A stretch of 64,000 nt of DNA from Exiguobacterium sp. J17977 (GTDB lineage Bacteria > Bacillota > Bacilli > Exiguobacteriales > Exiguobacteriaceae): NCBI RefSeq assembly GCF_018616375.1, contig NZ_JAEQBB010000004.1:186001-250000 (forward strand). Reading direction: 5' to 3'. The position numbers and the translations under genes were made by a program. The notes below the pieces were generated by a model. It was not told the origin of the DNA, ran no database searches, and saw only the letters and a program-made list of their open reading frames with translations. This document shows, piece after piece, positions 1 to 64,000 of this stretch (the first letter of the stretch is position 1; each line of letters opens with the position of its first letter).

Positions 1-237
1 ATCGACCGAGGCACGATCAATGACCGCCAACGTCTCCGGGTACTTTTTGTGTTCCGCATAATACAAATTGATTTCGGACTCGACGATGCGCACACTGCCT
101 TCGCAACTGACGCTGTCCGCCCGTGACTTCCCATCTGACATCGATGGGACGAGGAGCAAGAGCAACACCGAGATAATCAGCAAGACGGCGGCCATTTCGA
201 CGAGCGTGAATCCTTGTTCTGATTTGAAGCGTGTCAT
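1..237 (-). CDS. comGC: ComGC-like major competence pseudopilin (partial)
   Basis: Only the first 79 codons are in the window; the 3' end lies beyond base 1. The protein starts MTRFKSEQGFTLVEM and continues into a roughly 20-residue hydrophobic helix. This is the type IV prepilin signal: a short basic leader, a G/F processing site and Glu at mature position 5. In this family the leader is cut and methylated by the prepilin peptidase ComC, and the product polymerises into the transformation pilus that crosses the wall during DNA uptake. A strong ribosome binding site (AAGGAGG) precedes the ATG. It starts 17 bases after comGB, in the usual comGA-comGB-comGC order. The identification rests on the prepilin motif and position; the C-terminal half is not visible. 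Confidence 0.85.
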   Translation of the reverse strand, partial: MTRFKSEQGFTLVEMAAVLLIISVLLLLLVPSMSDGKSRADSVSCEGSVRIVESEINLYYAEHKKYPETLAVIDRASVD

Positions 238-254
238 AATCAGATTCCTCCTTG

Positions 255-1232
255 TCATAGTTGAGACATGATTAGTTTGACCGGCAAATAAATCGTATAA
301 AAGATCATCGTGACCATCACCGTCAAAAAACCGTATAACATCGGTTCGGCCTTGGCGATCAACTTCTTCCAATACAGCTCCATCTCTTCGAACACGAGAT
401 CCCGATGAATCGTCATGATCGAACCGAGCTCCCCGCTGACTGTCCCGACGCCGAACAGGCTGACGACCTCATGCTCGAGCAAACGCTCTTGACGTGCCGC
501 CGCCTCGAGTTCGCATCCGTCCGACATGCGCTCATGCATCCGTCTCGCGATGCTCGCCACTTCTCCGTCGCCGCGTCCGAGCCGCTCGATGATTTGGCGG
601 ACCGAGCCCTGCCCTTCACTCAACAGGGCCAACTCGCTGACGAACAAATATGTCACGTACAGCCGCCTGCCTCGCTCGACGACACGGAGCGGCACGATCC
701 GTCCATGTCGACCGTTCCAGTAAAGGACCGCCCCGGTCACGAGCAGCCCGATGAACAGACCTGGGAAGAACCAACGCGACAGCAGAAGCGCGTTCAGCCC
801 ATCGAGCGTCTCGACGTCAACCATCGTCAACAGCTTTGGAAAGATATACAGGGCGTAAATCGCACCAAGCCCGAGCAGCATCGTCAAAATCATGAGCGGG
901 TACCGTGCCAATTGGCTGAGTTCTTGCCGTAGATTGCGACGCATCGTCGATAAGACGAGCACTTGCTCAAGTCCTTCCAAAAAATGATGGCCTCGTTCGG
1001 CCGTGACGAGCATCTCTCGCATCCTCGGGTCGCTGACGAGTCCCTCGAACACGTTGGCGAGTGGCTGTCCCCCTTCAAGTTGATGTTGCATCTCCCGGAT
1101 GACTTGTTTCATTTTTCCACGTTCATGCAACTCGAGCGTCTCGAGCGTCTTCTTCAACCCGACCCCACGTGACTGGAGTCTGAGAAAGCGGCGTATGATG
1201 GCCAACTCCTTGCTCAATTGGTCTCGGACCAT
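255..1232 (-). CDS. comGB: ComGB, polytopic membrane protein of the competence pilus assembly system
   Basis: A 325-residue protein of the GspF/PilC family, the inner-membrane platform that couples the ComGA ATPase to pseudopilin assembly. Visible features are a soluble N-terminal domain, a hydrophobic segment around YPLMILTMLLGLGAIYALYI, a second near the middle (WFFPGLFIGLLVTGAVLYW), and a C-terminal segment (YGFLTVMVTMIFYTIYL), the usual three-segment GspF pattern. The ATG at 1232 is chosen over longer in-frame starts because GAGGTGAG sits just upstream. The start overlaps the end of comGA by 19 bases, which suggests translational coupling. Confidence 0.9.
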   Translation of the reverse strand: MVRDQLSKELAIIRRFLRLQSRGVGLKKTLETLELHERGKMKQVIREMQHQLEGGQPLANVFEGLVSDPRMREMLVTAERGHHFLEGLEQVLVLSTMRRNLRQELSQLARYPLMILTMLLGLGAIYALYIFPKLLTMVDVETLDGLNALLLSRWFFPGLFIGLLVTGAVLYWNGRHGRIVPLRVVERGRRLYVTYLFVSELALLSEGQGSVRQIIERLGRGDGEVASIARRMHERMSDGCELEAAARQERLLEHEVVSLFGVGTVSGELGSIMTIHRDLVFEEMELYWKKLIAKAEPMLYGFLTVMVTMIFYTIYLPVKLIMSQL

Positions 1233-2020
1233 GTACAGCTCACCTCGTCTTCCCGATGCAGGATGCACCAATGCCGCGCGACTTCCATCTTCCCGGCGAG
1301 CTGTTCGAGCCGACGTTCGCCATCGGCGACACTCGCCGTATGAAACGTCGCGATCGTCATATGACCGCTGAGTGCCGCATCATGCGCCACCCGCAACTCT
1401 TCACTCGTCCGAATCTCTCCGATGACGATCACATCCGGGTCGGCCCGGAGCGTCTCTTTCAACAACGTCCGATGGTCGAGTCCCGCCCTCGGGTTGACCT
1501 CGAGTTGAATCACGCCCGGCACTTGTTTCTCCGGAGGATTCTCGATTGTGACGATGCGTCGACCGGCCAAACTTTGTAAGAATGCATACAGGACGGTCGT
1601 CTTGCCCGCTCCGGTTGCGCCTCCGATGAAGAGCAGACCTTGCCGCAACGTGGACCATTCTTTGAACCGGTGGACGTCTCGATTATCTAACAGCTCCGCT
1701 AAGTGGAACGAGGCGTTCGGAAGCCGCCATGACATGAGCGTCTGATCGAACGATGGCAGAAACGTGACCCGGATCGCCTCGTCTGTCCCGGCGTACATCC
1801 CTGACTGTGGTACGCGGTGATCCGTCTCCGTCAACGCGCACCAATACTTCATATGTAAGGTCAACCGTTCGTAGTCCGTACGTGTTATCGACTCCAAACG
1901 TTGCAAGTGAGCCCCATGACGCACTTGAATCATCACCTCGTCCCCTAACGGCATGAAATGGACATCACTTGCCTGCAACGTACGTGCCGCATCGATCACT
2001 CGCTCAATCATTCGTATCAT
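1214..2020 (-). CDS. comGA: ComGA, traffic ATPase of the competence pilus, unusually short
   Basis: A GspE/PilB-type secretion ATPase that powers pseudopilus assembly for DNA uptake. The Walker A motif is GATGAGKTT; the Walker B/Asp box reads DPDVIVIGEIR; the His box is HMTIATFHT. The N-terminal ASDVHFMP matches the ASDIH motif of the family. The ATG at 2020 is preferred because GAGGTGGCGGAG precedes it; the longer in-frame extension has no such site. At 268 residues it is clearly shorter than the roughly 350 residues usual for ComGA. It ends about 45 residues after the His box, so the distal AAQRLV-type segment and C-terminal tail are missing. comGB begins inside its end, so no displaced remainder can be hidden between them. 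Confidence 0.88.
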   Translation of the reverse strand: MIRMIERVIDAARTLQASDVHFMPLGDEVMIQVRHGAHLQRLESITRTDYERLTLHMKYWCALTETDHRVPQSGMYAGTDEAIRVTFLPSFDQTLMSWRLPNASFHLAELLDNRDVHRFKEWSTLRQGLLFIGGATGAGKTTVLYAFLQSLAGRRIVTIENPPEKQVPGVIQLEVNPRAGLDHRTLLKETLRADPDVIVIGEIRTSEELRVAHDAALSGHMTIATFHTASVADGERRLEQLAGKMEVARHWCILHREDEVSCTWSETN

Positions 2021-2043
2021 CTCCGCCACCTCAACATGAGCAT

Positions 2044-2074
2044 AAAAAAAAGCCCACTCGTTGGAAAGTGGACT
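2044..2074 (-). terminator. Intrinsic terminator of the Spx/MgsR-family gene
   Basis: On the minus strand an 8-bp stem (AGTCCACT / AGTGGGCT, one G-U pair) is followed by a run of eight T. It lies just after the mgsR-like stop codon and ends only about 24 bases before the comGA start codon, leaving little room for a separate comG promoter. Confidence 0.8.
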
Positions 2075-2078
2075 TGTG

Positions 2079-2465
2079 TCAGGAAACGTTTGCAGTTGTC
2101 GATTCGAACCGGCGGGCATACGCCTCGATTGTCGCCTTGTCATAGCCGACAATGACTTCGTTGCCGTCCGTCAGAATCGGACGTTTCAATAATTTTGGAT
2201 TTTCGCTCATCAATTTGAGCAACTCGCTCAACTTCAAATCTTCGACGTCAATATCTAACTGCTTGAACGCCTGGCTTCTCGTCGCGAGAAGCGAGTCGAC
2301 TCCGTTTTCGCTCAGTGCCAATAACGTCTTCAATTCGTCCACGGTCGGGGCGTTACGGAAGATATGGCGCTCGCTCACCTCAAGGTGTTGCTCCTGTAAA
2401 AATGCTTTCGTCTTACGGCATGAAGTACAGCTCGGGTACGTGTAGAACATCAATTCATTTGCCAT
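2079..2465 (-). CDS. mgsR: Spx/MgsR family thioredoxin-fold transcriptional regulator
   Basis: A 128-residue ArsC/Spx-family protein. The N-terminus MFYTYPSCTSCRKTKAFL carries the CxxC redox switch (CTSC) that in Spx and MgsR senses thiol oxidation. The later RPILTDG segment is the conserved RPI motif of the fold. Members bind the RNA polymerase alpha C-terminal domain and redirect transcription under disulfide or general stress. The position next to comGA and yqgY matches B. subtilis mgsR (yqgZ) rather than spx, which is why I use that symbol; the sequence alone does not separate the two firmly. The ribosome binding site is GAGGAGG. An array of TTGTACAA-like boxes lies upstream. Confidence 0.8.
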   Translation of the reverse strand: MANELMFYTYPSCTSCRKTKAFLQEQHLEVSERHIFRNAPTVDELKTLLALSENGVDSLLATRSQAFKQLDIDVEDLKLSELLKLMSENPKLLKRPILTDGNEVIVGYDKATIEAYARRFESTTANVS

Positions 2466-2487
2466 TTCAATACCTCCTCATAATGTG

Positions 2488-2592
2488 TGGAACGATTCGT
2501 TCGGTGTGTGTAAGTTGATTATACAACCTTATACCCGTTTTGTACATAGTTTGTACAAGTTTTTTTATTTTTTGTACAACCTTGTCCAACGT
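2488..2592 (-). promoter_or_regulatory. Promoter and phased TTGTACAA-like box array upstream of mgsR
   Basis: On the minus strand a -10 TATAAT (2518-2523) lies 17 bases from a poor -35 TGTACA (2541-2546). Octamers resembling the palindrome TTGTACAA occur at 2519 (TTATACAA), 2529 (TTATACCC), 2540 (TTGTACAT), 2551 (TTGTACAA), 2572 (TTGTACAA) and 2582 (TTGTCCAA). Spacings are 10, 11, 11, 21 and 10, in step with the DNA helix. In the untranslated leader there is also a perfect inverted repeat GAACGA-T-TCGTTC (2490-2502). The layout suggests cooperative binding by a regulator I cannot name; the rest of the mgsR-yqgY spacer shows nothing else I can assign. Confidence 0.5.
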
Positions 2593-2713
2593 CGTTATTT
2601 CACATATTTTTCACGATTATTTTGCTCAATTCACACGTTTTCATAGCATTTTTCTGAATGTGTTGGTAAAATAGTGAATGAGAATGGAATAATGCACGTA
2701 TGGGGGGATTAAC

Positions 2714-2977
2714 ATGGCGAGAATGTTCCGTGTCCTAGGCTTTTGGACTGGGTTGATCGCGGCGCTTGCTTTCGTGGGCGCACTCGGTGGAGATCAAAGC
2801 AGTAGCGAACATAGTGGTGACTTCGTCGTAATGGGTCTTGTCTTTTTAGCTCAAACTATTTTCTTCGTCGCACTAGGCTACTTGAAACTCACTGAAAAAA
2901 CGTATGTATACGTGTTCGGCGCTTATTTGACTGTCTTCTTCGTCGTCTTCACGTATTGGAGTAACTTCCAAATGTAA
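2714..2977 (+). CDS. yqgY: DUF2626 small membrane protein (YqgY-like)
   Basis: An 87-residue protein with three hydrophobic segments: one near the start (FWTGLIAALAFVGALGG), one in the middle (VVMGLVFLAQTIFFVALGYL) and one at the end (YVYVFGAYLTVFFVVFTYW). Size, topology and position between mgsR and the yqgX hydrolase match the DUF2626 protein YqgY. The function of the family is not established. The ATG is preceded by GGGGGG at good spacing. It is transcribed away from mgsR and towards yqgX, and ends at a hairpin shared with yqgX. Confidence 0.75.
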   Translation: MARMFRVLGFWTGLIAALAFVGALGGDQSSSEHSGDFVVMGLVFLAQTIFFVALGYLKLTEKTYVYVFGAYLTVFFVVFTYWSNFQM

Positions 2978-2984
2978 AAAAAAA

Positions 2985-3015
2985 AGATTGTCTCCTCGTG
3001 AGACAATCTTTTTTT
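2985..3015. terminator. Bidirectional terminator between yqgY and yqgX
   Basis: A perfect 10-bp stem (AGATTGTCTC / GAGACAATCT) with a 5-base loop is flanked by an A-run on the left and seven T on the right, so it can end transcription from either side. Confidence 0.88.
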
Positions 3016-3017
3016 GG

Positions 3018-3638
3018 TTATCTGTCGAAAAACGGATTCGACCGAATCTCGGCCTCGAGCGTCGTCTTCGGTCCATGCCCTGAATAGAGCACCGTCTCAC
3101 CTGGCAATAGCTGGCGCATGCGATCGATCGACCCGAGCAACGTCGCTTGGTCGCCCCCGTATAAATCGGTCCGTCCGACCGACTGTTTGAAAATCAAATC
3201 CCCGCAGAAGGCGATGCGTTCCGTCGGGATGTGGAGCGTGACGCTACCCGGTGAATGGCCCGGTGTATGATGCAACTCGATGGTGAACGCACCGATCTCG
3301 AGCGTCTTGCCTTGATAGACACGTTCGGCCGGTCGCATCGCCGAACTTGGCAGATGGAACTTCGCCGCCCCGTTCTTCTCGTCATCCATCAACCACGTCC
3401 GTTCCGCTTCATGGACATAGACCGGGACGTTGTAACGGTCGCGCAAGGCATCAATTCCCCCGATATGGTCAAAGTGGGCATGCGTCAATAGAATGGCGTT
3501 CAAGCCGCCGAACCGTTCCACCGCCTCAAAGAATTTCGGGTCGTCCGTCCCCGGGTCGACAATGAGGACCGTGCCTTCTTTTTCGAGCACGTATCCGTTC
3601 TCCTGGGCCAGGCCCGATGTGATTCTTACTATGTTCAT
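3018..3638 (-). CDS. yqgX: Metallo-beta-lactamase fold hydrolase (YqgX, glyoxalase II-like)
   Basis: A 206-residue MBL-fold hydrolase. The metal-binding signature THAHFDHIGG is intact, with the later HTPGHSPGS, the CGDLIFKQSVGR segment and the C-terminal SGHGP, giving the full di-metal ligand set. Relatives act as glyoxalase II or thiol-persulfide/thioester hydrolases in the cytoplasm; the exact substrate cannot be read from the sequence. The ATG at 3638 is chosen because GGGGGAGGTG precedes it; an earlier in-frame ATG has no such site. It converges with yqgY on a shared terminator. Confidence 0.87.
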   Translation of the reverse strand: MNIVRITSGLAQENGYVLEKEGTVLIVDPGTDDPKFFEAVERFGGLNAILLTHAHFDHIGGIDALRDRYNVPVYVHEAERTWLMDDEKNGAAKFHLPSSAMRPAERVYQGKTLEIGAFTIELHHTPGHSPGSVTLHIPTERIAFCGDLIFKQSVGRTDLYGGDQATLLGSIDRMRQLLPGETVLYSGHGPKTTLEAEIRSNPFFDR

Positions 3639-3795
3639 CTCGAACACCTCCCCCATCATTCTAATCGATATTGTGGCAAAATTGTAGCGGAGGCTTTCTT
3701 TTCTCGACAGCGTCTACATTATCGGATAAAATAATAATGATATTTCAGTGAAATTTTTATGAATTTCATGACGTATAATAAAGGGGGAACTCGTC

Positions 3796-3975
3796 ATGCA
3801 TTTGTATGAACCATTTGGATGGATCTCGCTCATCGTTGCACTCGTTGCAATCTGGGGAATGGCCCGTTCGTTTAAGAAGCGCCAATTCTTTCCACTTGCT
3901 TTCGCCGCGGTTACTGTACTCGTATTCGGATTTTTCGGCGTCGCGACATTGATTTATGGTGGAATTCCAGGCTAA
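3796..3975 (+). CDS. yqgW: DUF2759 small membrane protein (YqgW-like)
   Basis: A 59-residue protein beginning MHLYEPFGWISLIVALVAIW. It has two hydrophobic helices separated by a short basic stretch (RSFKKRQ) and ends IYGGIPG. Size, two-helix topology and location next to yqgX match the DUF2759 protein YqgW. Its role is unknown. AAGGGGG lies 8 bases before the ATG, and a strong terminator follows within 10 bases of the stop, so this is a convincing stand-alone small gene. Confidence 0.78.
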   Translation: MHLYEPFGWISLIVALVAIWGMARSFKKRQFFPLAFAAVTVLVFGFFGVATLIYGGIPG

Positions 3976-3983
3976 TGAGCACG

Positions 3984-4008
3984 AAGACGACTCTGGTCGT
4001 CTTTTTTT
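3984..4008 (+). terminator. Terminator of the DUF2759 gene
   Basis: An 8-bp perfect stem (AAGACGAC / GTCGTCTT) with a TCTG loop is followed by T residues, directly after the small gene. Confidence 0.85.
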
Positions 4009-4010
4009 GT

Positions 4011-4058
4011 ATAACAAACAGCGCCGTCCCAGCTAAACGGGACGGCGCTGTTTGTTAT
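4011..4058 (-). terminator. Long perfect hairpin at the 3' end of the ltaS-type gene
   Basis: A perfect 20-bp inverted repeat (4011-4030 with 4039-4058, centred on AGCTAAAC) starts inside the stop codon of the minus-strand LTA synthase gene. There is no long T-run after it, so it may be both a terminator and a 3' stabiliser. Confidence 0.75.
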
Positions 4059-5971
4059 TGTTCGGTCTGTTCTTTGAAGCGGAGCAAATCGGAGTAAATC
4101 AAATCATCGTTCATTTGGAGAATCTTCTCTGCTTCTGCACTATCCGGTCCACAGAGCGAGACGTCCTCGACAGCTTCGCCGCTCGAGGCGTCATAACATG
4201 TCGATTGCGTCCAGACGTACTCGTCGGTGATGACGGTGCCATCCCGGAAGATGGCGCGGCTCGTCCGGTCTTCCGATAACAAGTCGCTTCCGAAACCGAC
4301 CGTGTCCGACGTGTCGATTCCGAGCAAGTGCAAGATCGTCGGCTTCATGTCGACGTGACTGCCGATCGTCTCATGCACTTCACCTTTGGCTTGGCCCGGC
4401 AAGTGAACCGCGAACGGGACGGACTGGAGCTTGGCCACGTCGTATGGCGTCAACTCGTCCTTGCCGAGCAAGTCGGCCATGGCGTCATTATGGTTCGTCG
4501 AGATGCCGTAATGGTCACCGTAGACGACGAAAATCGTGTCGTCCCACATGCCGTTCGCCTTCAACTCGTCGATGAACAAGCCGAGCGCATAGTCTTGATA
4601 CGCGAGCGCTTGCGGGAAGTTGTTGAGCGTCGTCGAACTCGTCTCGAATTTCGGCACGAGCTCATAGTCCTCGCTCGGCATCGTGTACGGGAAGTGGTTC
4701 GTGAGCGTGATGAACTTCGCATAGAACGGTTCCGGTAGCTCCTCGAGCAGCGGAATCGACTGTTCGAAGAAGCTGTCATCGAGCAGTCCCCATTCGGTCA
4801 TGTCCTCTGGGTTGCCGAGGTCATAGCTTTTCTCATCAAAGAACTCGTCGACACCGATATTCTTATACATCAAGTCCCGGTTCCAGAACGATTTGTTGTT
4901 CGCATGGAACACGGCCGAGTAATAGTTATCGTCCTTAATCAATTCAGGGAGAGCCTGATACTCGTTATCGGCGTTCGTGAAGTAGACGGCACCGCGTGGA
5001 AGTCCGTATAGCGAGTTGTCGAGTGCGAACTCGGCATCTGACGTCTTCCCTTGGCCGACCGTATGGTAATAGTTCGGCCAGTAGTGGGACTCTTCAATCA
5101 GTTTATTCAAGTTCGGCGTGATGTACTCGCCGTTTGATGCTTTCATGTTGTGCGTGAAGTTTTGGGCCGACTCGAATGAGACGACGATGACGTTCTTGCC
5201 TTTATACTTCCCGAAGTAGTCCGGGTTCGGTGCTGCGTAGTGTTGACGGGTATACTTCTCGATTTTGGCGAGTTCTGACCCGTCCGCCATCGCCTTCTGG
5301 GCCGATGTCTTCGTTTGAAGCATGGCATCATAGACATGGAAGTTGAACGTCCCGATATTCTTGACCAACAGCTCCCGGTCGAACGAGCGCGTCAACAGCT
5401 CTGGACGTTCCGTTTCCGCGAGCGACAAGTTGAACAAGAACACGACGACGGCCGTCGCGAACGTCACGAGCGCTCTCCGATGAGAGGCAGCCGTCGCTGT
5501 CGCGTTGATGCGCCATAGGATGAACGGCAAGACGAGCACGTCCCCGAGGATAATCAAATCTTTCCATTCCAATAGCGACGTGAACGATGTCGACAACGTC
5601 TCCATGTTCGACGGCTGCAAGATGACCGGCATCGTCAAGTAATCGGTAAATTCGCGGTAATAGACCGCATCCGCGAACAAGATGAACGATGCTGCGGCAT
5701 ACAGCATGTACAAGACCCATTTCTGCTTATTTCCTTTAAAGAAGAAACTGAACGCGAATAGGAATAGGGTGGAGCTGATCGGGCTGATCAGCAAAATGAA
5801 TGCTTGAGCGGTGTTTTCAATCGGGATATTGAAGAAAAATTGGTAAACTACGTACGTCTTCGTCCAAAGTAATAACGAGAAAATCCAAAATAACCGATAT
5901 TCATGAAACGAAGCGCGGACCGTATCATTCAGTCGCATAGTAAGCTTCGAGAAGCTCTGAGATGACTTCAT
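4055..5971 (-). CDS. LTA synthase family glycerolphosphate transferase (YqgS-type)
   Basis: A 638-residue membrane protein with five hydrophobic N-terminal segments followed by an extracellular sulfatase-fold domain. The catalytic centre is visible: FES (metal ligand, about 267), GQGKTSDAEF with the nucleophilic Thr near 310, and VVYGDHYG (Asp-His metal ligands). A plausible signal-peptidase site (TSAQKAMA) lies between membrane and catalytic parts, where LtaS is cut. The family transfers glycerolphosphate from phosphatidylglycerol to build or prime lipoteichoic acid. By position it matches B. subtilis yqgS, one of several paralogues, so main synthase versus stress paralogue is open. The ATG at 5971 follows GAGGAGGAGG. 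Confidence 0.9.
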   Translation of the reverse strand: MKSSQSFSKLTMRLNDTVRASFHEYRLFWIFSLLLWTKTYVVYQFFFNIPIENTAQAFILLISPISSTLFLFAFSFFFKGNKQKWVLYMLYAAASFILFADAVYYREFTDYLTMPVILQPSNMETLSTSFTSLLEWKDLIILGDVLVLPFILWRINATATAASHRRALVTFATAVVVFLFNLSLAETERPELLTRSFDRELLVKNIGTFNFHVYDAMLQTKTSAQKAMADGSELAKIEKYTRQHYAAPNPDYFGKYKGKNVIVVSFESAQNFTHNMKASNGEYITPNLNKLIEESHYWPNYYHTVGQGKTSDAEFALDNSLYGLPRGAVYFTNADNEYQALPELIKDDNYYSAVFHANNKSFWNRDLMYKNIGVDEFFDEKSYDLGNPEDMTEWGLLDDSFFEQSIPLLEELPEPFYAKFITLTNHFPYTMPSEDYELVPKFETSSTTLNNFPQALAYQDYALGLFIDELKANGMWDDTIFVVYGDHYGISTNHNDAMADLLGKDELTPYDVAKLQSVPFAVHLPGQAKGEVHETIGSHVDMKPTILHLLGIDTSDTVGFGSDLLSEDRTSRAIFRDGTVITDEYVWTQSTCYDASSGEAVEDVSLCGPDSAEAEKILQMNDDLIYSDLLRFKEQTEQ

Positions 5972-6170
5972 CTGACGGCCTCCTCCTCTGTTCAACGGGC
6001 GACGACATCAACTGATTCGCGTCCCCCTATTTTTTTATAAGTCCAATTGGCTTGTTATCCATTTCACGTACGATAACAGTCCTATATCAAGTCCAAATCT
6101 TACCCCTTTTTTAACAAAAAATCAACTCCGTCATTACAAATTTTACATTATCCCATACCCGTTCCAAATG

Positions 6171-6201
6171 AAAAACACGCCTGCATCAAATCGCAGGCGT
6201 G
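6171..6201 (-). terminator. Terminator of glcK
   Basis: A 9-bp perfect stem (CACGCCTGC / GCAGGCGTG) with an 8-base loop is followed on the minus strand by five T, just after the glucokinase stop codon. Confidence 0.87.
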
Positions 6202-6213
6202 CATGGACAAACG

Positions 6214-7176
6214 TTATACACGAGTCGGGATAAAGTGTTTACGGGCAAGCCACGCACAACCGATGACTCCCGCGTCGTTCTCGAGTTCAGCGATTTTAAA
6301 CGCCGTCGACGTATAGACGCGCTCGAGGGCGAACCGTTTGAACTGTTCGTCGAGCGGCTCGAGGAGCGCTTCGCGCGCTTTCGAGACGCCACCGCCGATG
6401 ACGATCATCTTCGGGTTCAACGTGTTGGCGATATTCGAAATCGTCAATCCGAGGTATTCGGTCATCTCGTTCACGACCTCTGTCGCGACGACATCGTTCG
6501 CTTTATACGCCTCGAACACGTCACGTGCCGTCACTTCTTTCAGCTCGTTCAATGACGTCGTCCGGTCTTTACGCTTTTGGAGCGCCAGACGGGCGACACC
6601 GGTCGCCGAGGCGATCGTCTCGATACAGCCTTTGCGGCCGCAGCCACACATGACCGCTTTCGTTTCATCGCGTTCGACCGTGATATGGCCGATTTCCCCA
6701 GCCATGCCGGCAGCCCCGTGCACGATATTGCCGTTCGTGATGACACCGCCGCCGACTCCTGTGCCGAGCGTGATGGCGAGCAGTTCAGACGCGCCTTCGC
6801 CCGCCCCTTTCCACATCTCACCGAGTGCGGCAGCGTTGGCGTCATTCTCTAAGACGGCCGGCAAGCCGACCGCTTTCTCGAATTCGCTGACGAGCGCAAA
6901 GTTTTTCCAACCGATGTTCGGCGAATACTCGACCAAACCTTCAGAAAAGTTGATGAAGCCTGGCGCCCCGATGCCCGCACCGGCGAAATCTTGCTTCGCT
7001 TTGCCCGACGTTTCTAGATAGGCTTCGAATGAAGCGGCGATATCGGTCGGAATATGTACCCCGTTCTCACGAATATCCGTTGTAATCTCCCACTTGTCAG
7101 AAATAATCCCGTTCATATCGAGGACGGCCATCTTCACCGTCGTTCCACCAATGTCGATTCCTAATAACCACTTCAT
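6214..7176 (-). CDS. glcK: ROK-family glucokinase
   Basis: A 320-residue ROK kinase that phosphorylates glucose to glucose-6-phosphate in the cytoplasm. The N-terminal ATP-binding motif LGIDIGGTTVKMAV, the sugar-binding ENDANAAALGE, the EIGHI segment and the zinc-binding CGCGRKGCIE motif of ROK glucokinases are all present. The ATG at 7176 is preferred to a GTG nine bases earlier because the GAGGAG site is better spaced. In B. subtilis glcK is the last gene of a yqgP-yqgQ-glcK operon; here a terminator separates it from yqgQ, so it probably has its own promoter. A small palindrome (7216-7229) lies upstream. Confidence 0.93.
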   Translation of the reverse strand: MKWLLGIDIGGTTVKMAVLDMNGIISDKWEITTDIRENGVHIPTDIAASFEAYLETSGKAKQDFAGAGIGAPGFINFSEGLVEYSPNIGWKNFALVSEFEKAVGLPAVLENDANAAALGEMWKGAGEGASELLAITLGTGVGGGVITNGNIVHGAAGMAGEIGHITVERDETKAVMCGCGRKGCIETIASATGVARLALQKRKDRTTSLNELKEVTARDVFEAYKANDVVATEVVNEMTEYLGLTISNIANTLNPKMIVIGGGVSKAREALLEPLDEQFKRFALERVYTSTAFKIAELENDAGVIGCAWLARKHFIPTRV

Positions 7177-7215
7177 GTGTTCCACTCCTCGTCTCGATTA
7201 AATCGCTTTCATCCC

Positions 7216-7229
7216 ATAGTTTACACTAT
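7216..7229. promoter_or_regulatory. Small inverted repeat upstream of glcK
   Basis: ATAGT-TTAC-ACTAT lies about 40 bases before the glcK start, in the only space available for its promoter. It may be an operator; no regulator is recognised. Confidence 0.3.
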
Positions 7230-7233
7230 TAAA

Positions 7234-7266
7234 CCCCTAGTGCAAACCTTTGCACTAGGGGTTTTT
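7234..7266. terminator. Terminator between yqgQ and glcK
   Basis: The inverted repeat CCCCTAGTGCAAA / TTTGCACTAGGGG is flanked by A-rich and T-rich ends. The T-run is longer on the plus strand, but the position, right after the yqgQ stop, fits termination of the gluP-M42-yqgQ transcript. Confidence 0.8.
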
Positions 7267-7269
7267 CTG

Positions 7270-7464
7270 TCAATCTCTTGAATTTTTCAATTCATGGGTC
7301 AAAATAATTTTGGCCGTGTCGTATTCCCGTTGTTCAATCATTCCGCCCGCATGCAATTCATCGAGTTCCATCATCATGAGCCCGATCTCGGCATCGCGTT
7401 CACCGATATAAATGATCGTGCCGAACGATTTTAAAAACTGTTGGACGTCATAAAAGTTTTTCAT
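7270..7464 (-). CDS. yqgQ: DUF910 protein YqgQ
   Basis: A 64-residue acidic helical protein (MKNFYDVQQFLKSFGTII) matching the DUF910/YqgQ family, a small three-helix protein thought to bind nucleic acid; its function is not established. Its ATG overlaps the stop codon of the upstream M42 peptidase gene by 4 bases (ATGA), so it is translationally coupled. In B. subtilis it sits directly between gluP and glcK. Confidence 0.85.
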   Translation of the reverse strand: MKNFYDVQQFLKSFGTIIYIGERDAEIGLMMMELDELHAGGMIEQREYDTAKIILTHELKNSRD

Positions 7465-8483
7465 CGTTCGTCCTCCATCGTCGTGAGCACGTAACGGTAT
7501 AACAGTTCCCGCGTCGCTTGGAGCGACTTGAGATGCGTCCGCTCATAGCTGTGGCTCGACTCGATGCCGGGCCCGACGAGCGCGTGGCGCACATCGTAGC
7601 CGGCTCCGATTGCCGCCGAGGCGTCCGATCCATAATACGGATAAATATCGACCTTAAAGGCGATGTCATGTTCCCGGCATAGCGCGGTGAATTGACGGCG
7701 CAAGCCGAGGTCGTACGGCCCTGACGAATCTTTCGCGCAAATCGAGACCGTGTACTCATCCGAGTGCTGCCCGTCTCCGAGCGCCCCCATATCGACGGCG
7801 ATATATTCGGTCACCGCCGCCGGGATTCCGGCGTTGCCCCCAAATCCGACCTCTTCATAGTTCGAAATCAAGTAATGGACCGGATGCGGCAACTCGGCCT
7901 CGACCAGGTCTTTCGCCAAATCAAGCAAGATGGCAACGGACGCCTTGTCGTCGAGATGACGTGATTTGATATAGCCGGCGTCGGTCTGACGGAAGCGCGG
8001 GTCGAACGAGACGAAGTCCCCGACCTCGATGCCGAGACTCCGTACGTCTTCGGCTGTATGGACGTCCGCGTCCAAGCGTACCTCGATATTGGCTGCCGTC
8101 CGCTCGGCACCGTTCGTATCTTTATAGACATGGACGCTCGATTGATGAATCAGAATCGTCCCTTCAATCGGATTGCCAGTCTCGGTATGCACCAAACAGT
8201 TCTCCCCTTCGATTGCGGTCCAAGCGTAGCCGCCGACTTGCGTCAACCGCAAGCGGCCGCTCGGCAAAATCTCTTTCACCATCGCGCCGAGCGTATCGAC
8301 ATGGGCCGTCAACAGGCGCGCCCGCTCCGATGCCCCTTCAAACGTCGCCAGAAGCGCCCCTTTGTTCAAGCGTTGCGTAGGGATCCCGAGTGCCGTCAGT
8401 TCTTGCTCGACGAATCCGATCGCCTCTTCCGTCATCCCAGACGGACTTGGAATTTCAACCAGTTGCTTCAACGTTTCAATCAT
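7461..8483 (-). CDS. M42 family metallopeptidase (glutamyl aminopeptidase-like)
   Basis: A 340-residue co-catalytic aminopeptidase of the M42 family. Metal-binding and catalytic motifs are intact: LTAHVDTLGAMV near the N-terminus, SRHLDDKAS, the catalytic NYEEVGFGG, AVDMGA, and the C-terminal ESSHSYERTH. Relatives form large tetrahedral cytosolic complexes that trim peptides. The gene lies 15 bases after gluP and overlaps yqgQ by 4 bases, so the three form one operon. The insertion of a peptidase between gluP and yqgQ is not part of the B. subtilis layout. Confidence 0.9.
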   Translation of the reverse strand: MIETLKQLVEIPSPSGMTEEAIGFVEQELTALGIPTQRLNKGALLATFEGASERARLLTAHVDTLGAMVKEILPSGRLRLTQVGGYAWTAIEGENCLVHTETGNPIEGTILIHQSSVHVYKDTNGAERTAANIEVRLDADVHTAEDVRSLGIEVGDFVSFDPRFRQTDAGYIKSRHLDDKASVAILLDLAKDLVEAELPHPVHYLISNYEEVGFGGNAGIPAAVTEYIAVDMGALGDGQHSDEYTVSICAKDSSGPYDLGLRRQFTALCREHDIAFKVDIYPYYGSDASAAIGAGYDVRHALVGPGIESSHSYERTHLKSLQATRELLYRYVLTTMEDER

Positions 8484-8498
8484 CGTGTTACTCCTTTG

Positions 8499-9551
8499 TC
8501 ATCGATTGTAGCCGAGCCAAAATAATGCGCCGGACGCCACGAGCACGAGCCCCGCAAATAGGAAGCGACGCTTCTTCACATGTTCATCCGGTAACCCGAC
8601 CACTCCCGCCATCAGAAAGCCCCCGACGAGTCCACCCGCATGTGCGGAATGATCCAAACTAGCGCCAAGGACGAAAGCGAGTCCTACATTTAATCCTAAC
8701 ATAATAAACAGCGGAGGACCGAGCGTCTTCATAAATAAGGAGCGGTCGCGAAGGCCAAAATAGAGCAGCGCCCCGACAAGCCCGAACAACGCTCCCGATG
8801 CCCCGGCCGAGATGGCTTCGCTGAACGCATACGAGGCGACCGTGGCGATGACACCCGCCAACAGATAAATCGTGGCGAAACGCGTCGACCCATACATCCG
8901 TTCCACGAGCGGGCCGAGTGACCAGAGCGCGAACATGTTGATCGCGAAATGGAACCAACCGATATGAAGGAACATCGGTGTGATGAGACGCCACCATTCC
9001 CCTTCATCGATGAGCGGATTCACTTTCGCCCCGAAGCGGATGAGCGTGTTCGGATCGAGCGTGGAGCCGATCGATTCGGCGAACCACATGACGAGGAACG
9101 TCACGAACATGAGCGCATAGACGAACTGTGGCTTCCCAAAGGCGAACCGTTGCTTCAATTCATTTTTCCGTTGTTGGTCGAGTGCGACCGCGCGCGGGCG
9201 ATACGACGTTTCCGTTTCGGCGCACGGCCGCATCTCGAGCTTTACTTTCGCCGCGATTGGGAACGTGAGCGACGACAGCCGCTCTTCATCGACGAGCGGG
9301 TCACCATAAATGTGGACATGGAGCTTCTCGCGGCCGATGCGGGCCAGGCGAAACGAGTTCATGACCGCCTCGACATCCATGGCGACATGGTTCGCCCATG
9401 CCTTATCCGTCCGTATGTAGAGGTGATAGACGTCCCCTGCTTTCATGTCGAACAATAAAAGTGCGCGTGACGGCTCTAAGACGCTCTCGATGCGCCCCCC
9501 CGCTTCGACGGCACGATACACATCTTCCCAAAAACAAGCTGGTTCTGTCAT
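8499..9551 (-). CDS. gluP: Rhomboid intramembrane serine protease GluP, short form
   Basis: A 350-residue rhomboid protease. A soluble N-terminal domain of about 160 residues is followed by six or seven membrane segments. The catalytic Ser is in GASGALFG and the catalytic His in HSAHAGG; the WWRLITPMFLHIGWFH segment is the L1-loop motif. Rhomboids cut membrane proteins within the bilayer. B. subtilis GluP is longer, with C-terminal TPR repeats; here the protein ends shortly after the last membrane helix. It is first in the gluP-M42-yqgQ operon and has a near-perfect AAGGAGGTG site. Confidence 0.92.
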   Translation of the reverse strand: MTEPACFWEDVYRAVEAGGRIESVLEPSRALLLFDMKAGDVYHLYIRTDKAWANHVAMDVEAVMNSFRLARIGREKLHVHIYGDPLVDEERLSSLTFPIAAKVKLEMRPCAETETSYRPRAVALDQQRKNELKQRFAFGKPQFVYALMFVTFLVMWFAESIGSTLDPNTLIRFGAKVNPLIDEGEWWRLITPMFLHIGWFHFAINMFALWSLGPLVERMYGSTRFATIYLLAGVIATVASYAFSEAISAGASGALFGLVGALLYFGLRDRSLFMKTLGPPLFIMLGLNVGLAFVLGASLDHSAHAGGLVGGFLMAGVVGLPDEHVKKRRFLFAGLVLVASGALFWLGYNR

Positions 9552-9650
9552 TTTAGCTCACCTCCTTCTATACTCTCATTCTAAAGGAATTTAGGCGTGA
9601 GAACAAAATCGAGCATCGGCCCAATCTGTCCCGCTTCTCCGTCGGCCCAT

Positions 9651-9683
9651 AAAAAAACCGTAGTGGCAGGAGCCAACTACGGT
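9651..9683 (-). terminator. Terminator of ldh
   Basis: ACCGTAGTTGGC pairs with GCCACTACGGT around a 4-base loop and is followed by seven T on the minus strand. Confidence 0.87.
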
Positions 9684-9706
9684 CATGACAGAACGAGCAA
9701 TCGTTC

Positions 9707-10663
9707 TTATAAGACAGGTTGCATCGTTTTCAATAACACGTCTGCCGAATGATGCATCTTTTGTTTTTCTTCGTCTGACAGCTCGATTTCCACGACTTGA
9801 CGCACGCCTTGGCGGTTGATGATGGCCGGTACACCGATGTGGATATCGTTCAAGCCGTATTCACCATCCAAGTGTGCGCCGACCGTCAACAACGTGTTCT
9901 CATTGCGGAGCACGGCTTTGACAAGACGGAGCAGGCCGAGGCCGATGGCGTAGTATGTCGCGCCTTTTCGCTCGATGATGTGGTACGCCGCGTCCCGAAC
10001 GTTGACGTAGATGTCTTCGAGGTCTTCCCATGTGTACTCGTCGTTCTCCTCGAGCAACTGTTCGACCGACTTCCCGTAGATGCGGGCGTTGCTCCAGGCC
10101 GCGAATTCCGTGTCCCCGTGCTCACCCATGATGTAGGCGTGGCAGTTGCGTGGATCGACGTTGAAGTAGTCACCGAGCATGTAACGGAGACGTGACGTAT
10201 CGAGTACCGTTCCCGAACCGAACACGCGGTGCTTCGGTAATCCTGAGTATTTCCAAGCCAAGTGTGTCATGATATCGACCGGGTTCGAGGCGATGATGAT
10301 GATGCCGTCGAATCCAGATGCCATGATGTCCCCAATCATCGATTTCATGATTTTGGCATTCTTCTCGACGAGGTCGAGGCGCGTTTCACCTGGTTTTTGC
10401 GGAGCACCGGCAGTGATGACGACGATATCTGCTGCACCACAGTCCGTATAGTCCCCTGCCCAGACACGCATCGGTGAAGAAGCGAACGAGACGCCATGGT
10501 TCAAGTCCATCGCCTCGCCTTCCGCCTTCGATTTGTTGATGTCGATAATGACGAGTTCCTCGCAAAGGCTTGCCGTCGTCAATTGATACGCAAAGCTGGC
10601 ACCGACCGCTCCGGCCCCGACGAGCGCGACGCGTGTTACTTTTGCATGATTTAATGTTTCCAT
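9707..10663 (-). CDS. ldh: L-lactate dehydrogenase
   Basis: A 318-residue NAD-dependent L-lactate dehydrogenase that reduces pyruvate to lactate and regenerates NAD during fermentation. The nucleotide-binding [11 protein letters not shown], the [13 protein letters not shown] loop with the catalytic Arg, the DTSRLRYML segment and the active-site His in MGEHGDTEF are present. The ATG at 10663 is chosen because GGGTGGAG precedes it. It is monocistronic, with its own terminator and a leader region bearing Rex-like and cre-like sites. ldh is not at this place in B. subtilis. Confidence 0.95.
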
Positions 10664-10709
10664 ATTGATTCTCCACCCTTCGAACAATCTGTTTCATGTT
10701 TTTGTTATG

Positions 10710-10770
10710 TCTGTTACATAAAGATTGTAACATCATTCACAAACACTCACTACTAAGGAAACCGTTTTCA
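10710..10770 (-). promoter_or_regulatory. ldh promoter with Rex-like operator and cre-like site
   Basis: On the minus strand TTGTGAA-TGAT-GTTACAA (10725-10742) closely matches the Rex operator TTGTGAA-N4-TTCACAA (left arm exact, right arm 5 of 7). It covers the -10 candidate TACAAT and much of its spacer; the -35 is weak. Upstream, TGAAAACGGTTTCC (10757-10770) resembles a CcpA cre site except for the last base. Redox repression by Rex is usual for ldh genes; the assignment here is by pattern. Confidence 0.6.
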
Positions 10771-10832
10771 CTTTGGCGATATTGTGACAAAATTCACATT
10801 CATTTGAAACATCTACATTTTCTGTACTACCC

Positions 10833-11603
10833 TCATCGTAACAAGAGGAAACTAATCGTCGCGGCCGCGGCAATCGACAAAAAGTTGACGGCGTCATTGC
10901 CGAGAAAACGCCAGCCCGACACGTATACTGTCGGCTCATGGTGATGCACCTTCTTCTCGGTCAACTTGCCGCACACGCGACATCGATATTTCCGTTGCAC
11001 CGTGGCCCCAAGCAACGTGTCGACGACGCTGCCGCTCAATCCGAGGGCGATCAAGACGAGTGCGAACGTCACATCGATCGCGATAAACGGAAGCGAGGCG
11101 AGGATGATGACCGTGGCCCCGACGACCGACATGACCGTTCCGAACACGGACACCCCGCCGCTCGTGCCCGGTTCGACTTCACGGAGCGTCCGAATCGAGC
11201 GCGGCTTCTGCTTGGCGAGCACCCCGAACTCAGATCCCCACGTATCGCTCGTCGCCGCGGCGATTGAGGCGATATAGGCGAACAACCAGGCGTCGTTCGG
11301 CGCGATCACCATACCGAGCGCCGTCACCATGCCGATGCCCCCGTTGGCGAGCACTTGGACGAAATCACGGGGGCCCGACTTTTCAACAATCTCATCGACC
11401 GGTTCCTTGTCCCGGGCACGATATTTCGAGGCGAGCGACGATGTCGAAAAGAAGACACCGAGTAAATAGAGCCCGAACCACCCGAAGCCGTAGCCGATGA
11501 CCGTCCCCGTCACGACCGTCAAGACGGCCCCGGAGCGGGTTAAGGAATGCAATCGATAGCCGGCAAAGGCCACCAGACAAGTTACAACGAAGATGGCGAA
11601 CAT
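10833..11603 (-). CDS. DUF92 family membrane protein
   Basis: A 256-residue protein with about six membrane segments matching DUF92 (TMEM19/VTE6 family). Family features include the VLANGGIGM segment, AAATSDTWGSEFG, and EPGTSGGVSVFGT. The plant member VTE6 is a phytyl-phosphate kinase, which hints at polyprenyl-phosphate chemistry, but the bacterial function is not known. A CRVCGK pair and a later HHH could bind metal. It overlaps the end of yqgN by 22 bases, so it is co-translated with the folate gene. Confidence 0.8.
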   Translation of the reverse strand: MFAIFVVTCLVAFAGYRLHSLTRSGAVLTVVTGTVIGYGFGWFGLYLLGVFFSTSSLASKYRARDKEPVDEIVEKSGPRDFVQVLANGGIGMVTALGMVIAPNDAWLFAYIASIAAATSDTWGSEFGVLAKQKPRSIRTLREVEPGTSGGVSVFGTVMSVVGATVIILASLPFIAIDVTFALVLIALGLSGSVVDTLLGATVQRKYRCRVCGKLTEKKVHHHEPTVYVSGWRFLGNDAVNFLSIAAAATISFLLLR

Positions 11604-12136
11604 AAAATCGTTTCCCTTTCCGTCACGATGAATTCGACAGGAATGTCGTGTGGCTCAATCGGGATCTCATCGAGCAGTTGGACGTCATAGGCCAACGCGA
11701 TGGTCGTCCCTTCGTACGTGGCGAGATAGCGATCGTAATAGCCGCCTCCCCATCCAATCCGGTAACCAGCCCGGTCAAACACGCGGCCGGGCACGATACA
11801 GACGTCAATCGAGCGCGCCGTCGCTTCCGTCGTCGGCTCTAATATGTTCATGACGCCCGGCTCGAGGTCTTCTAGCGAGTGAATCTCATGGAACGTGAGT
11901 CCCTGTTTCGTAACTTTCGGCACGAACACCGCTTTTCCTGCCTGCCAGGCCAAGCGGATGAGCGGCAACGTGTCAATCTCTAAATCGAGGGCGAGCGTGA
12001 CGGCCACCGTGTCTGCCTCTCGCCATGCCTTCAGTTCGGTCAATGTATGTATGATGACGCGGTCGCGGTCCGACCGATCGCCGAGTTCACGGATTTGACG
12101 GTGTACGTCTTGCCGCAGTTGTTTTTTTTCAATCAC
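11582..12136 (-). CDS. yqgN: 5-formyltetrahydrofolate cyclo-ligase
   Basis: A 184-residue 5-FTHF cyclo-ligase (methenyltetrahydrofolate synthetase), which converts 5-formyl-THF to 5,10-methenyl-THF with ATP hydrolysis. The N-terminal KKQLRQDVHRQI helix binds nucleotide, and the signature GWGGGYYDRYL near residue 130 is intact. It lies between rpmG and the DUF92 gene, matching yqgN. A terminator separates it from rpmG upstream. Confidence 0.92.
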   Translation of the reverse strand: MIEKKQLRQDVHRQIRELGDRSDRDRVIIHTLTELKAWREADTVAVTLALDLEIDTLPLIRLAWQAGKAVFVPKVTKQGLTFHEIHSLEDLEPGVMNILEPTTEATARSIDVCIVPGRVFDRAGYRIGWGGGYYDRYLATYEGTTIALAYDVQLLDEIPIEPHDIPVEFIVTERETILCSPSSL

Positions 12137-12154
12137 TTCGATTCCCCCTTGTTC

Positions 12155-12184
12155 AAAAAAAAGGCCGCCACATGAGTGACGGCC
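12155..12184 (-). terminator. Terminator of rpmG
   Basis: The stem GGCCGTCA / TGGCGGCC (one G-U pair) with a 6-base loop is followed by eight T on the minus strand. Confidence 0.87.
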
Positions 12185-12191
12185 AGTCTCA

Positions 12192-12341
12192 TTATTTCAC
12201 TTCGCGGTAAAGCGTGTGACGACGGAGACGTGGGTTGTATTTGCGCAATTCGAGGCGCTCTGGGTTGTTACGTTTGTTTTTCTTCGTGATGTACGTGCGA
12301 TCGCCTGTTTCTGTGCAAGCTAGTGTGATTTTAACGCGCAT
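12192..12341 (-). CDS. rpmG: 50S ribosomal protein L33, cysteine-poor (C-) form
   Basis: A 49-residue L33, beginning [11 protein letters not shown] and containing [16 protein letters not shown]. Zinc-binding L33 carries two CxxC pairs; here only one Cys remains (ACTE) and the second pair is replaced by NPRL, so this is the zinc-independent C- form. Such paralogues usually let cells spare zinc when Zur is derepressed, though no Zur box is obvious here. The GGGAG site and downstream terminator mark it as a single-gene unit. Confidence 0.93.
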
Positions 12342-12441
12342 TTCTTTCACTCCCATCTTACTAAATGTTGTATCAAGTGCTTTTGCTTTACAGTCTAAGC
12401 ATACTCAATTATCCTACCAATTTTTATTTGAAAAAGCAAGG

Positions 12442-14643
12442 TTATTTCGTGTTCTTTTTCAAACGTTTTTGCCCGTATGGCGAAGCATCGAGCGGCAGGC
12501 AGGTTTTTACGTTATCGCCTATCGCATAGCGCATTCCGACTTCCTCGGTCGATAGTTGTTCGCAGATGTACACCGTGTCGGCTTCAGCGAGGACGCTGTT
12601 CTCGATTCGGTGAATCGCGTCGAACAGACCGCCGTGTCCGTGCGGATTGCGGGTCGTTTCAAAGGACAACATAGTTGAGTATAACGGAACGTGTAGTGCT
12701 TTCGCAAGCGAACGTGCCGCAGGAATCGTCATCCAATCAAATTGATGGATCGCTTTTAACGTGACTTTGGTCACGAGCTCATGCACGAGTTTGACGTACG
12801 CCACGTTTTGGGCTGCGACTTGGTTCATCACGTGCTCCAAGAACGGGCTCGTCAGACGGACGCGATACACGTGGACGTGATTGTGACGTTCATATTCCGG
12901 CAACCCTTCCTTGAACGGGGTCAAGACGTACACTGTCTCACCTTCTGCCGCCCGGGCCTCGACTTCGTCGACGACACGGCGTCCGAGGTCACCGACGACG
13001 TTGCCCGTATATTCTGGCGTCAAGACGAGAATCGCCTCGCCTTCACTGCCACGTTCCTCGGTCACATAATAGTCGTGCGGAGACAGGAACGTGTCGATGT
13101 CAATGTCCACATCGTCAAGGAACGGGTACGCGCGATAATGATCGGCGAGCAATTCATCCGATAACTTGTCCTGATACAGTGCCGTCTCGAGCTCCGCGAA
13201 CAGGCGGGTATGCTCGCGGAAGCGTTCGGCCGCATATTGGGCCGTCGTCTGTCCGTCGAGGATGAAGGCCCAGTCACTCGATACGGCGAGGACGTAATGT
13301 CGCACGAGTTGGATGAGCGCCCGGTCGACGAGCGGTGAGGCGTGACGATAGTCGGCCACGTCTTTGACGAGTTGTGTCTCCATCATGTGCAAGTGGCGGA
13401 GCATCCATTCGTTACGCTCGTTGATCCACACATCACCAAAGCCTTTACGCCCCCATGTGTTCATCGAGACGTGGACCGTCTCGAGGTCTTGGAAGTGGCG
13501 CTCAAGGAACAGGGCCGGCGTGATCGTCTCAATCCCGAACTCTTCGAGTCGCTCGGCGACCTTGCCGAGGAATTCAGGCCCTTCAAACCACCAATGTCCG
13601 AACAATTCGGCATCGAACGGCGCCGTCACGAGGAACGGCGGGAACATTTGTCCACCATGGGCTTCGAGATGCCCTTCGAGCGTCTGCGCGAAATCGAGGG
13701 CGTGGTTGTCGATTTGATGTTCGGCCCAGGCACGGACATAATAGTCTTTTTCATCCGTGTCGCCCGTGATGCGGTGCATCTTCAGACCGGTATCAAAACG
13801 AATCCCTTCTGGATGCATGAACTTTTCGATATACGCCCAGTCGCGGTCATAGGCGAGGTCACGATAAAACTCGCGATAGTCTGGATGGCCCGGATAACCG
13901 ATCATCGAGCTCCAAATCTTCCCAGAGATGATTTGGTCACGCGGGAACAAGGCGACGCCATGTGGCGAGTAGACCGGTGCCCCGATTCCTTTGTCCGGTG
14001 TCGGATCGGCATCCAGTAGAGCGTGCTCATCGACGAACGTATAACGGACGCCTTCCTCGTACAAGATCCGATCGACCCCTGGCGTATAAGCGCATTCCGG
14101 CAACCAAATCCCGGTCGGACGGAACCCGTAATGGCGCTCGAAACAGTTCAGGCCGGTGCGGATTTCTGCACGGGCTGCCTGTTCTGTGAACAAGTGTGGG
14201 TTGAAGCCGTGCGTCGCCGTACACGTGACCATATCGATGAACCCTTGCTCACGATATGTACGGAACGCATGGTTCAAGTTCTTTTCCCAATGGAGGAACG
14301 TTGTTTTTAAATCGGTGTAACGCTGGCGATAAAAGTGGAGCGTCTCGACTTCCTGATCGCTCCGTTCTTCGGCGAGCTCGATGTCAATCAATTCAAGCAT
14401 CTCATCCAAATGTTCCACGTAGCGGTCCTGGACGAGCGGGTCGGCGAGCATCTCGACGACGGGCGGTGAGATACTGACCGTCCAATGGAGCGGACGCTGC
14501 AGACGGTCGACTTGCCACAGAATCGGGATATATGTCTCGGAGATGGCTTCATACACCCATCTCTCTTCTAAGCGATGTTTCTCTTCATGTCGCACGTACG
14601 GAAGGTGGGCATGAAGGACGAGTGAAAAATAACCTGGTTTCAT
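12442..14643 (-). CDS. GH57 alpha-glucan branching-type enzyme fused to an N-terminal half of a GT-B glycosyltransferase
   Basis: A 733-residue fusion. Residues 1-530 are a GH57/DUF1957 branching-type domain: HAHLPYVRH at 11-19, WLPE with the nucleophile Glu near 183, and PFDAELFGHWWFEG with the acid Asp near 344. These enzymes cut alpha-1,4 glucans and form alpha-1,6 branches. Residues 537-718 resemble the N-terminal Rossmann half of glycogen-synthase-like GT4/GT5 enzymes: LTPEYTGNVVGDLG, a VYVLTP strand, HQFDWMTIPAARSLAKAL and a late EADTVYICEQ. The nucleotide-sugar-binding C-terminal half is missing, and only about 100 bases separate the stop from rpmG. The ATG at 14643 follows GAGGAGG. 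It is translated 14 bases after a DUF4912 gene. Confidence 0.85.
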   Translation of the reverse strand: MKPGYFSLVLHAHLPYVRHEEKHRLEERWVYEAISETYIPILWQVDRLQRPLHWTVSISPPVVEMLADPLVQDRYVEHLDEMLELIDIELAEERSDQEVETLHFYRQRYTDLKTTFLHWEKNLNHAFRTYREQGFIDMVTCTATHGFNPHLFTEQAARAEIRTGLNCFERHYGFRPTGIWLPECAYTPGVDRILYEEGVRYTFVDEHALLDADPTPDKGIGAPVYSPHGVALFPRDQIISGKIWSSMIGYPGHPDYREFYRDLAYDRDWAYIEKFMHPEGIRFDTGLKMHRITGDTDEKDYYVRAWAEHQIDNHALDFAQTLEGHLEAHGGQMFPPFLVTAPFDAELFGHWWFEGPEFLGKVAERLEEFGIETITPALFLERHFQDLETVHVSMNTWGRKGFGDVWINERNEWMLRHLHMMETQLVKDVADYRHASPLVDRALIQLVRHYVLAVSSDWAFILDGQTTAQYAAERFREHTRLFAELETALYQDKLSDELLADHYRAYPFLDDVDIDIDTFLSPHDYYVTEERGSEGEAILVLTPEYTGNVVGDLGRRVVDEVEARAAEGETVYVLTPFKEGLPEYERHNHVHVYRVRLTSPFLEHVMNQVAAQNVAYVKLVHELVTKVTLKAIHQFDWMTIPAARSLAKALHVPLYSTMLSFETTRNPHGHGGLFDAIHRIENSVLAEADTVYICEQLSTEEVGMRYAIGDNVKTCLPLDASPYGQKRLKKNTK

Positions 14644-14657
14644 CAAATAAATCCTCC

Positions 14658-15428
14658 TCAGCGCACGAATCGGTATGCAGAATATTTAGGTAGCGTGTCG
14701 AGCAGTTCAGGAGACTCGACTTCCCCGTATTGCCAACGACGCACCGGTTCGGCGAAACGGCCATGGCCGGCCGGCTCCGCACGTGGCGTATCAATCGGTG
14801 CGGATGCGAGCAACGGAAGGAACTCCCCTTCCATCGTCCGAATCCCAAACTCGAATACATACGTCGTGTTCGGGTCGAGTGGTCGAACGAACCAACTGTT
14901 CGTCATCTCCGGCAATTCGAACGTATACGACCGGTTCGCATGTCCGCTCGCATAATCGAGTAACGTGATGTCGAGGATCCGGAACGCCTTCGGCAAATCT
15001 TCCCAAGGGCGCATGAACTGCATCGATAACGTCTTTTTGACGCTATCCGATACTTCCCAAAAGACGTAAACGGCGTTCGGCGATTGGACGACGGCATGCA
15101 TCAAATCTTGATCATAGCGGTCTGGAAGCTTCCAAAACCCATCTGGACCTTTAGCTAACAGCGGTGATTGGACTGGCTGCTCATGTTGCAGCGTCGAAGC
15201 GACCTGCGTCCCGGATGAGGCGGGTACTTGCTTCGATTTCGGTGTCATAGCTTTCTTCCCTTCGGTCTTTCGTTTTGGAGCGGCGGTTACCGGCTTGGCT
15301 GGTTCACCGTGTTGGGAACGCCATTTGCGCCAAGCATACTGCACTTTCCCAATTGGCATATCTAATTGTTCTGCAATCTGTTTTAACGTTAGTCCTTGTT
15401 GTTTCAAGGAAAAGATTTTCTCTTCCAT
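14658..15428 (-). CDS. DUF4912 domain protein with N-terminal helix-turn-helix
   Basis: A 256-residue protein in three parts. Residues 1-40 form a sigma-region-4-like helix-turn-helix (LKQQGLTLKQIAEQLDMPIG then VQYAWRKWR). A Lys/Pro/Thr-rich linker of about 50 residues follows. The rest is DUF4912, starting near LPDRYDQDLMHAVVQSPNAV and containing VFWEVSD and FVRPLDPNTTYVFEFG, which looks like a fibronectin/carbohydrate-binding-like beta sandwich. The family has no established function. It is the first gene of a two-gene operon with the GH57 fusion, so a role in glucan binding or in sensing stored glucan is a reasonable guess. Confidence 0.75.
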   Translation of the reverse strand: MEEKIFSLKQQGLTLKQIAEQLDMPIGKVQYAWRKWRSQHGEPAKPVTAAPKRKTEGKKAMTPKSKQVPASSGTQVASTLQHEQPVQSPLLAKGPDGFWKLPDRYDQDLMHAVVQSPNAVYVFWEVSDSVKKTLSMQFMRPWEDLPKAFRILDITLLDYASGHANRSYTFELPEMTNSWFVRPLDPNTTYVFEFGIRTMEGEFLPLLASAPIDTPRAEPAGHGRFAEPVRRWQYGEVESPELLDTLPKYSAYRFVR

Positions 15429-15500
15429 CTATATGTGGCTCCCTTCCTAAAAAAAATCCATGTAGTCTACTATTCGTCTCCAACCCGTGAATTCCTGCAC

Positions 15501-15539
15501 AAAAAAAAAGTAAAGAACAACTGGTCTGTTGTTCTTTAC
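15501..15539 (-). terminator. Terminator of the pst-phoU operon
   Basis: A perfect 12-bp stem (GTAAAGAACAAC / GTTGTTCTTTAC) with a 6-base loop is followed by nine T on the minus strand after phoU. Confidence 0.9.
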
Positions 15540-15547
15540 CACTCTTC

Positions 15548-16210
15548 TTACTGGTTTAAATCATAATGTTTCCCTTTTTCGAGGAAAATGAGGTGTTCGC
15601 CGAAATTCGTCACGTGATCGCCCATCCGCTCCAAGTAGCGGGCGATGTTCGAAAACTCATAGACATCGTTCGTCCCGACAGCCATCGTCGGCACAGACCC
15701 CATATATTGTTTAATGACCTGTAAGTTCAAGTCATCGATGACTTTGTCCATCTCGTTCAAGTCACGCACCCGGCTGACCTCACCTTTCCGGTAGGCGCGC
15801 GTCGCGAGCTCGAGCATGTCAATCAATTGCTCGGCCATCTGTTTGAGCGGCTTGATATCTAACACGTACGGGACGTGCTCGATACGCGCAACGGCTTTGG
15901 CGATGTTCGTCGCATAGTCCGCGATGCGCTCAAGGTCTGTCGCCGACTTCATCGTCACAATCAAGCGGCGAAGATCGGTCGCGACCGGTTGTTGTTTCGC
16001 AATCAACAGAATCGCCTCGTCATTGATTTCGAGCTCGAGGTCATCGAGTTCGTTATCGTTGTCGATGACCGTCTGCGCGAGTACGAGATCATGTTTTTCA
16101 AGCACTTCGATGGCCGTGGCCGTTTGACGCATCGTCAAATTCGCCAAGCGAACGACCTTATCTTCTAATTCGTTTAACTTCGTATCAAAAAATGTGCGAT
16201 TTTGTGCCAT
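15548..16210 (-). CDS. phoU: Phosphate-specific transport regulator PhoU
   Basis: A 220-residue all-helical protein with two PhoU repeats. Each carries the metal-binding E-x-x-x-D signature: DLERIADYATNIAK in the first repeat and YLERMGDHVTNFGE in the second. PhoU binds the Pst transporter and the phosphate-sensing kinase and restrains phosphate uptake. It is the last gene of pstS-pstC-pstA-pstB-phoU, 15 bases after pstB. B. subtilis has no phoU at this position but has a second pstB, so this operon is closer to the common bacterial arrangement. Confidence 0.95.
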   Translation of the reverse strand: MAQNRTFFDTKLNELEDKVVRLANLTMRQTATAIEVLEKHDLVLAQTVIDNDNELDDLELEINDEAILLIAKQQPVATDLRRLIVTMKSATDLERIADYATNIAKAVARIEHVPYVLDIKPLKQMAEQLIDMLELATRAYRKGEVSRVRDLNEMDKVIDDLNLQVIKQYMGSVPTMAVGTNDVYEFSNIARYLERMGDHVTNFGEHLIFLEKGKHYDLNQ

Positions 16211-16225
16211 GATTGTCTCCCCTTC

Positions 16226-17059
16226 TTAACCGAACCGGCCAGAAATATAATCTTCAGTCCGTTTGTCCGTTGGATTCGAGAAGATTTTATCGGTCGCGTC
16301 AAACTCGACGACTTCTCCGTTCAAGAAGAACGCCGTCTTATCCGACACGCGAGCCGCTTGTTGCATGTTGTGTGTGACGATGATAATCGAGTATTGCTCT
16401 TTCAACTCTTGGACGAGCTCTTCGACTTTAAGTGTCGAGATTGGATCGAGTGCTGACGTCGGCTCATCCATGAGGATGACGTCCGGTTCGATGGCGAGTG
16501 TGCGGGCGATACAGAGACGTTGCTGCTGTCCACCTGAAAGACCATAGGCGTTCTCGTTCAAGCGATCTTTCACTTCATCCCAGATTGCGGCGCCGCGAAG
16601 CGAGCGCTCCACGATTTCATCGAGTACTTTTTTGTTTTTGATGCCGTGTGTCCGCGGCCCGTACGCGACGTTGTCATACACCGATTTCGGGAATGGGTTC
16701 GGCTGTTGGAACACCATGCCGACCGACGTACGGAGATCTTCGACTTTATAATCGCGGTCGAAGATATTGCGGCCGTGATACAAGATTTCACCGTTCGTTC
16801 GGACAGACGGTACGAGCTCGACCATCCGGTTCAACGTCTTGATGAACGTCGACTTCCCACAACCCGACGGACCGATGATGGCCGTCACTTCGTTCTTCTT
16901 GATGTCGAGGTTGACGTCAATCAACGCCTGATCGTCGCCGTACCATAAATTCAAGTTGTTTACGACATAGGCACTGTCTTTTTGCATCACCGTTTCGTTC
17001 GGTTGAGTCGTCGTTGTATTCACTTCATGATCTCCTTTGAGTTCTTTTTGTTTCATCAT
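16226..17059 (-). CDS. pstB: Phosphate ABC transporter ATP-binding protein PstB
   Basis: A 277-residue ABC ATPase. Walker A is GPSGCGKST, followed by the PstB-specific LNRMVELVP; the Q-loop is [16 protein letters not shown], the signature [16 protein letters not shown], Walker [14 protein letters not shown] and the switch His in VTHNMQQA. It drives PstCA phosphate import. An N-terminal extension of about 25 polar residues precedes the ABC core. The ATG at 17059 follows GAGGAGG. It lies 31 bases after pstA. Confidence 0.96.
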
Positions 17060-17090
17060 CTCGAGAGTCCTCCTCGTTACCTGCTACGAC

Positions 17091-18002
17091 TTAATGTCGG
17101 TTCGTGTACTTGTTGCGGATATAGATGGCAGCCGAGTTCATGATGATCAACATCGTCATCAAGACAATGATTCCGGCAGCAGCCAAGTTTTGGAATTCAG
17201 CTTGCGGACGGCTCGTCCAGTTGTAGATTTGAATCGGGAGCGCTGTGAAATCAGAGAACACATTGCTCGGCGTCGTCGAAATGAACGTCGCCGCACCGAC
17301 CATAATCAATGGAGCGGTCTCTCCGATGGCACGCGATACGGCCAAAATGATTCCCGTGATAATCCCTGGAATCGCCGACGGCAAAACGACGTTGAACGTC
17401 GTCTGCCATTTCGAGGCTCCAAGTGCGAGCGAAGCGTGACGTAATTCCATCTTGACGGAACGGAGCGCTTCTTGTGACGCGACGATGACAATCGGTAAAC
17501 TCATCAGCCCAAGCGTCAAGGCACCGGCCATAATCGAGTTGCCGAGTTCCATTACACGCACAAAAATCGTCAATCCGAGCAATCCGAAAACGATTGACGG
17601 AACACCAGCCAAGTTCGAAATATTTACTTCGATAAATGACGTGACACGGTTTTTTGGCGCGTACTCTTCAAGATAAATCGCGGCACCAACACCGACGATA
17701 AATACCATCGGCACGATGAGGAACATCAACCATAACGTCCCGATCAAGGCTGGATAGAGACCGGCCTGTTCCGGACGGCGGGATGGGAAGTTGCGGAGGA
17801 AGTCCAAGTTCACCCAGCCGCCACCTTTAGAGACGACGTCATAAATCAATGTCGATAGGACGAGCAGGGCAAAGACGAGTCCTGCTAAAAAGACGTACTT
17901 AAAGATTTCATTTAATTGGAGACGACGTTTAATCCGTTGTGAAACGGAATCACGGTCCATCAAGTTCTTCGTATTCTTGAACTCACTGTTCGGCAATGCC
18001 AT
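17091..18002 (-). CDS. pstA: Phosphate ABC transporter permease PstA
   Basis: A 303-residue permease with six hydrophobic segments and the conserved cytoplasmic EAA-type loop (SQEALRSVKMELRHASLALGA). The family motifs YLEEYAPKNR and ISNLAGVPSIVFGLLGL are present. It forms the membrane channel with PstC. Only one base separates it from pstC, so translation is likely coupled. Confidence 0.95.
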   Translation of the reverse strand: MALPNSEFKNTKNLMDRDSVSQRIKRRLQLNEIFKYVFLAGLVFALLVLSTLIYDVVSKGGGWVNLDFLRNFPSRRPEQAGLYPALIGTLWLMFLIVPMVFIVGVGAAIYLEEYAPKNRVTSFIEVNISNLAGVPSIVFGLLGLTIFVRVMELGNSIMAGALTLGLMSLPIVIVASQEALRSVKMELRHASLALGASKWQTTFNVVLPSAIPGIITGIILAVSRAIGETAPLIMVGAATFISTTPSNVFSDFTALPIQIYNWTSRPQAEFQNLAAAGIIVLMTMLIIMNSAAIYIRNKYTNRH

Positions 18003-18003
18003 A

Positions 18004-18948
18004 TTAGTACTCCTCTCTGAAGCGGCGCGTCACCCAGTTCGCGAATAAGTTCATCACAAGGGTGAAGACGAACAACAATGCGCCGACCGCATAGATGCTA
18101 TAGTATTCGATTGTCCCGTAGCCTGCATCACCTTTGGCGATTTGGACGATATAAGCCGTCATCGTTTGAATCGCGTTCAGCGGGTTGAACTCGAAGTTCG
18201 GTTGTGACCCACCGGCGATTGTCACGATCATCGTCTCACCGATGGCACGGCTCATCCCAAGGACGATTGAGGCGATAATCCCTGACAGCGCGGCCGGCAT
18301 GACGACTTTGATGGCAACTTCCAAACGCGTTGCGCCAAGGCCGAGCGCACCTTCGCGAATCTTTTTCGGAACGGCGCTCATCGCGTCTTCCGAAATCGAT
18401 GCAATCATTGGGATAATCATAATCCCGACGACAATCCCCGGACTAAGCGCGTTATAAATCTTTAATCCAGGAATGAGCGCTTGCAAGATTGGTGTGACGA
18501 ACGACAAGGCGAAAAATCCGAAGACAATCGTCGGTACACCGGCGAGTACTTCAAGAATCGGCTTCAAAATCGTGCGAGCACGTTCAGACGCATATTCGCT
18601 CAAATAAATCGCTGACGCCAAACCAAGCGGTACAGCAACAATCATGGCAATGACCGTAATCTGGAGCGTCCCCATGACGAGGGCCCAGACGCCGAAACGT
18701 TGATCGGCACTAAGCGGATACCATTCCGTCGAGCCTAAAAACTCGGCGACCGGTACGCGCTCAAAGAACTTGAACAGTTCGAAACCGAGTGTGAACGCGA
18801 TGCCGACAGTCGTGACGACCGAAACGAATGCGCTCAAGAATAATAAGAACGGCATGACTTTATCAAACACGTTCGTCGTACTGTATTTCTTTTTCTTATT
18901 GGTTTCAATCATCTCTCGAATTGAGAACCCTTTGTTTGGTTGATTCAT
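18004..18948 (-). CDS. pstC: Phosphate ABC transporter permease PstC
   Basis: A 314-residue permease with six hydrophobic segments. The motifs YLSEYASERARTILKP, LEVLAGVPTIVFGFFAL and the EAA loop SAVPKKIREGALGLGATRLE identify PstC. It pairs with PstA to carry phosphate delivered by PstS. It follows pstS after 83 bases that contain a stable hairpin. Confidence 0.95.
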   Translation of the reverse strand: MNQPNKGFSIREMIETNKKKKYSTTNVFDKVMPFLLFLSAFVSVVTTVGIAFTLGFELFKFFERVPVAEFLGSTEWYPLSADQRFGVWALVMGTLQITVIAMIVAVPLGLASAIYLSEYASERARTILKPILEVLAGVPTIVFGFFALSFVTPILQALIPGLKIYNALSPGIVVGIMIIPMIASISEDAMSAVPKKIREGALGLGATRLEVAIKVVMPAALSGIIASIVLGMSRAIGETMIVTIAGGSQPNFEFNPLNAIQTMTAYIVQIAKGDAGYGTIEYYSIYAVGALLFVFTLVMNLFANWVTRRFREEY

Positions 18949-18991
18949 CTCGTGTATCGCTCCCTACCTCTTCATACTAGAAAGCACGGCG

Positions 18992-19018
18992 AGAAGGCGA
19001 GAGCGACTCTCACCTTCT
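18992..19018 (-). terminator. Intercistronic hairpin between pstS and pstC
   Basis: A 12-bp stem (AGAAGGTGAGAG / CTCTCGCCTTCT, one G-U pair) with a 3-base loop and no T-run lies between pstS and pstC. Such structures partly terminate or stabilise the pstS message, so the binding protein is made in excess over the permeases. Confidence 0.6.
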
Positions 19019-19031
19019 GCCTTCTGCGCTA

Positions 19032-19967
19032 TTATTCGCCAGCAATCTCGTCGATTACTTCAGCGTTCTCATCATATCGTGCTTGTTCCATTCCGACATA
19101 TCCAACTTCTTCTGAAAGGGCTGCTGCATTTTCATTCAAGAAGCGTGTGTAGTCGGCGACTTGTGGCTTGTCTTTCAATGACGCGTTGTTCACGTACGTG
19201 TAAATCTCACGTGAGAGCGGGTAAGACAAATCGTTGATTGTATCAGTCGTCGGCTCGATGCCTTCGACGTTCAACGCGCGAAGCGTATCTTGGTTTTCAA
19301 TGTAGTATGCGTATCCGAAGAATCCGATTGCACCTTTCGTACCAGCGACACCTGTCACGAGGACGTTATCGTCTTCTGACAACTGCGCGTCTTGACGAAT
19401 GTCCGTGTCTTCAAGGACCGCTTCGTTGAAGAAATCGAACGTACCTGAGTCTTTACCTGGTGAGAAGAATGAGATTTCTTCATCCGGCCAGTCTGAGCGG
19501 ACGTCTTTCCATGTCTTCACGTTCGTGTCTGTCCACATCTTGTTGAGCTCTTCGATTGTGATATCTTGTGCCCAATCGTTTTCTGGGTTGACAACAAGTG
19601 AGAGACCATCGAGTGCGACAGCAAGTTGCGTGTACTCAATTCCGTTCTCTTCGGCTTCTGCTGCCTCTTCTTCTTTGATTTCACGTGATGCGTTCGAGAA
19701 ATCAGTCTCGCCTGTTACGAAACGTTTGAATCCGCCACCAGTACCAGAGACACCGACCGTGACTTCAACGTCTGGCTGTTCAGCTGAATATTCTTCGGCT
19801 ACGGCTTCCATGATCGGGAAGACTGTTGACGAACCGTCCATGACGACTTTACCTGAAAGTCCTTCACCGTCGGCTGCGCCACCTTCTTCATTGTTCCCAC
19901 ACGCGGCACCGATAATGGCCACCGAAGTAATTGAAGCGACTAAAGCTGATTTTTTCATCCAAGACAT
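19032..19967 (-). CDS. pstS: Phosphate-binding lipoprotein PstS
   Basis: A 311-residue extracellular phosphate-binding protein. The lipoprotein signal ends in IGAAC, so Cys is the lipid anchor. Phosphate-site motifs are DGSSTVFPI, SGTGGGFKRF, ANASREIK-like TDFSNASREI and PGKDSGTFDFF. The ATG at 19967 follows AAGGAGG; a longer in-frame form would lack a signal peptide. It is first in the pst operon, directly downstream of a six-repeat Pho box. Confidence 0.96.
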   Translation of the reverse strand: MSWMKKSALVASITSVAIIGAACGNNEEGGAADGEGLSGKVVMDGSSTVFPIMEAVAEEYSAEQPDVEVTVGVSGTGGGFKRFVTGETDFSNASREIKEEEAAEAEENGIEYTQLAVALDGLSLVVNPENDWAQDITIEELNKMWTDTNVKTWKDVRSDWPDEEISFFSPGKDSGTFDFFNEAVLEDTDIRQDAQLSEDDNVLVTGVAGTKGAIGFFGYAYYIENQDTLRALNVEGIEPTTDTINDLSYPLSREIYTYVNNASLKDKPQVADYTRFLNENAAALSEEVGYVGMEQARYDENAEVIDEIAGE

Positions 19968-20027
19968 TTCTGACGTCCTCCTTGAGTTTGCTTTGATTTG
20001 TGTTGTGGCTTCGTTGTTCTGTCCTAC

Positions 20028-20088
20028 AATTAACATCCTAATAAACTACTATTAACGAGAAATAAACGGAACGTAAAAGAATTGTAAA
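20028..20088 (-). promoter_or_regulatory. Pho box array upstream of pstS
   Basis: On the minus strand six hexamers of the form TT(T/A)ANN occur at exact 11-base steps: TTTACA, TTTACG, TTTATT, TTAATA, TTATTA and TTAATT. This is the PhoP box pattern TT(A/C/T)A(C/T)A-N5 of Bacillus phosphate-starvation promoters. The first two repeats are the best matches. The array starts just after the pbpA terminator and ends about 60 bases before the pstS start codon. Confidence 0.85.
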
Positions 20089-20092
20089 GACG

Positions 20093-20121
20093 AAAAAAAG
20101 AAGCCACCGAAGTGACTTCTT
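20093..20121 (-). terminator. Terminator of pbpA
   Basis: The stem AAGAAGTCAC / GTGGCTTCTT with a TTCG loop and five T begins inside the stop codon of the penicillin-binding protein gene and lies next to the Pho box. Confidence 0.85.
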
Positions 20122-22178
20122 TATTGGATCTGTGCTTGGACGTCTTCTAAGTCAAAATACGCCTTCATGATGTCGTGCGCGACACGGGTGTTGATCCCTT
20201 CCGCCTCGAGGCCTGGCATGATGATGGCCCAGGCGATTTCCGGGTCATCATACGGCGCCCAGCCGACGTGGTTCGAGTTGAGTGTCTTGATCGGTTCACC
20301 GTTCGCATTTCGCTTCGCTTGGCCATCTGGCCCTTCTGCGATTGCTTGAGCGGTACCGGTCTTACCGGCCGCCGTGATTCCCGTCTGTTGCAGGATACGC
20401 GACGTTCCGCTCTCGACCCCTTGCCGGAACCCTTGACGCGCCCGTTGAAGAAATTCATCGCGAATATCGACTTTATTGAGCGCGTTCGGTTGGAACGTGC
20501 TGACGACTTGCTTGTTTGACTCGTCGAGCGAACCGGGTTCGATGATTTCTTTCAAGAGATGCGGTTGAATCCGGTATCCGCCGTTCGCGAGCGTCGACGT
20601 ATACTGTGCCAATTGAATCGGCGTGTACGAGATGAACTGACCGATCGACATGTCCATGAGGAGCGTGACACGGTCCGGTACGCTACGGAATCCGATTGAT
20701 TCATATGGGAGGTCGATCCCTGTCTCAATCCCGAGTCCGAACTGTTTATAGTAATGTTCCATCGTATTGAACGCCTCGGTCACGTTCTCTCCGACGATTT
20801 GGCCGGTCGAGTAGTAATCGGCGAGCCGCAAGGCGATTTGGAACATATAGATGTTCGATGACAAGGCGAGGGCATCAAGGTCGTTGATGTTCCCCATGTT
20901 CCGGTACGACGACTTGAGTGACGAACCGATACGAATCGGCGTGTCGTAAATATATTCCCCCGGTTGGATGACTTCTTCTTCAAGTCCGAACGCGACCGTC
21001 GCTCCCTTGATTGTCGAGCCGATTTGACTCGCCCGCAGGACCGTCCCGGTCGAGACGTCTTTGAATTCGTTCGTTTCATAGTCGAGCTCTTGTCCTGAGA
21101 GGGCGAGCAATTCACCCGTTTGCGGGTTCATGACGACGGCGAAGGCACGGTCAAAGTGCGGGCTGCCCGAACGGCCGGCTCGAATCGCTTTCTTCAAAAT
21201 CTCATCGATTTCTTTTTGGAATTCGATGTCCGTCGACAAGATGATGTCTTTCCCTGGATTCCCGCTGACGCGGGTCGGCTCTCCGACCGGCTCCCCTTTA
21301 TACGTCGTGAAGACGTCATAGGCCGGTGTCCCGCGCAGCACGTCCTCATACTGTTGCTCGAGATAAGATGTTCCGACCCGATCATTCAAGCCGTAGCCTT
21401 TCGCTTGATACGAGGCGCGTTGCTCGGCCGGGATTTGACGATAACTTCCGAGGAAGCTTTGGAACGTCTCGCCGAACGGATAATCCCGTTGGTAATACGG
21501 TTCGACGCTGACGCCAGGAAGCAACTCCAAGTTCTCTTCAATCAGTGCCATCTCTTTTGGAGACGCCCCGATTTTAATGACTTGCGGGTCGAGCGCATAG
21601 CCCGACTCCATATTATGTTTGATGGCGATGATTTCTTCGGTCGCATCATCGAACGTGATTTCCGCGTCCGTGATGGAATCGAGCAACAATTGGTCGACGT
21701 CTTGGTTCGACAAGGCGGCGCGTTCCTCTTCCGATAAATCGGCCAACAGGTTTTGGACCCGTTCTTGCGAGCGCTCCGGATCGATGGCAATCCAATAATC
21801 CTTGCGGTCCCGCTCCGTCACTTTGCGGTCCTTCTCCGGCACGTCGACGATCTCCGCGAGCTTGATGGCGACTTCGAGCCGCTCTTCTGTCTTCGTCACT
21901 TGCGACCGGCGATACATGACCGAATAATTCGAGATTGTGTCGGCGAGCACTTGACCGTTGCGGTCGTAAATCTTACCGCGCGGCACCTCGTACTTGATTT
22001 TGCTTGATTCGGTCTTCTGCACTTCCCGGGCAATCAACTCACCGTTGACGATTTGAACGACGCCTAGACGGAAAATGAGCGTCGCGAACAGGATGAAGAC
22101 GATAAAGAACAATAAGTTCAATCGCAATGGAAGGTGGTTGCGCCGTTTTCTCGGCACTTTCACACGGTTTTTGGCCAA
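20121..22178 (-). CDS. pbpA: Class B penicillin-binding protein 2A-type transpeptidase
   Basis: A 685-residue class B PBP: short basic cytoplasmic tail, one membrane anchor (LLFFIVFILFATLIFRL), a PBP dimerisation domain beginning VPRGKIYDRNG, and a C-terminal transpeptidase. Active-site motifs are STIK (catalytic Ser), SSN and KTGTA. It crosslinks peptidoglycan, and in B. subtilis PbpA serves cell elongation. The start is taken as a TTG at 22178 because AAAGGAG lies 8 bases before it; an in-frame GTG at 22268 lacks a comparable site. The order sodA-pbpA-pstS is as in B. subtilis. Confidence 0.92.
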   Translation of the reverse strand: MAKNRVKVPRKRRNHLPLRLNLLFFIVFILFATLIFRLGVVQIVNGELIAREVQKTESSKIKYEVPRGKIYDRNGQVLADTISNYSVMYRRSQVTKTEERLEVAIKLAEIVDVPEKDRKVTERDRKDYWIAIDPERSQERVQNLLADLSEEERAALSNQDVDQLLLDSITDAEITFDDATEEIIAIKHNMESGYALDPQVIKIGASPKEMALIEENLELLPGVSVEPYYQRDYPFGETFQSFLGSYRQIPAEQRASYQAKGYGLNDRVGTSYLEQQYEDVLRGTPAYDVFTTYKGEPVGEPTRVSGNPGKDIILSTDIEFQKEIDEILKKAIRAGRSGSPHFDRAFAVVMNPQTGELLALSGQELDYETNEFKDVSTGTVLRASQIGSTIKGATVAFGLEEEVIQPGEYIYDTPIRIGSSLKSSYRNMGNINDLDALALSSNIYMFQIALRLADYYSTGQIVGENVTEAFNTMEHYYKQFGLGIETGIDLPYESIGFRSVPDRVTLLMDMSIGQFISYTPIQLAQYTSTLANGGYRIQPHLLKEIIEPGSLDESNKQVVSTFQPNALNKVDIRDEFLQRARQGFRQGVESGTSRILQQTGITAAGKTGTAQAIAEGPDGQAKRNANGEPIKTLNSNHVGWAPYDDPEIAWAIIMPGLEAEGINTRVAHDIMKAYFDLEDVQAQIQ

Positions 22179-22304
22179 TTCAGTTGTCTCCTTTCTGATT
22201 CGTTTCCTTCTATAAGTATAGGTGACGTATATGTCAGTGTTGTTTCTATTTTTCGACTCGATTTTCACTATATCATAATTTGTTTACAAATTAATGAAAT
22301 GTAG

Positions 22305-22333
22305 AAAAAATCCCGAGATTCAATCGAATCCCG
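22305..22333 (-). terminator. Terminator of sodA
   Basis: An 11-bp stem (TCCCGGGATTC / GAATCTCGGGA with one G-U pair) is followed by six T on the minus strand. Confidence 0.87.
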
Positions 22334-22344
22334 GGACAGTGTCA

Positions 22345-22953
22345 TTATTTTGCGTCTGCGTAGAGCTTCGCGACGTAATCCCAGTCAATGACATGGAAGA
22401 ACGCTTGGATGTAATCCGGACGACGGTTTTGGTAGTTCAAGTAGTACGCATGCTCCCAAACGTCAAGTCCGAGGATCGGCTGAACGCCTTCCATGATCGG
22501 CGAGTCTTGGTTTGGTGTCGATGTGACTTCGAGTTTACCGTTTTTTACGACGAGCCAAGCCCAACCTGAGCCGAAGCGAGTTGTCGCTGCTTTCGTGAAC
22601 TCATCTTTGAACGCGTCGAAGCTGCCGAACGCTTCGTCGATAGCAGAAGCGAGTTCGCCCGTCGGAGCGCCGTTCTCGTTCTTCTTCAACAATTTCCAGA
22701 AGAATGAGTGGTTCCAGTGGCCGCCGCCGTTGTTGCGGACTGCCGTTTGAATGTCAGCAGGAAGTGAATCGAGATTTTGAAGCAACTCTTCGAGTGAAGA
22801 GTAGTTCACGTCTTTTCCTTCGAGTGCATTGTTCACGTTCGTGACGTAAGTGTTGTGGTGTTTCGTGTGGTGGATTTCCATCGTGCGTGCGTCAATGTGT
22901 GGTTCAAGTGCATCGTATGCGTAATCAAGTTGTGGTAATTCAAATTTAGCCAT
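22345..22953 (-). CDS. sodA: Superoxide dismutase, Mn/Fe family
   Basis: A 202-residue superoxide dismutase that converts superoxide to hydrogen peroxide and oxygen in the cytoplasm. The metal ligands are visible in [13 protein letters not shown], in the [10 protein letters not shown] segment and in the signature [15 protein letters not shown]. The [10 protein letters not shown] and DVWEHAYY context favours manganese. The ATG at 22953 is chosen because AAGGGGG precedes it. A promoter candidate and a strong terminator mark it as monocistronic. Confidence 0.95.
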
Positions 22954-22998
22954 AACTAAAATCCCCCTTAAAATTGGTTTGAACAACGTTCGTTTTAA

Positions 22999-23027
22999 AT
23001 GTAACAGATTTGTGACGGTCGACTCAA
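22999..23027 (-). promoter_or_regulatory. sodA promoter candidate
   Basis: A -35 TTGAGT (23022-23027) and a -10 TTACAT (22999-23004) are separated by 17 bases on the minus strand, about 45 bases before the sodA start. Confidence 0.5.
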
Positions 23028-23037
23028 TTGTAATGCT

Positions 23038-24507
23038 TCATTCGACGTCTTGTTCAGGCAACGCCCAAACCGAAATCGATCCTGCCGCTACTTTAAATAC
23101 CCCGTTCCCGTCTTCATCAATCTCAATGACCTCATCGACGGTCTGTGTCAAATCGACCCATTTCTCACCGGCACGGTGCTCACCGACGAACATCTGCTTC
23201 TCGGCTGCTTCGCTGTTTGAGATGAGGACGGCACAGCCTGAACGCTCGATCTCCTCGACACCTTGACGGACCCAGCCAATGACATGCTCGTCATCGAAGT
23301 AGTCGTCCTGTTGGCCGTATGCTTTTTCACGGCGTGCGTAAAGGAGCGGATCGATGGCAACTTTCTTTCCGTCGGCCGGGTGCGGACCGTTGATGCCATA
23401 GTAGTCACCATAGAACACACATGGGTAACCGTCTTGGCGAAGCAAGATTAAACCGTAGGCGATTTGTTTGAACCAATCTTCAACCCATGACTCGAGCGCT
23501 TCCGCTGGTTGTGAGTCGTGGTTGTCGACGAACGTCACCGAGTGGAGCGGGTGGGACTGGACGAGCGTATCGTCAAAGATTGTCCGCATATCGAACGATT
23601 CCCCTTCCGTCGAGGCGCGCTGCAAGTTGTAATGGAGCGGCACGTCGAACAAATCGACATGATAGTCGATATTGTCGAGGAACTCACGACAGGCATCGAG
23701 CTCTGACTTCCAGAACTCACCGACCAAGTAAAAGTTGTCGCCTTTCTCGGCTTTCATCGTCTCACTGAACTCTTTAACGAAATCATAGTTGATATGTTTA
23801 ATGGCATCGAGTCGGAACCCGTCACATTGTGTCTCTTCGATGAACCATTTACCCCAGCTGAGTACTTCTTCTCGAACTTCCGGGTGATGGTAATCGATAT
23901 TGGCGAACATCAAGTAGTCATACACACCGAACTCATCGTCGACGTTATCGTTCCATTTTTTGTTTTCACCGAGGATGAAGAAAATCCCGCTGTGGTCTCC
24001 CGCAGCGTCATAGTCGGTGCCGTTGAAATGATGGAAATTCCATTTGAAGGCCGAGTATTTTTCGTTCCGGCCTTCGAAATCGAACTTGGTCCAACCTTCA
24101 ATCTCGAACGGTTCTTCCGACAACACTTTCGTGCGATCTTCCGGGTCGACTTCGAGCACATCAAACTTCTCGGTCGCATCGGCCCCGGCTTTATGGTTTA
24201 AGACGACGTCCATGTAGACTTGCATCCCGAGTTCTTGGGCATGCTTCGTCGCCTCGAGCAACTCTTGTTTCGTGCCATATTTGGTCGCGACCGTTCCTTT
24301 TTGGTCAAACTCCCCTAAATCATACAAATCGTACACGCCATACCCCGTATCCTCGTCGCTCTGTCCTTTCGTGACAGGTGGCAACCATAATGCGGTAATG
24401 CCGACTTCCTTCAATTCAGAAGCTCGTTCTTTCAATCGCTTCCAATGTTTCTGGTCCGCCGGGACGTGCCATTCAAAAAATTGCATCATCGTATGATTTC
24501 GTTCCAT
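23038..24507 (-). CDS. Cytoplasmic GH13 alpha-amylase
   Basis: A 489-residue GH13 alpha-amylase. The four conserved regions are present: DVVLNHK, GFRLDAIKH with the nucleophile Asp, the acid Glu in VGEFWK, and FVDNHD. The TIM barrel begins MMQFFEWHVP, and a C-terminal beta domain ends VWALPEQDVE. There is no signal peptide, so unlike the related liquefying amylases it should act inside the cell, probably on maltodextrins or stored glucan. The ATG at 24507 has a modest GAGGCG site. No terminator follows; sodA starts 84 bases on, with its own promoter. Confidence 0.93.
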   Translation of the reverse strand: MERNHTMMQFFEWHVPADQKHWKRLKERASELKEVGITALWLPPVTKGQSDEDTGYGVYDLYDLGEFDQKGTVATKYGTKQELLEATKHAQELGMQVYMDVVLNHKAGADATEKFDVLEVDPEDRTKVLSEEPFEIEGWTKFDFEGRNEKYSAFKWNFHHFNGTDYDAAGDHSGIFFILGENKKWNDNVDDEFGVYDYLMFANIDYHHPEVREEVLSWGKWFIEETQCDGFRLDAIKHINYDFVKEFSETMKAEKGDNFYLVGEFWKSELDACREFLDNIDYHVDLFDVPLHYNLQRASTEGESFDMRTIFDDTLVQSHPLHSVTFVDNHDSQPAEALESWVEDWFKQIAYGLILLRQDGYPCVFYGDYYGINGPHPADGKKVAIDPLLYARREKAYGQQDDYFDDEHVIGWVRQGVEEIERSGCAVLISNSEAAEKQMFVGEHRAGEKWVDLTQTVDEVIEIDEDGNGVFKVAAGSISVWALPEQDVE

Positions 24508-24595
24508 CTCGCTTCGCCTCATTTCATATTTTTCAAAAAACAAAATGCTAACGGATATTTACCCACGACTTCGCAATTGAAAACAAAAAATGAAA

Positions 24596-24625
24596 ACAAA
24601 AAACAGCTTTCATCAGAAAGCTGTT
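24596..24625 (-). terminator. Terminator of the tRNA pair
   Basis: A perfect 10-bp stem (AACAGCTTTC / GAAAGCTGTT) with a 4-base loop is followed by T residues on the minus strand, just after the tRNA-Ile gene. Confidence 0.87.
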
Positions 24626-24631
24626 CACAAA

Positions 24632-24705
24632 TGGACCCTGTAGGACTTGAACCTACGACCGGACGGTTATGAGCCGTCTGCTCTAACCAGCTGAGCTAAG
24701 GGTCC
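24632..24705 (-). tRNA. tRNA-Ile2 with CAU anticodon (ATA decoding)
   Basis: A 74-base cloverleaf with acceptor GGACCCT/AGGGTCC, D-arm GCTC/GAGC, anticodon stem GACGG/CCGTC with loop CTCATAA, and T-arm GTAGG/CCTAC, all fully paired. The anticodon is CAU, but the body resembles known tRNA-Ile(CAU) genes rather than methionine tRNAs, so it should be modified by TilS to read AUA. CCA is not encoded. It follows the tRNA-Met gene after a few bases. Confidence 0.88.
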
Positions 24706-24712
24706 TAATTGG

Positions 24713-24786
24713 TAGCGGCGGAGGGAGTCGAACCCACGACCTCACGGGTATGAACCGTACGCTCTAGCCAGCTGAGCTACACCGCC
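24713..24786 (-). tRNA. tRNA-Met (elongator), CAU anticodon
   Basis: Acceptor GGCGGTG/CGCCGCT, D-arm GCTC/GAGC, anticodon stem TACGG/CCGTG with loop TTCATAC. The body matches the Bacillus elongator tRNA-Met. CCA is encoded at 24710-24712. In the T-stem GTGGG/CCCTC the second pair is a U-U mismatch, which is unusual. It is transcribed ahead of the tRNA-Ile2 gene. Confidence 0.9.
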
Positions 24787-24853
24787 ACGTTGTTATACAG
24801 TAATAATATACTGAATGAGAGCGTGACTGTCAATCAAAAGTCACATTGAACCA

Positions 24854-24887
24854 AAAAGTCCCCCTGACTCACTTGAGCCAGAGGGAC
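24854..24887 (-). terminator. Terminator of the Na/Pi cotransporter gene
   Basis: GTCCCTCTGGCTCA pairs with TGAGTCAGGGGGAC (two G-U pairs) and is followed by five T on the minus strand, right after the transporter stop. Confidence 0.82.
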
Positions 24888-24897
24888 CGTGTATTGA

Positions 24898-26544
24898 TTA
24901 ACCTGTTATTTCATTTGTAGCATCTTCAAGCGTGATTTCTGTGATGTTCATAGCGTGGTCACCGATGCGCTCCAAGTTCGAGAGCATATCGACGAAGAAC
25001 ATCCCGGCCTGACCGTCACATTCGCCTGTATTCAAGCGGACGACGTGATTTTTACGGAACTGACGCTCGAGCATATCGAGCTTCGCTTCCATCTCAATGA
25101 CTTGACGTGCTTCAACCATGTCCCCGCTCGCCAATGTCTGAAGTGACTTCTCGAGCGTGGCCCGTGTCAAATCGTACATTTCCGTCAACTCTTTTTGAGC
25201 GTCGGCTGAGAGATTGACACGTGTCGCCGTCTTATAATCGATTAACTCGATGATGTTCTCAACGTGGTCACCGATTCGCTCGATGTCGTTGATGGCATGC
25301 ATGAGTGTCTTGTGTTCTTGTGATTCTTGCTCCGTCAAATCGACAGCAGCGAGTTTCACGAGGTAATCTGTGATTTTTGAGTTAAGCGAGTTCAACGCTT
25401 CTTCAATGTGTGCTGACTTCTCGGCATGTTTCTTATCGCCGGTCGCCATGTAATTGCGTGCCTCATCAAGTCCAAGTTTTGCGAAATCCCCCATGCGGAT
25501 GACTTCAAACTTCGCTTGCTCGACGGCAATCGATGGTGACTGTTGGATGAAGATTGGATCCAAGTGCTGTGCTTTCGTATCGACGATTGAATCTTCACCT
25601 GGTACGAGTTTCGTCACAATCCAAGCAATCGTTCCGATGAACCAGAACTGGATGAACGTGTTGACGACGTTGAACGTCCCGTGGGCGAAAGCGATTTGCA
25701 TCTTGTCTTCAATTGCCAAGAAGTTTGTGATCCAGTAAATATATTGTGTGAACGGAATCAACAAAATCATGAAGATGGTTGTCCCGACAATGTTAAAGAT
25801 GACGTGGGCTGCTGCCGCACGACGCGCTGCAACCGAGGCACCGATTGAAGCTAGTACCGCTGTGATTGTCGTCCCGATGTTGTCTCCGAAGAGGACCGGA
25901 AGTGCCGCGTCCAAGTCGATTGATCCACCGGCATACAGTTCTTGTAAAATCCCGATTGTTGCGGATGACGATTGGACGATGACCGTGAAGACTGTACCGA
26001 CGATGACTCCGAGGAACGGGTTGTCACTCATCGATTGCGTCAAGTCGATGAAATATTCGCTTGAGCGGAGCGGTTTCATTCCGCTTCCCATAAGTTCAAG
26101 ACCATAGAAGAGCATCCCGAAACCGAAGAAGATTTGACCCAAATGTTGCAATTTCTCTTTTTTGAAGAAGAAAAGGAGAATCGCACCGATAGCGATAATC
26201 GGCAACGCGTATGCGCCGACATCGAAACCGATGATGAACGCAGTCACCGTCGTCCCGATGTTCGCACCCATGATGACCCCGATGGCTTGACGGAGCGTCA
26301 TAAAGCCGGCGCTGACGAGACCGACCGTGATGACGGTCGTACCTGACGATGATTGAATTAAGACCGTTACAATGATCCCGGCTAGTACTCCGAGGAACGG
26401 ATTCGATGTATACTTATCAAGGATGTCGCGCAGGCGATTACCTGCTGACTTTTGGAGGCCGTCTCCCATCGATTTGATACCGAAGAGGAAGATCCCTAAT
26501 CCTCCAAAAAACATGAATAACATTTCTTGCAAATTGTATTCCAC
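24898..26544 (-). CDS. Na/Pi cotransporter family protein with PhoU-like C-terminal domain
   Basis: A 548-residue NptA/YjbB-type sodium-phosphate transporter. Two inverted repeats carry the QSSS signature: VLIQSSSGTTVITVG and VIVQSSSATIGIL, each followed by GANIGTT / GDNIGTT. About ten membrane segments end near residue 325. The remaining 220 residues are a PhoU-type helical domain with INDIERIGDHVENI and LSNLERIGDHAMNI. Such proteins import or export phosphate with sodium, and the PhoU tail probably gates them. The gene is single, between the tRNA pair and a divergent small membrane protein gene. Confidence 0.92.
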   Translation of the reverse strand: MEYNLQEMLFMFFGGLGIFLFGIKSMGDGLQKSAGNRLRDILDKYTSNPFLGVLAGIIVTVLIQSSSGTTVITVGLVSAGFMTLRQAIGVIMGANIGTTVTAFIIGFDVGAYALPIIAIGAILLFFFKKEKLQHLGQIFFGFGMLFYGLELMGSGMKPLRSSEYFIDLTQSMSDNPFLGVIVGTVFTVIVQSSSATIGILQELYAGGSIDLDAALPVLFGDNIGTTITAVLASIGASVAARRAAAAHVIFNIVGTTIFMILLIPFTQYIYWITNFLAIEDKMQIAFAHGTFNVVNTFIQFWFIGTIAWIVTKLVPGEDSIVDTKAQHLDPIFIQQSPSIAVEQAKFEVIRMGDFAKLGLDEARNYMATGDKKHAEKSAHIEEALNSLNSKITDYLVKLAAVDLTEQESQEHKTLMHAINDIERIGDHVENIIELIDYKTATRVNLSADAQKELTEMYDLTRATLEKSLQTLASGDMVEARQVIEMEAKLDMLERQFRKNHVVRLNTGECDGQAGMFFVDMLSNLERIGDHAMNITEITLEDATNEITG

Positions 26545-26724
26545 GATTTTTGTACTCCTTTTGATTGTGAATTAGTTGTGTTTGCTTGGTTTTTAATGCC
26601 CTACTCATTATGCCCGCATCACCCATTCGATGTAAACAGGTTTAATGTTAAGGTTTTATTAAAGCACTGTATGAATTTTGTTTGTTTTTCTAGTTTTGTA
26701 CTATAACAGATTGGAGTTCCCTTT

Positions 26725-27201
26725 ATGCTCAAGACAACGATTCAGTTTATCCGCCATAGCCTTTACCCGTCCAAGCAGGCGCTACGTCTCCGCTTGGCCC
26801 CGCTCCACGCCTATATGTTGGCGAGTTTGTTAGTAACGTTGACCGTCACAATACTCGATTACATCGTATTACAACCAGATTTCTTTTGGCCGATGTGGTT
26901 ATTCTTACATGCGTTTGCGATTTTCTTCTTCTATATGGGACTCGTCGCCCTCAGCGCCCTGCTCGTCCAACTCGTCACGAGATGGCACACGAAGAAGACA
27001 TGGCCGTATCGCCAGGCTTGGCCATATGCAGTCGCGATGACGATGATTCCAGTCCTCTTCTTAATCGCCTTATACCATACCGCGCCCTCATTGACTTGGC
27101 TCGGTTTCCTCTTATCTTTCATCTATTTGATTGTTCCGTTGCGTCATATCCCTGTCAAATCGAAACCATCAAAAAAGCCGGACAACGTACGTTTGCGTTG
27201 A
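26725..27201 (+). CDS. Uncharacterised four-helix membrane protein
   Basis: A 158-residue basic membrane protein with four hydrophobic segments near 30-50, 54-80, 97-118 and 121-140, and a Lys/Pro-rich C-terminus (KSKPSKKPDNVRLR). The N-terminal FIRHSLYPSKQALRLRLAPL resembles the start of DUF1189 proteins (KSLYxPK), a family that includes YqgB near sodA in B. subtilis, but this protein is shorter, so the link is tentative. The ATG has a modest GGAG. It converges with the chemoreceptor gene on a shared hairpin. Confidence 0.6.
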   Translation: MLKTTIQFIRHSLYPSKQALRLRLAPLHAYMLASLLVTLTVTILDYIVLQPDFFWPMWLFLHAFAIFFFYMGLVALSALLVQLVTRWHTKKTWPYRQAWPYAVAMTMIPVLFLIALYHTAPSLTWLGFLLSFIYLIVPLRHIPVKSKPSKKPDNVRLR

Positions 27202-27213
27202 GCCGGCTTTCTA
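27173..27213. terminator. Hairpin between the convergent membrane protein and chemoreceptor genes
   Basis: AAAGCCGG-A-CAACG pairs with CGTTG-A-GCCGGCTTT around an 8-base loop, overlapping the plus-strand stop codon. It probably serves both convergent genes. Confidence 0.7.
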
Positions 27214-27216
27214 TTG

Positions 27217-28902
27217 TTATAACGTGGGGGCCAAATCAGACAACACGGCCTGGAGTCGTTGACTTTGGTTGCCTAAGTCAATCCCTGCACCTTGTAACGT
27301 CTGTTGTACGTCCGACCATCCCTCGACGCCTTCATATAACTCATCTAATTTTCGTTCGAGCGCCACACCTACTTCTTTTAATTGTTCATTCGCTTCCGCC
27401 ATATGTAGTAATTGATGTCCGGTAGCGGTCGTTTGCTCGGTGATGGATTGGAACTGCGTCATCTGCCTTCTCACTTCATCGTCGATTGTTTCAATCCCGC
27501 CTTCAACACGGTGCAACGTCTCACCCAAATAAACGATATCCTCTTCGAAGCGTTTCATCTCGTCAAAAATCTCAGCCCGCTCCAATCGAATGGCTTCAAT
27601 CGCCGCCACGGCCGACAGCGTCGATTCATTCGTAACTTTCGCCAACTGTCCGACCTCATGGGCAACGACGGCAAACCCTTTGCCATGCTCCCCAGCCCGT
27701 GCCGCTTCGATCGAGGCGTTGAGTGCCAACATCTTGGTCGCGGCCGCGACGGACAAAATCTTCCGAAGCGCGTCATCCGCCTGCTCAGACGTGACTTCAC
27801 TTTCAAGCAAACGGTTCTGGACCGCACTCGCTTTCTTTGCGAATCGCTCACTGGCTCCTTTGACGGTCGAGAATGATTCAATCTCAGTCGCGATCGTCTG
27901 TTTCAACGCCTCGGCCCGGTGATCAATCGAACCGATCTCTTGTTCGAGTGAACGGACGTGTCCCGCCAAATCTGTAAAGCGATGCGTCGATTTATTCGTG
28001 AACGACTGATAAGATTGACTCGTCGACGCGACGGTCGCGGCAACTTGTTTGAACCCCGTCACTTGCTGTTGATTCGCTTCAAGTTGTCGCATAAACACCG
28101 GTAGACTCGATTCAAAAGCGGTCGACGTTTCGAGCATCGTCAACAACGAACGTTTCCATAGCCCGATAAATGTGTTGTACTCTCGTTCCAAACTTCGCAT
28201 TTCAAACGATTTTGCGTGAAGTTTGACCTCTGAGAACGACCGCGTGGCCACTGATTCCCGAAGCCGGACCGCAAATGCCGTCAACGGCTTAATTTCCCGG
28301 CGAATCATAAACGAGAATAAGCCGACCATCATGACGAGCATGATCGTGATTGCGGCGAGGACCAGTTCTCTCAAATTCCACATCGTGCCGAGCACTGATT
28401 GTTTCGTGACGACGATCGCATAGTGGGCTTTCAACTCTGGAATCGGTGCCGTGACGATGAACACATCATCTCGTTCGCCGACCCTCACATCGTCCGTCCT
28501 GATATCGTCCAGACGCTTCATAAACCGATCCTCGACTTGTCGGCCGCTCAATTGCTCGACTTGTGTGTCGCGCAACAAATATTGACTCGCTTCTAGACCG
28601 TCTGCAGATAAAATGGAAGCTTGTTGCATATACATCGATTTCAAAGCCCGATTCAACACTTTTTCATTCGCGACGTACGCTCCATACGTCGTCTTGACCG
28701 TTTCTCGGACGACGGTCGCTTCCCGATGAAGCCGTTTCTCGACTTCGCTCGTCAACAACTGCTCCGCTTTCAAGGCGAACCACCCGAACACGGTTAAAAA
28801 GAGGACGAGCATGACCGGCATCAACGTCCATAGCAAGCGATGGCTCATCGTCCTCTCGGCTTGTTGCTTCCTAGTCCATATTCGTTTCAATCGTTCAAAC
28901 AT
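27217..28902 (-). CDS. Methyl-accepting chemotaxis protein
   Basis: A 561-residue transmembrane chemoreceptor. A first membrane helix ([20 protein letters not shown]) is followed by an extracellular sensor of about 140 residues, a second helix ([21 protein letters not shown]) and a long cytoplasmic coiled coil. The hairpin tip that contacts CheA/CheW reads [20 protein letters not shown], continuing [12 protein letters not shown], the most conserved MCP motif. The ligand is unknown. The start at 28902 follows AAGGTGG. A SigD-like flagellar promoter lies 38 bases upstream. Confidence 0.9.
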
Positions 28903-28939
28903 TATACATTCCACCTTTTCAGACGTCATTTCTTTGAAT

Positions 28940-28967
28940 ATATCGGTCCTCAGACGGTGGAAAATTA
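28940..28967 (-). promoter_or_regulatory. SigD-like promoter of the chemoreceptor gene
   Basis: On the minus strand TAAT (28964-28967) and ACCGATAT (28940-28947) are 16 bases apart. The SigD consensus is TAAA-N15-GCCGATAT, so the -10 matches 7 of 8. This is the expected class for a motility gene. Confidence 0.6.
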
Positions 28968-29004
28968 TGAAGCATCTGTTAAGATAACGTTAGCGTTTCG
29001 TAAG

Positions 29005-29038
29005 AGCACATCTCGCAAGCGCTTGCCGGGTGCTTTTT
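29005..29038 (+). terminator. Terminator-like hairpin in the leader region of ispG
   Basis: AGCAC pairs with GTGCT, enclosing the palindrome GCAAGCGCTTGC, and is followed by TTTT on the plus strand, ending about 80 bases before ispG. No plus-strand gene precedes it, so it would end a short leader or small RNA. Confidence 0.4.
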
Positions 29039-29119
29039 CACAAACATTTCGTTATGATAATAAGGAAACCAACCATCTTAAATCGATTGGAACCTTTCCA
29101 AAAGAAGGAGATTACGTAT

Positions 29120-30241
29120 ATGTCAGAAATTTTACATCGTTCATTAACCCGTCCGATTCGTGTCGGCAACCTTATCATCGGTGGATCGAATGAGGTCGTC
29201 ATCCAGTCGATGACGACGACGAAAACACATGACGTCGAAGCAACCGTCGCCGAGATTTTGCGTCTCGAAGAAGCGGGCTGCCAAGTCGTCCGTGTCGCAT
29301 GTCCGGATGAGCGCGCGGCCGATGCCCTCGCTGAGATTAAGAGCCGCATCAACATCCCACTCGTCGTCGATATCCATTTCGATTACAAATTGGCGCTCAA
29401 AGCCATCGAGAGCGGTGTCGATAAGATTCGAATCAACCCGGGTAACATCGGTCGTCGTGAAAAAGTCGAAGCGGTCGTCAACGCCGCCAAAGCGAAAGGC
29501 ATCCCGATTCGCATCGGTGTCAACGCCGGCTCACTCGAAAAGCAATTCCTTGAGAAGTACGGGTATCCGACGGCGCAAGGGATGGTCGAGAGTGCCATGC
29601 ACCACGTCAAAATCTTAGAAGACCTCGGCTTCTATAACACGATCATCTCGCTTAAGGCGTCTGACGTAAACTTGGCCCTCGAAGCGTATACGCTCGCGGC
29701 CAAGACGTTCGATTATCCGCTCCACGTCGGAATCACGGAATCGGGCCCGCTCTTCTCGGGATCACTCAAGTCTGCTGCTGGCCTCGGGGCGATCCTTTCG
29801 CTCGGTATCGGTTCGACGGTCCGTGTCTCTCTATCTGACGACCCGGTCGAAGAAATCAAAGTCGCCAAAGAAGTGCTCAAATCGTTCGGTCTCGCGGCCA
29901 ACGCGGCGACGCTCATCTCGTGCCCGACATGCGGACGCATCGAAATCGATTTGATTTCAATCGCGAAAGAAGTCGAAGAGTATATTCAAAACATCAACGT
30001 CAACATCAAAGTCGCTGTGCTCGGCTGTGCGGTCAACGGACCGGGTGAAGCCCGTGAAGCTGATATCGGCATCGCCGGCGCCCGCAACGAAGGCTTGCTC
30101 TTCCGTCACGGGAAAATCATCCGCAAAGTGCCGGAAGCCACGATGGTTGAAGAGTTGAAGAAAGAAATCGACGCCATCGTCGCCGAGAAACTTGCCGCTC
30201 GTGAACTCGAGGAGCAAGAACTCGCCAACCAATCTAACTAA
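29120..30241 (+). CDS. ispG: (E)-4-hydroxy-3-methylbut-2-enyl-diphosphate synthase
   Basis: A 373-residue IspG (GcpE), the [4Fe-4S] enzyme that makes HMBPP from MEcPP in the non-mevalonate isoprenoid pathway. The N-terminal TIM barrel has [16 protein letters not shown] and RINPGNIG; the iron-sulfur ligands are CPTC near 270 and the later [11 protein letters not shown]. The ATG at 29120 follows AAGGAG; longer in-frame starts have no such site. ispH, the next enzyme, is also in this window (44362). Located as yqfY in B. subtilis. Confidence 0.96.
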
Positions 30242-30247
30242 TCCTTC

Positions 30248-30277
30248 GCCCGCTCGGTTGCAACCGAGCGGGCTTTT
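30248..30277 (+). terminator. Terminator of ispG
   Basis: A perfect palindrome, GCCCGCTCGGTTG mirrored by CAACCGAGCGGGC, is followed by TTTT immediately after the ispG stop codon. Confidence 0.9.
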
Positions 30278-30312
30278 GGTACAATAAGGGTTATGAGCAA
30301 GGAGGGACGCAC

Positions 30313-30894
30313 ATGCACATTGGGATAGACCTCGACGGAACCGTCACGGATCCGCAAAGTTGTTTTCACTATATGAATGACGCACTCGGGTACGCCATCG
30401 ATTACCATCAAGCGACCGAATACGAGTTGCATACGTATACCGATATGACACAAGAGGCGTTTTGGCGCTTCATGATTGAACAAGGCCACGAGGAAGCGAT
30501 TTATCGGCGCTCGCTTCCCCACTCTGAAGTGAACGCCGTCTTATGGAACATGCGGAAGTCACACCACCTCCATTACGTCACGGCTCGGAGCGTAGCCGTC
30601 CGCTCCGTCACCGAGCAGTGGATTCGGCAGCATGAGCTCCCACTCGACTCACTCATCATGACGGGGAGCCATGACAAGGTCGGCGTCGTCAAACAGCTCG
30701 CGCTCGACTTGTTCATGGAGGACCGTTACGAGAACGCCATCTCGATCCATGAACAGACGACCATTCCGGTCCTATTGTTCGACGCGCCGTATAATCGCAA
30801 ACCGTTACCGGACGGGGTGAAGCGGATCTCATCTTGGAACGAGGCGCTCCACATCGTCAATCGCTTCGAGACGACCAAATCAATGACCATATAA
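30313..30894 (+). CDS. yqfW: HAD-family 5'-nucleotidase-like protein (YqfW)
   Basis: A 193-residue HAD hydrolase of the 5'(3')-deoxyribonucleotidase type. HAD motif I is GIDLDGTVTDP; motif II corresponds to YVTARS; a conserved Lys follows in GSHDKVGVVKQL and the acidic motif is DLFMEDRYENA. Relatives remove phosphate from nucleotides; the substrate here is not known. Its position after ispG and before zur corresponds to B. subtilis yqfW. The start follows AAGGAGG. Confidence 0.83.
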   Translation: MHIGIDLDGTVTDPQSCFHYMNDALGYAIDYHQATEYELHTYTDMTQEAFWRFMIEQGHEEAIYRRSLPHSEVNAVLWNMRKSHHLHYVTARSVAVRSVTEQWIRQHELPLDSLIMTGSHDKVGVVKQLALDLFMEDRYENAISIHEQTTIPVLLFDAPYNRKPLPDGVKRISSWNEALHIVNRFETTKSMTI

Positions 30895-30951
30895 AAAATG
30901 CCCCATATACGTTGGATAGGAATATCCACTGTATACAGGGCATTTTTTATA
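30890..30951. terminator. Long palindromic hairpin between convergent yqfW and nnr
   Basis: A 62-base near-perfect palindrome: TATAAAAAATGCCC at the left is mirrored by GGGCATTTTTTATA at the right, with inner arms TATAC/GTATA and TGGATA/TATCCA. A-runs and T-runs at the ends let it terminate from both sides. It overlaps the 3' ends of both genes. Confidence 0.8.
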
Positions 30952-32344
30952 TGCGTCCGATTGCTTCGATGACGTCTGTTGCGAGGATACTCGCCGGATG
31001 CATCTGCCGACTCGCGGCTTGTGCCGCCAAGGCGTGCCATAGGACGGCTTGTTCGTTCGGGGACGACAGGGTGTCGATTCGGTCCGTCCGCGCCCAGAGC
31101 GCGAGCAACATTCCGGTCAACACGTCACCGCTCCCTCCTTTCGAGAGCGCCGCGGCTTGAACCGTATTGACGGCCCCCGTCCCGTCCGGTTTGACAATGA
31201 GCGTATGCGTCCCTTTCAAAATGAGGTGAACCCCATATTGCCGTGCGAAGTCTGACGCAATCTGGAACCGGTCCGCTTCAATCTCGGCGACAGACCGTCC
31301 CGTCAAACGAGCGAACTCCCCCGGGTGCGGCGTCAACGTGAGCGGACCTTCCGCTTCGAGATGTTCCGTCGTCAAGGCACCCGCATCGACGATGAGCGGT
31401 TTCGATTGACGACTGACGGTTTGCCATAAACGGTCTGACCGTTCATCGTTGACGAGACCTGGGCCAATCGCCGTAGCTGCATATGCCTTGTCCGGTAACT
31501 CATCGATGTCATAATACATCGCCTCCGGTAAACTCGATGCCATGATGTTTGCTTCCTGCGGGATGGCCAAGTCCAGTAAGCCAATGCCAGTCCGTAACGC
31601 CGCCCGGGCCGCCAAGAACGGGGCTCCCATCAAATGACGGCTCCCGCCAATCAAGCAACCATGACCATATCGGTTCTTATGACCGTACGGGTCGCGTTCG
31701 AGCAAGCCCCGGTCAAAGTCCGACTCCGTCAACACGCGCCATTCAGATGTGTGTGGCAGTCCGATATCGACCACCTCGACCGTACCGTAATATGGGGCTG
31801 TTAATTTTAAAAACGCGCTCCGCTTATAGCCATGAAGTGAGAACGTCGTCTCCGCTTCGACGGCATGTCCGTCAAACCCTGATACCTCGTCGCTCGGGAC
31901 ACCGGACGGCATATCGATGGCCACGATTGGCGCCGACTGTTCACGCATCCAAGTGATGACATCCCTCGCCTTTCCCGTGATTGGACCATGGAATCCGACC
32001 CCGAACAAGGCATCGACGACGTGATCGGCGTCTCGGGGCTCCTCGACGATGGTGACGAATCGGCGCGCATACGCCGCATGCCGTCCCCCTTCAGGCGATT
32101 TCGGTTCGCCGAACGGGGCGTAGACGGAGACGTCGCAGTTTCGCTGCGCCAATTCTCGGGCTACGACCCAGCCATCGCCACCGTTATTGCCGGCGCCGCA
32201 GATGACGAGCACCGACGAGCGTGGCCGGAAGGTCAGACGTGCCGCCACGGCCGATGCAGCCCGTTCCATCAACACGTCGGCCGGCATCCCTTGCCCGAGC
32301 GCCTTCGCATCGGCCTGTTTGATTTCAGCTGCGGTGTAAATCAT
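30947..32344 (-). CDS. nnr: Bifunctional NAD(P)H-hydrate epimerase and ADP-dependent dehydratase
   Basis: A 465-residue two-domain repair enzyme for damaged NAD(P)H hydrates. The N-terminal YjeF epimerase domain has GNNGGDGWVVAREL. The C-terminal YjeF/ribokinase-like dehydratase domain has LTPHPGEFARL, KGTHTLIVKPDG and ALSKGGSGDVLTGML. The ATG at 32344 is chosen because GGGGGAG lies before it; longer in-frame starts run back into zur. A terminator separates it from zur. Confidence 0.94.
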   Translation of the reverse strand: MIYTAAEIKQADAKALGQGMPADVLMERAASAVAARLTFRPRSSVLVICGAGNNGGDGWVVARELAQRNCDVSVYAPFGEPKSPEGGRHAAYARRFVTIVEEPRDADHVVDALFGVGFHGPITGKARDVITWMREQSAPIVAIDMPSGVPSDEVSGFDGHAVEAETTFSLHGYKRSAFLKLTAPYYGTVEVVDIGLPHTSEWRVLTESDFDRGLLERDPYGHKNRYGHGCLIGGSRHLMGAPFLAARAALRTGIGLLDLAIPQEANIMASSLPEAMYYDIDELPDKAYAATAIGPGLVNDERSDRLWQTVSRQSKPLIVDAGALTTEHLEAEGPLTLTPHPGEFARLTGRSVAEIEADRFQIASDFARQYGVHLILKGTHTLIVKPDGTGAVNTVQAAALSKGGSGDVLTGMLLALWARTDRIDTLSSPNEQAVLWHALAAQAASRQMHPASILATDVIEAIGRI

Positions 32345-32371
32345 CTCGACTCCCCCTCTTTTAATTCGACG

Positions 32372-32398
32372 AAAAAGGGATTGCATCCACAATCCCTT
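32372..32398 (-). terminator. Terminator of the znuC-znuB-zur operon
   Basis: A perfect 9-bp stem (AAGGGATTG / CAATCCCTT) with a 6-base loop is followed by T residues on the minus strand after zur. Confidence 0.86.
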
Positions 32399-32402
32399 CG
32401 CG

Positions 32403-32813
32403 TCACTTACATTGTTTACAATACCCGTAAATCTCAAATTTATGATCGACGACCTCAAAATCAGGATCGAGCGTCTCGACAAAGCGCATCGGGCAGAGCT
32501 CGAGCAGCTTCGTCTTGCCACAACCGCGGCAAATCAAATGGTGATGATGGTGATTGGATCCGCACGTGACGCGGAACGCCTTCTCGCCATTCAATTCGGT
32601 CGCTTCGAGCAACCCTTCCTCGGCGAATGACTTCAAGTTACGGTAGACGGTGTCAAAACTCATCGTCGGATGTTTCGCACGCATGTAGTCGAGGACGTCC
32701 TTGGCACTGACGTAACGCTCTTCCGCTGCGAGAAAGGCAAACATCTCAATCCGTTTCGGTGTCACTTTGAGCGACGATGATTGCAGGCGGGTCAATTGTT
32801 CAGTTTCCTTCAT
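32403..32813 (-). CDS. zur: Zinc uptake regulator Zur (Fur family)
   Basis: A 136-residue Fur-family repressor: winged helix with SFDTVYRNLKSFAEEGLLE, then a dimerisation domain with the His-rich HHHHH segment and two structural zinc pairs, CRGC and the C-terminal CKQCK. The assignment to Zur rather than Fur or PerR comes from its operon with the zinc transporter genes and from its B. subtilis position (yqfV = zur). It overlaps znuB by 14 bases. A Zur-box-like site lies upstream of znuC, consistent with autoregulation of the whole operon. Confidence 0.93.
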   Translation of the reverse strand: MKETEQLTRLQSSSLKVTPKRIEMFAFLAAEERYVSAKDVLDYMRAKHPTMSFDTVYRNLKSFAEEGLLEATELNGEKAFRVTCGSNHHHHHLICRGCGKTKLLELCPMRFVETLDPDFEVVDHKFEIYGYCKQCK

Positions 32814-33663
32814 AACGAACCTCCTTCTTCCGAGCGAGTCCGAGTCGTTCGGCCAACATGACGACGGCTAAAATCACAACGGCGAGCAGGACGATGACAC
32901 CGCCCGGGGCGACATCGAGCTCATAGGCGAGGACGAGCCCGCCGATCGTCGCGACTTCCCCGAACACGATTGACCAGAGAATCGTCTGCTTGAAGCTGTT
33001 CGTGAACCGGAGCGCGGCCGCGACCGGCAAAGTGATCAGACTCGAGACGAGCAACGTACCGACGATACGCATACTGACGGCGATGACGAGGGCGACGACG
33101 AACATGAACAAAACGTGCAGCATCGTGCTCGGCAGGCCCGACACTTTCGCCTGTTCTTCATCGAACGACAAGAATAACAGCTGTTTATAGAACACGATGA
33201 TGACGAGTAGCGTGATGCCCGCCACGGTTAGAATCATCCAGATGTCTGATAAACTGACCGCCGAGATCGACCCGAACAGGAGCGTCGACAAATCGATCGA
33301 GAATCCGCGCGACAACGAGATGAAGATGGCGCTGAGCCCCATCCCGGCCGACATCATAATTGGAATCGACAGTTCTTGGAAATGGACGTATTTTCCGCGG
33401 AGCCAATTGAGGCCGAGCGCGGCGAGTACGGAGACGAGCGTCCCCAAGTAAAGCGGGTTCAAGTCACTGAACAGCAGAATATACTGTCCGAGGAACAGAC
33501 TGAACGAGATTCCGGCAAGCGTCATATGGGACAATGCGTCGGCAATCAAGCTCATCCGCCTGACGACGACGAACGAGCCGATGAGCGGCGCGGTGAACCC
33601 GATGACGACGGCTGCGATGAACGCATAACGTAAAAAGCTGTATGTGAACAGATCGGTGATCAT
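32800..33663 (-). CDS. znuB: Zinc ABC transporter permease (ZnuB/AdcB family)
   Basis: A 287-residue ABC-3 permease with about eight hydrophobic segments. The N-terminal SFLRYAFIAAVVIGFTAPLI and the VVRRMSLIADALSHMTLAGI segment are typical of metal-ion ABC-3 permeases. It overlaps znuC by 4 bases and zur by 14, so all three genes are translated from one message. Zinc rather than manganese is inferred from the Zur partner. No binding-protein gene (znuA) is in the operon. Confidence 0.92.
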   Translation of the reverse strand: MITDLFTYSFLRYAFIAAVVIGFTAPLIGSFVVVRRMSLIADALSHMTLAGISFSLFLGQYILLFSDLNPLYLGTLVSVLAALGLNWLRGKYVHFQELSIPIMMSAGMGLSAIFISLSRGFSIDLSTLLFGSISAVSLSDIWMILTVAGITLLVIIVFYKQLLFLSFDEEQAKVSGLPSTMLHVLFMFVVALVIAVSMRIVGTLLVSSLITLPVAAALRFTNSFKQTILWSIVFGEVATIGGLVLAYELDVAPGGVIVLLAVVILAVVMLAERLGLARKKEVRYEGN

Positions 33664-34418
33664 GTCGTACCTTCATGGACGAGCACTTTGACCGGATACG
33701 GTTTAATCGCCGTCAACTCGCCGAGCTCACTATATTCTTTCAAGCCACAGTTGCACGCCATCCGTCCGTGATCGAGATGGACGACTTTCGTGACGAGGTC
33801 GGTGACGACGTTCAAATCGTGGGTCACGAGAATGAACGTGCATGACGTATGCTCGCGCAACAGATGGAGCACCTCATAAAAATCGCGCAAATGTTTCTGG
33901 TCGACCCCGACCGTCGGCTCATCCAAGATGAGCAAGTCCGGTTGGTTGACAATCGCTCGAGCGATAAAGACGCGCTGTTGTTGCCCACCGGACAGGCTGC
34001 CAATTTTACGATGTCGAAACTGCCACATATTGACCGTCTCGAGCGCATTTTGGATGGCCGCCTTGTCTTCGATATTCAATCGTTTGAACAGACCAAGGCG
34101 TCCATACCGGCCCATGGCGACGACTTCCTCGACCGTCACCGGAAATCCTGAGTTAAATGACGCGGCTTTTTGGGAAACGTAACTGATACGAGACTTGTCT
34201 TTGAACTGTCCTTGGGGACGGCCGAACAGCTCGACCGAGCCGGTTTGCGGCGATAACAATCCGAGAATCGTCCGAATCAGCGTCGATTTGCCGGAACCGT
34301 TCTCCCCGACGACGGCGACAAAGTCGCCTTGTTTAATCTCGATGGACACGTCCTGTAGCGCGGCGGTCCCATCGTAATGATAGGAAACATGATCTAATTT
34401 TACGACGGATGTCGTCAT
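33660..34418 (-). CDS. znuC: Zinc ABC transporter ATP-binding protein (ZnuC/AdcC family)
   Basis: A 252-residue ABC ATPase with Walker A GENGSGKST, signature [14 protein letters not shown], Walker B LLILDEPTVGVDQ and switch His VTHDLNVV. The C-terminal CNCGLK segment could contact metal. First gene of znuC-znuB-zur. A canonical SigA-type promoter and a Zur-box-like site lie upstream. Confidence 0.94.
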   Translation of the reverse strand: MTTSVVKLDHVSYHYDGTAALQDVSIEIKQGDFVAVVGENGSGKSTLIRTILGLLSPQTGSVELFGRPQGQFKDKSRISYVSQKAASFNSGFPVTVEEVVAMGRYGRLGLFKRLNIEDKAAIQNALETVNMWQFRHRKIGSLSGGQQQRVFIARAIVNQPDLLILDEPTVGVDQKHLRDFYEVLHLLREHTSCTFILVTHDLNVVTDLVTKVVHLDHGRMACNCGLKEYSELGELTAIKPYPVKVLVHEGTT

Positions 34419-34441
34419 AAGCTACCCTTCTCTCGTGTGAT

Positions 34442-34504
34442 AAATCGTAATCATTTCTACTTGCTTGGCGTCTGTATTATACAGAATATCAGTCCTCGCT
34501 TCAA
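34442..34504 (-). promoter_or_regulatory. znuC promoter and Zur-box-like operator
   Basis: On the minus strand -35 TTGAAG (34499-34504) and -10 TATAAT (34476-34481) are 17 bases apart. Downstream, AAATCGTAATCATTTCTACTT as read on the plus strand (34442-34462) matches the Bacillus Zur box AAATCGTAAT-N-ATTACGATTT, with a perfect left arm and a partial right arm. The operator lies in the early transcribed region, which fits repression by road-block when zinc is plentiful. Confidence 0.78.
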
Positions 34505-34596
34505 GTATGAGCCGATTGGTGGTGCATGAACTGAAATCCGTATGTAATTTGATGATCTTCGTTGTACACTAGAGATAACGCAGAGGGGGTTTTTCC

Positions 34597-36129
34597 GTGG
34601 AGAAAAAACTAGCAGTCATCGATATCGGGTCCAACTCGATTCGTAACGTCATTTTTGAAGTAAACGGCCACGGTCAGTATTTTGAACGGTTGAACGTGAA
34701 AGAAGTCGCTCGACTGTCGAGCCATATCACCGATGACAATGAACTGTCCGAGTCCGGCATCGAGGCGCTCATCGAGACGCTCAATCACTTCAATCGCTTG
34801 AACGAGCACCACGAGGTGAAAGAAGTGTTGCCCGTCGCGACGGCCGCCATCCGTAACGCCAGCAATTCCGAATCCATCTTAGAAGAAGTCCGGCAAGCGA
34901 CAGGCATGGAGATTCGGTTGTTGAGCGACTATGAGGAAGCGTTTTACGGCTACTCGGCCATCATCAACTCGACATATATCGAGGACGGCTACTCGGTCGA
35001 TATCGGCGGCGGTTCGATGGAAGTGACTTACTTCAAGGACCGTGAACTCGTCTTCTATCACAGCTTTCCGTTCGGAGCCGTCACATTGACCGAGGACTTT
35101 ATGAAAGGTGACACGCTCACGAAAGAAGAGCGCAAGCAATTGACGACGTTTTTGAAGAAGTCGTTTAAAGAAATCGACTGGCTCGAACCTCATGGCGTCC
35201 CGCTCGTCGGTGTCGGAGGGACGGCCCGAAACCTCGTCCGGGTCGAGCAATCCTTGTCCTTGTTCCCGCTTGAAGGGATTCATCAATATACGCTCGGGGC
35301 CGACCGGCTGCATGACGTCGTCGACGAACTCATCCAAATGTCGCCGAAACAGCTCGGGCGTCTCGACGGCTTATCGAAGGACCGCATGGATATCATCGCC
35401 CCGGCCGTGACGGCCATTGATGAATTGGCCCGGTATTTGAAAGTGCCTGAGTTCATGATGAGCAATAACGGGCTACGCGAGGGTTTGTTCTATGAATACT
35501 ACTTAAAGGAAAATAATCGGGTCCGCTTCGGTGACGTCAAAGAAGAAAGTTTCCGTCACTTCGAGAAACAATACGCCGTCGATCCGGTCCGGCATCAACA
35601 CTTGATTCATCTGGCGCGCCAAATCTATACCGGCTTGATTGAGACGAAGACGATCAAACCGAAACCGTTCGAACCCGGCCTCTTAGAGGGGGCGTGCCGA
35701 CTCGCCTATGTCGGGGAATATATCGACCATAATAATAAGAGCGACCACACGTTCCACTTGATTACGACGAATGATTTTAAAGGGATGAACAACGAGGACC
35801 GGCTCGCCCTTGCCTTGGTCACGTCTTATAAATCACGGCGGCTGCTCGACCAGCATATCGAAGGCTTCCCCGAATGGTTCGACTCAAAGATGTTGAAGAG
35901 CTTAGAGTTGCTCGGTTCCATCGTCAAGCTCGTCGACGCGCTCGATTTGACCGAACGTCAAGTCGTGGAGAATGTCGACGTATCCGCGACCGATGATGGA
36001 CTCGTCTTGACGCTTCATACGCACACATCCCCGCGCTTTGAACTGCAGCGTGGCATCCGTCATAAAAAACATTTGGAACGTGCGATTGACCAACCAATCG
36101 AGTTACGCGTGGAGGAGAGAGATTCATGA
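34597..36129 (+). CDS. ppx: Exopolyphosphatase, Ppx/GppA family
   Basis: A 510-residue Ppx/GppA phosphatase of the actin-like ATPase fold. The N-terminal AVIDIGSNSIRNVIFEV, the EEAFYGY segment, the VDIGGGSMEV phosphate-binding loop and GVGGTARNL are present; a C-terminal HD-like helical domain follows (about residue 320 on). It releases phosphate from polyphosphate. The start is a GTG after AGGGGG. Its end overlaps the start of ppk by 4 bases (ATGA), giving a coupled polyphosphate operon. Confidence 0.93.
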   Translation: MEKKLAVIDIGSNSIRNVIFEVNGHGQYFERLNVKEVARLSSHITDDNELSESGIEALIETLNHFNRLNEHHEVKEVLPVATAAIRNASNSESILEEVRQATGMEIRLLSDYEEAFYGYSAIINSTYIEDGYSVDIGGGSMEVTYFKDRELVFYHSFPFGAVTLTEDFMKGDTLTKEERKQLTTFLKKSFKEIDWLEPHGVPLVGVGGTARNLVRVEQSLSLFPLEGIHQYTLGADRLHDVVDELIQMSPKQLGRLDGLSKDRMDIIAPAVTAIDELARYLKVPEFMMSNNGLREGLFYEYYLKENNRVRFGDVKEESFRHFEKQYAVDPVRHQHLIHLARQIYTGLIETKTIKPKPFEPGLLEGACRLAYVGEYIDHNNKSDHTFHLITTNDFKGMNNEDRLALALVTSYKSRRLLDQHIEGFPEWFDSKMLKSLELLGSIVKLVDALDLTERQVVENVDVSATDDGLVLTLHTHTSPRFELQRGIRHKKHLERAIDQPIELRVEERDS

Positions 36130-38291
36130 CCATCTACTTACCCGAACATTTCAATAACCGTGAGCTTAGCTGGCTGAGCTTCAACGAACGCGTCTTGCAA
36201 GAAGCGATGGACGAGCGCAATCCGCTCATGGAGCGACTAAAATTTCTCGGCATCTTCAGCTCGAACCTCGACGAGTTTTACATGGTTCGTTTCGGTGGGT
36301 TGAAAGACGAAGTGCTCGCCGGCTTCAACCGTCCCGAGGACAAGGCCGGGCTGACCCCGAAGCAGCAAATCAAAGCCATCTCCATCAAAGCGCAAGAACT
36401 CGTCGAAATGCAGTACGCGACGTATAAGAAAATCCTTAAGCAACTTGGTACGGAAAACGTTCGATTCTTGCGGCCGAAACATTTAAATAAGACGCAACTC
36501 GAATTCGTCAAACTCTATTTTCGGACACACGTCTTTCCCGTCTTGACACCGATTGCCGTCGACGCCTATCGGCCGTTTCCGATGCTGTTGTCCAAATCTC
36601 TCAATATCGCCGTCGAGATCGCCTCGACCGATGAAGGCAAGAAACGGCTCGCCCTCGTCCAAGTACCAGCCGTATTGCCGCGCTATCTGGAACTGCCGAC
36701 CGAGGACGAGGACCATACCGATTTAATGTTGCTCGAGGACGTCATCATCCAGTTCATCGACTCGTTGTTCAAAGGGTTCGAAGTTGAATCGACGATGCCG
36801 TTCCGTATCACGCGCAACGCTGATATGCCATTCCATGAGGAAGGCAGCCGCGACGTCTTGAAACAAATCGAGAAAGAGTTAAAGAAACGGCGCTACGGCG
36901 TCGCGATTCGACTCGAGGTCCAGCAACGGTCGCTTAGTAAGGAACTGTTGTTCATGCTCCAAGACGTGCTCGATCTACATGATCGTGACATCTTCCTCGT
37001 CGATGGACCAATCGATTTGACGTTCTTGTTCGGTGTCTATAATAAAATCGGGATTGAATACGATGAGATGATTAACGAGACGCTCATCCCGTTCGTCCCG
37101 GAAGGACTAGAACCAGGGAAAGACTTGTTCCAAGCGGTCCTGAAAAAAGACTACTTGCTCCATCATCCATATCATTCGTTCGACCCGGTCGTCCGATTCA
37201 TCGCGCAGGCGGCCAAAGACCCGAACGTGCTCGCCATCAAGCAGACGCTGTATCGCGTCTCCGGTGACTCGCCGATTATCAAGGCGTTGACCGATGCCGC
37301 CGAGAGCGGCAAACAAGTGACGGTGCTCGTCGAATTGAAGGCCCGGTTCGATGAGGAAAAGAATATTCAATGGGCGAAACAGCTCGAGAAGGCCGGCGCC
37401 CACGTCATTTACGGCTATAAGGAGTTAAAGACGCACTCGAAAATCACGCTCGTCGTCCGCATTCTCGAAGGCGGCGTTTTGCAGCGGTTCGTCCACCTCG
37501 GCACCGGCAACTATAACGACTCGACCGCCAAACTGTACACCGATATCGGCTTGTTGACGACGAACGAAGAACTCGCTGAGGACGCGACTAACTTCTTCAA
37601 CTGGCTCTCGGGGTACGGAGAACGTCCGTCGTGGCATAAGTTCGAGACGTCGCCGGATGATATGCATGATTTCTTCCTTCAAAAGATTGAGGACGAGATC
37701 AAGCTGCATGAGAAGTACGGCAACGGTCGAATCGTCGCCAAGATGAACTCGATTACCGATAAACCAATTATCACGAAGCTGTATGATGCCTCACAGGCCG
37801 GCGTCAAAATCGATTTGATCGTCCGCGGCATCTGTTGCTTGCGTCCGGGCATTAAAGGTATCTCGGACAATATTCGCGTCATCTCCATCATCGATCGCTA
37901 TTTGGAACACTCGCGCATCTTCTATTTCTATCAAAACGGAAAAGAAGACTTGTATTGCTCGTCTGCCGACTGGATGACGCGCAACATGCGCAAACGGATC
38001 GAGATTCTCTTCCCGATTCTCGATGCCGGCCATAAGTCATACATTAAAGACATGCTCGCCCTGCAACTCGTTGATAACGTGAAAGCGAGAATCCAGCGCG
38101 CAGACGGCAGTTATGTGTATTTAAAACAAGAACCCGGACAAGAACAAATTCAATCACAAATCATCATCCATCAATATACGGGAGGGCGCTGGAACAACAT
38201 TCCGAGCGTGTTCGAACGCGAACCTTCGAACTGGGCCGAGCGGGAAGTCCTTCGTTTACGAGCTGAAAACGAGAAAATGACAGATGACTGA
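36126..38291 (+). CDS. ppk: Polyphosphate kinase PPK1
   Basis: A 721-residue PPK1 that polymerises the gamma phosphate of ATP into polyphosphate. The N-terminal domain starts NNRELSWLSFNERVLQEA, followed by NLDEFYMVRFGGL; the catalytic domains have KQTLYRVSGDSPI, KTHSKITLVVR with the phosphorylated His and LGTGNYND, and the second His region near YLEHSRIFYF and SSADWMTRNM. It is second in the ppx-ppk operon, transcribed against most neighbours. Confidence 0.96.
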   Translation: MTIYLPEHFNNRELSWLSFNERVLQEAMDERNPLMERLKFLGIFSSNLDEFYMVRFGGLKDEVLAGFNRPEDKAGLTPKQQIKAISIKAQELVEMQYATYKKILKQLGTENVRFLRPKHLNKTQLEFVKLYFRTHVFPVLTPIAVDAYRPFPMLLSKSLNIAVEIASTDEGKKRLALVQVPAVLPRYLELPTEDEDHTDLMLLEDVIIQFIDSLFKGFEVESTMPFRITRNADMPFHEEGSRDVLKQIEKELKKRRYGVAIRLEVQQRSLSKELLFMLQDVLDLHDRDIFLVDGPIDLTFLFGVYNKIGIEYDEMINETLIPFVPEGLEPGKDLFQAVLKKDYLLHHPYHSFDPVVRFIAQAAKDPNVLAIKQTLYRVSGDSPIIKALTDAAESGKQVTVLVELKARFDEEKNIQWAKQLEKAGAHVIYGYKELKTHSKITLVVRILEGGVLQRFVHLGTGNYNDSTAKLYTDIGLLTTNEELAEDATNFFNWLSGYGERPSWHKFETSPDDMHDFFLQKIEDEIKLHEKYGNGRIVAKMNSITDKPIITKLYDASQAGVKIDLIVRGICCLRPGIKGISDNIRVISIIDRYLEHSRIFYFYQNGKEDLYCSSADWMTRNMRKRIEILFPILDAGHKSYIKDMLALQLVDNVKARIQRADGSYVYLKQEPGQEQIQSQIIIHQYTGGRWNNIPSVFEREPSNWAEREVLRLRAENEKMTDD

Positions 38292-38322
38292 TGTTAGACT
38301 TCTCAAACGAGAATGAACATTG

Positions 38323-38328
38323 TATAAT
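38323..38328 (+). promoter_or_regulatory. -10 element of the XapX gene
   Basis: A perfect TATAAT about 55 bases before the XapX start. The -35 region is weak (TTCTCA at 17 bases) and contains a small inverted repeat TTCTC-AAAC-GAGAA. Confidence 0.45.
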
Positions 38329-38383
38329 AAATTCGGTCACCTGTTAATAAAGCGTTTTCATTTCGAATCTGGAGGAATCATTC

Positions 38384-38554
38384 ATGCAAGAAATCCTATT
38401 GTCATTGCTCGCTGGTCTTATTTGTGGCATGATTTTCACCGCTTTGAAGTTGCCGCTCCCTGCCCCGCCGGTGTTACCCGGTGTCATCGGCATCTTCGGC
38501 GTGTTTCTTGGGATGAAAGTATATCAATTCGCACTCGCGAACTGGCCATTTTAA
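38384..38554 (+). CDS. XapX domain small membrane protein
   Basis: A 56-residue protein starting MQEILLSLLAGLICGMIFTA, with the conserved LPLPAPPVLPGVIGIFG motif and a final MKVYQFALANWPF. This is the XapX (DUF1427) family: two short hydrophobic helices joined by the Pro-rich turn. Function unknown. GGAGG before the ATG and a tight terminator after the stop support it as a real gene. Confidence 0.85.
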   Translation: MQEILLSLLAGLICGMIFTALKLPLPAPPVLPGVIGIFGVFLGMKVYQFALANWPF

Positions 38555-38556
38555 TT

Positions 38557-38590
38557 CAAAAAAACGAAGCTCGCGGGCTTCGTTTTTTTT
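38557..38590. terminator. Terminator shared by XapX and HNH-like genes
   Basis: A 10-bp stem (AAAACGAAGC / GCTTCGTTTT) with flanking A and T runs lies between the convergent stop codons. Confidence 0.87.
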
Positions 38591-39152
38591 ATAGATCATA
38601 ATGTCTTGCTTTGTGACACGTCGGGCAAAGCCAAGTGCCGCGCTCTGCTTCGAGATGATACTCCATCAGACGAATCCCGGTTGCGCCGAAACGGTTCAAG
38701 TCATCCCCGCACGCTTCACAGACTGTCGTCGGGGCGAGTTGTAACATCGCCTGTTCGTCCGCCAAATGGGCGCGGAACGACTCCCGGGTCCACTTCGCAG
38801 AAGGCACGCGGTACCCTTGCTCCCATTTCGCGCGGATGACGTCGTCAGTATCCCCGTCATACATTCCGGCTCGGAGGAGCGGATGATGGAAATCAAGGCC
38901 AATCACGTCGACGAGGCTATACGCCGTCACCTCGGGCGTTGCCTCCGTCCGCCAATAACGGTCGACCGGGCGCTGCGTCGTCTCGACGAGCATGACCTCG
39001 ACTTCGGCCACGATGCCGTGTCCGAGAATCTCAATCCAGGCTGTCGCCCCGTCAATCTGTCCTTCGACATAAAACGGGCTCGCTTCTTGAAAATATGTCG
39101 GCAGCGCGGACCAAACGTCATATACGTTCGGGTCGATTCGAATGAGGCTCAT
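38589..39152 (-). CDS. HNH-like zinc-finger protein, uncharacterised, coupled to nfo
   Basis: A 187-residue protein. The last 43 residues have an HNH-like metal pattern: CEAC at 145-148, MEYH ending at His 166, CPTCHKARH at 176-184. In HNH nucleases the two Cys pairs hold a structural zinc, while a His before the second pair and a final His are catalytic; the spacing here is similar but the core lacks an obvious Asn. The N-terminal 140 residues are not recognised. The ATG lies one base after the nfo stop codon, so translation is probably coupled to endonuclease IV; no clear ribosome binding site of its own is seen. A role in DNA repair or restriction is inference. Confidence 0.6.
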   Translation of the reverse strand: MSLIRIDPNVYDVWSALPTYFQEASPFYVEGQIDGATAWIEILGHGIVAEVEVMLVETTQRPVDRYWRTEATPEVTAYSLVDVIGLDFHHPLLRAGMYDGDTDDVIRAKWEQGYRVPSAKWTRESFRAHLADEQAMLQLAPTTVCEACGDDLNRFGATGIRLMEYHLEAERGTWLCPTCHKARHYDL

Positions 39153-39153
39153 C

Positions 39154-40056
39154 TTATTGGTGGGCGAGCGTGAACTGTTCGCGCCATTCGGCGTCGAAGC
39201 GGTTCGCCCGGAACATCTCGATTTCTTGTTTGTACGGCGCGACTTTCGTCTTCTCACTGATTGGAATATATGGCGTCTCTAAAATCTTCGGCAAGTGGGT
39301 GAACGCCTCGTGATGGATGATACGGTTCAACGTATCAAAGCCGATTTCCCCGTACCCGATATTCTCGTGCCGGTCTTTCTTCGCGCCGCGGACGTTCTTC
39401 GAATCGTTGACGTGGATGACACCGAGCCGATCCAACCCGACGATTCGGTCGAACTGTTCGATGACGCCGTCCAAATCACCGACAAGGTCGTACCCCGCGT
39501 CATGGACGTGACACGTGTCGAAGCAGACCGAAAGGCGGTCGTTATGGGTCACCCCATCGATGATGGTCGCCAGCTCCTCGAACGTCTTGCCGAGCTCACT
39601 GCCTTTCCCGGCCATCGTCTCGAGGGCGATTTTTACCGTCTCATCGCCGGTGAGCACTTCGTTCAAGCCCTCGATGATGCGGGCAAGTCCGACGTCTTCG
39701 CCGGCACCGACATGGGCGCCGGGATGGAGCACGACGTGACGGGCGACCTGAAGCGCCTCGGCCCGTTTAATCTCGGCGGCCAAAAACGACACGGCGAGTT
39801 CGAACGTCTCGGGTTTCGTCGTATTGCCCAAGTTGATGATATAAGGGGCATGGACGACGATCTCTTCAATGTCGTGTGCCGCCATATGGACGAGCGCCGC
39901 CTCGATATTCAAGTCTTCAATCGGTTTGCGACGTGTGTTTTGGGGCGCACCCGTATACACCATCATCGTGTTGGCACCGTAAGATACGGCCTCCTCACTA
40001 CCTGCGAGCAACATCTTCTTACCGGAAACGGAAACGTGGGAACCAATTTTTAACAT
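39154..40056 (-). CDS. nfo: Endonuclease IV, AP endonuclease
   Basis: A 300-residue TIM-barrel AP endonuclease (Nfo) that cuts at abasic sites in base-excision repair. The three metal-binding signatures are visible: HPGAHVG, the [13 protein letters not shown] with its Glu ligand, [13 protein letters not shown], and [20 protein letters not shown]. The ATG at 40056 is used because AAGGAG lies 8 bases before it; an ATG six bases earlier is too close to that site. Order cshB-nfo matches B. subtilis yqfR-yqfS, but the coupled HNH-like gene does not. Confidence 0.95.
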
Positions 40057-40096
40057 AGTCATTTCTCCTTCATTCTCATCTGTCTTTAGTGTACAC

Positions 40097-40136
40097 AAAA
40101 AGAAGAATCGACTCCACGAAGTCGATTCTTCTTTTG
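40097..40136 (-). terminator. Terminator of cshB
   Basis: A 13-bp perfect stem (AGAAGAATCGACT / AGTCGATTCTTCT) with A and T runs on either side lies just after the cshB stop codon. Confidence 0.88.
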
Positions 40137-40137
40137 C

Positions 40138-41481
40138 TTAGCGACGGTTCTTTTTACGAACTTCGCGACGTTCCTTACGTTGGCTCTGCATATGCTCACG
40201 TGAGGCCGTCTCTTTCAATTTATACTTGAACTTCTTCTTGTAGCCAGGTTTGACCTTTTTCTTCGCCTTCTTGATTTCGCCCGCCATCCGGCTATGCGCC
40301 GTCTGCGAGACTTTCATCTTCCGGTCGGTCGTGCGGCGTTTGCGTGTCTTAATCTCTTGAAGTGATCCGTTCTTCACATCGACGTGCTTGAACGTGAAGC
40401 CACGCTCTTCGAGTCGATTGATTGGACCGTTCTCATGATCTTCATACAACGTGTACGCTTCACCTGTCTCACCAGCACGGCCCGTCCGGCCGACACGGTG
40501 CGTGTAGAAGTCGAGATCTTTTGGAATCCCGAAGTTGATGACGTGCGACACACCTTTAATATCGATGCCGCGCGCCGCCAAGTCGGTGGCGATCACGAAT
40601 TGATATTTCGCGTCGTTGATGTCTTTAATCGCTTGCTTGCGGCGACGGGCTTGCATGTCCCCATGAAGCGTGCCGACGTTAAGTCCCGCTTCGCGGAACG
40701 ACGTCTCCAACTCATCTGCATCTTGTTTCGTGTTCGTGAACACGAGACAGACGAACGGGTTGATCGTTTTGGCGATTTCGACCGTCAACGCCTTACGGTC
40801 ACGGTGGCGGACCGGGATGACGTGATGCTTGATTTTCGGAACGACACGATGCTCTTCACTCGCTTCCGCGTAGCGTGGGTCGTGCAAGTATTTCTTCAAG
40901 AACGGTTGTAACTTCTCAGGGATTGTCGCTGAGAAGACCATCGTTTGAAGTTTTTCTGGCAACGCCTGCGCGATGCGGTCGACTTCAGGCAAGAAGCCCA
41001 TGTCGAGCATTTGGTCAGCTTCATCGACGACGAAGTGCGTGACTTTGTGCGGGAATAACGCTTGGACTTTCATCAAGTCGAGCAAACGACCTGGTGTCCC
41101 GATGATCAGTTGTGGTGGGTTTTTCATCTTGTCGATTTGTCGTTCCCGGTCAGTTCCTCCGACAATCAGACTTGTCTTAATATAATCCGGCTGTTTGACG
41201 AGGAGTGTTTTCAACTCTTCGTGAATCTGCCAAGCGAGTTCGCGCGTCGGTGCGACGACGATGGCTTGGACCGATTCTTCTTTCGGATCGATTGCTTCTA
41301 AAATAGGTAAGAGGAACGCAAGCGTCTTCCCCGTCCCGGTTTGTGATTTCCCAATGATATCGCGGCCATTCATGGCAGCCGGGATAATCCGGGCCTGAAT
41401 GTCCGTCGGTACTGTGATGCGCTTTTCTGTCAAGGCATCGACGATAAACGGTAACAATTTGAACTGTTGGAAGCTGTTCAA
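40138..41481 (-). CDS. cshB: DEAD-box RNA helicase (CshB-type)
   Basis: A 447-residue DEAD-box helicase that unwinds RNA in ribosome assembly, mRNA decay and cold growth. The Q motif, Walker A SQTGTGKT, PTRELAWQI, GTPGRLLDL, DEAD-type box VDEADQMLD, SAT, and the HRVGRTGRAG motif VI are present. A Lys/Arg-rich tail of about 70 residues follows the core. The start is taken as a TTG at 41481 since AGGAGGTG lies right before it. Position between nfo and ispH matches yqfR. Confidence 0.94.
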   Translation of the reverse strand: MNSFQQFKLLPFIVDALTEKRITVPTDIQARIIPAAMNGRDIIGKSQTGTGKTLAFLLPILEAIDPKEESVQAIVVAPTRELAWQIHEELKTLLVKQPDYIKTSLIVGGTDRERQIDKMKNPPQLIIGTPGRLLDLMKVQALFPHKVTHFVVDEADQMLDMGFLPEVDRIAQALPEKLQTMVFSATIPEKLQPFLKKYLHDPRYAEASEEHRVVPKIKHHVIPVRHRDRKALTVEIAKTINPFVCLVFTNTKQDADELETSFREAGLNVGTLHGDMQARRRKQAIKDINDAKYQFVIATDLAARGIDIKGVSHVINFGIPKDLDFYTHRVGRTGRAGETGEAYTLYEDHENGPINRLEERGFTFKHVDVKNGSLQEIKTRKRRTTDRKMKVSQTAHSRMAGEIKKAKKKVKPGYKKKFKYKLKETASREHMQSQRKERREVRKKNRR

Positions 41482-41542
41482 TCGATACACCTCCTGTTTC
41501 TTTCCACTTTTCCTAGCATAGCGGAATCTAATCATTTGTCAA

Positions 41543-42481
41543 TTAATCTTTTGCGAGCCCTTCATACAAATAGCTCGATGTGTAGTAGTGTGGTGCGATT
41601 TTCTTGCCGCTCAAATATAGTTCAAGCGCTTTGAACCCGACCTCGATCATCTCATTCGGAGATTGGACGACAGTCGCATTTACTTTGCCGTTATGAATGA
41701 GCGGATAAATACCTGTCACCCCGTCGACCGATACGAGCGTTTTGTCGCTGAGTCCATGACTTTCAAGGGCACGGACGACACCGAACGTATTGTCATCGTT
41801 ATGCGAGAAAACGGCATCGAATGGGATACCCGCCTCAAGCCAACGTGACATCTCAATCTCAGCTTGGAACGTATCGTAGTTTCCCGTGATGGAAGCGACG
41901 ACTTGAAGATTGTCGTTCGCCTTATCATACTCCGTCAATCCGAGGCTCCGATCAATCGTCGAGCGTACCTTGGCCGTCCCGCGTACTTCGACAACTCGAA
42001 TCGGACGGTCGAGCCCGGCGTGTTGGGCGGCGATATGGTTCGCCGCCATGCGCCCGACCTCGACATTGTCGGACATGACGGACGTCAAAACGCTCTCATG
42101 GTCGATCATGCGGTCAATCGCGATAATCGGAATACCTTCCCGCTCGGCACGCTCGAGCGACGAACGAATGAACGCCTCGTCGAGCGTCGTCACAAAAATC
42201 GCTTCGACCCCGCGGTCAATCAAGGCATCCAATTTCTCTTTTTCTAATACCCGTGAGTCCTCGCTCGTCGTCGGGACAGGGATGAACCCTTTTTGGTTCG
42301 CCGTTCGCACGAAAGCGGCCAGTAACTTATTGGCGTGTTCGTGCTTCTCACTGACGAAGACGAAACCGACTTCGTTATTCTCGCTCGACCGTTCCGGCAA
42401 TTGAATTGATGTGATCAGTAAAATCGTCAACGCCCAGACGACAGGCAGCCATAACCAGTAATGTTTGAATCCTTTCGTCAT
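41543..42481 (-). CDS. Membrane-anchored periplasmic-binding-protein-like sensor (type I, sugar family)
   Basis: A 312-residue protein with an N-terminal membrane helix (WLWLPVVWALTILLITSI) that lacks a lipobox, then a two-lobed RbsB/LacI-type binding domain: GFVFVSEKHEHANKLLAAF, AIDRMIDHESVLTSVMSDN, VFSHNDDNTFGVVRAL and SVDGVTG. Such proteins bind a sugar or other small ligand outside the cell. Its start overlaps the stop of a histidine kinase gene by 4 bases, so it is very likely a sensing accessory of that kinase, not part of a transporter; no permease or ATPase gene is nearby. Confidence 0.82.
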   Translation of the reverse strand: MTKGFKHYWLWLPVVWALTILLITSIQLPERSSENNEVGFVFVSEKHEHANKLLAAFVRTANQKGFIPVPTTSEDSRVLEKEKLDALIDRGVEAIFVTTLDEAFIRSSLERAEREGIPIIAIDRMIDHESVLTSVMSDNVEVGRMAANHIAAQHAGLDRPIRVVEVRGTAKVRSTIDRSLGLTEYDKANDNLQVVASITGNYDTFQAEIEMSRWLEAGIPFDAVFSHNDDNTFGVVRALESHGLSDKTLVSVDGVTGIYPLIHNGKVNATVVQSPNEMIEVGFKALELYLSGKKIAPHYYTSSYLYEGLAKD

Positions 42482-44241
42482 GGGTGCGACCGCCTTGGGA
42501 TTTTAATCATCATGGCCGTACCTTCTCCTTCAACGCTCTCGATTTCCATGTCACCGTTCACGGCTTTCAAGTATTCGCGAATCATGTAGAGACCTAAGCC
42601 GTTGCCATTCTCTTTCGTCGTGTAAAACGCCGACCCGACCGATTTGACTTGAGCCTCGGTCATACCGATGCCGTTATCCTTAATCAAGAAACGGTAATCC
42701 CGCTCCGTGAATTGAATCGTGACCGTGACATTGCCGGCGGCCCCTTTCGAATCGACAGCTTCGACCGCATTTTTGAACAAGTTGTAAAGGATTTGAATGA
42801 GCATGTCGCTCGAGCAATAGAACGGCGGCATGTCGTTCGGGTAGTTCAACTCCCAATTCGTGACCCGCTTATAACACTCGGCGTCGAGCAAGAATTCGAG
42901 GCGGCTCGCGAATTCCGTCATATCGAGCCACTCTTCTTGCAGTTTCGCCTGGTCCGGTTTGGCGAGCGTGAGCATCGTCGTAATCAAATGGTTGGCCCGG
43001 TCGAGCTCTGAGAGGGCGAGATCGAGCATCTCTTGGCTGCTATGCCCTTCTTTCACCATCTGTAACGTGATTTGGACCGGTGTGAGCGGGTTGCGAATTT
43101 CATGGGCGATTCCGGCCGCCAGCTGTCCGAGCGATGCGAGCTTCTCCTGTTGGAGCAACAGTTGCTGCTGGCTGAGCTGTTCCCTTCGTGCCGTCTCCAT
43201 GCGGCGGGAATAATCGTTGTACGTATCCAGCAACGTCTCGACTTCTTTGGAGCCGGTCCGTTCCAGTTGAATCGGTTCGAGCGACTGCTGTTTCTTGATG
43301 TTTTGCACGAGCTCAAGGAGCGGACTCGTCAACGTCTTCGATAAGAGCAGACCGACCATGATACTTAAAAAGAACGTGACGAGCGTAATCATCAAATATT
43401 GCCAGCGTGTCGCATAGACCGCTTCGTAGACGGAATCGGTACTATGTTTGGCGAGGACGCTCCAGCCCGTGACGCGCGCATCCGGTTCATACATGATGAC
43501 GTCATCCTCGGTGCTGAACACCGTCCGGACCGCATAGTCGTTCGTCGCCTCGATAATCGAACGGGGCAGACGACGTTCCGCGTCCGTGACGAGATTGAAC
43601 GACGTCGATAACACTTCGCCCCGCTCGTTCAACAAATATAGAATCATATCGTCGTTCGCCGATTCGAGCATCCGTCGATATAAATCGGAGTTGAGCACGC
43701 TGATGCTGCCGCCGAACATTCCGACCAACCGGTTATCCTCAAGGACCGGTACGTATAAGAACGTCCCGACATCACCGGAGATGGAAATCGGTTCGCTCAT
43801 GAACAAGTCGTTGCCTCCACCGTTGAGCACTTCTTTAAATTTCGCATCCGCCTTCAGCGTCGTGGCCGGCACTTGACGTTGTGAGTACCAGGTAAAGGCG
43901 TCGTCCTGTAAATCGTAATAAAAGATGGAGGTAAAGCTCGTGCGCTGATTCAAATAGCCGGTCCGAATCCGTTCTTCGATATACGTCTCGTTTCCGACGT
44001 AGGCGCCGAGATAGACCAAATCTTCATACAGTTTACCGAGTCGCGTCTCCAGGTTCTCGATACTCCCGTCAATCGCATAATCAAATTGTTCTTTCGCTAG
44101 CTCTTCCGCCCGGGACACCGTCACGCGATCGGCAGAGAACGCTAGTGAAGAGATGACAAGTCCTAGTATAATGAAGATAATAAATGTAATCTGAAAGAAG
44201 TACGATTTTCGAACTTCAAGCAATGTTCTCAAGCGTTCCAC
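42478..44241 (-). CDS. Sensor histidine kinase with extracellular Cache-type domain
   Basis: A 587-residue kinase. A first membrane helix (residues 17-36) leads into an extracellular dCache-like sensor of about 240 residues; a second helix (282-302) is followed by a HAMP-like linker and coiled coil. The HisKA dimerisation helix carries the phosphorylated His near 380 in GIAHEIRNPLTPVQ, an NtrB/KinA-like variant. The ATPase domain has NLFKNAVEAVD, DNGIGM and GNGLGLYMIREYL. The downstream binding protein gene overlaps by 4 bases. No response regulator gene is next to it, so its target is unknown. Confidence 0.9.
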   Translation of the reverse strand: MERLRTLLEVRKSYFFQITFIIFIILGLVISSLAFSADRVTVSRAEELAKEQFDYAIDGSIENLETRLGKLYEDLVYLGAYVGNETYIEERIRTGYLNQRTSFTSIFYYDLQDDAFTWYSQRQVPATTLKADAKFKEVLNGGGNDLFMSEPISISGDVGTFLYVPVLEDNRLVGMFGGSISVLNSDLYRRMLESANDDMILYLLNERGEVLSTSFNLVTDAERRLPRSIIEATNDYAVRTVFSTEDDVIMYEPDARVTGWSVLAKHSTDSVYEAVYATRWQYLMITLVTFFLSIMVGLLLSKTLTSPLLELVQNIKKQQSLEPIQLERTGSKEVETLLDTYNDYSRRMETARREQLSQQQLLLQQEKLASLGQLAAGIAHEIRNPLTPVQITLQMVKEGHSSQEMLDLALSELDRANHLITTMLTLAKPDQAKLQEEWLDMTEFASRLEFLLDAECYKRVTNWELNYPNDMPPFYCSSDMLIQILYNLFKNAVEAVDSKGAAGNVTVTIQFTERDYRFLIKDNGIGMTEAQVKSVGSAFYTTKENGNGLGLYMIREYLKAVNGDMEIESVEGEGTAMMIKIPRRSHP

Positions 44242-44361
44242 GGTGTCCCTCCTTTCTAACCTTAAGATTATAGCATGAATACACGCAATTCTTTTCGTAT
44301 TTTCGAAACAATGTTAGACTAATACGTATGAAAGCATCGCGAAAGGAGCGTTCCTTACAAA

Positions 44362-45315
44362 ATGAAAGTTAAAAAAATCAGTCCACGCGGATATTGCTAC
44401 GGCGTCGTCGATGCCATGAAACTCGCCAACGAAGCTGTGGCCAACCCAGATTTACCGCGTCCCATCCATATACTCGGCATGATCGTCCATAACCGACATG
44501 TCACCCAAGCGTTCGAGGACCTCGGCGTCCAGACGGTCGACGGTGAAGATCGCATGAAAGCACTCGAGACCATCGACCGCGGAACGGTCGTCTTTACCGC
44601 TCACGGCATCTCACCGCTCGTGCGGAAACGCGCCATCGAGAAGGGATTGACGATTGTCGACGCCTCGTGCCCCGACGTCTTGGTCACGCACGATTTGATT
44701 CGTGAAAAGACGGCACTCGGCTATGAGGTCATCTATATCGGGAAACACGGACACCCGGAACCAGAAGGTGCCATGGGCGTCGCCCCGGGCAAAGTACATC
44801 TCGTGCAATACGAACGGGATTTCGAGGCGCTGCCGGACCATCTCTATGAGACAAAAATCCTCGTCACGAACCAGACGACGATGAGCCAATGGGACGTCTC
44901 GGCCTTGATTGAAATGATTCAAGAACGCTATCCGCACGTCGAAGTGCACAATGAAATCTGTAATGCGACACAAGTGCGTCAAGAAGCGGTGGCTGAACAA
45001 GCCGGCGACTGCGAACTGTTAATCGTCGTCGGCGACCCGAAATCGAACAACTCGAACCGCCTGGCCCAAGTCTCGAAAGAGATTGCCGGCACGAACGCCT
45101 ATCGCATCGGTGATTTGAGCGAGCTCGACCTCGCTTGGCTCGATGGTGTCGAGACGGTCGCCGTCACGTCGGGCGCGTCGACACCGACGCCGATTACGAA
45201 AAAAGTGATCGACTTTTTGACCCAGTATGACCCGCTCGATTTGAGCACGCACGACAAGACCCCTTATCTCGAACTGCGCAGCATCCTCCCGAAAGTGAAG
45301 GCGCTCCGTAAATGA
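44362..45315 (+). CDS. ispH: 4-hydroxy-3-methylbut-2-enyl diphosphate reductase
   Basis: A 317-residue IspH, the [4Fe-4S] enzyme that reduces HMBPP to IPP and DMAPP, the last step of the non-mevalonate pathway. The three cluster Cys are in [18 protein letters not shown] and [11 protein letters not shown]; the [10 protein letters not shown] loop and the NSNRL motif are also present. The nearest ribosome binding site (AAGGAG) is unusually far, about 14 bases, from the ATG. Divergent from the kinase gene. Confidence 0.95.
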
Positions 45316-45318
45316 ACA

Positions 45319-45350
45319 CAACCCCCGTCCTCACCTGAGGACGGGGGTTG
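45319..45350. terminator. Hairpin between convergent ispH and nif3 genes
   Basis: A 15-bp perfect stem (CAACCCCCGTCCTCA / TGAGGACGGGGGTTG) with a 2-base loop core lies between the two stop codons. The T-run is poor, but the stem is very stable and probably serves both genes. Confidence 0.78.
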
Positions 45351-45358
45351 TTGCATCA

Positions 45359-46471
45359 TCAATAGAAACGAAATGGATTCGTATCGGCTTCGGATACGAA
45401 GAATTCGACGTCGAGCTTTGCACGTTCCCCTTTTTGCCGCATCACGTCAACGACCCCTTGTTTCATGACGCTCTCGACATGATGACCCGGGTCGACGACC
45501 GAGAGCCCGAGGGCCATCGCGTCGTGGGCCACATGAAAGTACAAGTCACCCGTCACATACGCGTCCGCGCCTTTGAAATGGGCGGCCGATACGTATTTGT
45601 TCCCATCGCCGCCAAGGACGGCCACTTTCTCGATCATCCGGGTCGAATCGCCGACGACGCGGACCGCTTCGACGCCAAAGCTCGCTTTGACATGTTCCGC
45701 GAACGCGCCGAGTGTGAGCGGGGTCGACAAACGACCGATGCGCCCGAGGCCAAACACACGTCCCTCGATGTCGTCCCGAATCAAATCGTAGGCGACTTCT
45801 TCGTATGGATGGGCGTCCGTCATCGCCTTGAGCACTCGTTTCTTTTGACCCTCTGTGACAATCGTCTCGATTTTCACTTCCTCGACACGTTCGGTCTTTC
45901 CGTGTTGACCGAGATATGGGTCCGACCCTTCGAGCGGCGTGAACTGCCCTTCTCCCGAGACCGTGAACTGACAGTCGCCATAATCCCCGAGATGCCCGGC
46001 ACCGGCCCGGCCGAGCGCTTCCGAGACAGCTTTCCGATGCGTCGTCGGGACGAAAACCGACAGTTTATAGACCGGTTCTTCATACGTCGGGATGAGTACC
46101 GTCGGTTCGACCAATCCGAGCGCCTGGCTCATCCAATCGTTAACGCCGCCCTCGCAGACGTCCAAGTTCGTATGGGCCACATAGACGGTGATGTCATGCT
46201 GAATGCATTTCATGACAATCCGTCCTGCGGCACTGCGGTCGTTCACTTGTTCGAGCGCACTGAAGATTGGTGGGTGATGGGCGATAATCAAATCGACGTC
46301 CCGTTCGATGGCCTCATCGACGACCGACTCGAGCACGTCGAGCGTCACCATGACCCGATGTACCGGTTTATTCAGCGTGCCGATTTGGAGACCGATTTTA
46401 TCGCCCTCGACGGCAAGATGTTTCGGGGCAAACTCGTCAAACAATTGGATGACATGGTTTCCGTTCGCCAT
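45359..46471 (-). CDS. yqfO: NIF3/DUF34 family metal-binding protein (YqfO)
   Basis: A 370-residue NIF3-like protein with the metal-binding IIAHHPPIFSAL and VYVAHTNLD near the N-terminus and a C-terminal DPGHHVESV. A PII/CutA-like domain is inserted in the middle (about 130-235), the long form seen in Bacillus YqfO. Members have been linked to GTP cyclohydrolase-type activity and to folate/NAD-related moonlighting, but the role is unsettled. Its start shares one base with the trmK stop (TAATG). Confidence 0.9.
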   Translation of the reverse strand: MANGNHVIQLFDEFAPKHLAVEGDKIGLQIGTLNKPVHRVMVTLDVLESVVDEAIERDVDLIIAHHPPIFSALEQVNDRSAAGRIVMKCIQHDITVYVAHTNLDVCEGGVNDWMSQALGLVEPTVLIPTYEEPVYKLSVFVPTTHRKAVSEALGRAGAGHLGDYGDCQFTVSGEGQFTPLEGSDPYLGQHGKTERVEEVKIETIVTEGQKKRVLKAMTDAHPYEEVAYDLIRDDIEGRVFGLGRIGRLSTPLTLGAFAEHVKASFGVEAVRVVGDSTRMIEKVAVLGGDGNKYVSAAHFKGADAYVTGDLYFHVAHDAMALGLSVVDPGHHVESVMKQGVVDVMRQKGERAKLDVEFFVSEADTNPFRFY

Positions 46472-47187
46472 TAGTTGCTCACCTCTCTCATTTTGTCACG
46501 CAGCGTCTTGAACTCCTCCTGTTTCCGGATGAGCGCCTCGTTCTGTGCCCCGGCGGCCATTTGACCGAGCACGTAATCGAGCTTGTCCGCTTCACGCCCC
46601 CACTTCAGCTTGAACGCTGCTGGGCGTGTCTCAAGCAAGTACGGACCGAACATGAGCTGCCAACCCCGTTCCGTTTCATCCGAACTATAGCGCGTCTCCG
46701 TACCGCGTTCGCCGACGAGAATCTCGTATACTTTATCGTTCTCTTCGACGATGGATTCGGCGATCAAGACGAAGCCGGCTTCGAGCAACCATTCGCGGAC
46801 GTGTTGTCCATCTACGTTCGGTTGCAAGACGAGCCGTTCGACGGCGCCTAACTTGTCACGTCCGTTCTCTAAAATCGACCGAATCAAACTTCCGCCCATC
46901 CCACAGATTGAGATACAGGTCGCCTCATCTGCTTCGAGCACGGCGAGCCCGTCACCGAGACGGACGTCGATGTTGTCTGTCGCGCCAATCAATGCGACTT
47001 GCGCTTTGGCCGCCTCCATCGGTCCGCGGTTCACTTCACCGGCGATGGCTCGATTGACGATACCTTGTTGCACGAGATAGCACGGCACGTAGGCATGATC
47101 AGATCCGATGTCCGCCACTACGCTGCCTTTCGGGATGAAATCGACGACTTGCTTCAGCCGCCTGTCTAACGTCACTTGTTCTTGCAT
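46471..47187 (-). CDS. trmK: tRNA (adenine-N1)-methyltransferase TrmK (m1A22)
   Basis: A 238-residue Rossmann-fold methyltransferase with a C-terminal coiled coil. The SAM-binding motif is VVADIGSDHAYVP, followed by AGEVNRGPMEAA and the ICGMGGSLI motif of the TrmK family. It methylates A22 in tRNA. The C-terminal KLKWGREADKLDYVL helix is the coiled-coil region. Coupled to yqfO downstream, in the order sigA-cccA-trmK-yqfO as in B. subtilis. Confidence 0.93.
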   Translation of the reverse strand: MQEQVTLDRRLKQVVDFIPKGSVVADIGSDHAYVPCYLVQQGIVNRAIAGEVNRGPMEAAKAQVALIGATDNIDVRLGDGLAVLEADEATCISICGMGGSLIRSILENGRDKLGAVERLVLQPNVDGQHVREWLLEAGFVLIAESIVEENDKVYEILVGERGTETRYSSDETERGWQLMFGPYLLETRPAAFKLKWGREADKLDYVLGQMAAGAQNEALIRKQEEFKTLRDKMREVSN

Positions 47188-47250
47188 AGGGACAACTCCT
47201 TTTTCTACTTCTTCACTATTAGGGTAACGAATATTTAAACCTACGACAAT

Positions 47251-47279
47251 AAAAAACGTACCCCGTCAGGAGTACGTTT
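47251..47279 (-). terminator. Terminator of cccA
   Basis: The stem AAACGTACTCC / GGGGTACGTTT with a GTCA loop is followed by T residues on the minus strand after the cccA stop. Confidence 0.85.
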
Positions 47280-47284
47280 CCTTC

Positions 47285-47623
47285 TTATTGTTCGAGCAAC
47301 CAAGTCGCAAGCACGTCCGCCTCTTCGGCAGTCGCGAGGCCAGCTGGCATCGCACCTTTACCGTTGACGATAATGTTCGTGATCTCTTCAGCCGACAAAC
47401 GTTCGCCGACACCAGTCAAGGCAGGACCGACGCCGCCTTCGAGATTTCCACCGTGGCAACCTGTGCAGCCTTTAGCCGCATACAAGTCTTCTGGGTTCAT
47501 CTCAGTGACTGACGGACCTTCAGCAGCTTGTTGAGCTTGGTTCACGCCAAAATACGATAATGAGACCATGGCAATGATTGCGACGATCGCGATCGCTGCA
47601 AACGGTAACAATGGATTACGCAT
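47285..47623 (-). CDS. cccA: Membrane-anchored cytochrome c550
   Basis: A 112-residue c-type cytochrome: an N-terminal membrane anchor (FAAIAIVAIIAMVSLSYF), a short linker, and a single haem domain with CTGCH and the Met ligand in GAMPAG. It carries electrons on the outer face of the membrane. The position downstream of sigA matches B. subtilis cccA. Confidence 0.93.
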   Translation of the reverse strand: MRNPLLPFAAIAIVAIIAMVSLSYFGVNQAQQAAEGPSVTEMNPEDLYAAKGCTGCHGGNLEGGVGPALTGVGERLSAEEITNIIVNGKGAMPAGLATAEEADVLATWLLEQ

Positions 47624-47681
47624 TGTATTTCCCCCTCATGTTCATTCCAAATTTCTACCCATCACTATTTTACTCAAAAAA

Positions 47682-47720
47682 TAATAAAGAAGGAAGGAAA
47701 ATCACTCATTTTCCTTCCTT
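47682..47720 (-). terminator. Terminator of sigA
   Basis: A 13-bp perfect stem (AAGGAAGGAAAAT / ATTTTCCTTCCTT) with a 5-base loop precedes a T-rich stretch on the minus strand. Confidence 0.83.
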
Positions 47721-47755
47721 TCTTCTAAAACTTCACATTTTATTCAAAAACACAA

Positions 47756-48850
47756 TCAATCGAGGAAGTCTTTCAAGCGTTTCGAACGGCTCGGGTGACG
47801 AAGTTTCCGAAGTGCCTTCGCCTCGATTTGACGAATCCGCTCACGGGTGACACCGAATACTTTACCGACTTCTTCAAGTGTACGTGTGCGCCCGTCATCG
47901 AGACCGAAGCGGAGACGAAGTACGTTCTCTTCACGGTCTGTGAGCGTGTCGAGCACGTCTTCGAGTTGTTCTTTGAGCAATTCATAAGCGGCGGCATCTT
48001 GCGGTGCCATCGCGTCTTGGTCTTCAATGAAATCACCGAGGTGTGAATCGTCCTCTTCACCGATTGGGGTCTCGAGGGAGACCGGCTCTTGCGCGATTTT
48101 CAAGATTTCCCGCACCTTCTCAGGTGTGAGTTCCATCTCTTTGGCAATCTCTTCAGGTGACGGCTCGCGACCGAGGTCTTGCAACAACTGACGTTGGACA
48201 CGAATCAACTTGTTGATCGTCTCGACCATGTGAACCGGAATCCGGATTGTCCGGGCTTGGTCCGCGATGGCGCGTGTGATTGCTTGACGAATCCACCATG
48301 TCGCGTATGTCGAGAACTTGAACCCTTTCATATAGTCGAACTTCTCGACAGCTTTGATGAGGCCCATGTTCCCTTCTTGAATCAAGTCGAGGAAGAGCAT
48401 GCCGCGTCCGACATAGCGTTTCGCGATCGAGACGACGAGACGGAGGTTGGCTTCGGCAAGGCGTTTCTTCGCCTCTTCGTCACCTTGTTCAATCCGCTTC
48501 GCGAGTTCGGTCTCGTCTTTCGCGCTGAGCAAATCGACGCGTCCGATTTCTTTCAAATACATGCGGACCGGGTCATTGATTTTAATGCCTGGCGGGACGG
48601 ATAGGTCATTCAAATCGACCTCTTCGTCTTCTTTTTTCGATGGTGTCTCTTCGGCATCGGCCGCATCTTCTGTGACGCGGATATCTTTACCTTCTAAATC
48701 TTCGATGAAGTTATCGATAAAGTCTGAGTCCACCTCAAAATGGCTGAGACGATCTTGAATCTCCTGCATCGATACGACGCCTTTTTTCTTCCCTAATTTC
48801 TCAAGTTCCTCTATGGCGTTAAATAAATCCTCTTTTTTCTTCTCTGCCAT
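47756..48850 (-). CDS. sigA: Housekeeping sigma factor SigA (RpoD)
   Basis: A 364-residue primary sigma factor. Region 1.1 is short and acidic; region 1.2 ([16 protein letters not shown]), region 2.4 (the [15 protein letters not shown] helix), region 3 ([10 protein letters not shown]) and region 4.2 ([20 protein letters not shown]) are intact. It directs RNA polymerase to TTGACA/TATAAT promoters. The AAGGAG site is about 12 bases from the ATG. It follows dnaG in the macromolecular synthesis operon. Confidence 0.97.
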
Positions 48851-48885
48851 CTAGCAGTTCAACTCCTTCCAAACTTCCTCCACTT

Positions 48886-50697
48886 TCATCGTTCACGAAG
48901 ACGACGACTCCGGGTAATCAATTCTTGTAACTTGGATGCCTGGTCTACTATACTTTCGGCATCTTGTCCGATTTCCCTTTTCGCCCGTTCGATTTGACGC
49001 TGTTCCTCATAACTGTTTATGACCTTAATGTATTCATCTAAAACCTCTTCGGTCAGTTCATCCGGTGCGGCCATGAGTCGAACCTCGGCATAACGATTCG
49101 CATAGTCCGGACGTTGATCGCAATACCGCTCCATGAATGGCGGTGCGACTTGTTCGAACTCCTCCTGCGTCATCTCCTCGGAGACGATTTCATACAGTGC
49201 CGTCGCCAACATCCGGTGCACCTCGTCCTGATAGGCCAGACCGAGGCGGTCCCGGACGAAACGAACCCGCTCCGGACCGCTCAACATCGCGCGCAGCAAT
49301 AACTTCTCCGCCTTGACGTAGCGCGGTTCGTTCGCTTTAGACGATCGACGCCGGACCGGCTCCGGTTCGCGTACGGGCTGCGGTGCGGCTTCTCTCGAAG
49401 CCGCTTTCGGCATCCGCGACAACAACGTCTCGACCGGAATCTCAAACTCGTCGGCCAGTTTCTTCACGTACAGGTCACGACGAATCGAGTTATCCGTTTT
49501 ACTGATTTCCACAAGCATAGATTCAATAAACCGAATCCGTTCTCCTTCTCGATTCATGTTTTTGCCACGCCGGAGCGTCCGGTTCATGAAATCGAGGACG
49601 GACAACCGCTCCGATTCGACCAATTTACGCCACTGTTCCGCCCCGTTCGTCCGAATATAGTCGTCCGGGTCGGTCTTCTCAGGTAGCATCAACACTTGCA
49701 CATCGAGCGGATAACTCTCGAGCAAGCGGACGACTTTCATCGTCGCTTCTTGCCCGGCTGTATCGCCGTCGTAACAGATGATGACTTCTTCGACCATGCG
49801 GGCCAAAGCGCGGGCATGTTGAGAAGAGAACGCCGTGCCGAGCGAGGCGACGACTTCTTTCGTCCCGGCTTGCGCGACTTGCAAGACGTCGACGTTTCCT
49901 TCGACGAGCAAGACACGTTTTTGTTTGCGCATCGTGGCCCGGGCCTGTGAGAAGCCGAATAAGAGTTCACTCTTATTGAATAACGGAGTATCCGCAGTAT
50001 TGACGTACTTTGGCTGTCGCTCATCGATCGCCCGTCCGCTAAATCCGACGATGGTGCCGTCTCGATCCGCAATCGGAAAGACGACTCTGCCTTCGAACCG
50101 GTCAAAATACTCACCGGACCTAGACTTAGAAATCAATCCCGCTTCTACCATGACCTCGAGGTCGAACCCTCTTCGTTCTAGTGAATCCACGGTGAACCGG
50201 CGATGGTCGGGCGCATAACCAATCTTATATTGACCGATTGTCGACTCCTCTAAACCGCGCTGCTGCAAATATGTCAATCCGACTTCGCCCGCCTCGGTCT
50301 TCATCAACACCTCGTGATACAAGTCGGCCACGACCCGATGGGCATCGCGCATCTGTTTGCGGAGCACTTGATCACGCGACAATTCCTCGTCGCCCGACAC
50401 GCCACCTTCGATGGCAATATTTGCCCGCGTGGCGAGACGTTCAATCGTCTCTGGAAACGAGAGTCCTTCCGTCTCCATGACGAATGTGAACACGTTCCCG
50501 CCGGCGCCGCATCCGAAACAGTGATACATCCCTTTCTCCGGGGACACGGAGAACGATGGGCTGTTCTCCGAGTGGAACGGACATAGCCCGACGAGACGAT
50601 GTCCTTGCTTCTTCAATTCAACGCGTTCACTAATTAAATCAACGATATCTGTGGCTTGTTTTACTTCCGCAATGACTTCATCCGGTATCCGCGGCAA
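48886..50697 (-). CDS. dnaG: DNA primase
   Basis: A 603-residue primase. The N-terminal zinc finger has LCPFHSENSPSFS and HCFGCGAGGN; the TOPRIM catalytic core shows LVEGNVDVLQ and the DTAGQEA region; the C-terminal helicase-interaction domain ends the protein. It makes RNA primers for replication. The start is taken as a TTG at 50697 because AGGGAG lies 8 bases upstream; the GTG nine bases earlier would overlap that site. First gene of dnaG-sigA. Confidence 0.95.
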   Translation of the reverse strand: MPRIPDEVIAEVKQATDIVDLISERVELKKQGHRLVGLCPFHSENSPSFSVSPEKGMYHCFGCGAGGNVFTFVMETEGLSFPETIERLATRANIAIEGGVSGDEELSRDQVLRKQMRDAHRVVADLYHEVLMKTEAGEVGLTYLQQRGLEESTIGQYKIGYAPDHRRFTVDSLERRGFDLEVMVEAGLISKSRSGEYFDRFEGRVVFPIADRDGTIVGFSGRAIDERQPKYVNTADTPLFNKSELLFGFSQARATMRKQKRVLLVEGNVDVLQVAQAGTKEVVASLGTAFSSQHARALARMVEEVIICYDGDTAGQEATMKVVRLLESYPLDVQVLMLPEKTDPDDYIRTNGAEQWRKLVESERLSVLDFMNRTLRRGKNMNREGERIRFIESMLVEISKTDNSIRRDLYVKKLADEFEIPVETLLSRMPKAASREAAPQPVREPEPVRRRSSKANEPRYVKAEKLLLRAMLSGPERVRFVRDRLGLAYQDEVHRMLATALYEIVSEEMTQEEFEQVAPPFMERYCDQRPDYANRYAEVRLMAAPDELTEEVLDEYIKVINSYEEQRQIERAKREIGQDAESIVDQASKLQELITRSRRLRER

Positions 50698-50726
50698 CTT
50701 GACCACTCCCTATCCAAACTCGCAAC

Positions 50727-50780
50727 GAAACGGAACGTTGACCACGTTCCGTTTCAATGTCATGTCAGTACTTTATTATA
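50727..50780 (-). promoter_or_regulatory. dnaG-sigA promoter and leader hairpin
   Basis: A -10 TATAAT (50775-50780) with a weak -35 precedes a perfect 12-bp hairpin (GAAACGGAACGT / ACGTTCCGTTTC, 50727-50755) in the untranslated leader. It has no T-run of note, so it may end the ppsR transcript only partly or act as an attenuator or RNA stabiliser for dnaG-sigA. Confidence 0.5.
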
Positions 50781-50813
50781 CCGTTATCACCAGTCGATTA
50801 CTAATCCGAGTGC

Positions 50814-51635
50814 TCAATCCTCTTTTGATTGATCGAGCATCCGCAAAATGATGCCGGCCGTCTCTTCGACGGCCTTGTTCGTCACATCGATGACTTCACA
50901 TCCGATTCGCTCGTAAATCCCACGGGCATATTCGAGTTCACGGTTAATCCGCTCAAGTTGGGCGTAATCGGCCTCAGGTTTTAGTCCGAGCGATTTCAGG
51001 CGTTCCATCCGAATCGAGATCAATTTGTCAGGTGAGATAATCAAGCCGACACACTTGTCCGGCGGCAGTTCGAACAGTTCCTCTGGCGGCCGTGACTCCG
51101 GTACGAGCGGCACGTTCGCGACCTTATAGCGCTTCAGTGCCAAATACTGTGAGAGCGGTGTCTTCGACGTCCGTGAGACGCCGACGAGGACGATGTCCGC
51201 CTTTTTCAAACCGCGCGGGTCACGTCCATCATCGTACTTGACCGCGAACTCCATCGCTTCGATTTTACGGAAGTAATCTTCATCCAAACGATAGATGAGT
51301 CCCGGTTTTTCACGCGGGCTCTCACCGAGTTGACCGGCGAGCACATCGAGCAAATCCCCGAGCAAGTCGACCGTCTTCACACCGTACTCTTGTCCGAGAC
51401 GGACGAGCAGCGACCGATGTTCTTCATTGACCAACGTGAAGGCGATGACCGCGCCTTGGGCACGTGCTTGCGTCACGACATCGTGAATCGTCTGTTCATC
51501 TTCGACGAACGGGATGCGGAGCGTCTCAATCGCATTCTCATGGAATTGGATGCTCGCGGCCCGGACGACGAGTTCACACGTCTCACCGACTGAATCGCTC
51601 ACGACAAATACGAGTTGTTTTTGTGTCAGTGTCAA
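50814..51635 (-). CDS. ppsR: Pyruvate phosphate dikinase regulatory protein (PSRP family, YqfL)
   Basis: A 273-residue bifunctional kinase/phosphotransferase of the DUF299/PSRP family, which switches PPDK or PEP synthase on and off by reversible Thr phosphorylation. VVSDSVGETCELVVRA near the N-terminus and the P-loop GVSRTSKTPLSQYLA are conserved. The TTG at 51635 is preferred because GAGGAGG lies 7 bases before it; longer starts would overlap ccpN. It is paired with ccpN, as in B. subtilis yqzB-yqfL, a gluconeogenic control module. Confidence 0.92.
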   Translation of the reverse strand: MTLTQKQLVFVVSDSVGETCELVVRAASIQFHENAIETLRIPFVEDEQTIHDVVTQARAQGAVIAFTLVNEEHRSLLVRLGQEYGVKTVDLLGDLLDVLAGQLGESPREKPGLIYRLDEDYFRKIEAMEFAVKYDDGRDPRGLKKADIVLVGVSRTSKTPLSQYLALKRYKVANVPLVPESRPPEELFELPPDKCVGLIISPDKLISIRMERLKSLGLKPEADYAQLERINRELEYARGIYERIGCEVIDVTNKAVEETAGIILRMLDQSKED

Positions 51636-51648
51636 ACCAGATTCCTCC

Positions 51649-52278
51649 TCAGAACGACTCATCGTTAGCGAGCGCAATCAATACTTTCGTCATGTTCGTC
51701 TTCGTCATGCGACCGAGCACGATCAGCTTGCCATCCTTCTCTTCGACGACCGGCATGGCATCGATTTGCTTCTCAATCAACTTCATTCCGGCCCGAATCA
51801 ACGTCTCACCCTTCTCACATACCGTGATGTTCGGCATCCGGGTCATGATGACGTTGACCGGCAATTGGTCGAGATCTTGATTGCCGATGGCAGCCCGAAG
51901 CAAATCTTTACGCGATAGGACGCCGACGAGCTCATTGTCTTTCCCGACGACGAACAGCGAGCCGACATCTTCTAAGAACAATGTCACGACAGCGTCATAC
52001 ACTGTCATCTCGTTACTGACGACTTTCGCAGACGACATGAAGTCGCCGACCGTCAGCGAGTCGAGTTTTTCCCGAAGCAAGGATGAGTTTCGTTTGCCGA
52101 CGAACGTGTAGCCGACACGCGGTCGGGCTTCTAGAATTCCAGTCATCGTCAAGATCGCAAGGTCTGGTCGGAGCGTGGCCCGGGTGAGCGATAACTCTTG
52201 GGCAATCTGCTCTCCCGTGATCGGTCCGTTGACCCTTACGATTTCAACGATTTTCTGTTGGCGTTCATTCAGCTGCAT
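51649..52278 (-). CDS. ccpN: CcpN-type repressor with CBS domains
   Basis: A 209-residue regulator: a winged helix-turn-helix (ERQQKIVEIVRVNGPITGEQ and LSLTRATLRPDLAIL) followed by two CBS domains with VGVLSRKDLLRAAIG and VVEEKDGKLIVLGRMTKT. CcpN represses gluconeogenic genes (gapB, pckA) on glycolytic carbon, sensing ATP/ADP through the CBS pair. The ATG at 52278 follows GAGGGGG. It lies between glyS and ppsR, 21 bases after glyS. Confidence 0.92.
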   Translation of the reverse strand: MQLNERQQKIVEIVRVNGPITGEQIAQELSLTRATLRPDLAILTMTGILEARPRVGYTFVGKRNSSLLREKLDSLTVGDFMSSAKVVSNEMTVYDAVVTLFLEDVGSLFVVGKDNELVGVLSRKDLLRAAIGNQDLDQLPVNVIMTRMPNITVCEKGETLIRAGMKLIEKQIDAMPVVEEKDGKLIVLGRMTKTNMTKVLIALANDESF

Positions 52279-52299
52279 AGCCAACCCCCTCAAGTTTGG

Positions 52300-54354
52300 T
52301 CAGAGTACGAGCGCGCTAAAATCGGCGACATGCTCGATCGTCGCAGCGAGTCGCTTCATCTCGCGCAGACGGTTCTCACGAATCGCCTCGACATCGCTCA
52401 TGACCATTGTATTTTCAAAATAAGCGCTAATCGGATGTTCTAGGGCGCGCAATGATGCGATTGCTTGATGATAGTCGCCCGCCTCGACCGCGCGTTCCGT
52501 CTCCGGCAACGTCGTCTCGATGGCAGCGTGGAGTTCTTTCTCCTCCGTATTTTCAAACAATGACGGATCAACGGCCCCGGCCTCGCCTTTCTTGGCGATG
52601 TTGACGACGCGTGTCAATTGTTCGATGAGCGTTTTCGCCTCGCTCGTTAGCATGGCTTGAACCGCATCCGCTCTCGCATCGAGTCGGTCGATCGCAAGGC
52701 CGGTCGTCAAGACGGCATCAATGACGTCATAACGGACTTGTCGCTCTTGCAGACGATACTTCAAGCGAAGCATGAAGAAGTCCTCGAGTTGCGCCTTGAC
52801 TTGTTCTTTATCGGCATCGTAAAGTCCTGCCTGAAGTTGCGAATCGACAACTTGTGACAGTAACTTGTCGAGTGGCAAGGCAATCTTCCAATCTGCCAAA
52901 ATCTGAACGACCCCTTGGGCTTGGCGACGGAGCGCGAACGGATCTTGTGAACCGCTCGGGATCATGCCGATTCCGAAGAAAGCGGCAATCGAATCCAGTT
53001 TATCGGCGAGTGCGAGGACGGCACCCGTCGGCGTCGCCGGCGAGGCGTCGCCAGCAAAGCGCGGCATGTAATGCTCACGGATTGCCGCGGCCACTTCCTT
53101 GTCTTCACCTTGTTGGAGCGCATACTTCTCTCCCATCACCCCTTGAAGTTCTGTGAACTCGTATACCATTTGGCTGACGAGGTCGAACTTATGGATGGCA
53201 CCGGCACGTGCCACGTTGGCTGCATCCGCCTTGAACAATGGTGCGAGCGTTCCCGCGAGCTGTTCGACGCGACGGACCTTGTCTCCTGTCGTGCCCAATT
53301 TCTCATGGAAGACGATGCGATCGAGACGGACGAGTTGCTCGTCAATCTTCGTCTTTTGGTCTTCCTCATAGAAGAAGACGGCATCTGCCAAACGGGCCCG
53401 GATGACCTTCTCGTTCCCCTTAGCGACGTTTTGAAGGTGTTCGGCGTTCCCGTTCCGGACGGTCACGAAATAGTTTTGAAGCGTTTTACCGATATAGACC
53501 GGGAAATAGCGCTGATGTTCTTTCATCGTCGTAATCAAGACTTCTTCCGGAAGTTCGAGATAACGGGCCTCGAATTCACCAAATAGCGCAGTCGGCCATT
53601 CGACGAGGTTCGTCACTTCTTCGAGCAACGAGGCGTCGAGCGGGACGGTCCAGCCCTGTTCAGAAGCCAACTCCTCGATTTGGCGCTCGATGCGCCCTTT
53701 CCGGTCCTCATACGAGGCGACGACGAACTCGCGTTCAAGCGTCTCGGCGTAGGCGGCCGGTTCTGTGATGACGACGTCACCCTTACTCAAGAAACGGTGA
53801 CCACGTGTCACGTTCCCCGTCTTCACGCCTTCGATTTCGAAATCGATTTGTTCGGCACCGAATAAGGCGACGAGCCAACGAATCGGACGCATATAGCGCA
53901 GGCTGCTCGTGCCCCACTTCATGTTTTTCGGGAACGTCATGCCACGGACGACGTCCTCTAGTGCCGGGAGCAACGTGCTCGTCGGTTGACCTGATTCATG
54001 ACGGTCGGCGAAGACGTACTCGACACCTTTCTCTTCGGCGAAGTACAAGTCGTCGACCGAGAGGCCGCGGCCACGGGCAAAGCCGGCAGCTGCCTTCGAC
54101 CAGTTTCCTTCAGCGTCTTGGGCGATTTTTTTCGCCGGTCCGCGAAGCGTCTCCGTCAAGTCTTGTTGCTTCTCTTCCACGTCCTTGACGAGAACGGCAA
54201 GGCGACGCGGTGTCGAATAAACAGTGATTGCACCGAATTGGACACGGGCTTCCGTCAAGAAGTTCGCGACGCGTTCCGCCAATTGTTTCTCTGAACGGAG
54301 GACGTATTGGGCTGGTAATTCTTCAAGTCCGATTTCTAATAAAAGATCACGCAT
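52300..54354 (-). CDS. glyS: Glycyl-tRNA synthetase beta subunit
   Basis: A 684-residue beta subunit of the alpha2beta2 bacterial glycyl-tRNA synthetase, which holds the tRNA-binding domains. It begins [18 protein letters not shown], the family N-terminus, and contains the HD-like core and a C-terminal anticodon-binding domain. The start at 54354 is preferred because AGGTG precedes it. It overlaps glyQ by 8 bases, so the two subunits are made in step. Confidence 0.95.
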
Positions 54355-55249
54355 CAAGGGCACCTGCTTTCTGTTGGTTCAAAAGTGGGAAACCGAGGCG
54401 TTCCCGCTCTTCAATAAATTTGGCAGCACATGCACGGGACATGTTACGGACGCGTTGAATGAAACCGGTCCGTTCTGTCACCGAGATGGCGCCTTTCGCA
54501 TCGAGAAGGTTGAACGTATGCGAACACTTAAGGATATAGTCATAAGCCGGGAAGACGAGGTTTTCGTCCAAGGCACGCTTCGCTTCTTTTTCATACGTGT
54601 CGAACAACGTGAACAACATGTCGACGTCCGAGAGCTCGAACGTATATTTTGAATGTTCGAATTCCGGCTGATAGAAGATATCGCCATACTTGAATCCGTC
54701 TGTCCAGACGAGATCAAATACGCTCTCGACTTCTTGGATGTATGACGCGAGACGTTCGAGACCGTACGTGATCTCGACGGCAATCGGGTCACACTCGATT
54801 CCACCGACTTGTTGGAAATACGTGAACTGTGTGATTTCCATTCCGTTCAACCAGACTTCCCAACCGAGTCCGGCCGCACCGAACGTCGGGTTTTCCCAGT
54901 TGTCTTCGACGAAACGGATGTCGTGCTCGAGCGGGTTGATGCCAATCAACTCTAAGCTCTCTAGGTAAAGCTCTTGGATGTTGCTTGGTGACGGCTTCAT
55001 GATGACTTGGAATTGGTGATGCTGATACAGGCGGTTCGGGTTTTCTCCGTACCGGCCATCTGCCGGACGACGTGATGGCTCTGTGTAGCAAACGTTCCAT
55101 GGCTCGGGTCCGAGACTCCGTAGGAACGTCATCGGGTTCATCGTGCCGGCCCCTTTCTCAACGTCATACGCTTGCATCGTCAAACAGCCTTTCGACGCCC
55201 AGAAGTTTTGCAACGTCAAAATAATTTCTTGCACGGTCATGTGCTTCAT
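54347..55249 (-). CDS. glyQ: Glycyl-tRNA synthetase alpha subunit
   Basis: A 300-residue alpha subunit carrying the class II catalytic core: [14 protein letters not shown], the GTMNP and [16 protein letters not shown] motif 2 region, and [10 protein letters not shown] of motif 3. It activates glycine. The ATG at 55249 follows GGAGGTG; the upstream in-frame stretch is the T-box leader. Preceded by a glycine T-box riboswitch. Confidence 0.95.
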
Positions 55250-55279
55250 ATGTGACACCTCCAAAAGTATTGAAACGAC

Positions 55280-55500
55280 AAAAAACGCCCCTATGTGCCA
55301 TGCACATAGGGACGGGATTACCCGCGGTTCCACCCTACTTGCCTCGAGACGAGGCCACTCTTTGGATTGTGGGCGCTCTGGAATTGCCATTCACTTCAAC
55401 CTGGCGTTCGGCTTCCACCTTCCCGAACTCGCTGCACCCACGGTATAAAAGCTACTTGTTTTCCTTCATTGCGCACGCTATTTCATTTGTCTAATCGTAG
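55280..55500 (-). ncRNA. T-box riboswitch (glycine) upstream of glyQS
   Basis: On the minus strand the T-box core AGGGTGGAACCGCG (55323-55336) precedes a terminator stem, CGTCCCTATGTGC with GCACATAGGGGCG (55286-55314), followed by six T. The terminator and antiterminator are mutually exclusive in this RNA class, so uncharged tRNA-Gly should allow readthrough. An earlier long imperfect stem-loop is the Stem I region. A GGC glycine triplet (55386-55388) is a candidate specifier, but I cannot fix the Stem I fold by eye. Confidence 0.9.
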
Positions 55501-55503
55501 ATT

Positions 55504-55532
55504 ATGGTATCGAATCTTGTCGAAAAAGTCAA
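55504..55532 (-). promoter_or_regulatory. glyQS promoter
   Basis: -35 TTGACT (55527-55532) and -10 TACCAT (55504-55509) are 17 bases apart on the minus strand. The -35 overlaps the end of recO, so the glyQS transcript starts just after that gene and enters the T-box. Confidence 0.7.
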
Positions 55533-56278
55533 TCATCGTTCAAGTACAATCGCTGCATTTGGTCGAGGACCCGCTTCGTCTTCAGCCGCAAACCGCTATA
55601 AGAGTCCATATACGCATCAAACAGCTGTCTGAGCAGAATCCGAGTCTCTTTCGTGAGCGGGACGTTACTAAATTCGGAAAGCTCGTGCCGGCTCATCAAA
55701 TAGAGTAGCTTCGCTAGCCGCTCGCTCATGCGAATCGCCCCTTCTTCTTGGTGCCGGGCGCAAAGAAAACCGCCGGCCGTCACCGAGAAGTACATCGGGT
55801 CGGTCACATCGTTGCAACGGATACAACCGGTCAAGACGGGTGCAACCCCGAGCAGGTGCAAAATGCGCAGTTCGAAGTGATGCGTGATCACTTCGGGGTC
55901 CATGCCTGCGTTGAGTGCCTGCAAGGCGTCGTTCAAGATGCGATAGAGCGGGCGGTTCGGGACGCGGTCCTCCACCGTCCGGTCGACGAGTTCGAGCCAG
56001 TACATGGCGTATGCCATCCGCTCGACGTCTTTTCGAATTTCCGGATAAGACGTGATCACATCCGACGATTTCAATTGGCCGAGGCCGCGACTTGCCGGAA
56101 AGATATACACTGCCTCGACGAACGGCTGACTCGACGAATGCAGGCGGCTGCCCGGCTTTTTCGCCCCTCGTGCCATGACGGCGACTTTTCCAAGTTCTTC
56201 GGTGAACAAGGTGACGACTTTGTTCGACTCTCCGTAATTGACGGTCCGAATGACGATTCCCGTGACCTTTTGCAACAT
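55529..56278 (-). CDS. recO: DNA repair protein RecO
   Basis: A 249-residue RecO: an N-terminal OB fold (VTGIVIRTVNYGESNKVVTL and ARGAKKPGSRL) and a C-terminal helical domain with a zinc-finger-like CIRCN and CARHQEE. It helps RecR load RecA on SSB-coated single strands. It starts 3 bases after era; the small yqzL gene found here in B. subtilis is absent. Confidence 0.93.
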   Translation of the reverse strand: MLQKVTGIVIRTVNYGESNKVVTLFTEELGKVAVMARGAKKPGSRLHSSSQPFVEAVYIFPASRGLGQLKSSDVITSYPEIRKDVERMAYAMYWLELVDRTVEDRVPNRPLYRILNDALQALNAGMDPEVITHHFELRILHLLGVAPVLTGCIRCNDVTDPMYFSVTAGGFLCARHQEEGAIRMSERLAKLLYLMSRHELSEFSNVPLTKETRILLRQLFDAYMDSYSGLRLKTKRVLDQMQRLYLNDD

Positions 56279-56281
56279 CGC

Positions 56282-57190
56282 TTAATACTCGTCGTCGCGG
56301 AAACCGAGGTCGCGGAGTTGGCCCATCTTGTTACGCCAATCTTTTTGCACTTTCACCCATAGGTTCAAATACACTTTCGTCCCGAGGAGCGCCTCGATGT
56401 CATGGCGCGCCTCTGTCCCGATTTCGCGGAGCATCGCACCTTTTTTGCCGATGACGATTCCTTTTTGAGAATCGCGCTCGACCATGATGACGGCCTCGAC
56501 ATCAATCATTTCCGAGTTTTCCCGTTTTTTGATTGACTCGATGGCGACCGCGATGGAATGCGGCACTTCATCACGCGTCTTATGGAGCACTTTCTCGCGA
56601 ATCAATTCAGAGATGATGAATCGTTCCGGATGGTCGGTCACTTGGTCGGCCGGGTAATACATCGGTCCTTCCGGAAGCAACTTTTTAATCTCTTTGAGGA
56701 GCGGTTCGACGTTGTTGCCTTGAAGCGCCGAAATCGGGACGTACGCCGCGAAATCGAGTTGGTTCGTATACTGCTCGATGACGGCCGGAATCTCGTCCGG
56801 ATGAATCAAGTCGATTTTGTTCATGACGAGAATGATTGGCGTGTCGAGCCCTTTCAACTTCTCGATGATGAACTCATCGCCGGCGCCGCGCGGTTCTGTG
56901 ACGTTGACCATGAAGAGGATGGCGTCGACTTCACGGAGTGCGTTCGTCGCGACTTTCATCATGAAATCGCCGAGACGGTGTTTCGGCTTATGAATCCCTG
57001 GTGTGTCGATAAAGATGATTTGCGAATCATCCGCCGTATACACACCTTGGACCTTATTGCGCGTCGTCTGCGGCTTGTCTGACATGATGGCAATCTTTTG
57101 TCCGATGACCCGATTCAAGAACGTCGATTTTCCGACGTTCGGACGTCCGATGATGGACACAAACCCTGATTTAAAATCTTCTTGATACAT
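56282..57190 (-). CDS. era: GTPase Era
   Basis: A 302-residue Era GTPase that binds the 3' end of 16S rRNA during 30S assembly. G1 is [10 protein letters not shown]2 TTRNK, G3 DTPGIHKP, G4 NKIDL, and a C-terminal KH domain has [12 protein letters not shown]. The ATG at 57190 follows AGGTG; longer in-frame starts run into dgkA. In the dgkA-era-recO order. Confidence 0.96.
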
Positions 57191-57225
57191 AGTGCACCTG
57201 CTTTCTAAATTTCCAATACGTTCAA

Positions 57226-57576
57226 TCATATAACGAATTTGTCGATGATATAAGGGCCAAAAATGAATAGTGCCGTGACGGCGGCGCCGACGGCTGCAAC
57301 GAGGACCGACCCGGCCGCGACGTCTTTCGCTTGTTTTGCGAGCGGTTGGATGTCTGTCGTGACGAGGTCGACCGTGCGTTCGACCGCCGTGTTCATCAGC
57401 TCGAGTGCGATGACGAGCACGACCCAGCCGAACAGAATCAAGTTCTCGAGTTTCGTCGTCGGGAGCCACCAGGCAAACACGACGACGAGCAGACTCGATC
57501 CGAGGTGAATCAGCATGTTGCGTTCGGTCCGCACGGCGTGCACGATGCCGTGCACGGCGAACCAGAACGGTTTCAC
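57226..57576 (-). CDS. dgkA: Undecaprenol/diacylglycerol kinase DgkA
   Basis: A 116-residue membrane kinase with three hydrophobic helices and the family motif [15 protein letters not shown] with its catalytic Glu and Asp. Gram-positive members phosphorylate undecaprenol for cell-wall lipid recycling. The start is a GTG at 57576 that overlaps the ybeY stop codon by 4 bases (GTGA), with GAGG upstream. The cdd gene found next in B. subtilis is missing. Confidence 0.9.
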
Positions 57577-58049
57577 ACTTCGCCTCGTTTCAGCTCGAAG
57601 TGAGCGAGCACTTGTTCTTGGCGGGCCGTCATCTCCGCTTCTTCCTCGGGCGTCATATGGTCGTAGCCGAGCAAGTGGAGGAATCCGTGAATCGCCAAGA
57701 AACCGAGTTCCCGTTCGAACGAGTGGCCATAATCGGCCGCCTGTTCCCGACAACGTTCGACCGAGATGAGCAGATCCCCGAGAAGACGGGGCTCATCTTC
57801 ATCGAGCGTGAAGTCCATCTCGTCCTCACCCATCTCATCGAAGGCGAAACTGATGACGTCTGTCGCCGCATCTTTCCCGCGCCATTCCCGGTTGATGGCT
57901 TGAATCTCATCGTTCGTCAAGAACGTGACCGATAGTTCACTCGGTTCTTCGACGTCTTCTTCCATCGCCGCATGGACCAAAATGGATTCAACGAGTTCGA
58001 TTTGAGCATCCGACAATAAGCCGTGCTCATCGTTCGAAATGATTTGCAT
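57573..58049 (-). CDS. ybeY: Endoribonuclease YbeY
   Basis: A 158-residue metal-dependent RNase of the UPF0054 family used in rRNA maturation. The zinc motif [11 protein letters not shown] is intact, and [10 protein letters not shown] and LLGDLLIS are conserved. It overlaps pgpH by 23 bases and dgkA by 4, so it is tightly coupled. Confidence 0.94.
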
Positions 58050-60108
58050 GTAAGTCTCCTTCTTTCTTCAGTTCTGGATACTCGATTCGTTCATGGAACA
58101 GGCCGGTGAGCGTCTCACACGCGCTTTCCCCGACGCGCCATACTTCTTTCGTCGTCAAATCGCAGTCTTCGAATTGTCCATCTTGTAGTTTATCACGAAT
58201 GATCGAACTGACGAGCTGGCGAATCCGTTCTGGCGTCGGTTGCTTCTGCGACCGGACCGCCGCTTCGATCGAATCGACGATCATGACGACCGCCGCCTCG
58301 CGTGTCTGCGGCTTCGGTCCAGGATAGCGGAATCGCGATTCATTGACGTCACGTGTTTCTTTCGCTTTCACGTAAAAGAACTTCAAGAGCGATGTGCCGT
58401 GATGTTGCTCGGCGATATCGATAATCTCTTTTGGCAACTTATAACGACTCAACAGATCGGCCCCGTCATACGGATGGGCCATGATGATGTCGGCCGATTC
58501 TTCCGGTGTGAGCCGGTCATGCGGGTTGACGCCGTTCTGCTGATTCTCGATGAAATGGAGCGGACGCTCAGTCTTGCCAAGGTCGTGATAATAACTGGCG
58601 ACCCTGGCGAGCAATCCATCGGCGCCGATCGCCTCGCAAGCCGATTCGGCCAAGTTGGCGACCATCATACTGTGATGATATGTCCCTGGCGCCTCCATCA
58701 GCAACTTGCGCAACAGTGGATGTGTCGGGCTCATCAGCTCGATGAGGCGACCCGACGACAGGACACCGAACCACGGTTCGAGGAACGGCAAGAAACCGAA
58801 CGTGAGTACGATGGACAACAGCGCGCTCGTAATGGCGAAGCCGGATAAGTAGGCGACCATCTCCCACGTCACTTGCGTGTTGCGCAAGAACAAGAGCGCG
58901 AGCACCATGATGATATTGATGATGCCGAGCAATACGCCGGACAAGAATAGCCGTTTGCGCTGAATCTTCGGTTCGACGAGGAAGACGGCCAAGAAACTTC
59001 CGGTCGCGAAATAGACGACCGTCATGAAGCTCGTGTTTTGCCCAAAACTCGCCACAATCGACCCGGCAATCATCGTAATCAAAGCCGAGGCGAGCGCGAC
59101 CCGTTCATCGACGAGGATTCGCAACAAGAGGACGACGAACGCCGTCGGTGCGAGCACGTACGCATACGTCGTGAACTCGATGCCGATATACCCGACACCA
59201 AAGAAGATGCCGAGCTGTAACAACAACAATCCATAGACGGTAATCAAGATTTTAGGACGGAGTAACAGTTGTTGGATTTTTGACCGAATCAACATGAACA
59301 GAAATCCGATCGTCAACAGTCCGCTCAGTAAGTAAGCCCCGAACAGCGGTGCGAGCGAACGATTCGGATCGATGGCCCCTGTCAATTCGAGCTTGCGGTA
59401 GATTTCGCGCGTCACGACCTCGCCTTGGTTGACGAGCAACTGGCCTTCCTGAATGATGACCGGTTCGACCGCATCAACTGCCTGCTGTTCTCTCTCGCGC
59501 GTCGCCTCGGAGTCGAACACGTAGTTCGGGACGATCAATTGATCACTCAGGCTATTGGCGATGGCCCGGAACTCTAGTGAGAGCGGCGATTGGTCGACGA
59601 GCGTCTCGGCCCGGTCTCTCGCTTCTGAGATGGACTGCGAGCTCGTCTCGATACGGTTGCCCATCACTTCTTGGAGCGCGGTCACGGTGACGTCTTCGAC
59701 CGTGCGACGCGTGTTCTCGCTCGCCTCGAGCAGAAGGTTCAGTTCATCGTCACCGAGGAATCCGTTCACTTCGGTCGAGTTCAAACGATTTTTGATGTCC
59801 GACAGTTCGGTGTCCTCTTCCGTCTCTTCGAACGCCGCGAACAGTTGCTCGACTTTGGCAATCTGTTGATCGGCGAACTCGCGCCGCAACGAGAACTGAC
59901 TGCCGACGCTGTTGGTCGCATCTTGCCGCAACCGCTCCGTCGCCGTCCGGTCTTCAATCGTGACCGGCGAGCGGATGTCCTGTTCGGCAATCCCGAGCGG
60001 TTCGACACTAATAATCGATGGGCGCACCGTAAAGTATAGTATCGCGCCTAAAATGAGAAAAAAGAGGACGGAGATTGTCGCGACCGTCCAATGACGTGCT
60101 TGCTGCAT
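58027..60108 (-). CDS. pgpH: Cyclic-di-AMP phosphodiesterase PgpH (7TM-HD)
   Basis: A 693-residue membrane phosphodiesterase. A first membrane helix, an extracellular domain of about 240 residues, seven membrane segments (about 260-450) and a C-terminal HD domain: YHHSMMVANLAESACEA, ASYYHDLGKTERP and the later AEQHHGTSLLKFF. It degrades c-di-AMP and tunes turgor and potassium. First cytoplasmic ligand pattern HHS..HD is complete. Overlaps ybeY. Confidence 0.94.
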   Translation of the reverse strand: MQQARHWTVATISVLFFLILGAILYFTVRPSIISVEPLGIAEQDIRSPVTIEDRTATERLRQDATNSVGSQFSLRREFADQQIAKVEQLFAAFEETEEDTELSDIKNRLNSTEVNGFLGDDELNLLLEASENTRRTVEDVTVTALQEVMGNRIETSSQSISEARDRAETLVDQSPLSLEFRAIANSLSDQLIVPNYVFDSEATREREQQAVDAVEPVIIQEGQLLVNQGEVVTREIYRKLELTGAIDPNRSLAPLFGAYLLSGLLTIGFLFMLIRSKIQQLLLRPKILITVYGLLLLQLGIFFGVGYIGIEFTTYAYVLAPTAFVVLLLRILVDERVALASALITMIAGSIVASFGQNTSFMTVVYFATGSFLAVFLVEPKIQRKRLFLSGVLLGIINIIMVLALLFLRNTQVTWEMVAYLSGFAITSALLSIVLTFGFLPFLEPWFGVLSSGRLIELMSPTHPLLRKLLMEAPGTYHHSMMVANLAESACEAIGADGLLARVASYYHDLGKTERPLHFIENQQNGVNPHDRLTPEESADIIMAHPYDGADLLSRYKLPKEIIDIAEQHHGTSLLKFFYVKAKETRDVNESRFRYPGPKPQTREAAVVMIVDSIEAAVRSQKQPTPERIRQLVSSIIRDKLQDGQFEDCDLTTKEVWRVGESACETLTGLFHERIEYPELKKEGDLHANHFER

Positions 60109-60126
60109 CAGTGCCCCCCCTTTTGG

Positions 60127-61089
60127 TTATGTGAGTTCGGTACTATAGGCGTTAATGATTTTCTTGACGAGCGGATGGCGAACGACGTCGGATGATGTGA
60201 AATGTTCAAAATGAATCCCGTCGACGCCTTCAAGCAGATGTAGCGCTTCTTGCAGTCCTGACGCCTTGCCTTTTGGCAAATCGACTTGCGTCAAATCGCC
60301 GGTGACGACCATTTTCGAGCCGAATCCGAGCCGCGTCAAAAACATCTTCATCTGTTCTTTCGTCGTGTTCTGCGCCTCGTCTAAAATGACGAACGCATCT
60401 TCGAGCGTCCGGCCGCGCATATAGGCGAGCGGTGCGACTTCAATCGTGCCGCGTTCGAGCAACCGGTTCGTCTGTTCGACGCCATAGACGTCAAACAAGG
60501 CGTCGTATAACGGACGTAAGTATGGATCGACTTTCTCTTTCAAATCCCCTGGCAAGAAGCCCAAATTCTCACCCGCCTCGACCGCCGGACGCGTCAAAAT
60601 GATGCGTTTGACTTGCCCTTCTTTCAGCGCACGTGCTGCCAAGACGACGGCCAAGTATGTCTTTCCGGTCCCCGCCGGTCCGATTCCGAACACGAGGTCA
60701 CGCTTTTCGATGGCCCGGACGTATCGGCTCTGCCCGACCGTCTTCGCCCGAATCGGTTTCCCTTTGTTCGTCGTGAAGACGACCCGCTCATAATGCTCGA
60801 GCAATTCGTCGCCTTTACCGACTTTGATGTGTTGAATCACACTGATGGCATCGCTCTCGTTCAAGCGAGCCCCTTTTTTAACGAGTTGTTGCAACGTCTT
60901 GATGACGGCCTTCGTCAATTCGAGCGTATCGGCTGTATCGGCCTGAATGATCAATTCTTCTCCACGAGGAGTGAGTGCGACCGCGAGTTCTGCTTCGATG
61001 GCTTGAAATACTTCGTCCTTCGGTCCGAGGAGCGCCTGCGCTTCGTTCGCATGTTCCATGACGAACGGAATTTTATCAGTCATAATCAA
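60127..61089 (-). CDS. phoH: PhoH-like ATPase
   Basis: A 320-residue PhoH-family P-loop ATPase with [15 protein letters not shown] (Walker A), [11 protein letters not shown], and [11 protein letters not shown] (Walker B). The N-terminal part has a KH-like fold. It is linked to RNA processing and is placed next to ybeY in many genomes. The start may be the TTG at 61089, nine bases after GGGGAGGAG, or an ATG two codons later; the TTG has the better spacing. Confidence 0.93.
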
Positions 61090-61180
61090 TGGTTGTTTCT
61101 CCTCCCCATCAGTAGATTGTTCCTTCTTTACTTTAGCACTATCAAGCCGTTCGTGAAAGAAAGACCGCCCATTCTTCCAA

Positions 61181-61210
61181 CAAAAAGAAGCAGTGACACG
61201 GAGTCACTGC
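61181..61210 (-). terminator. Terminator of the nfeD-floA-hypothetical operon
   Basis: A perfect 8-bp stem (GCAGTGAC / GTCACTGC) with a 5-base loop is followed by a T-rich stretch on the minus strand. Confidence 0.85.
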
Positions 61211-61217
61211 CTCAGGT

Positions 61218-61652
61218 TTACCGACGGCGTTTCGACACCGGCGGTTGCAAAATTTCACTCCATACGACCGCTTGTCGAACTTGCTTCATCGACATGCGCG
61301 GCTGTGGCCGTGACTCGGTCACCTCGGTAATCGGTGGAATCTTGACCGACTGTTCGAACTGGGCACTCACGTGCGGCAGTTCTTCACGTCGACGCGGTGC
61401 ATGTCGGTCTGTCGTTTCGGCTGGTGCGGCGACACGGCGACGCAGTTTCTGAGGAGCCGGTTTGTCTTGATTGTTACGCGGCTCGTCGAACGTCGCCTCG
61501 ACTTCTTTCATCATGTCACCGACCGTATCGAGATACCGCTTCAAATCCGTGCTCGGCGGCCGTTCTCCAGTAGATGATGATTTCTCCATCCGCTTCATGA
61601 CCGCCGAGGCGATCCCGAAGGCGGCGAGGAGTAGTACCCATAATCCATCCAT
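61218..61652 (-). CDS. Uncharacterised membrane-anchored basic protein downstream of floA
   Basis: A 144-residue protein with one N-terminal hydrophobic helix (MDGLWVLLLAAFGIASAV) and a basic, Arg/Pro-rich cytoplasmic part containing RRRVAAPAET, RHAPRRREELP and a C-terminal SKRRR. I recognise no family. It occupies the place that in B. subtilis holds yqfB, yqfC and yqfD, the last two being sporulation genes, but shows no similarity to them that I can see. An in-frame GTG at 61661 overlapping the floA stop is an alternative start. Confidence 0.65.
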   Translation of the reverse strand: MDGLWVLLLAAFGIASAVMKRMEKSSSTGERPPSTDLKRYLDTVGDMMKEVEATFDEPRNNQDKPAPQKLRRRVAAPAETTDRHAPRRREELPHVSAQFEQSVKIPPITEVTESRPQPRMSMKQVRQAVVWSEILQPPVSKRRR

Positions 61653-61657
61653 TCCGG

Positions 61658-62638
61658 TCACTCTTTGTCAGATTCGACAGGGTGACCGATGGCTTTGCGC
61701 ATTTCCGTATCGGCTTGGACGTTCAAGTAGTTGACGTAGTCCATGACACCGAGTTTGCCGTGACGCAGGGCATCGGCCATCGCGAGCGGAACTTCCGCCT
61801 CGGCCGCGACGACTTTGGCGCGCATCTCTTCGACCGACGATTTCATCTCTTGCTCACGGGCAATCGCCATCGCGCGGCGTTCTTCCGCTTTCGCTTGCGC
61901 AATTTTCTTATCAGCTTCGGCTTGGTCGGTCTGGAGGACCGCCCCAATGTTTTTACCGATATCAATGTCGGCGATATCGATGGATAGGATCTCAAACGCG
62001 GTCCCTGAATCAAGACCTTTCGTCAATACGGTACGTGAAATCATATCCGGGTTCTCTAAGACGTGTTTATGGTTGTGCTGTGAACCGATCGTCGAGACGA
62101 CCCCTTCACCGACACGGGCGATAATCGTCTCTTCTCCGGCACCCCCGACAAGACGGTCGATGTTGGCACGGACCGTGATGCGGGCTTTCGCCTTCACTTC
62201 AATCCCGTCCATGGCCACACCGGCGATGAACGGCGTTTCGATGACTTTCGGGTTGACGGACATTTGAACCGCCTCTAACACGTTACGGCCGGCAAGGTCG
62301 ATTGCGGCGGCACGTTCAAACGATAATTCGATATCGGCACGGTGGGCCGCAATCAAGGCGTTGACGACACGGTCGACGTTACCGCCGGCCAAGAAGTGAC
62401 TCTCGAGCTGGTTCGTGTTCAAGCCGATGCCGGCTTTAACCGCTTTGATGAGCGGGTTGACGATTTTCGACGGGACGACGCGACGGAGTCGCATCCCGAT
62501 CAATGTGAAGATCGAGACGTGGACGCCAGCGGCGAACGAGCTGATCCACAGCCCGACCGGTACGAACGTGAAGAATACGGCGAGCGCAATCAATCCTCCA
62601 CCTGAGATGAGTAACGTGGTCAATAGTTCTGGTGTCAT
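61658..62638 (-). CDS. floA: Flotillin-like protein FloA
   Basis: A 326-residue FloA (YqfA). Two hydrophobic segments at the N-terminus act as a membrane hairpin, followed by a PHB/SPFH domain and a coiled-coil region rich in Ala/Glu ([19 protein letters not shown]). Flotillins organise functional membrane microdomains and protect secretion and cell-wall synthesis under membrane stress. It overlaps nfeD by 4 bases, and the pair has a SigW-type promoter. Confidence 0.95.
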
Positions 62639-63147
62639 TCTGTTACATCCTCCTTCGGCTCTATAAAGCTGCGGACGACAACGCGTCCTGAATCGACTTT
62701 ATACACCTGAATTTTAGTTTGCGAATCGAGATAGCTACCTTCTGTCACGACATCAATCCGTTCTCCGTCAATCTCAGCGGTACCCGCCGGGCGAAGCGGC
62801 GTCAACGTGACCCCGACTTTCCCGAGCAACCGTTTGCGGTCATCGTGAGACAGATATCCTTTGTCTGATGACGTCGAATCGGTCAAAATCAAGCCTTTAT
62901 ACATGAGCGAACGATTGGATTGCAGGCGGCGATATGCCCAAAACCCGAGTCCAGCGACGATGGCCGTGGCCAACCCAAGTGACAACCATAGTTGCCCGAT
63001 GGTGGCACCCGCCATAATCAAACTGGCGACGACCGCACCAATCCCAAGCACGCCGAACAATCCAAAACCGGCAACGAACACTTCAATTCCTAGAAGGACG
63101 ATTCCGACAAAAAACACCGTCAGAATCACTCCGAGACCAAATGTCAT
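62635..63147 (-). CDS. Short NfeD family protein (NfeD1b)
   Basis: A 170-residue NfeD: four closely spaced hydrophobic segments in the first 75 residues, then an OB-fold domain ([20 protein letters not shown] and the later [10 protein letters not shown]). NfeD proteins partner with flotillins. B. subtilis YqeZ at this position has an extra N-terminal ClpP-class protease domain; it is absent here. First in nfeD-floA. Confidence 0.9.
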
Positions 63148-63196
63148 CGTATTGCTACCCCCTTCCGAGTTACAAAGCTACCTCTTATCTCTAGTG

Positions 63197-63225
63197 TATA
63201 CGAAACAAGTTCGCTTTTGGTTTCG
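63197..63225 (-). promoter_or_regulatory. SigW-type promoter of nfeD-floA
   Basis: On the minus strand CGAAAC (63220-63225) and CGTATA (63197-63202) are 17 bases apart; the SigW consensus is TGAAAC-N16/17-CGTA. The orthologous yqeZ-yqfA operon of B. subtilis is a known SigW target, which supports the call. Confidence 0.75.
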
Positions 63226-63232
63226 GAATACG

Positions 63233-63278
63233 CAAAAAAAGACAGAAACTTTTGGTTTGACCCAAAAATCTCTGTCTC
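63233..63278 (-). terminator. Terminator of yqeY
   Basis: AGACAGA-GA-TTTTTGG pairs with CCAAAAG-TT-TCTGTCT around a small loop and is followed by seven T on the minus strand. Confidence 0.83.
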
Positions 63279-63283
63279 TCTCA

Positions 63284-63733
63284 TTAATTCGTCAATTGTT
63301 GTTTGACAATGCGGTTCACAAGACCACCGTCTGCCTTGCCTTTAACTTGAGGCATGACGACGCCCATCACCTTACCCATATCCGACGGGCCGGTAGCATT
63401 CGTTTGAGCAATAGCTGCTTTCACGATCGCCGTGACTTCATCTTCAGAAAGTTGTTCAGGCATATAGGCCTCTAGTACGACAATCTCGTCAGCTACTTTA
63501 GAAGCAAGGTCTTCACGACCAGCGCTTTCGAATTCTCGGAGGGAGTCTCTGCGCTGTTTCATCTCTCGGTTGAGCACCGTGAGTTCCTCTTCCTCAGTTA
63601 GATCTTGTCGACCAAATTTGATGGCCTCATTTTGGAGCGACGCTTTGACCATCCGGATCGTCGTAAGACGATCTTTCTGTTTCGCGCGCATGGCTTGCTT
63701 CATGTCGTCCGTCAAGCGTTCTTGAAGACTCAT
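63284..63733 (-). CDS. yqeY: GatB/YqeY domain protein
   Basis: A 149-residue helical protein of the YqeY family, related to the tRNA-binding tail of GatB. It starts [18 protein letters not shown] and contains [11 protein letters not shown] and the [15 protein letters not shown] segment. It may bind tRNA, but a function is not settled. It follows rpsU after 33 bases and ends at a terminator. Confidence 0.93.
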
Positions 63734-63766
63734 GAGCTAACACCCTCTCTACAAATGAAACTGAAA

Positions 63767-63940
63767 TTAGAATTTCTTACGCTTACGCGCAGCTTCTGAT
63801 TTCAATTTACGTTTTACGCTTGGCTTTTCGTAGTGACGACGTTTGCGAACTTCGGCAAGAGTGCCATCTTTCGAAACACCGCGTTTGAAACGACGAAGAG
63901 CGTCTTCAAGCGATTCGTTTTTACGGACACGAGTTTCCAC
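63767..63940 (-). CDS. rpsU: 30S ribosomal protein S21
   Basis: A 57-residue S21 with [19 protein letters not shown] and a strongly basic C-terminus ([19 protein letters not shown]). It is needed for initiation at structured sites and for contact with the anti-Shine-Dalgarno region. The start is a GTG at 63940 after GAGGGAGGG; a longer in-frame ATG at 63994 gives an extension not seen in S21. In operon with yqeY. Confidence 0.95.
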
Positions 63941-64000
63941 TAGTTTTCCCTCCCTCCGAATTACACGACTAAGGAAACGTGTTTCACACGTCATAACATA

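Follow-up and report, generated by a model that had tools for sequence, protein, structure and literature searches.

A truncated GH57:GT4 fusion protein of Exiguobacteriaceae that retains half of a GT-B glycosyltransferase

The locus and its half glycosyltransferase

The window is a stretch of 64,000 nucleotides from a contig of Exiguobacterium sp. J17977, and all coordinates below are positions within it. One of its genes encodes a GH57 domain followed by half of a GT-B glycosyltransferase (GT). The gene is read on the minus strand (14643 -> 12442), which the first-pass annotation had not stated; it starts with ATG at 14643, or alternatively with TTG at 14646, and the plus strand across 12442-14643 contains many stops. 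The gene, its parts and its neighbors are as follows:

12442..14643, minus strand: GH57/half-GT4 gene, an open frame of 733 aa plus stop, kept in 38/38 Exiguobacteriaceae genomes
13099..14643, minus strand: GH57 catalytic domain and BE_C helical domain, residues 1-515 (PF03065, PF09210; AmyC 2b5d, E=9.5e-117; invariant residues)
14097-14095, minus strand: codon of the predicted nucleophile E183, GH57 domain
13614-13612, minus strand: codon of the predicted acid/base D344, GH57 domain
13036..13098, minus strand: linker, residues 516-536, separating both domains in alignments
12490..13035, minus strand: N-terminal (acceptor-side) half of a GT4/GT-B enzyme, residues 537-718 (hhalign E=2.5e-27; fold matches to MshA, GlgM and glycogen synthase; motifs eroded)
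12445..12489, minus strand: short variable tail, residues 719-733, where full-length relatives in alignments run on into the donor half
14658..15428, minus strand: DUF4912 gene, 256 aa with an HTH-like N-terminus (PF16258, E=5.1e-22), the upstream partner, 14 bp ahead of the GH57 ATG
12192..12356, minus strand: rpmG, ribosomal protein L33 (PF00471), closing the presumed deletion junction

Within the 733-aa protein, Pfam places GH57 at residues 8-319 and BE_C at 417-515. In almost every relative examined, fused or not, the DUF4912 gene adjoins the GH57 gene, and its product might serve the GH57 enzyme as regulator or partner. A helix-turn-helix-like segment at the N-terminus of the DUF4912 protein (weak Pfam matches) occurs in several relatives and is missing in others (e.g. 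L104). Farther upstream, at 15548-20036, phoU and pst phosphate-transport-like genes share the strand of the DUF4912/GH57 pair; they were identified by eye from their translations.

The Pfam GT4 N-domain falls just below threshold at residues 554-694 (PF13579, E=1.6e-6; score 29.0 bits, cut-off 29.7). Profile comparison is clearer: an hhalign profile of the Exiguobacteriaceae module matches the N-halves of full-length GH57:GT4 fusions with 99.8% probability (E=2.5e-27, 183 columns), and those N-halves have sequence matches to GlgA, GlgM and MshA of solved structure. Taken by itself, a profile of the truncated halves gave no significant match to a solved GT (3c4q came nearest among GTs, E=0.65), so the sequence link from module to solved GT runs via the full-length fusions. 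Structure prediction and fold search of the half domain, as the first-pass annotation had proposed, gave a GT-B N-domain fold and no different fold. The AlphaFold2 model of residues 525-733 (pLDDT 60, pTM 0.56) was used for fold search only; its best matches were MshA, GlgM, Pyrococcus glycogen synthase and sucrose-phosphate synthase, with Foldseek E values as low as 1.7e-7 and, across 164-185 residues, Z scores of about 15-17. The fold of residues 534-724 corresponds to the N-terminal domain of MshA (3c48), GlgM (6tvp) and Pyrococcus GlgA (3l01), which unlike the Exiguobacterium module are complete two-domain enzymes. A model of the full protein, built from 15 close sequences, was poor (pLDDT 47). 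Together the profile-profile and fold matches identify residues 537-718 as the acceptor-side Rossmann half of a GT-B enzyme, in agreement with the first-pass annotation.

That annotation had also held that the nucleotide-sugar half is missing and cannot fit before rpmG, and this is borne out. The C-terminal nucleotide-sugar domain with its E-x7-E motif is absent from the open frame and from the 85 nt between its stop codon and rpmG, which lies directly downstream in 30/30 Exiguobacteriaceae loci measured (gap 84-111 bp). No orphan donor half was found in the genome: all 11 Glycos_transf_1 matches sit in frames of 369-807 aa, which leaves room for an N-half of their own.

Full-length relatives and a truncated clade

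Relatives were surveyed in 398 Bacilli genomes, 38 of them from Exiguobacteriaceae (two genera), and in a phylum-wide sample. The short form was present in all 38 Exiguobacteriaceae genomes, at 727-733 aa where read out and up to 818 aa with an upstream start. The complete GT-B that the proposed survey of GH57 relatives was meant to look for does exist: a full GH57:GT4 fusion of about 870-975 aa was found in 73 sampled Bacilli genomes from 16 families, and it is also widespread in other Bacillota. Among the matches listed for the phylum-wide sample, those extending past residue 700 lie in frames of >900 aa. The fusions are colinear with the whole 733 aa and follow the same upstream DUF4912 gene, but they keep a complete GT4, including the EPFGIVALE donor motif, whereas the Exiguobacterium protein lacks the donor half. 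The nearest full-length relatives (L140, L141; 928 and 932 aa) are 46% identical and have this motif intact.

In a maximum-likelihood tree of the GH57 domain, ten truncated forms made one clade (100/100), placed beside three Bacilli fusions (100/100) and well away from stand-alone GH57 proteins. The whole colinear protein and its DUF4912 neighbor share common descent with the GH57:GT4 fusion lineage. Given the truncation in all 38 genomes, the single clade and the presence of rpmG in every locus read, the simplest reading of the sequences is one ancient deletion rather than a broken copy. The first-pass annotation had named as its own refutation the case in which relatives carry the complete GT and this copy is simply truncated. 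Relatives do carry it, in 73 Bacilli genomes, but ‘simply truncated’ is not a full account, since all 38 genomes share the truncation, the truncated forms make one clade at 100/100, and the remaining half is under purifying selection.

In many fusion-bearing genomes the next gene downstream encodes a sugar nucleotidyltransferase, which in most cases also carries a fused phosphomutase domain, and in some a GH15 glucoamylase-like gene then follows. The relatives’ operon order is accordingly DUF4912, GH57:GT4, nucleotidyltransferase(:phosphomutase) and sometimes GH15 (L140, L141, L104, L106, L147 and others). Unlike this operon, the Exiguobacterium locus has no GT donor half, nucleotidyltransferase(:phosphomutase) or GH15; the donor half and downstream genes may have been lost by a single deletion. 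The fusion with its nucleotidyltransferase, phosphomutase and GH15 looks, from gene content, like a self-contained alpha-glucan pathway of mostly GlgA-less Bacilli, of which we found no description in the open papers that we searched.

Two other kinds of change were seen among the relatives. Two full GH57:GT4 genes (L075 in G049, L135 in G073) are apparently split by a frameshift within the GT half, which could be sequencing error or recent loss. At five Bacilli loci (L145, L146, L152, L153, L155) the GH57 catalytic Glu and/or Asp is lost, a mirror-image decay in which the GT4 motifs, including EPFGIVALE, are intact in all but one; GH13 GlgB is present in both of the mirror-decay genomes checked (G413, G251). 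A scan of viral contigs returned one short GH57 fragment and was of no use.

A GH57 subfamily analysis mentions no GT fusion (PMC6037648), and part of a review of prokaryotic alpha-glucan enzymes (PMC11046441) describes archaeal GT4 genes clustered with GH57, with no such fusion mentioned in that part. Our search of the open literature found no description of the GH57:GT4 fusion; this is weak evidence, as subscription papers and database annotations were outside its scope. In mycobacteria, Rv3032 is an alpha-glucan GT. Its likeness to the fusion, by description, is that it and Rv3031, a GH57 protein (PMC6629080), are thought to act on one alpha-glucan, but the two are separate genes rather than fused.

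Branching-enzyme features and glycogen genes

The GH57 domain had been described from sequence as active-looking, with Glu near 183 and Asp near 344; E183 and D344 fall exactly there and are invariant in the alignment of truncated and full-length relatives. The closest solved structure is AmyC of Thermotoga maritima (PDB 2b5d), which has been shown to be a glycogen-branching enzyme (PMC6616209). Its E185/D349 align with E183/D344, and its H10, the Cys after the nucleophile, W29, W402 and W411 have identical aligned residues here. AmyC also shares the GH57 core, BE_C and a short catalytic loop with the Exiguobacterium protein but, unlike it, has no C-terminal GT module. Of the branching-enzyme fingerprint, C184 (in PEC) adjoins the nucleophile and is invariant, a Cys in this position being a criterion for GH57 branching enzymes (PMC6616209); the aromatic gatekeepers W29, W397 and W406 (AmyC W29, W402, W411) are present, as is the BE_C helical domain (PF09210, 72.1 bits, cut-off 25). 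Absent is the catalytic-loop tyrosine (Thermus Y236, AmyC Y220), with K218 at that position. This Tyr is linked to branching in Thermus yet is not invariant among branching enzymes (PMC6616209). As a supporting and not strictly defining feature, its absence would lower, and does not exclude, membership among GH57 branching enzymes; with K218 and a short AmyC-type loop, the Exiguobacterium enzyme may hydrolyse as much as branch.

The genome carries glgC-glgD-glgA-glgP in a row, without glgB and with a penicillin-binding-protein gene upstream on the opposite strand. GlgA was above cut-off in 38/38 Exiguobacteriaceae genomes, and the GH13 branching-enzyme (GlgB) model in 0/38. Since a TIGR01515 search at E<=1e-60 did not list its Bacillus subtilis control, that search was not relied on alone and the GH13 proteins were classified one by one. 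The GH13 matches in this genome are proteins of phosphotrehalase-like, amylase, maltodextrin glucosidase and type I pullulanase kinds, with one further 689-aa protein that has only a weak GH13 match and is left unclassified; none of the GH13 proteins found was classed as a branching enzyme. GlgA in every genome together with the lack of GlgB makes the GH57 protein the best candidate for, and likely, the only glycogen-branching enzyme of Exiguobacterium.

Among Bacilli, GlgA occurs in 8/73 fusion-bearing genomes and in 124/287 others (Fisher p=7e-8, uncorrected for relatedness), against 38/38 of those with the truncated form. This distribution is consistent with a GT4 that stands in for GlgA and can be dispensed with once GlgA is present. 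As the sole cause of GT loss, the presence of GlgA is weakened by the eight genomes with both GlgA and the GT4 fusion (G692, among the closest full-length relatives, G731 and six others), and the truncation is a single event.

Fate of the half domain

In the fusions, the divergence of the GT N-half relative to that of GH57 is about 1.0 (log-identity ratio; 0.8-1.1 except for one single-pair bin); the same ratio is 2.9-3.3 in the truncated forms. Identity between the two Exiguobacteriaceae genera is 70-73% in GH57 and 31-34% in the half. Forty residues are invariant in 18 full-length N-halves; 33 of these are not kept in all truncated forms, the seven that are being G568, N613, H633, P653, E662, R665 and E681. 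Most residues of the HAHDW and TIHATE motifs are lost. Genus 1 has Leu in place of the TIHATE histidine and a partly changed GGL acceptor loop; in genus 2 the histidine position holds Tyr in most cases and the loop is deleted. The dN/dS of the half is about 0.03-0.11; for close pairs it is 0.03-0.10, versus 0.02-0.03 in GH57 (values for distant pairs, with dS saturated, are indicative only). In 38 genomes no stop was found within the module, the stops seen being confined to the final few residues of the match. Loss of the motifs combined with low dN/dS points to a module dead as a GT yet maintained: a fast-changing but selected remnant that is, as predicted from its residues, catalytically dead. 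The first-pass annotation had proposed a use of a GT fragment not known to be described; what we find is the remnant of a complete enzyme and not a new recruit, though it is old, fixed and selected.

A structural stub on a branching enzyme is the explanation that we consider probable overall. The ancestor would have been a bifunctional GH57:GT4 protein, its GT4 elongating an alpha-glucan and its GH57 branching the same glucan. The ancestor of Exiguobacteriaceae would have lost the donor-binding half of the GT4 through a deletion that, in the simplest case, also removed the downstream nucleotidyltransferase(:phosphomutase) gene and brought the remaining gene up against rpmG. Elongation would have been taken over by GlgC-GlgD-GlgA encoded elsewhere, leaving the GH57 domain as glycogen-branching enzyme in a genome without GH13 GlgB. 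The half GT-B may have been kept because GH57 had evolved against it; it would then cover or stabilise a GH57 surface, or hold DUF4912 or other partners in place. Between the glucan-binding and scaffolding roles suggested earlier for the half domain, the changed or deleted GGL loop and the mostly lost HAHDW and TIHATE motifs lend little to glucan binding by an acceptor half, and we prefer a scaffolding or structural role.

Purifying selection on the half also suits its repurposing as a specific accessory module: glucan, GlgA or DUF4912 would be its binding partner, and its task would be to position the branching enzyme. Block 651-681 (PLYSTMLSFETTRNPHGHGGLFDAIHRIE) hardly varies within genus 1, and N607, Q608, F635, G671, G672 and R679, rare or variable in fusions, are new invariants in both genera. 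We nevertheless think repurposing rather unlikely, for the genera share only about a third of the module’s residues, genus 2 has no acceptor loop, and the new invariants may merely reflect refolding of an exposed cleft. That the dead half became a dedicated glucan- or partner-binding scaffold of the family’s sole branching enzyme, after GlgCDA took over elongation, we entertain only as a tentative possibility. A slowly decaying, passive relic without a role would accord with the three-fold faster divergence and the loss of most GT invariants, but is improbable in view of dN/dS of about 0.1 or lower, a module free of internal stops in 38 genomes, and conservation of both its end point and its core residues.

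Because GT-B enzymes consist of two Rossmann halves, the half might pair in trans with the product of a separate donor-half gene to form an active enzyme. We regard this as very improbable: a separate donor half was looked for in the genome and not found, every Glycos_transf_1 frame having room for its own N-half, and TIHATE and HAHDW residues are lost from the half at hand. Sequencing error or a recent frameshift in this genome, of the kind seen in some fusion genes, has next to no chance of being right and is refuted by 38 genomes from two genera that share the truncation, rpmG being the next gene downstream at each locus measured. The structural stub is the reading that we retain.

For the family, all 38 sampled genomes of which appear to make glycogen with a GT5 synthase and without GH13 GlgB, the finding bears on annotation: GH57 genes were reported in 186/187 Exiguobacterium strains and listed as starch-degrading (PMC13233415), and the protein so listed is probably the family’s branching enzyme. 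The gene is also a natural experiment on what becomes of half a GT-B after loss of the other half: its rate rose three-fold and its motifs went, while its fold was kept. Relatives offer the mirror image, in which the GT is intact and the GH57 catalytic residues are lost.
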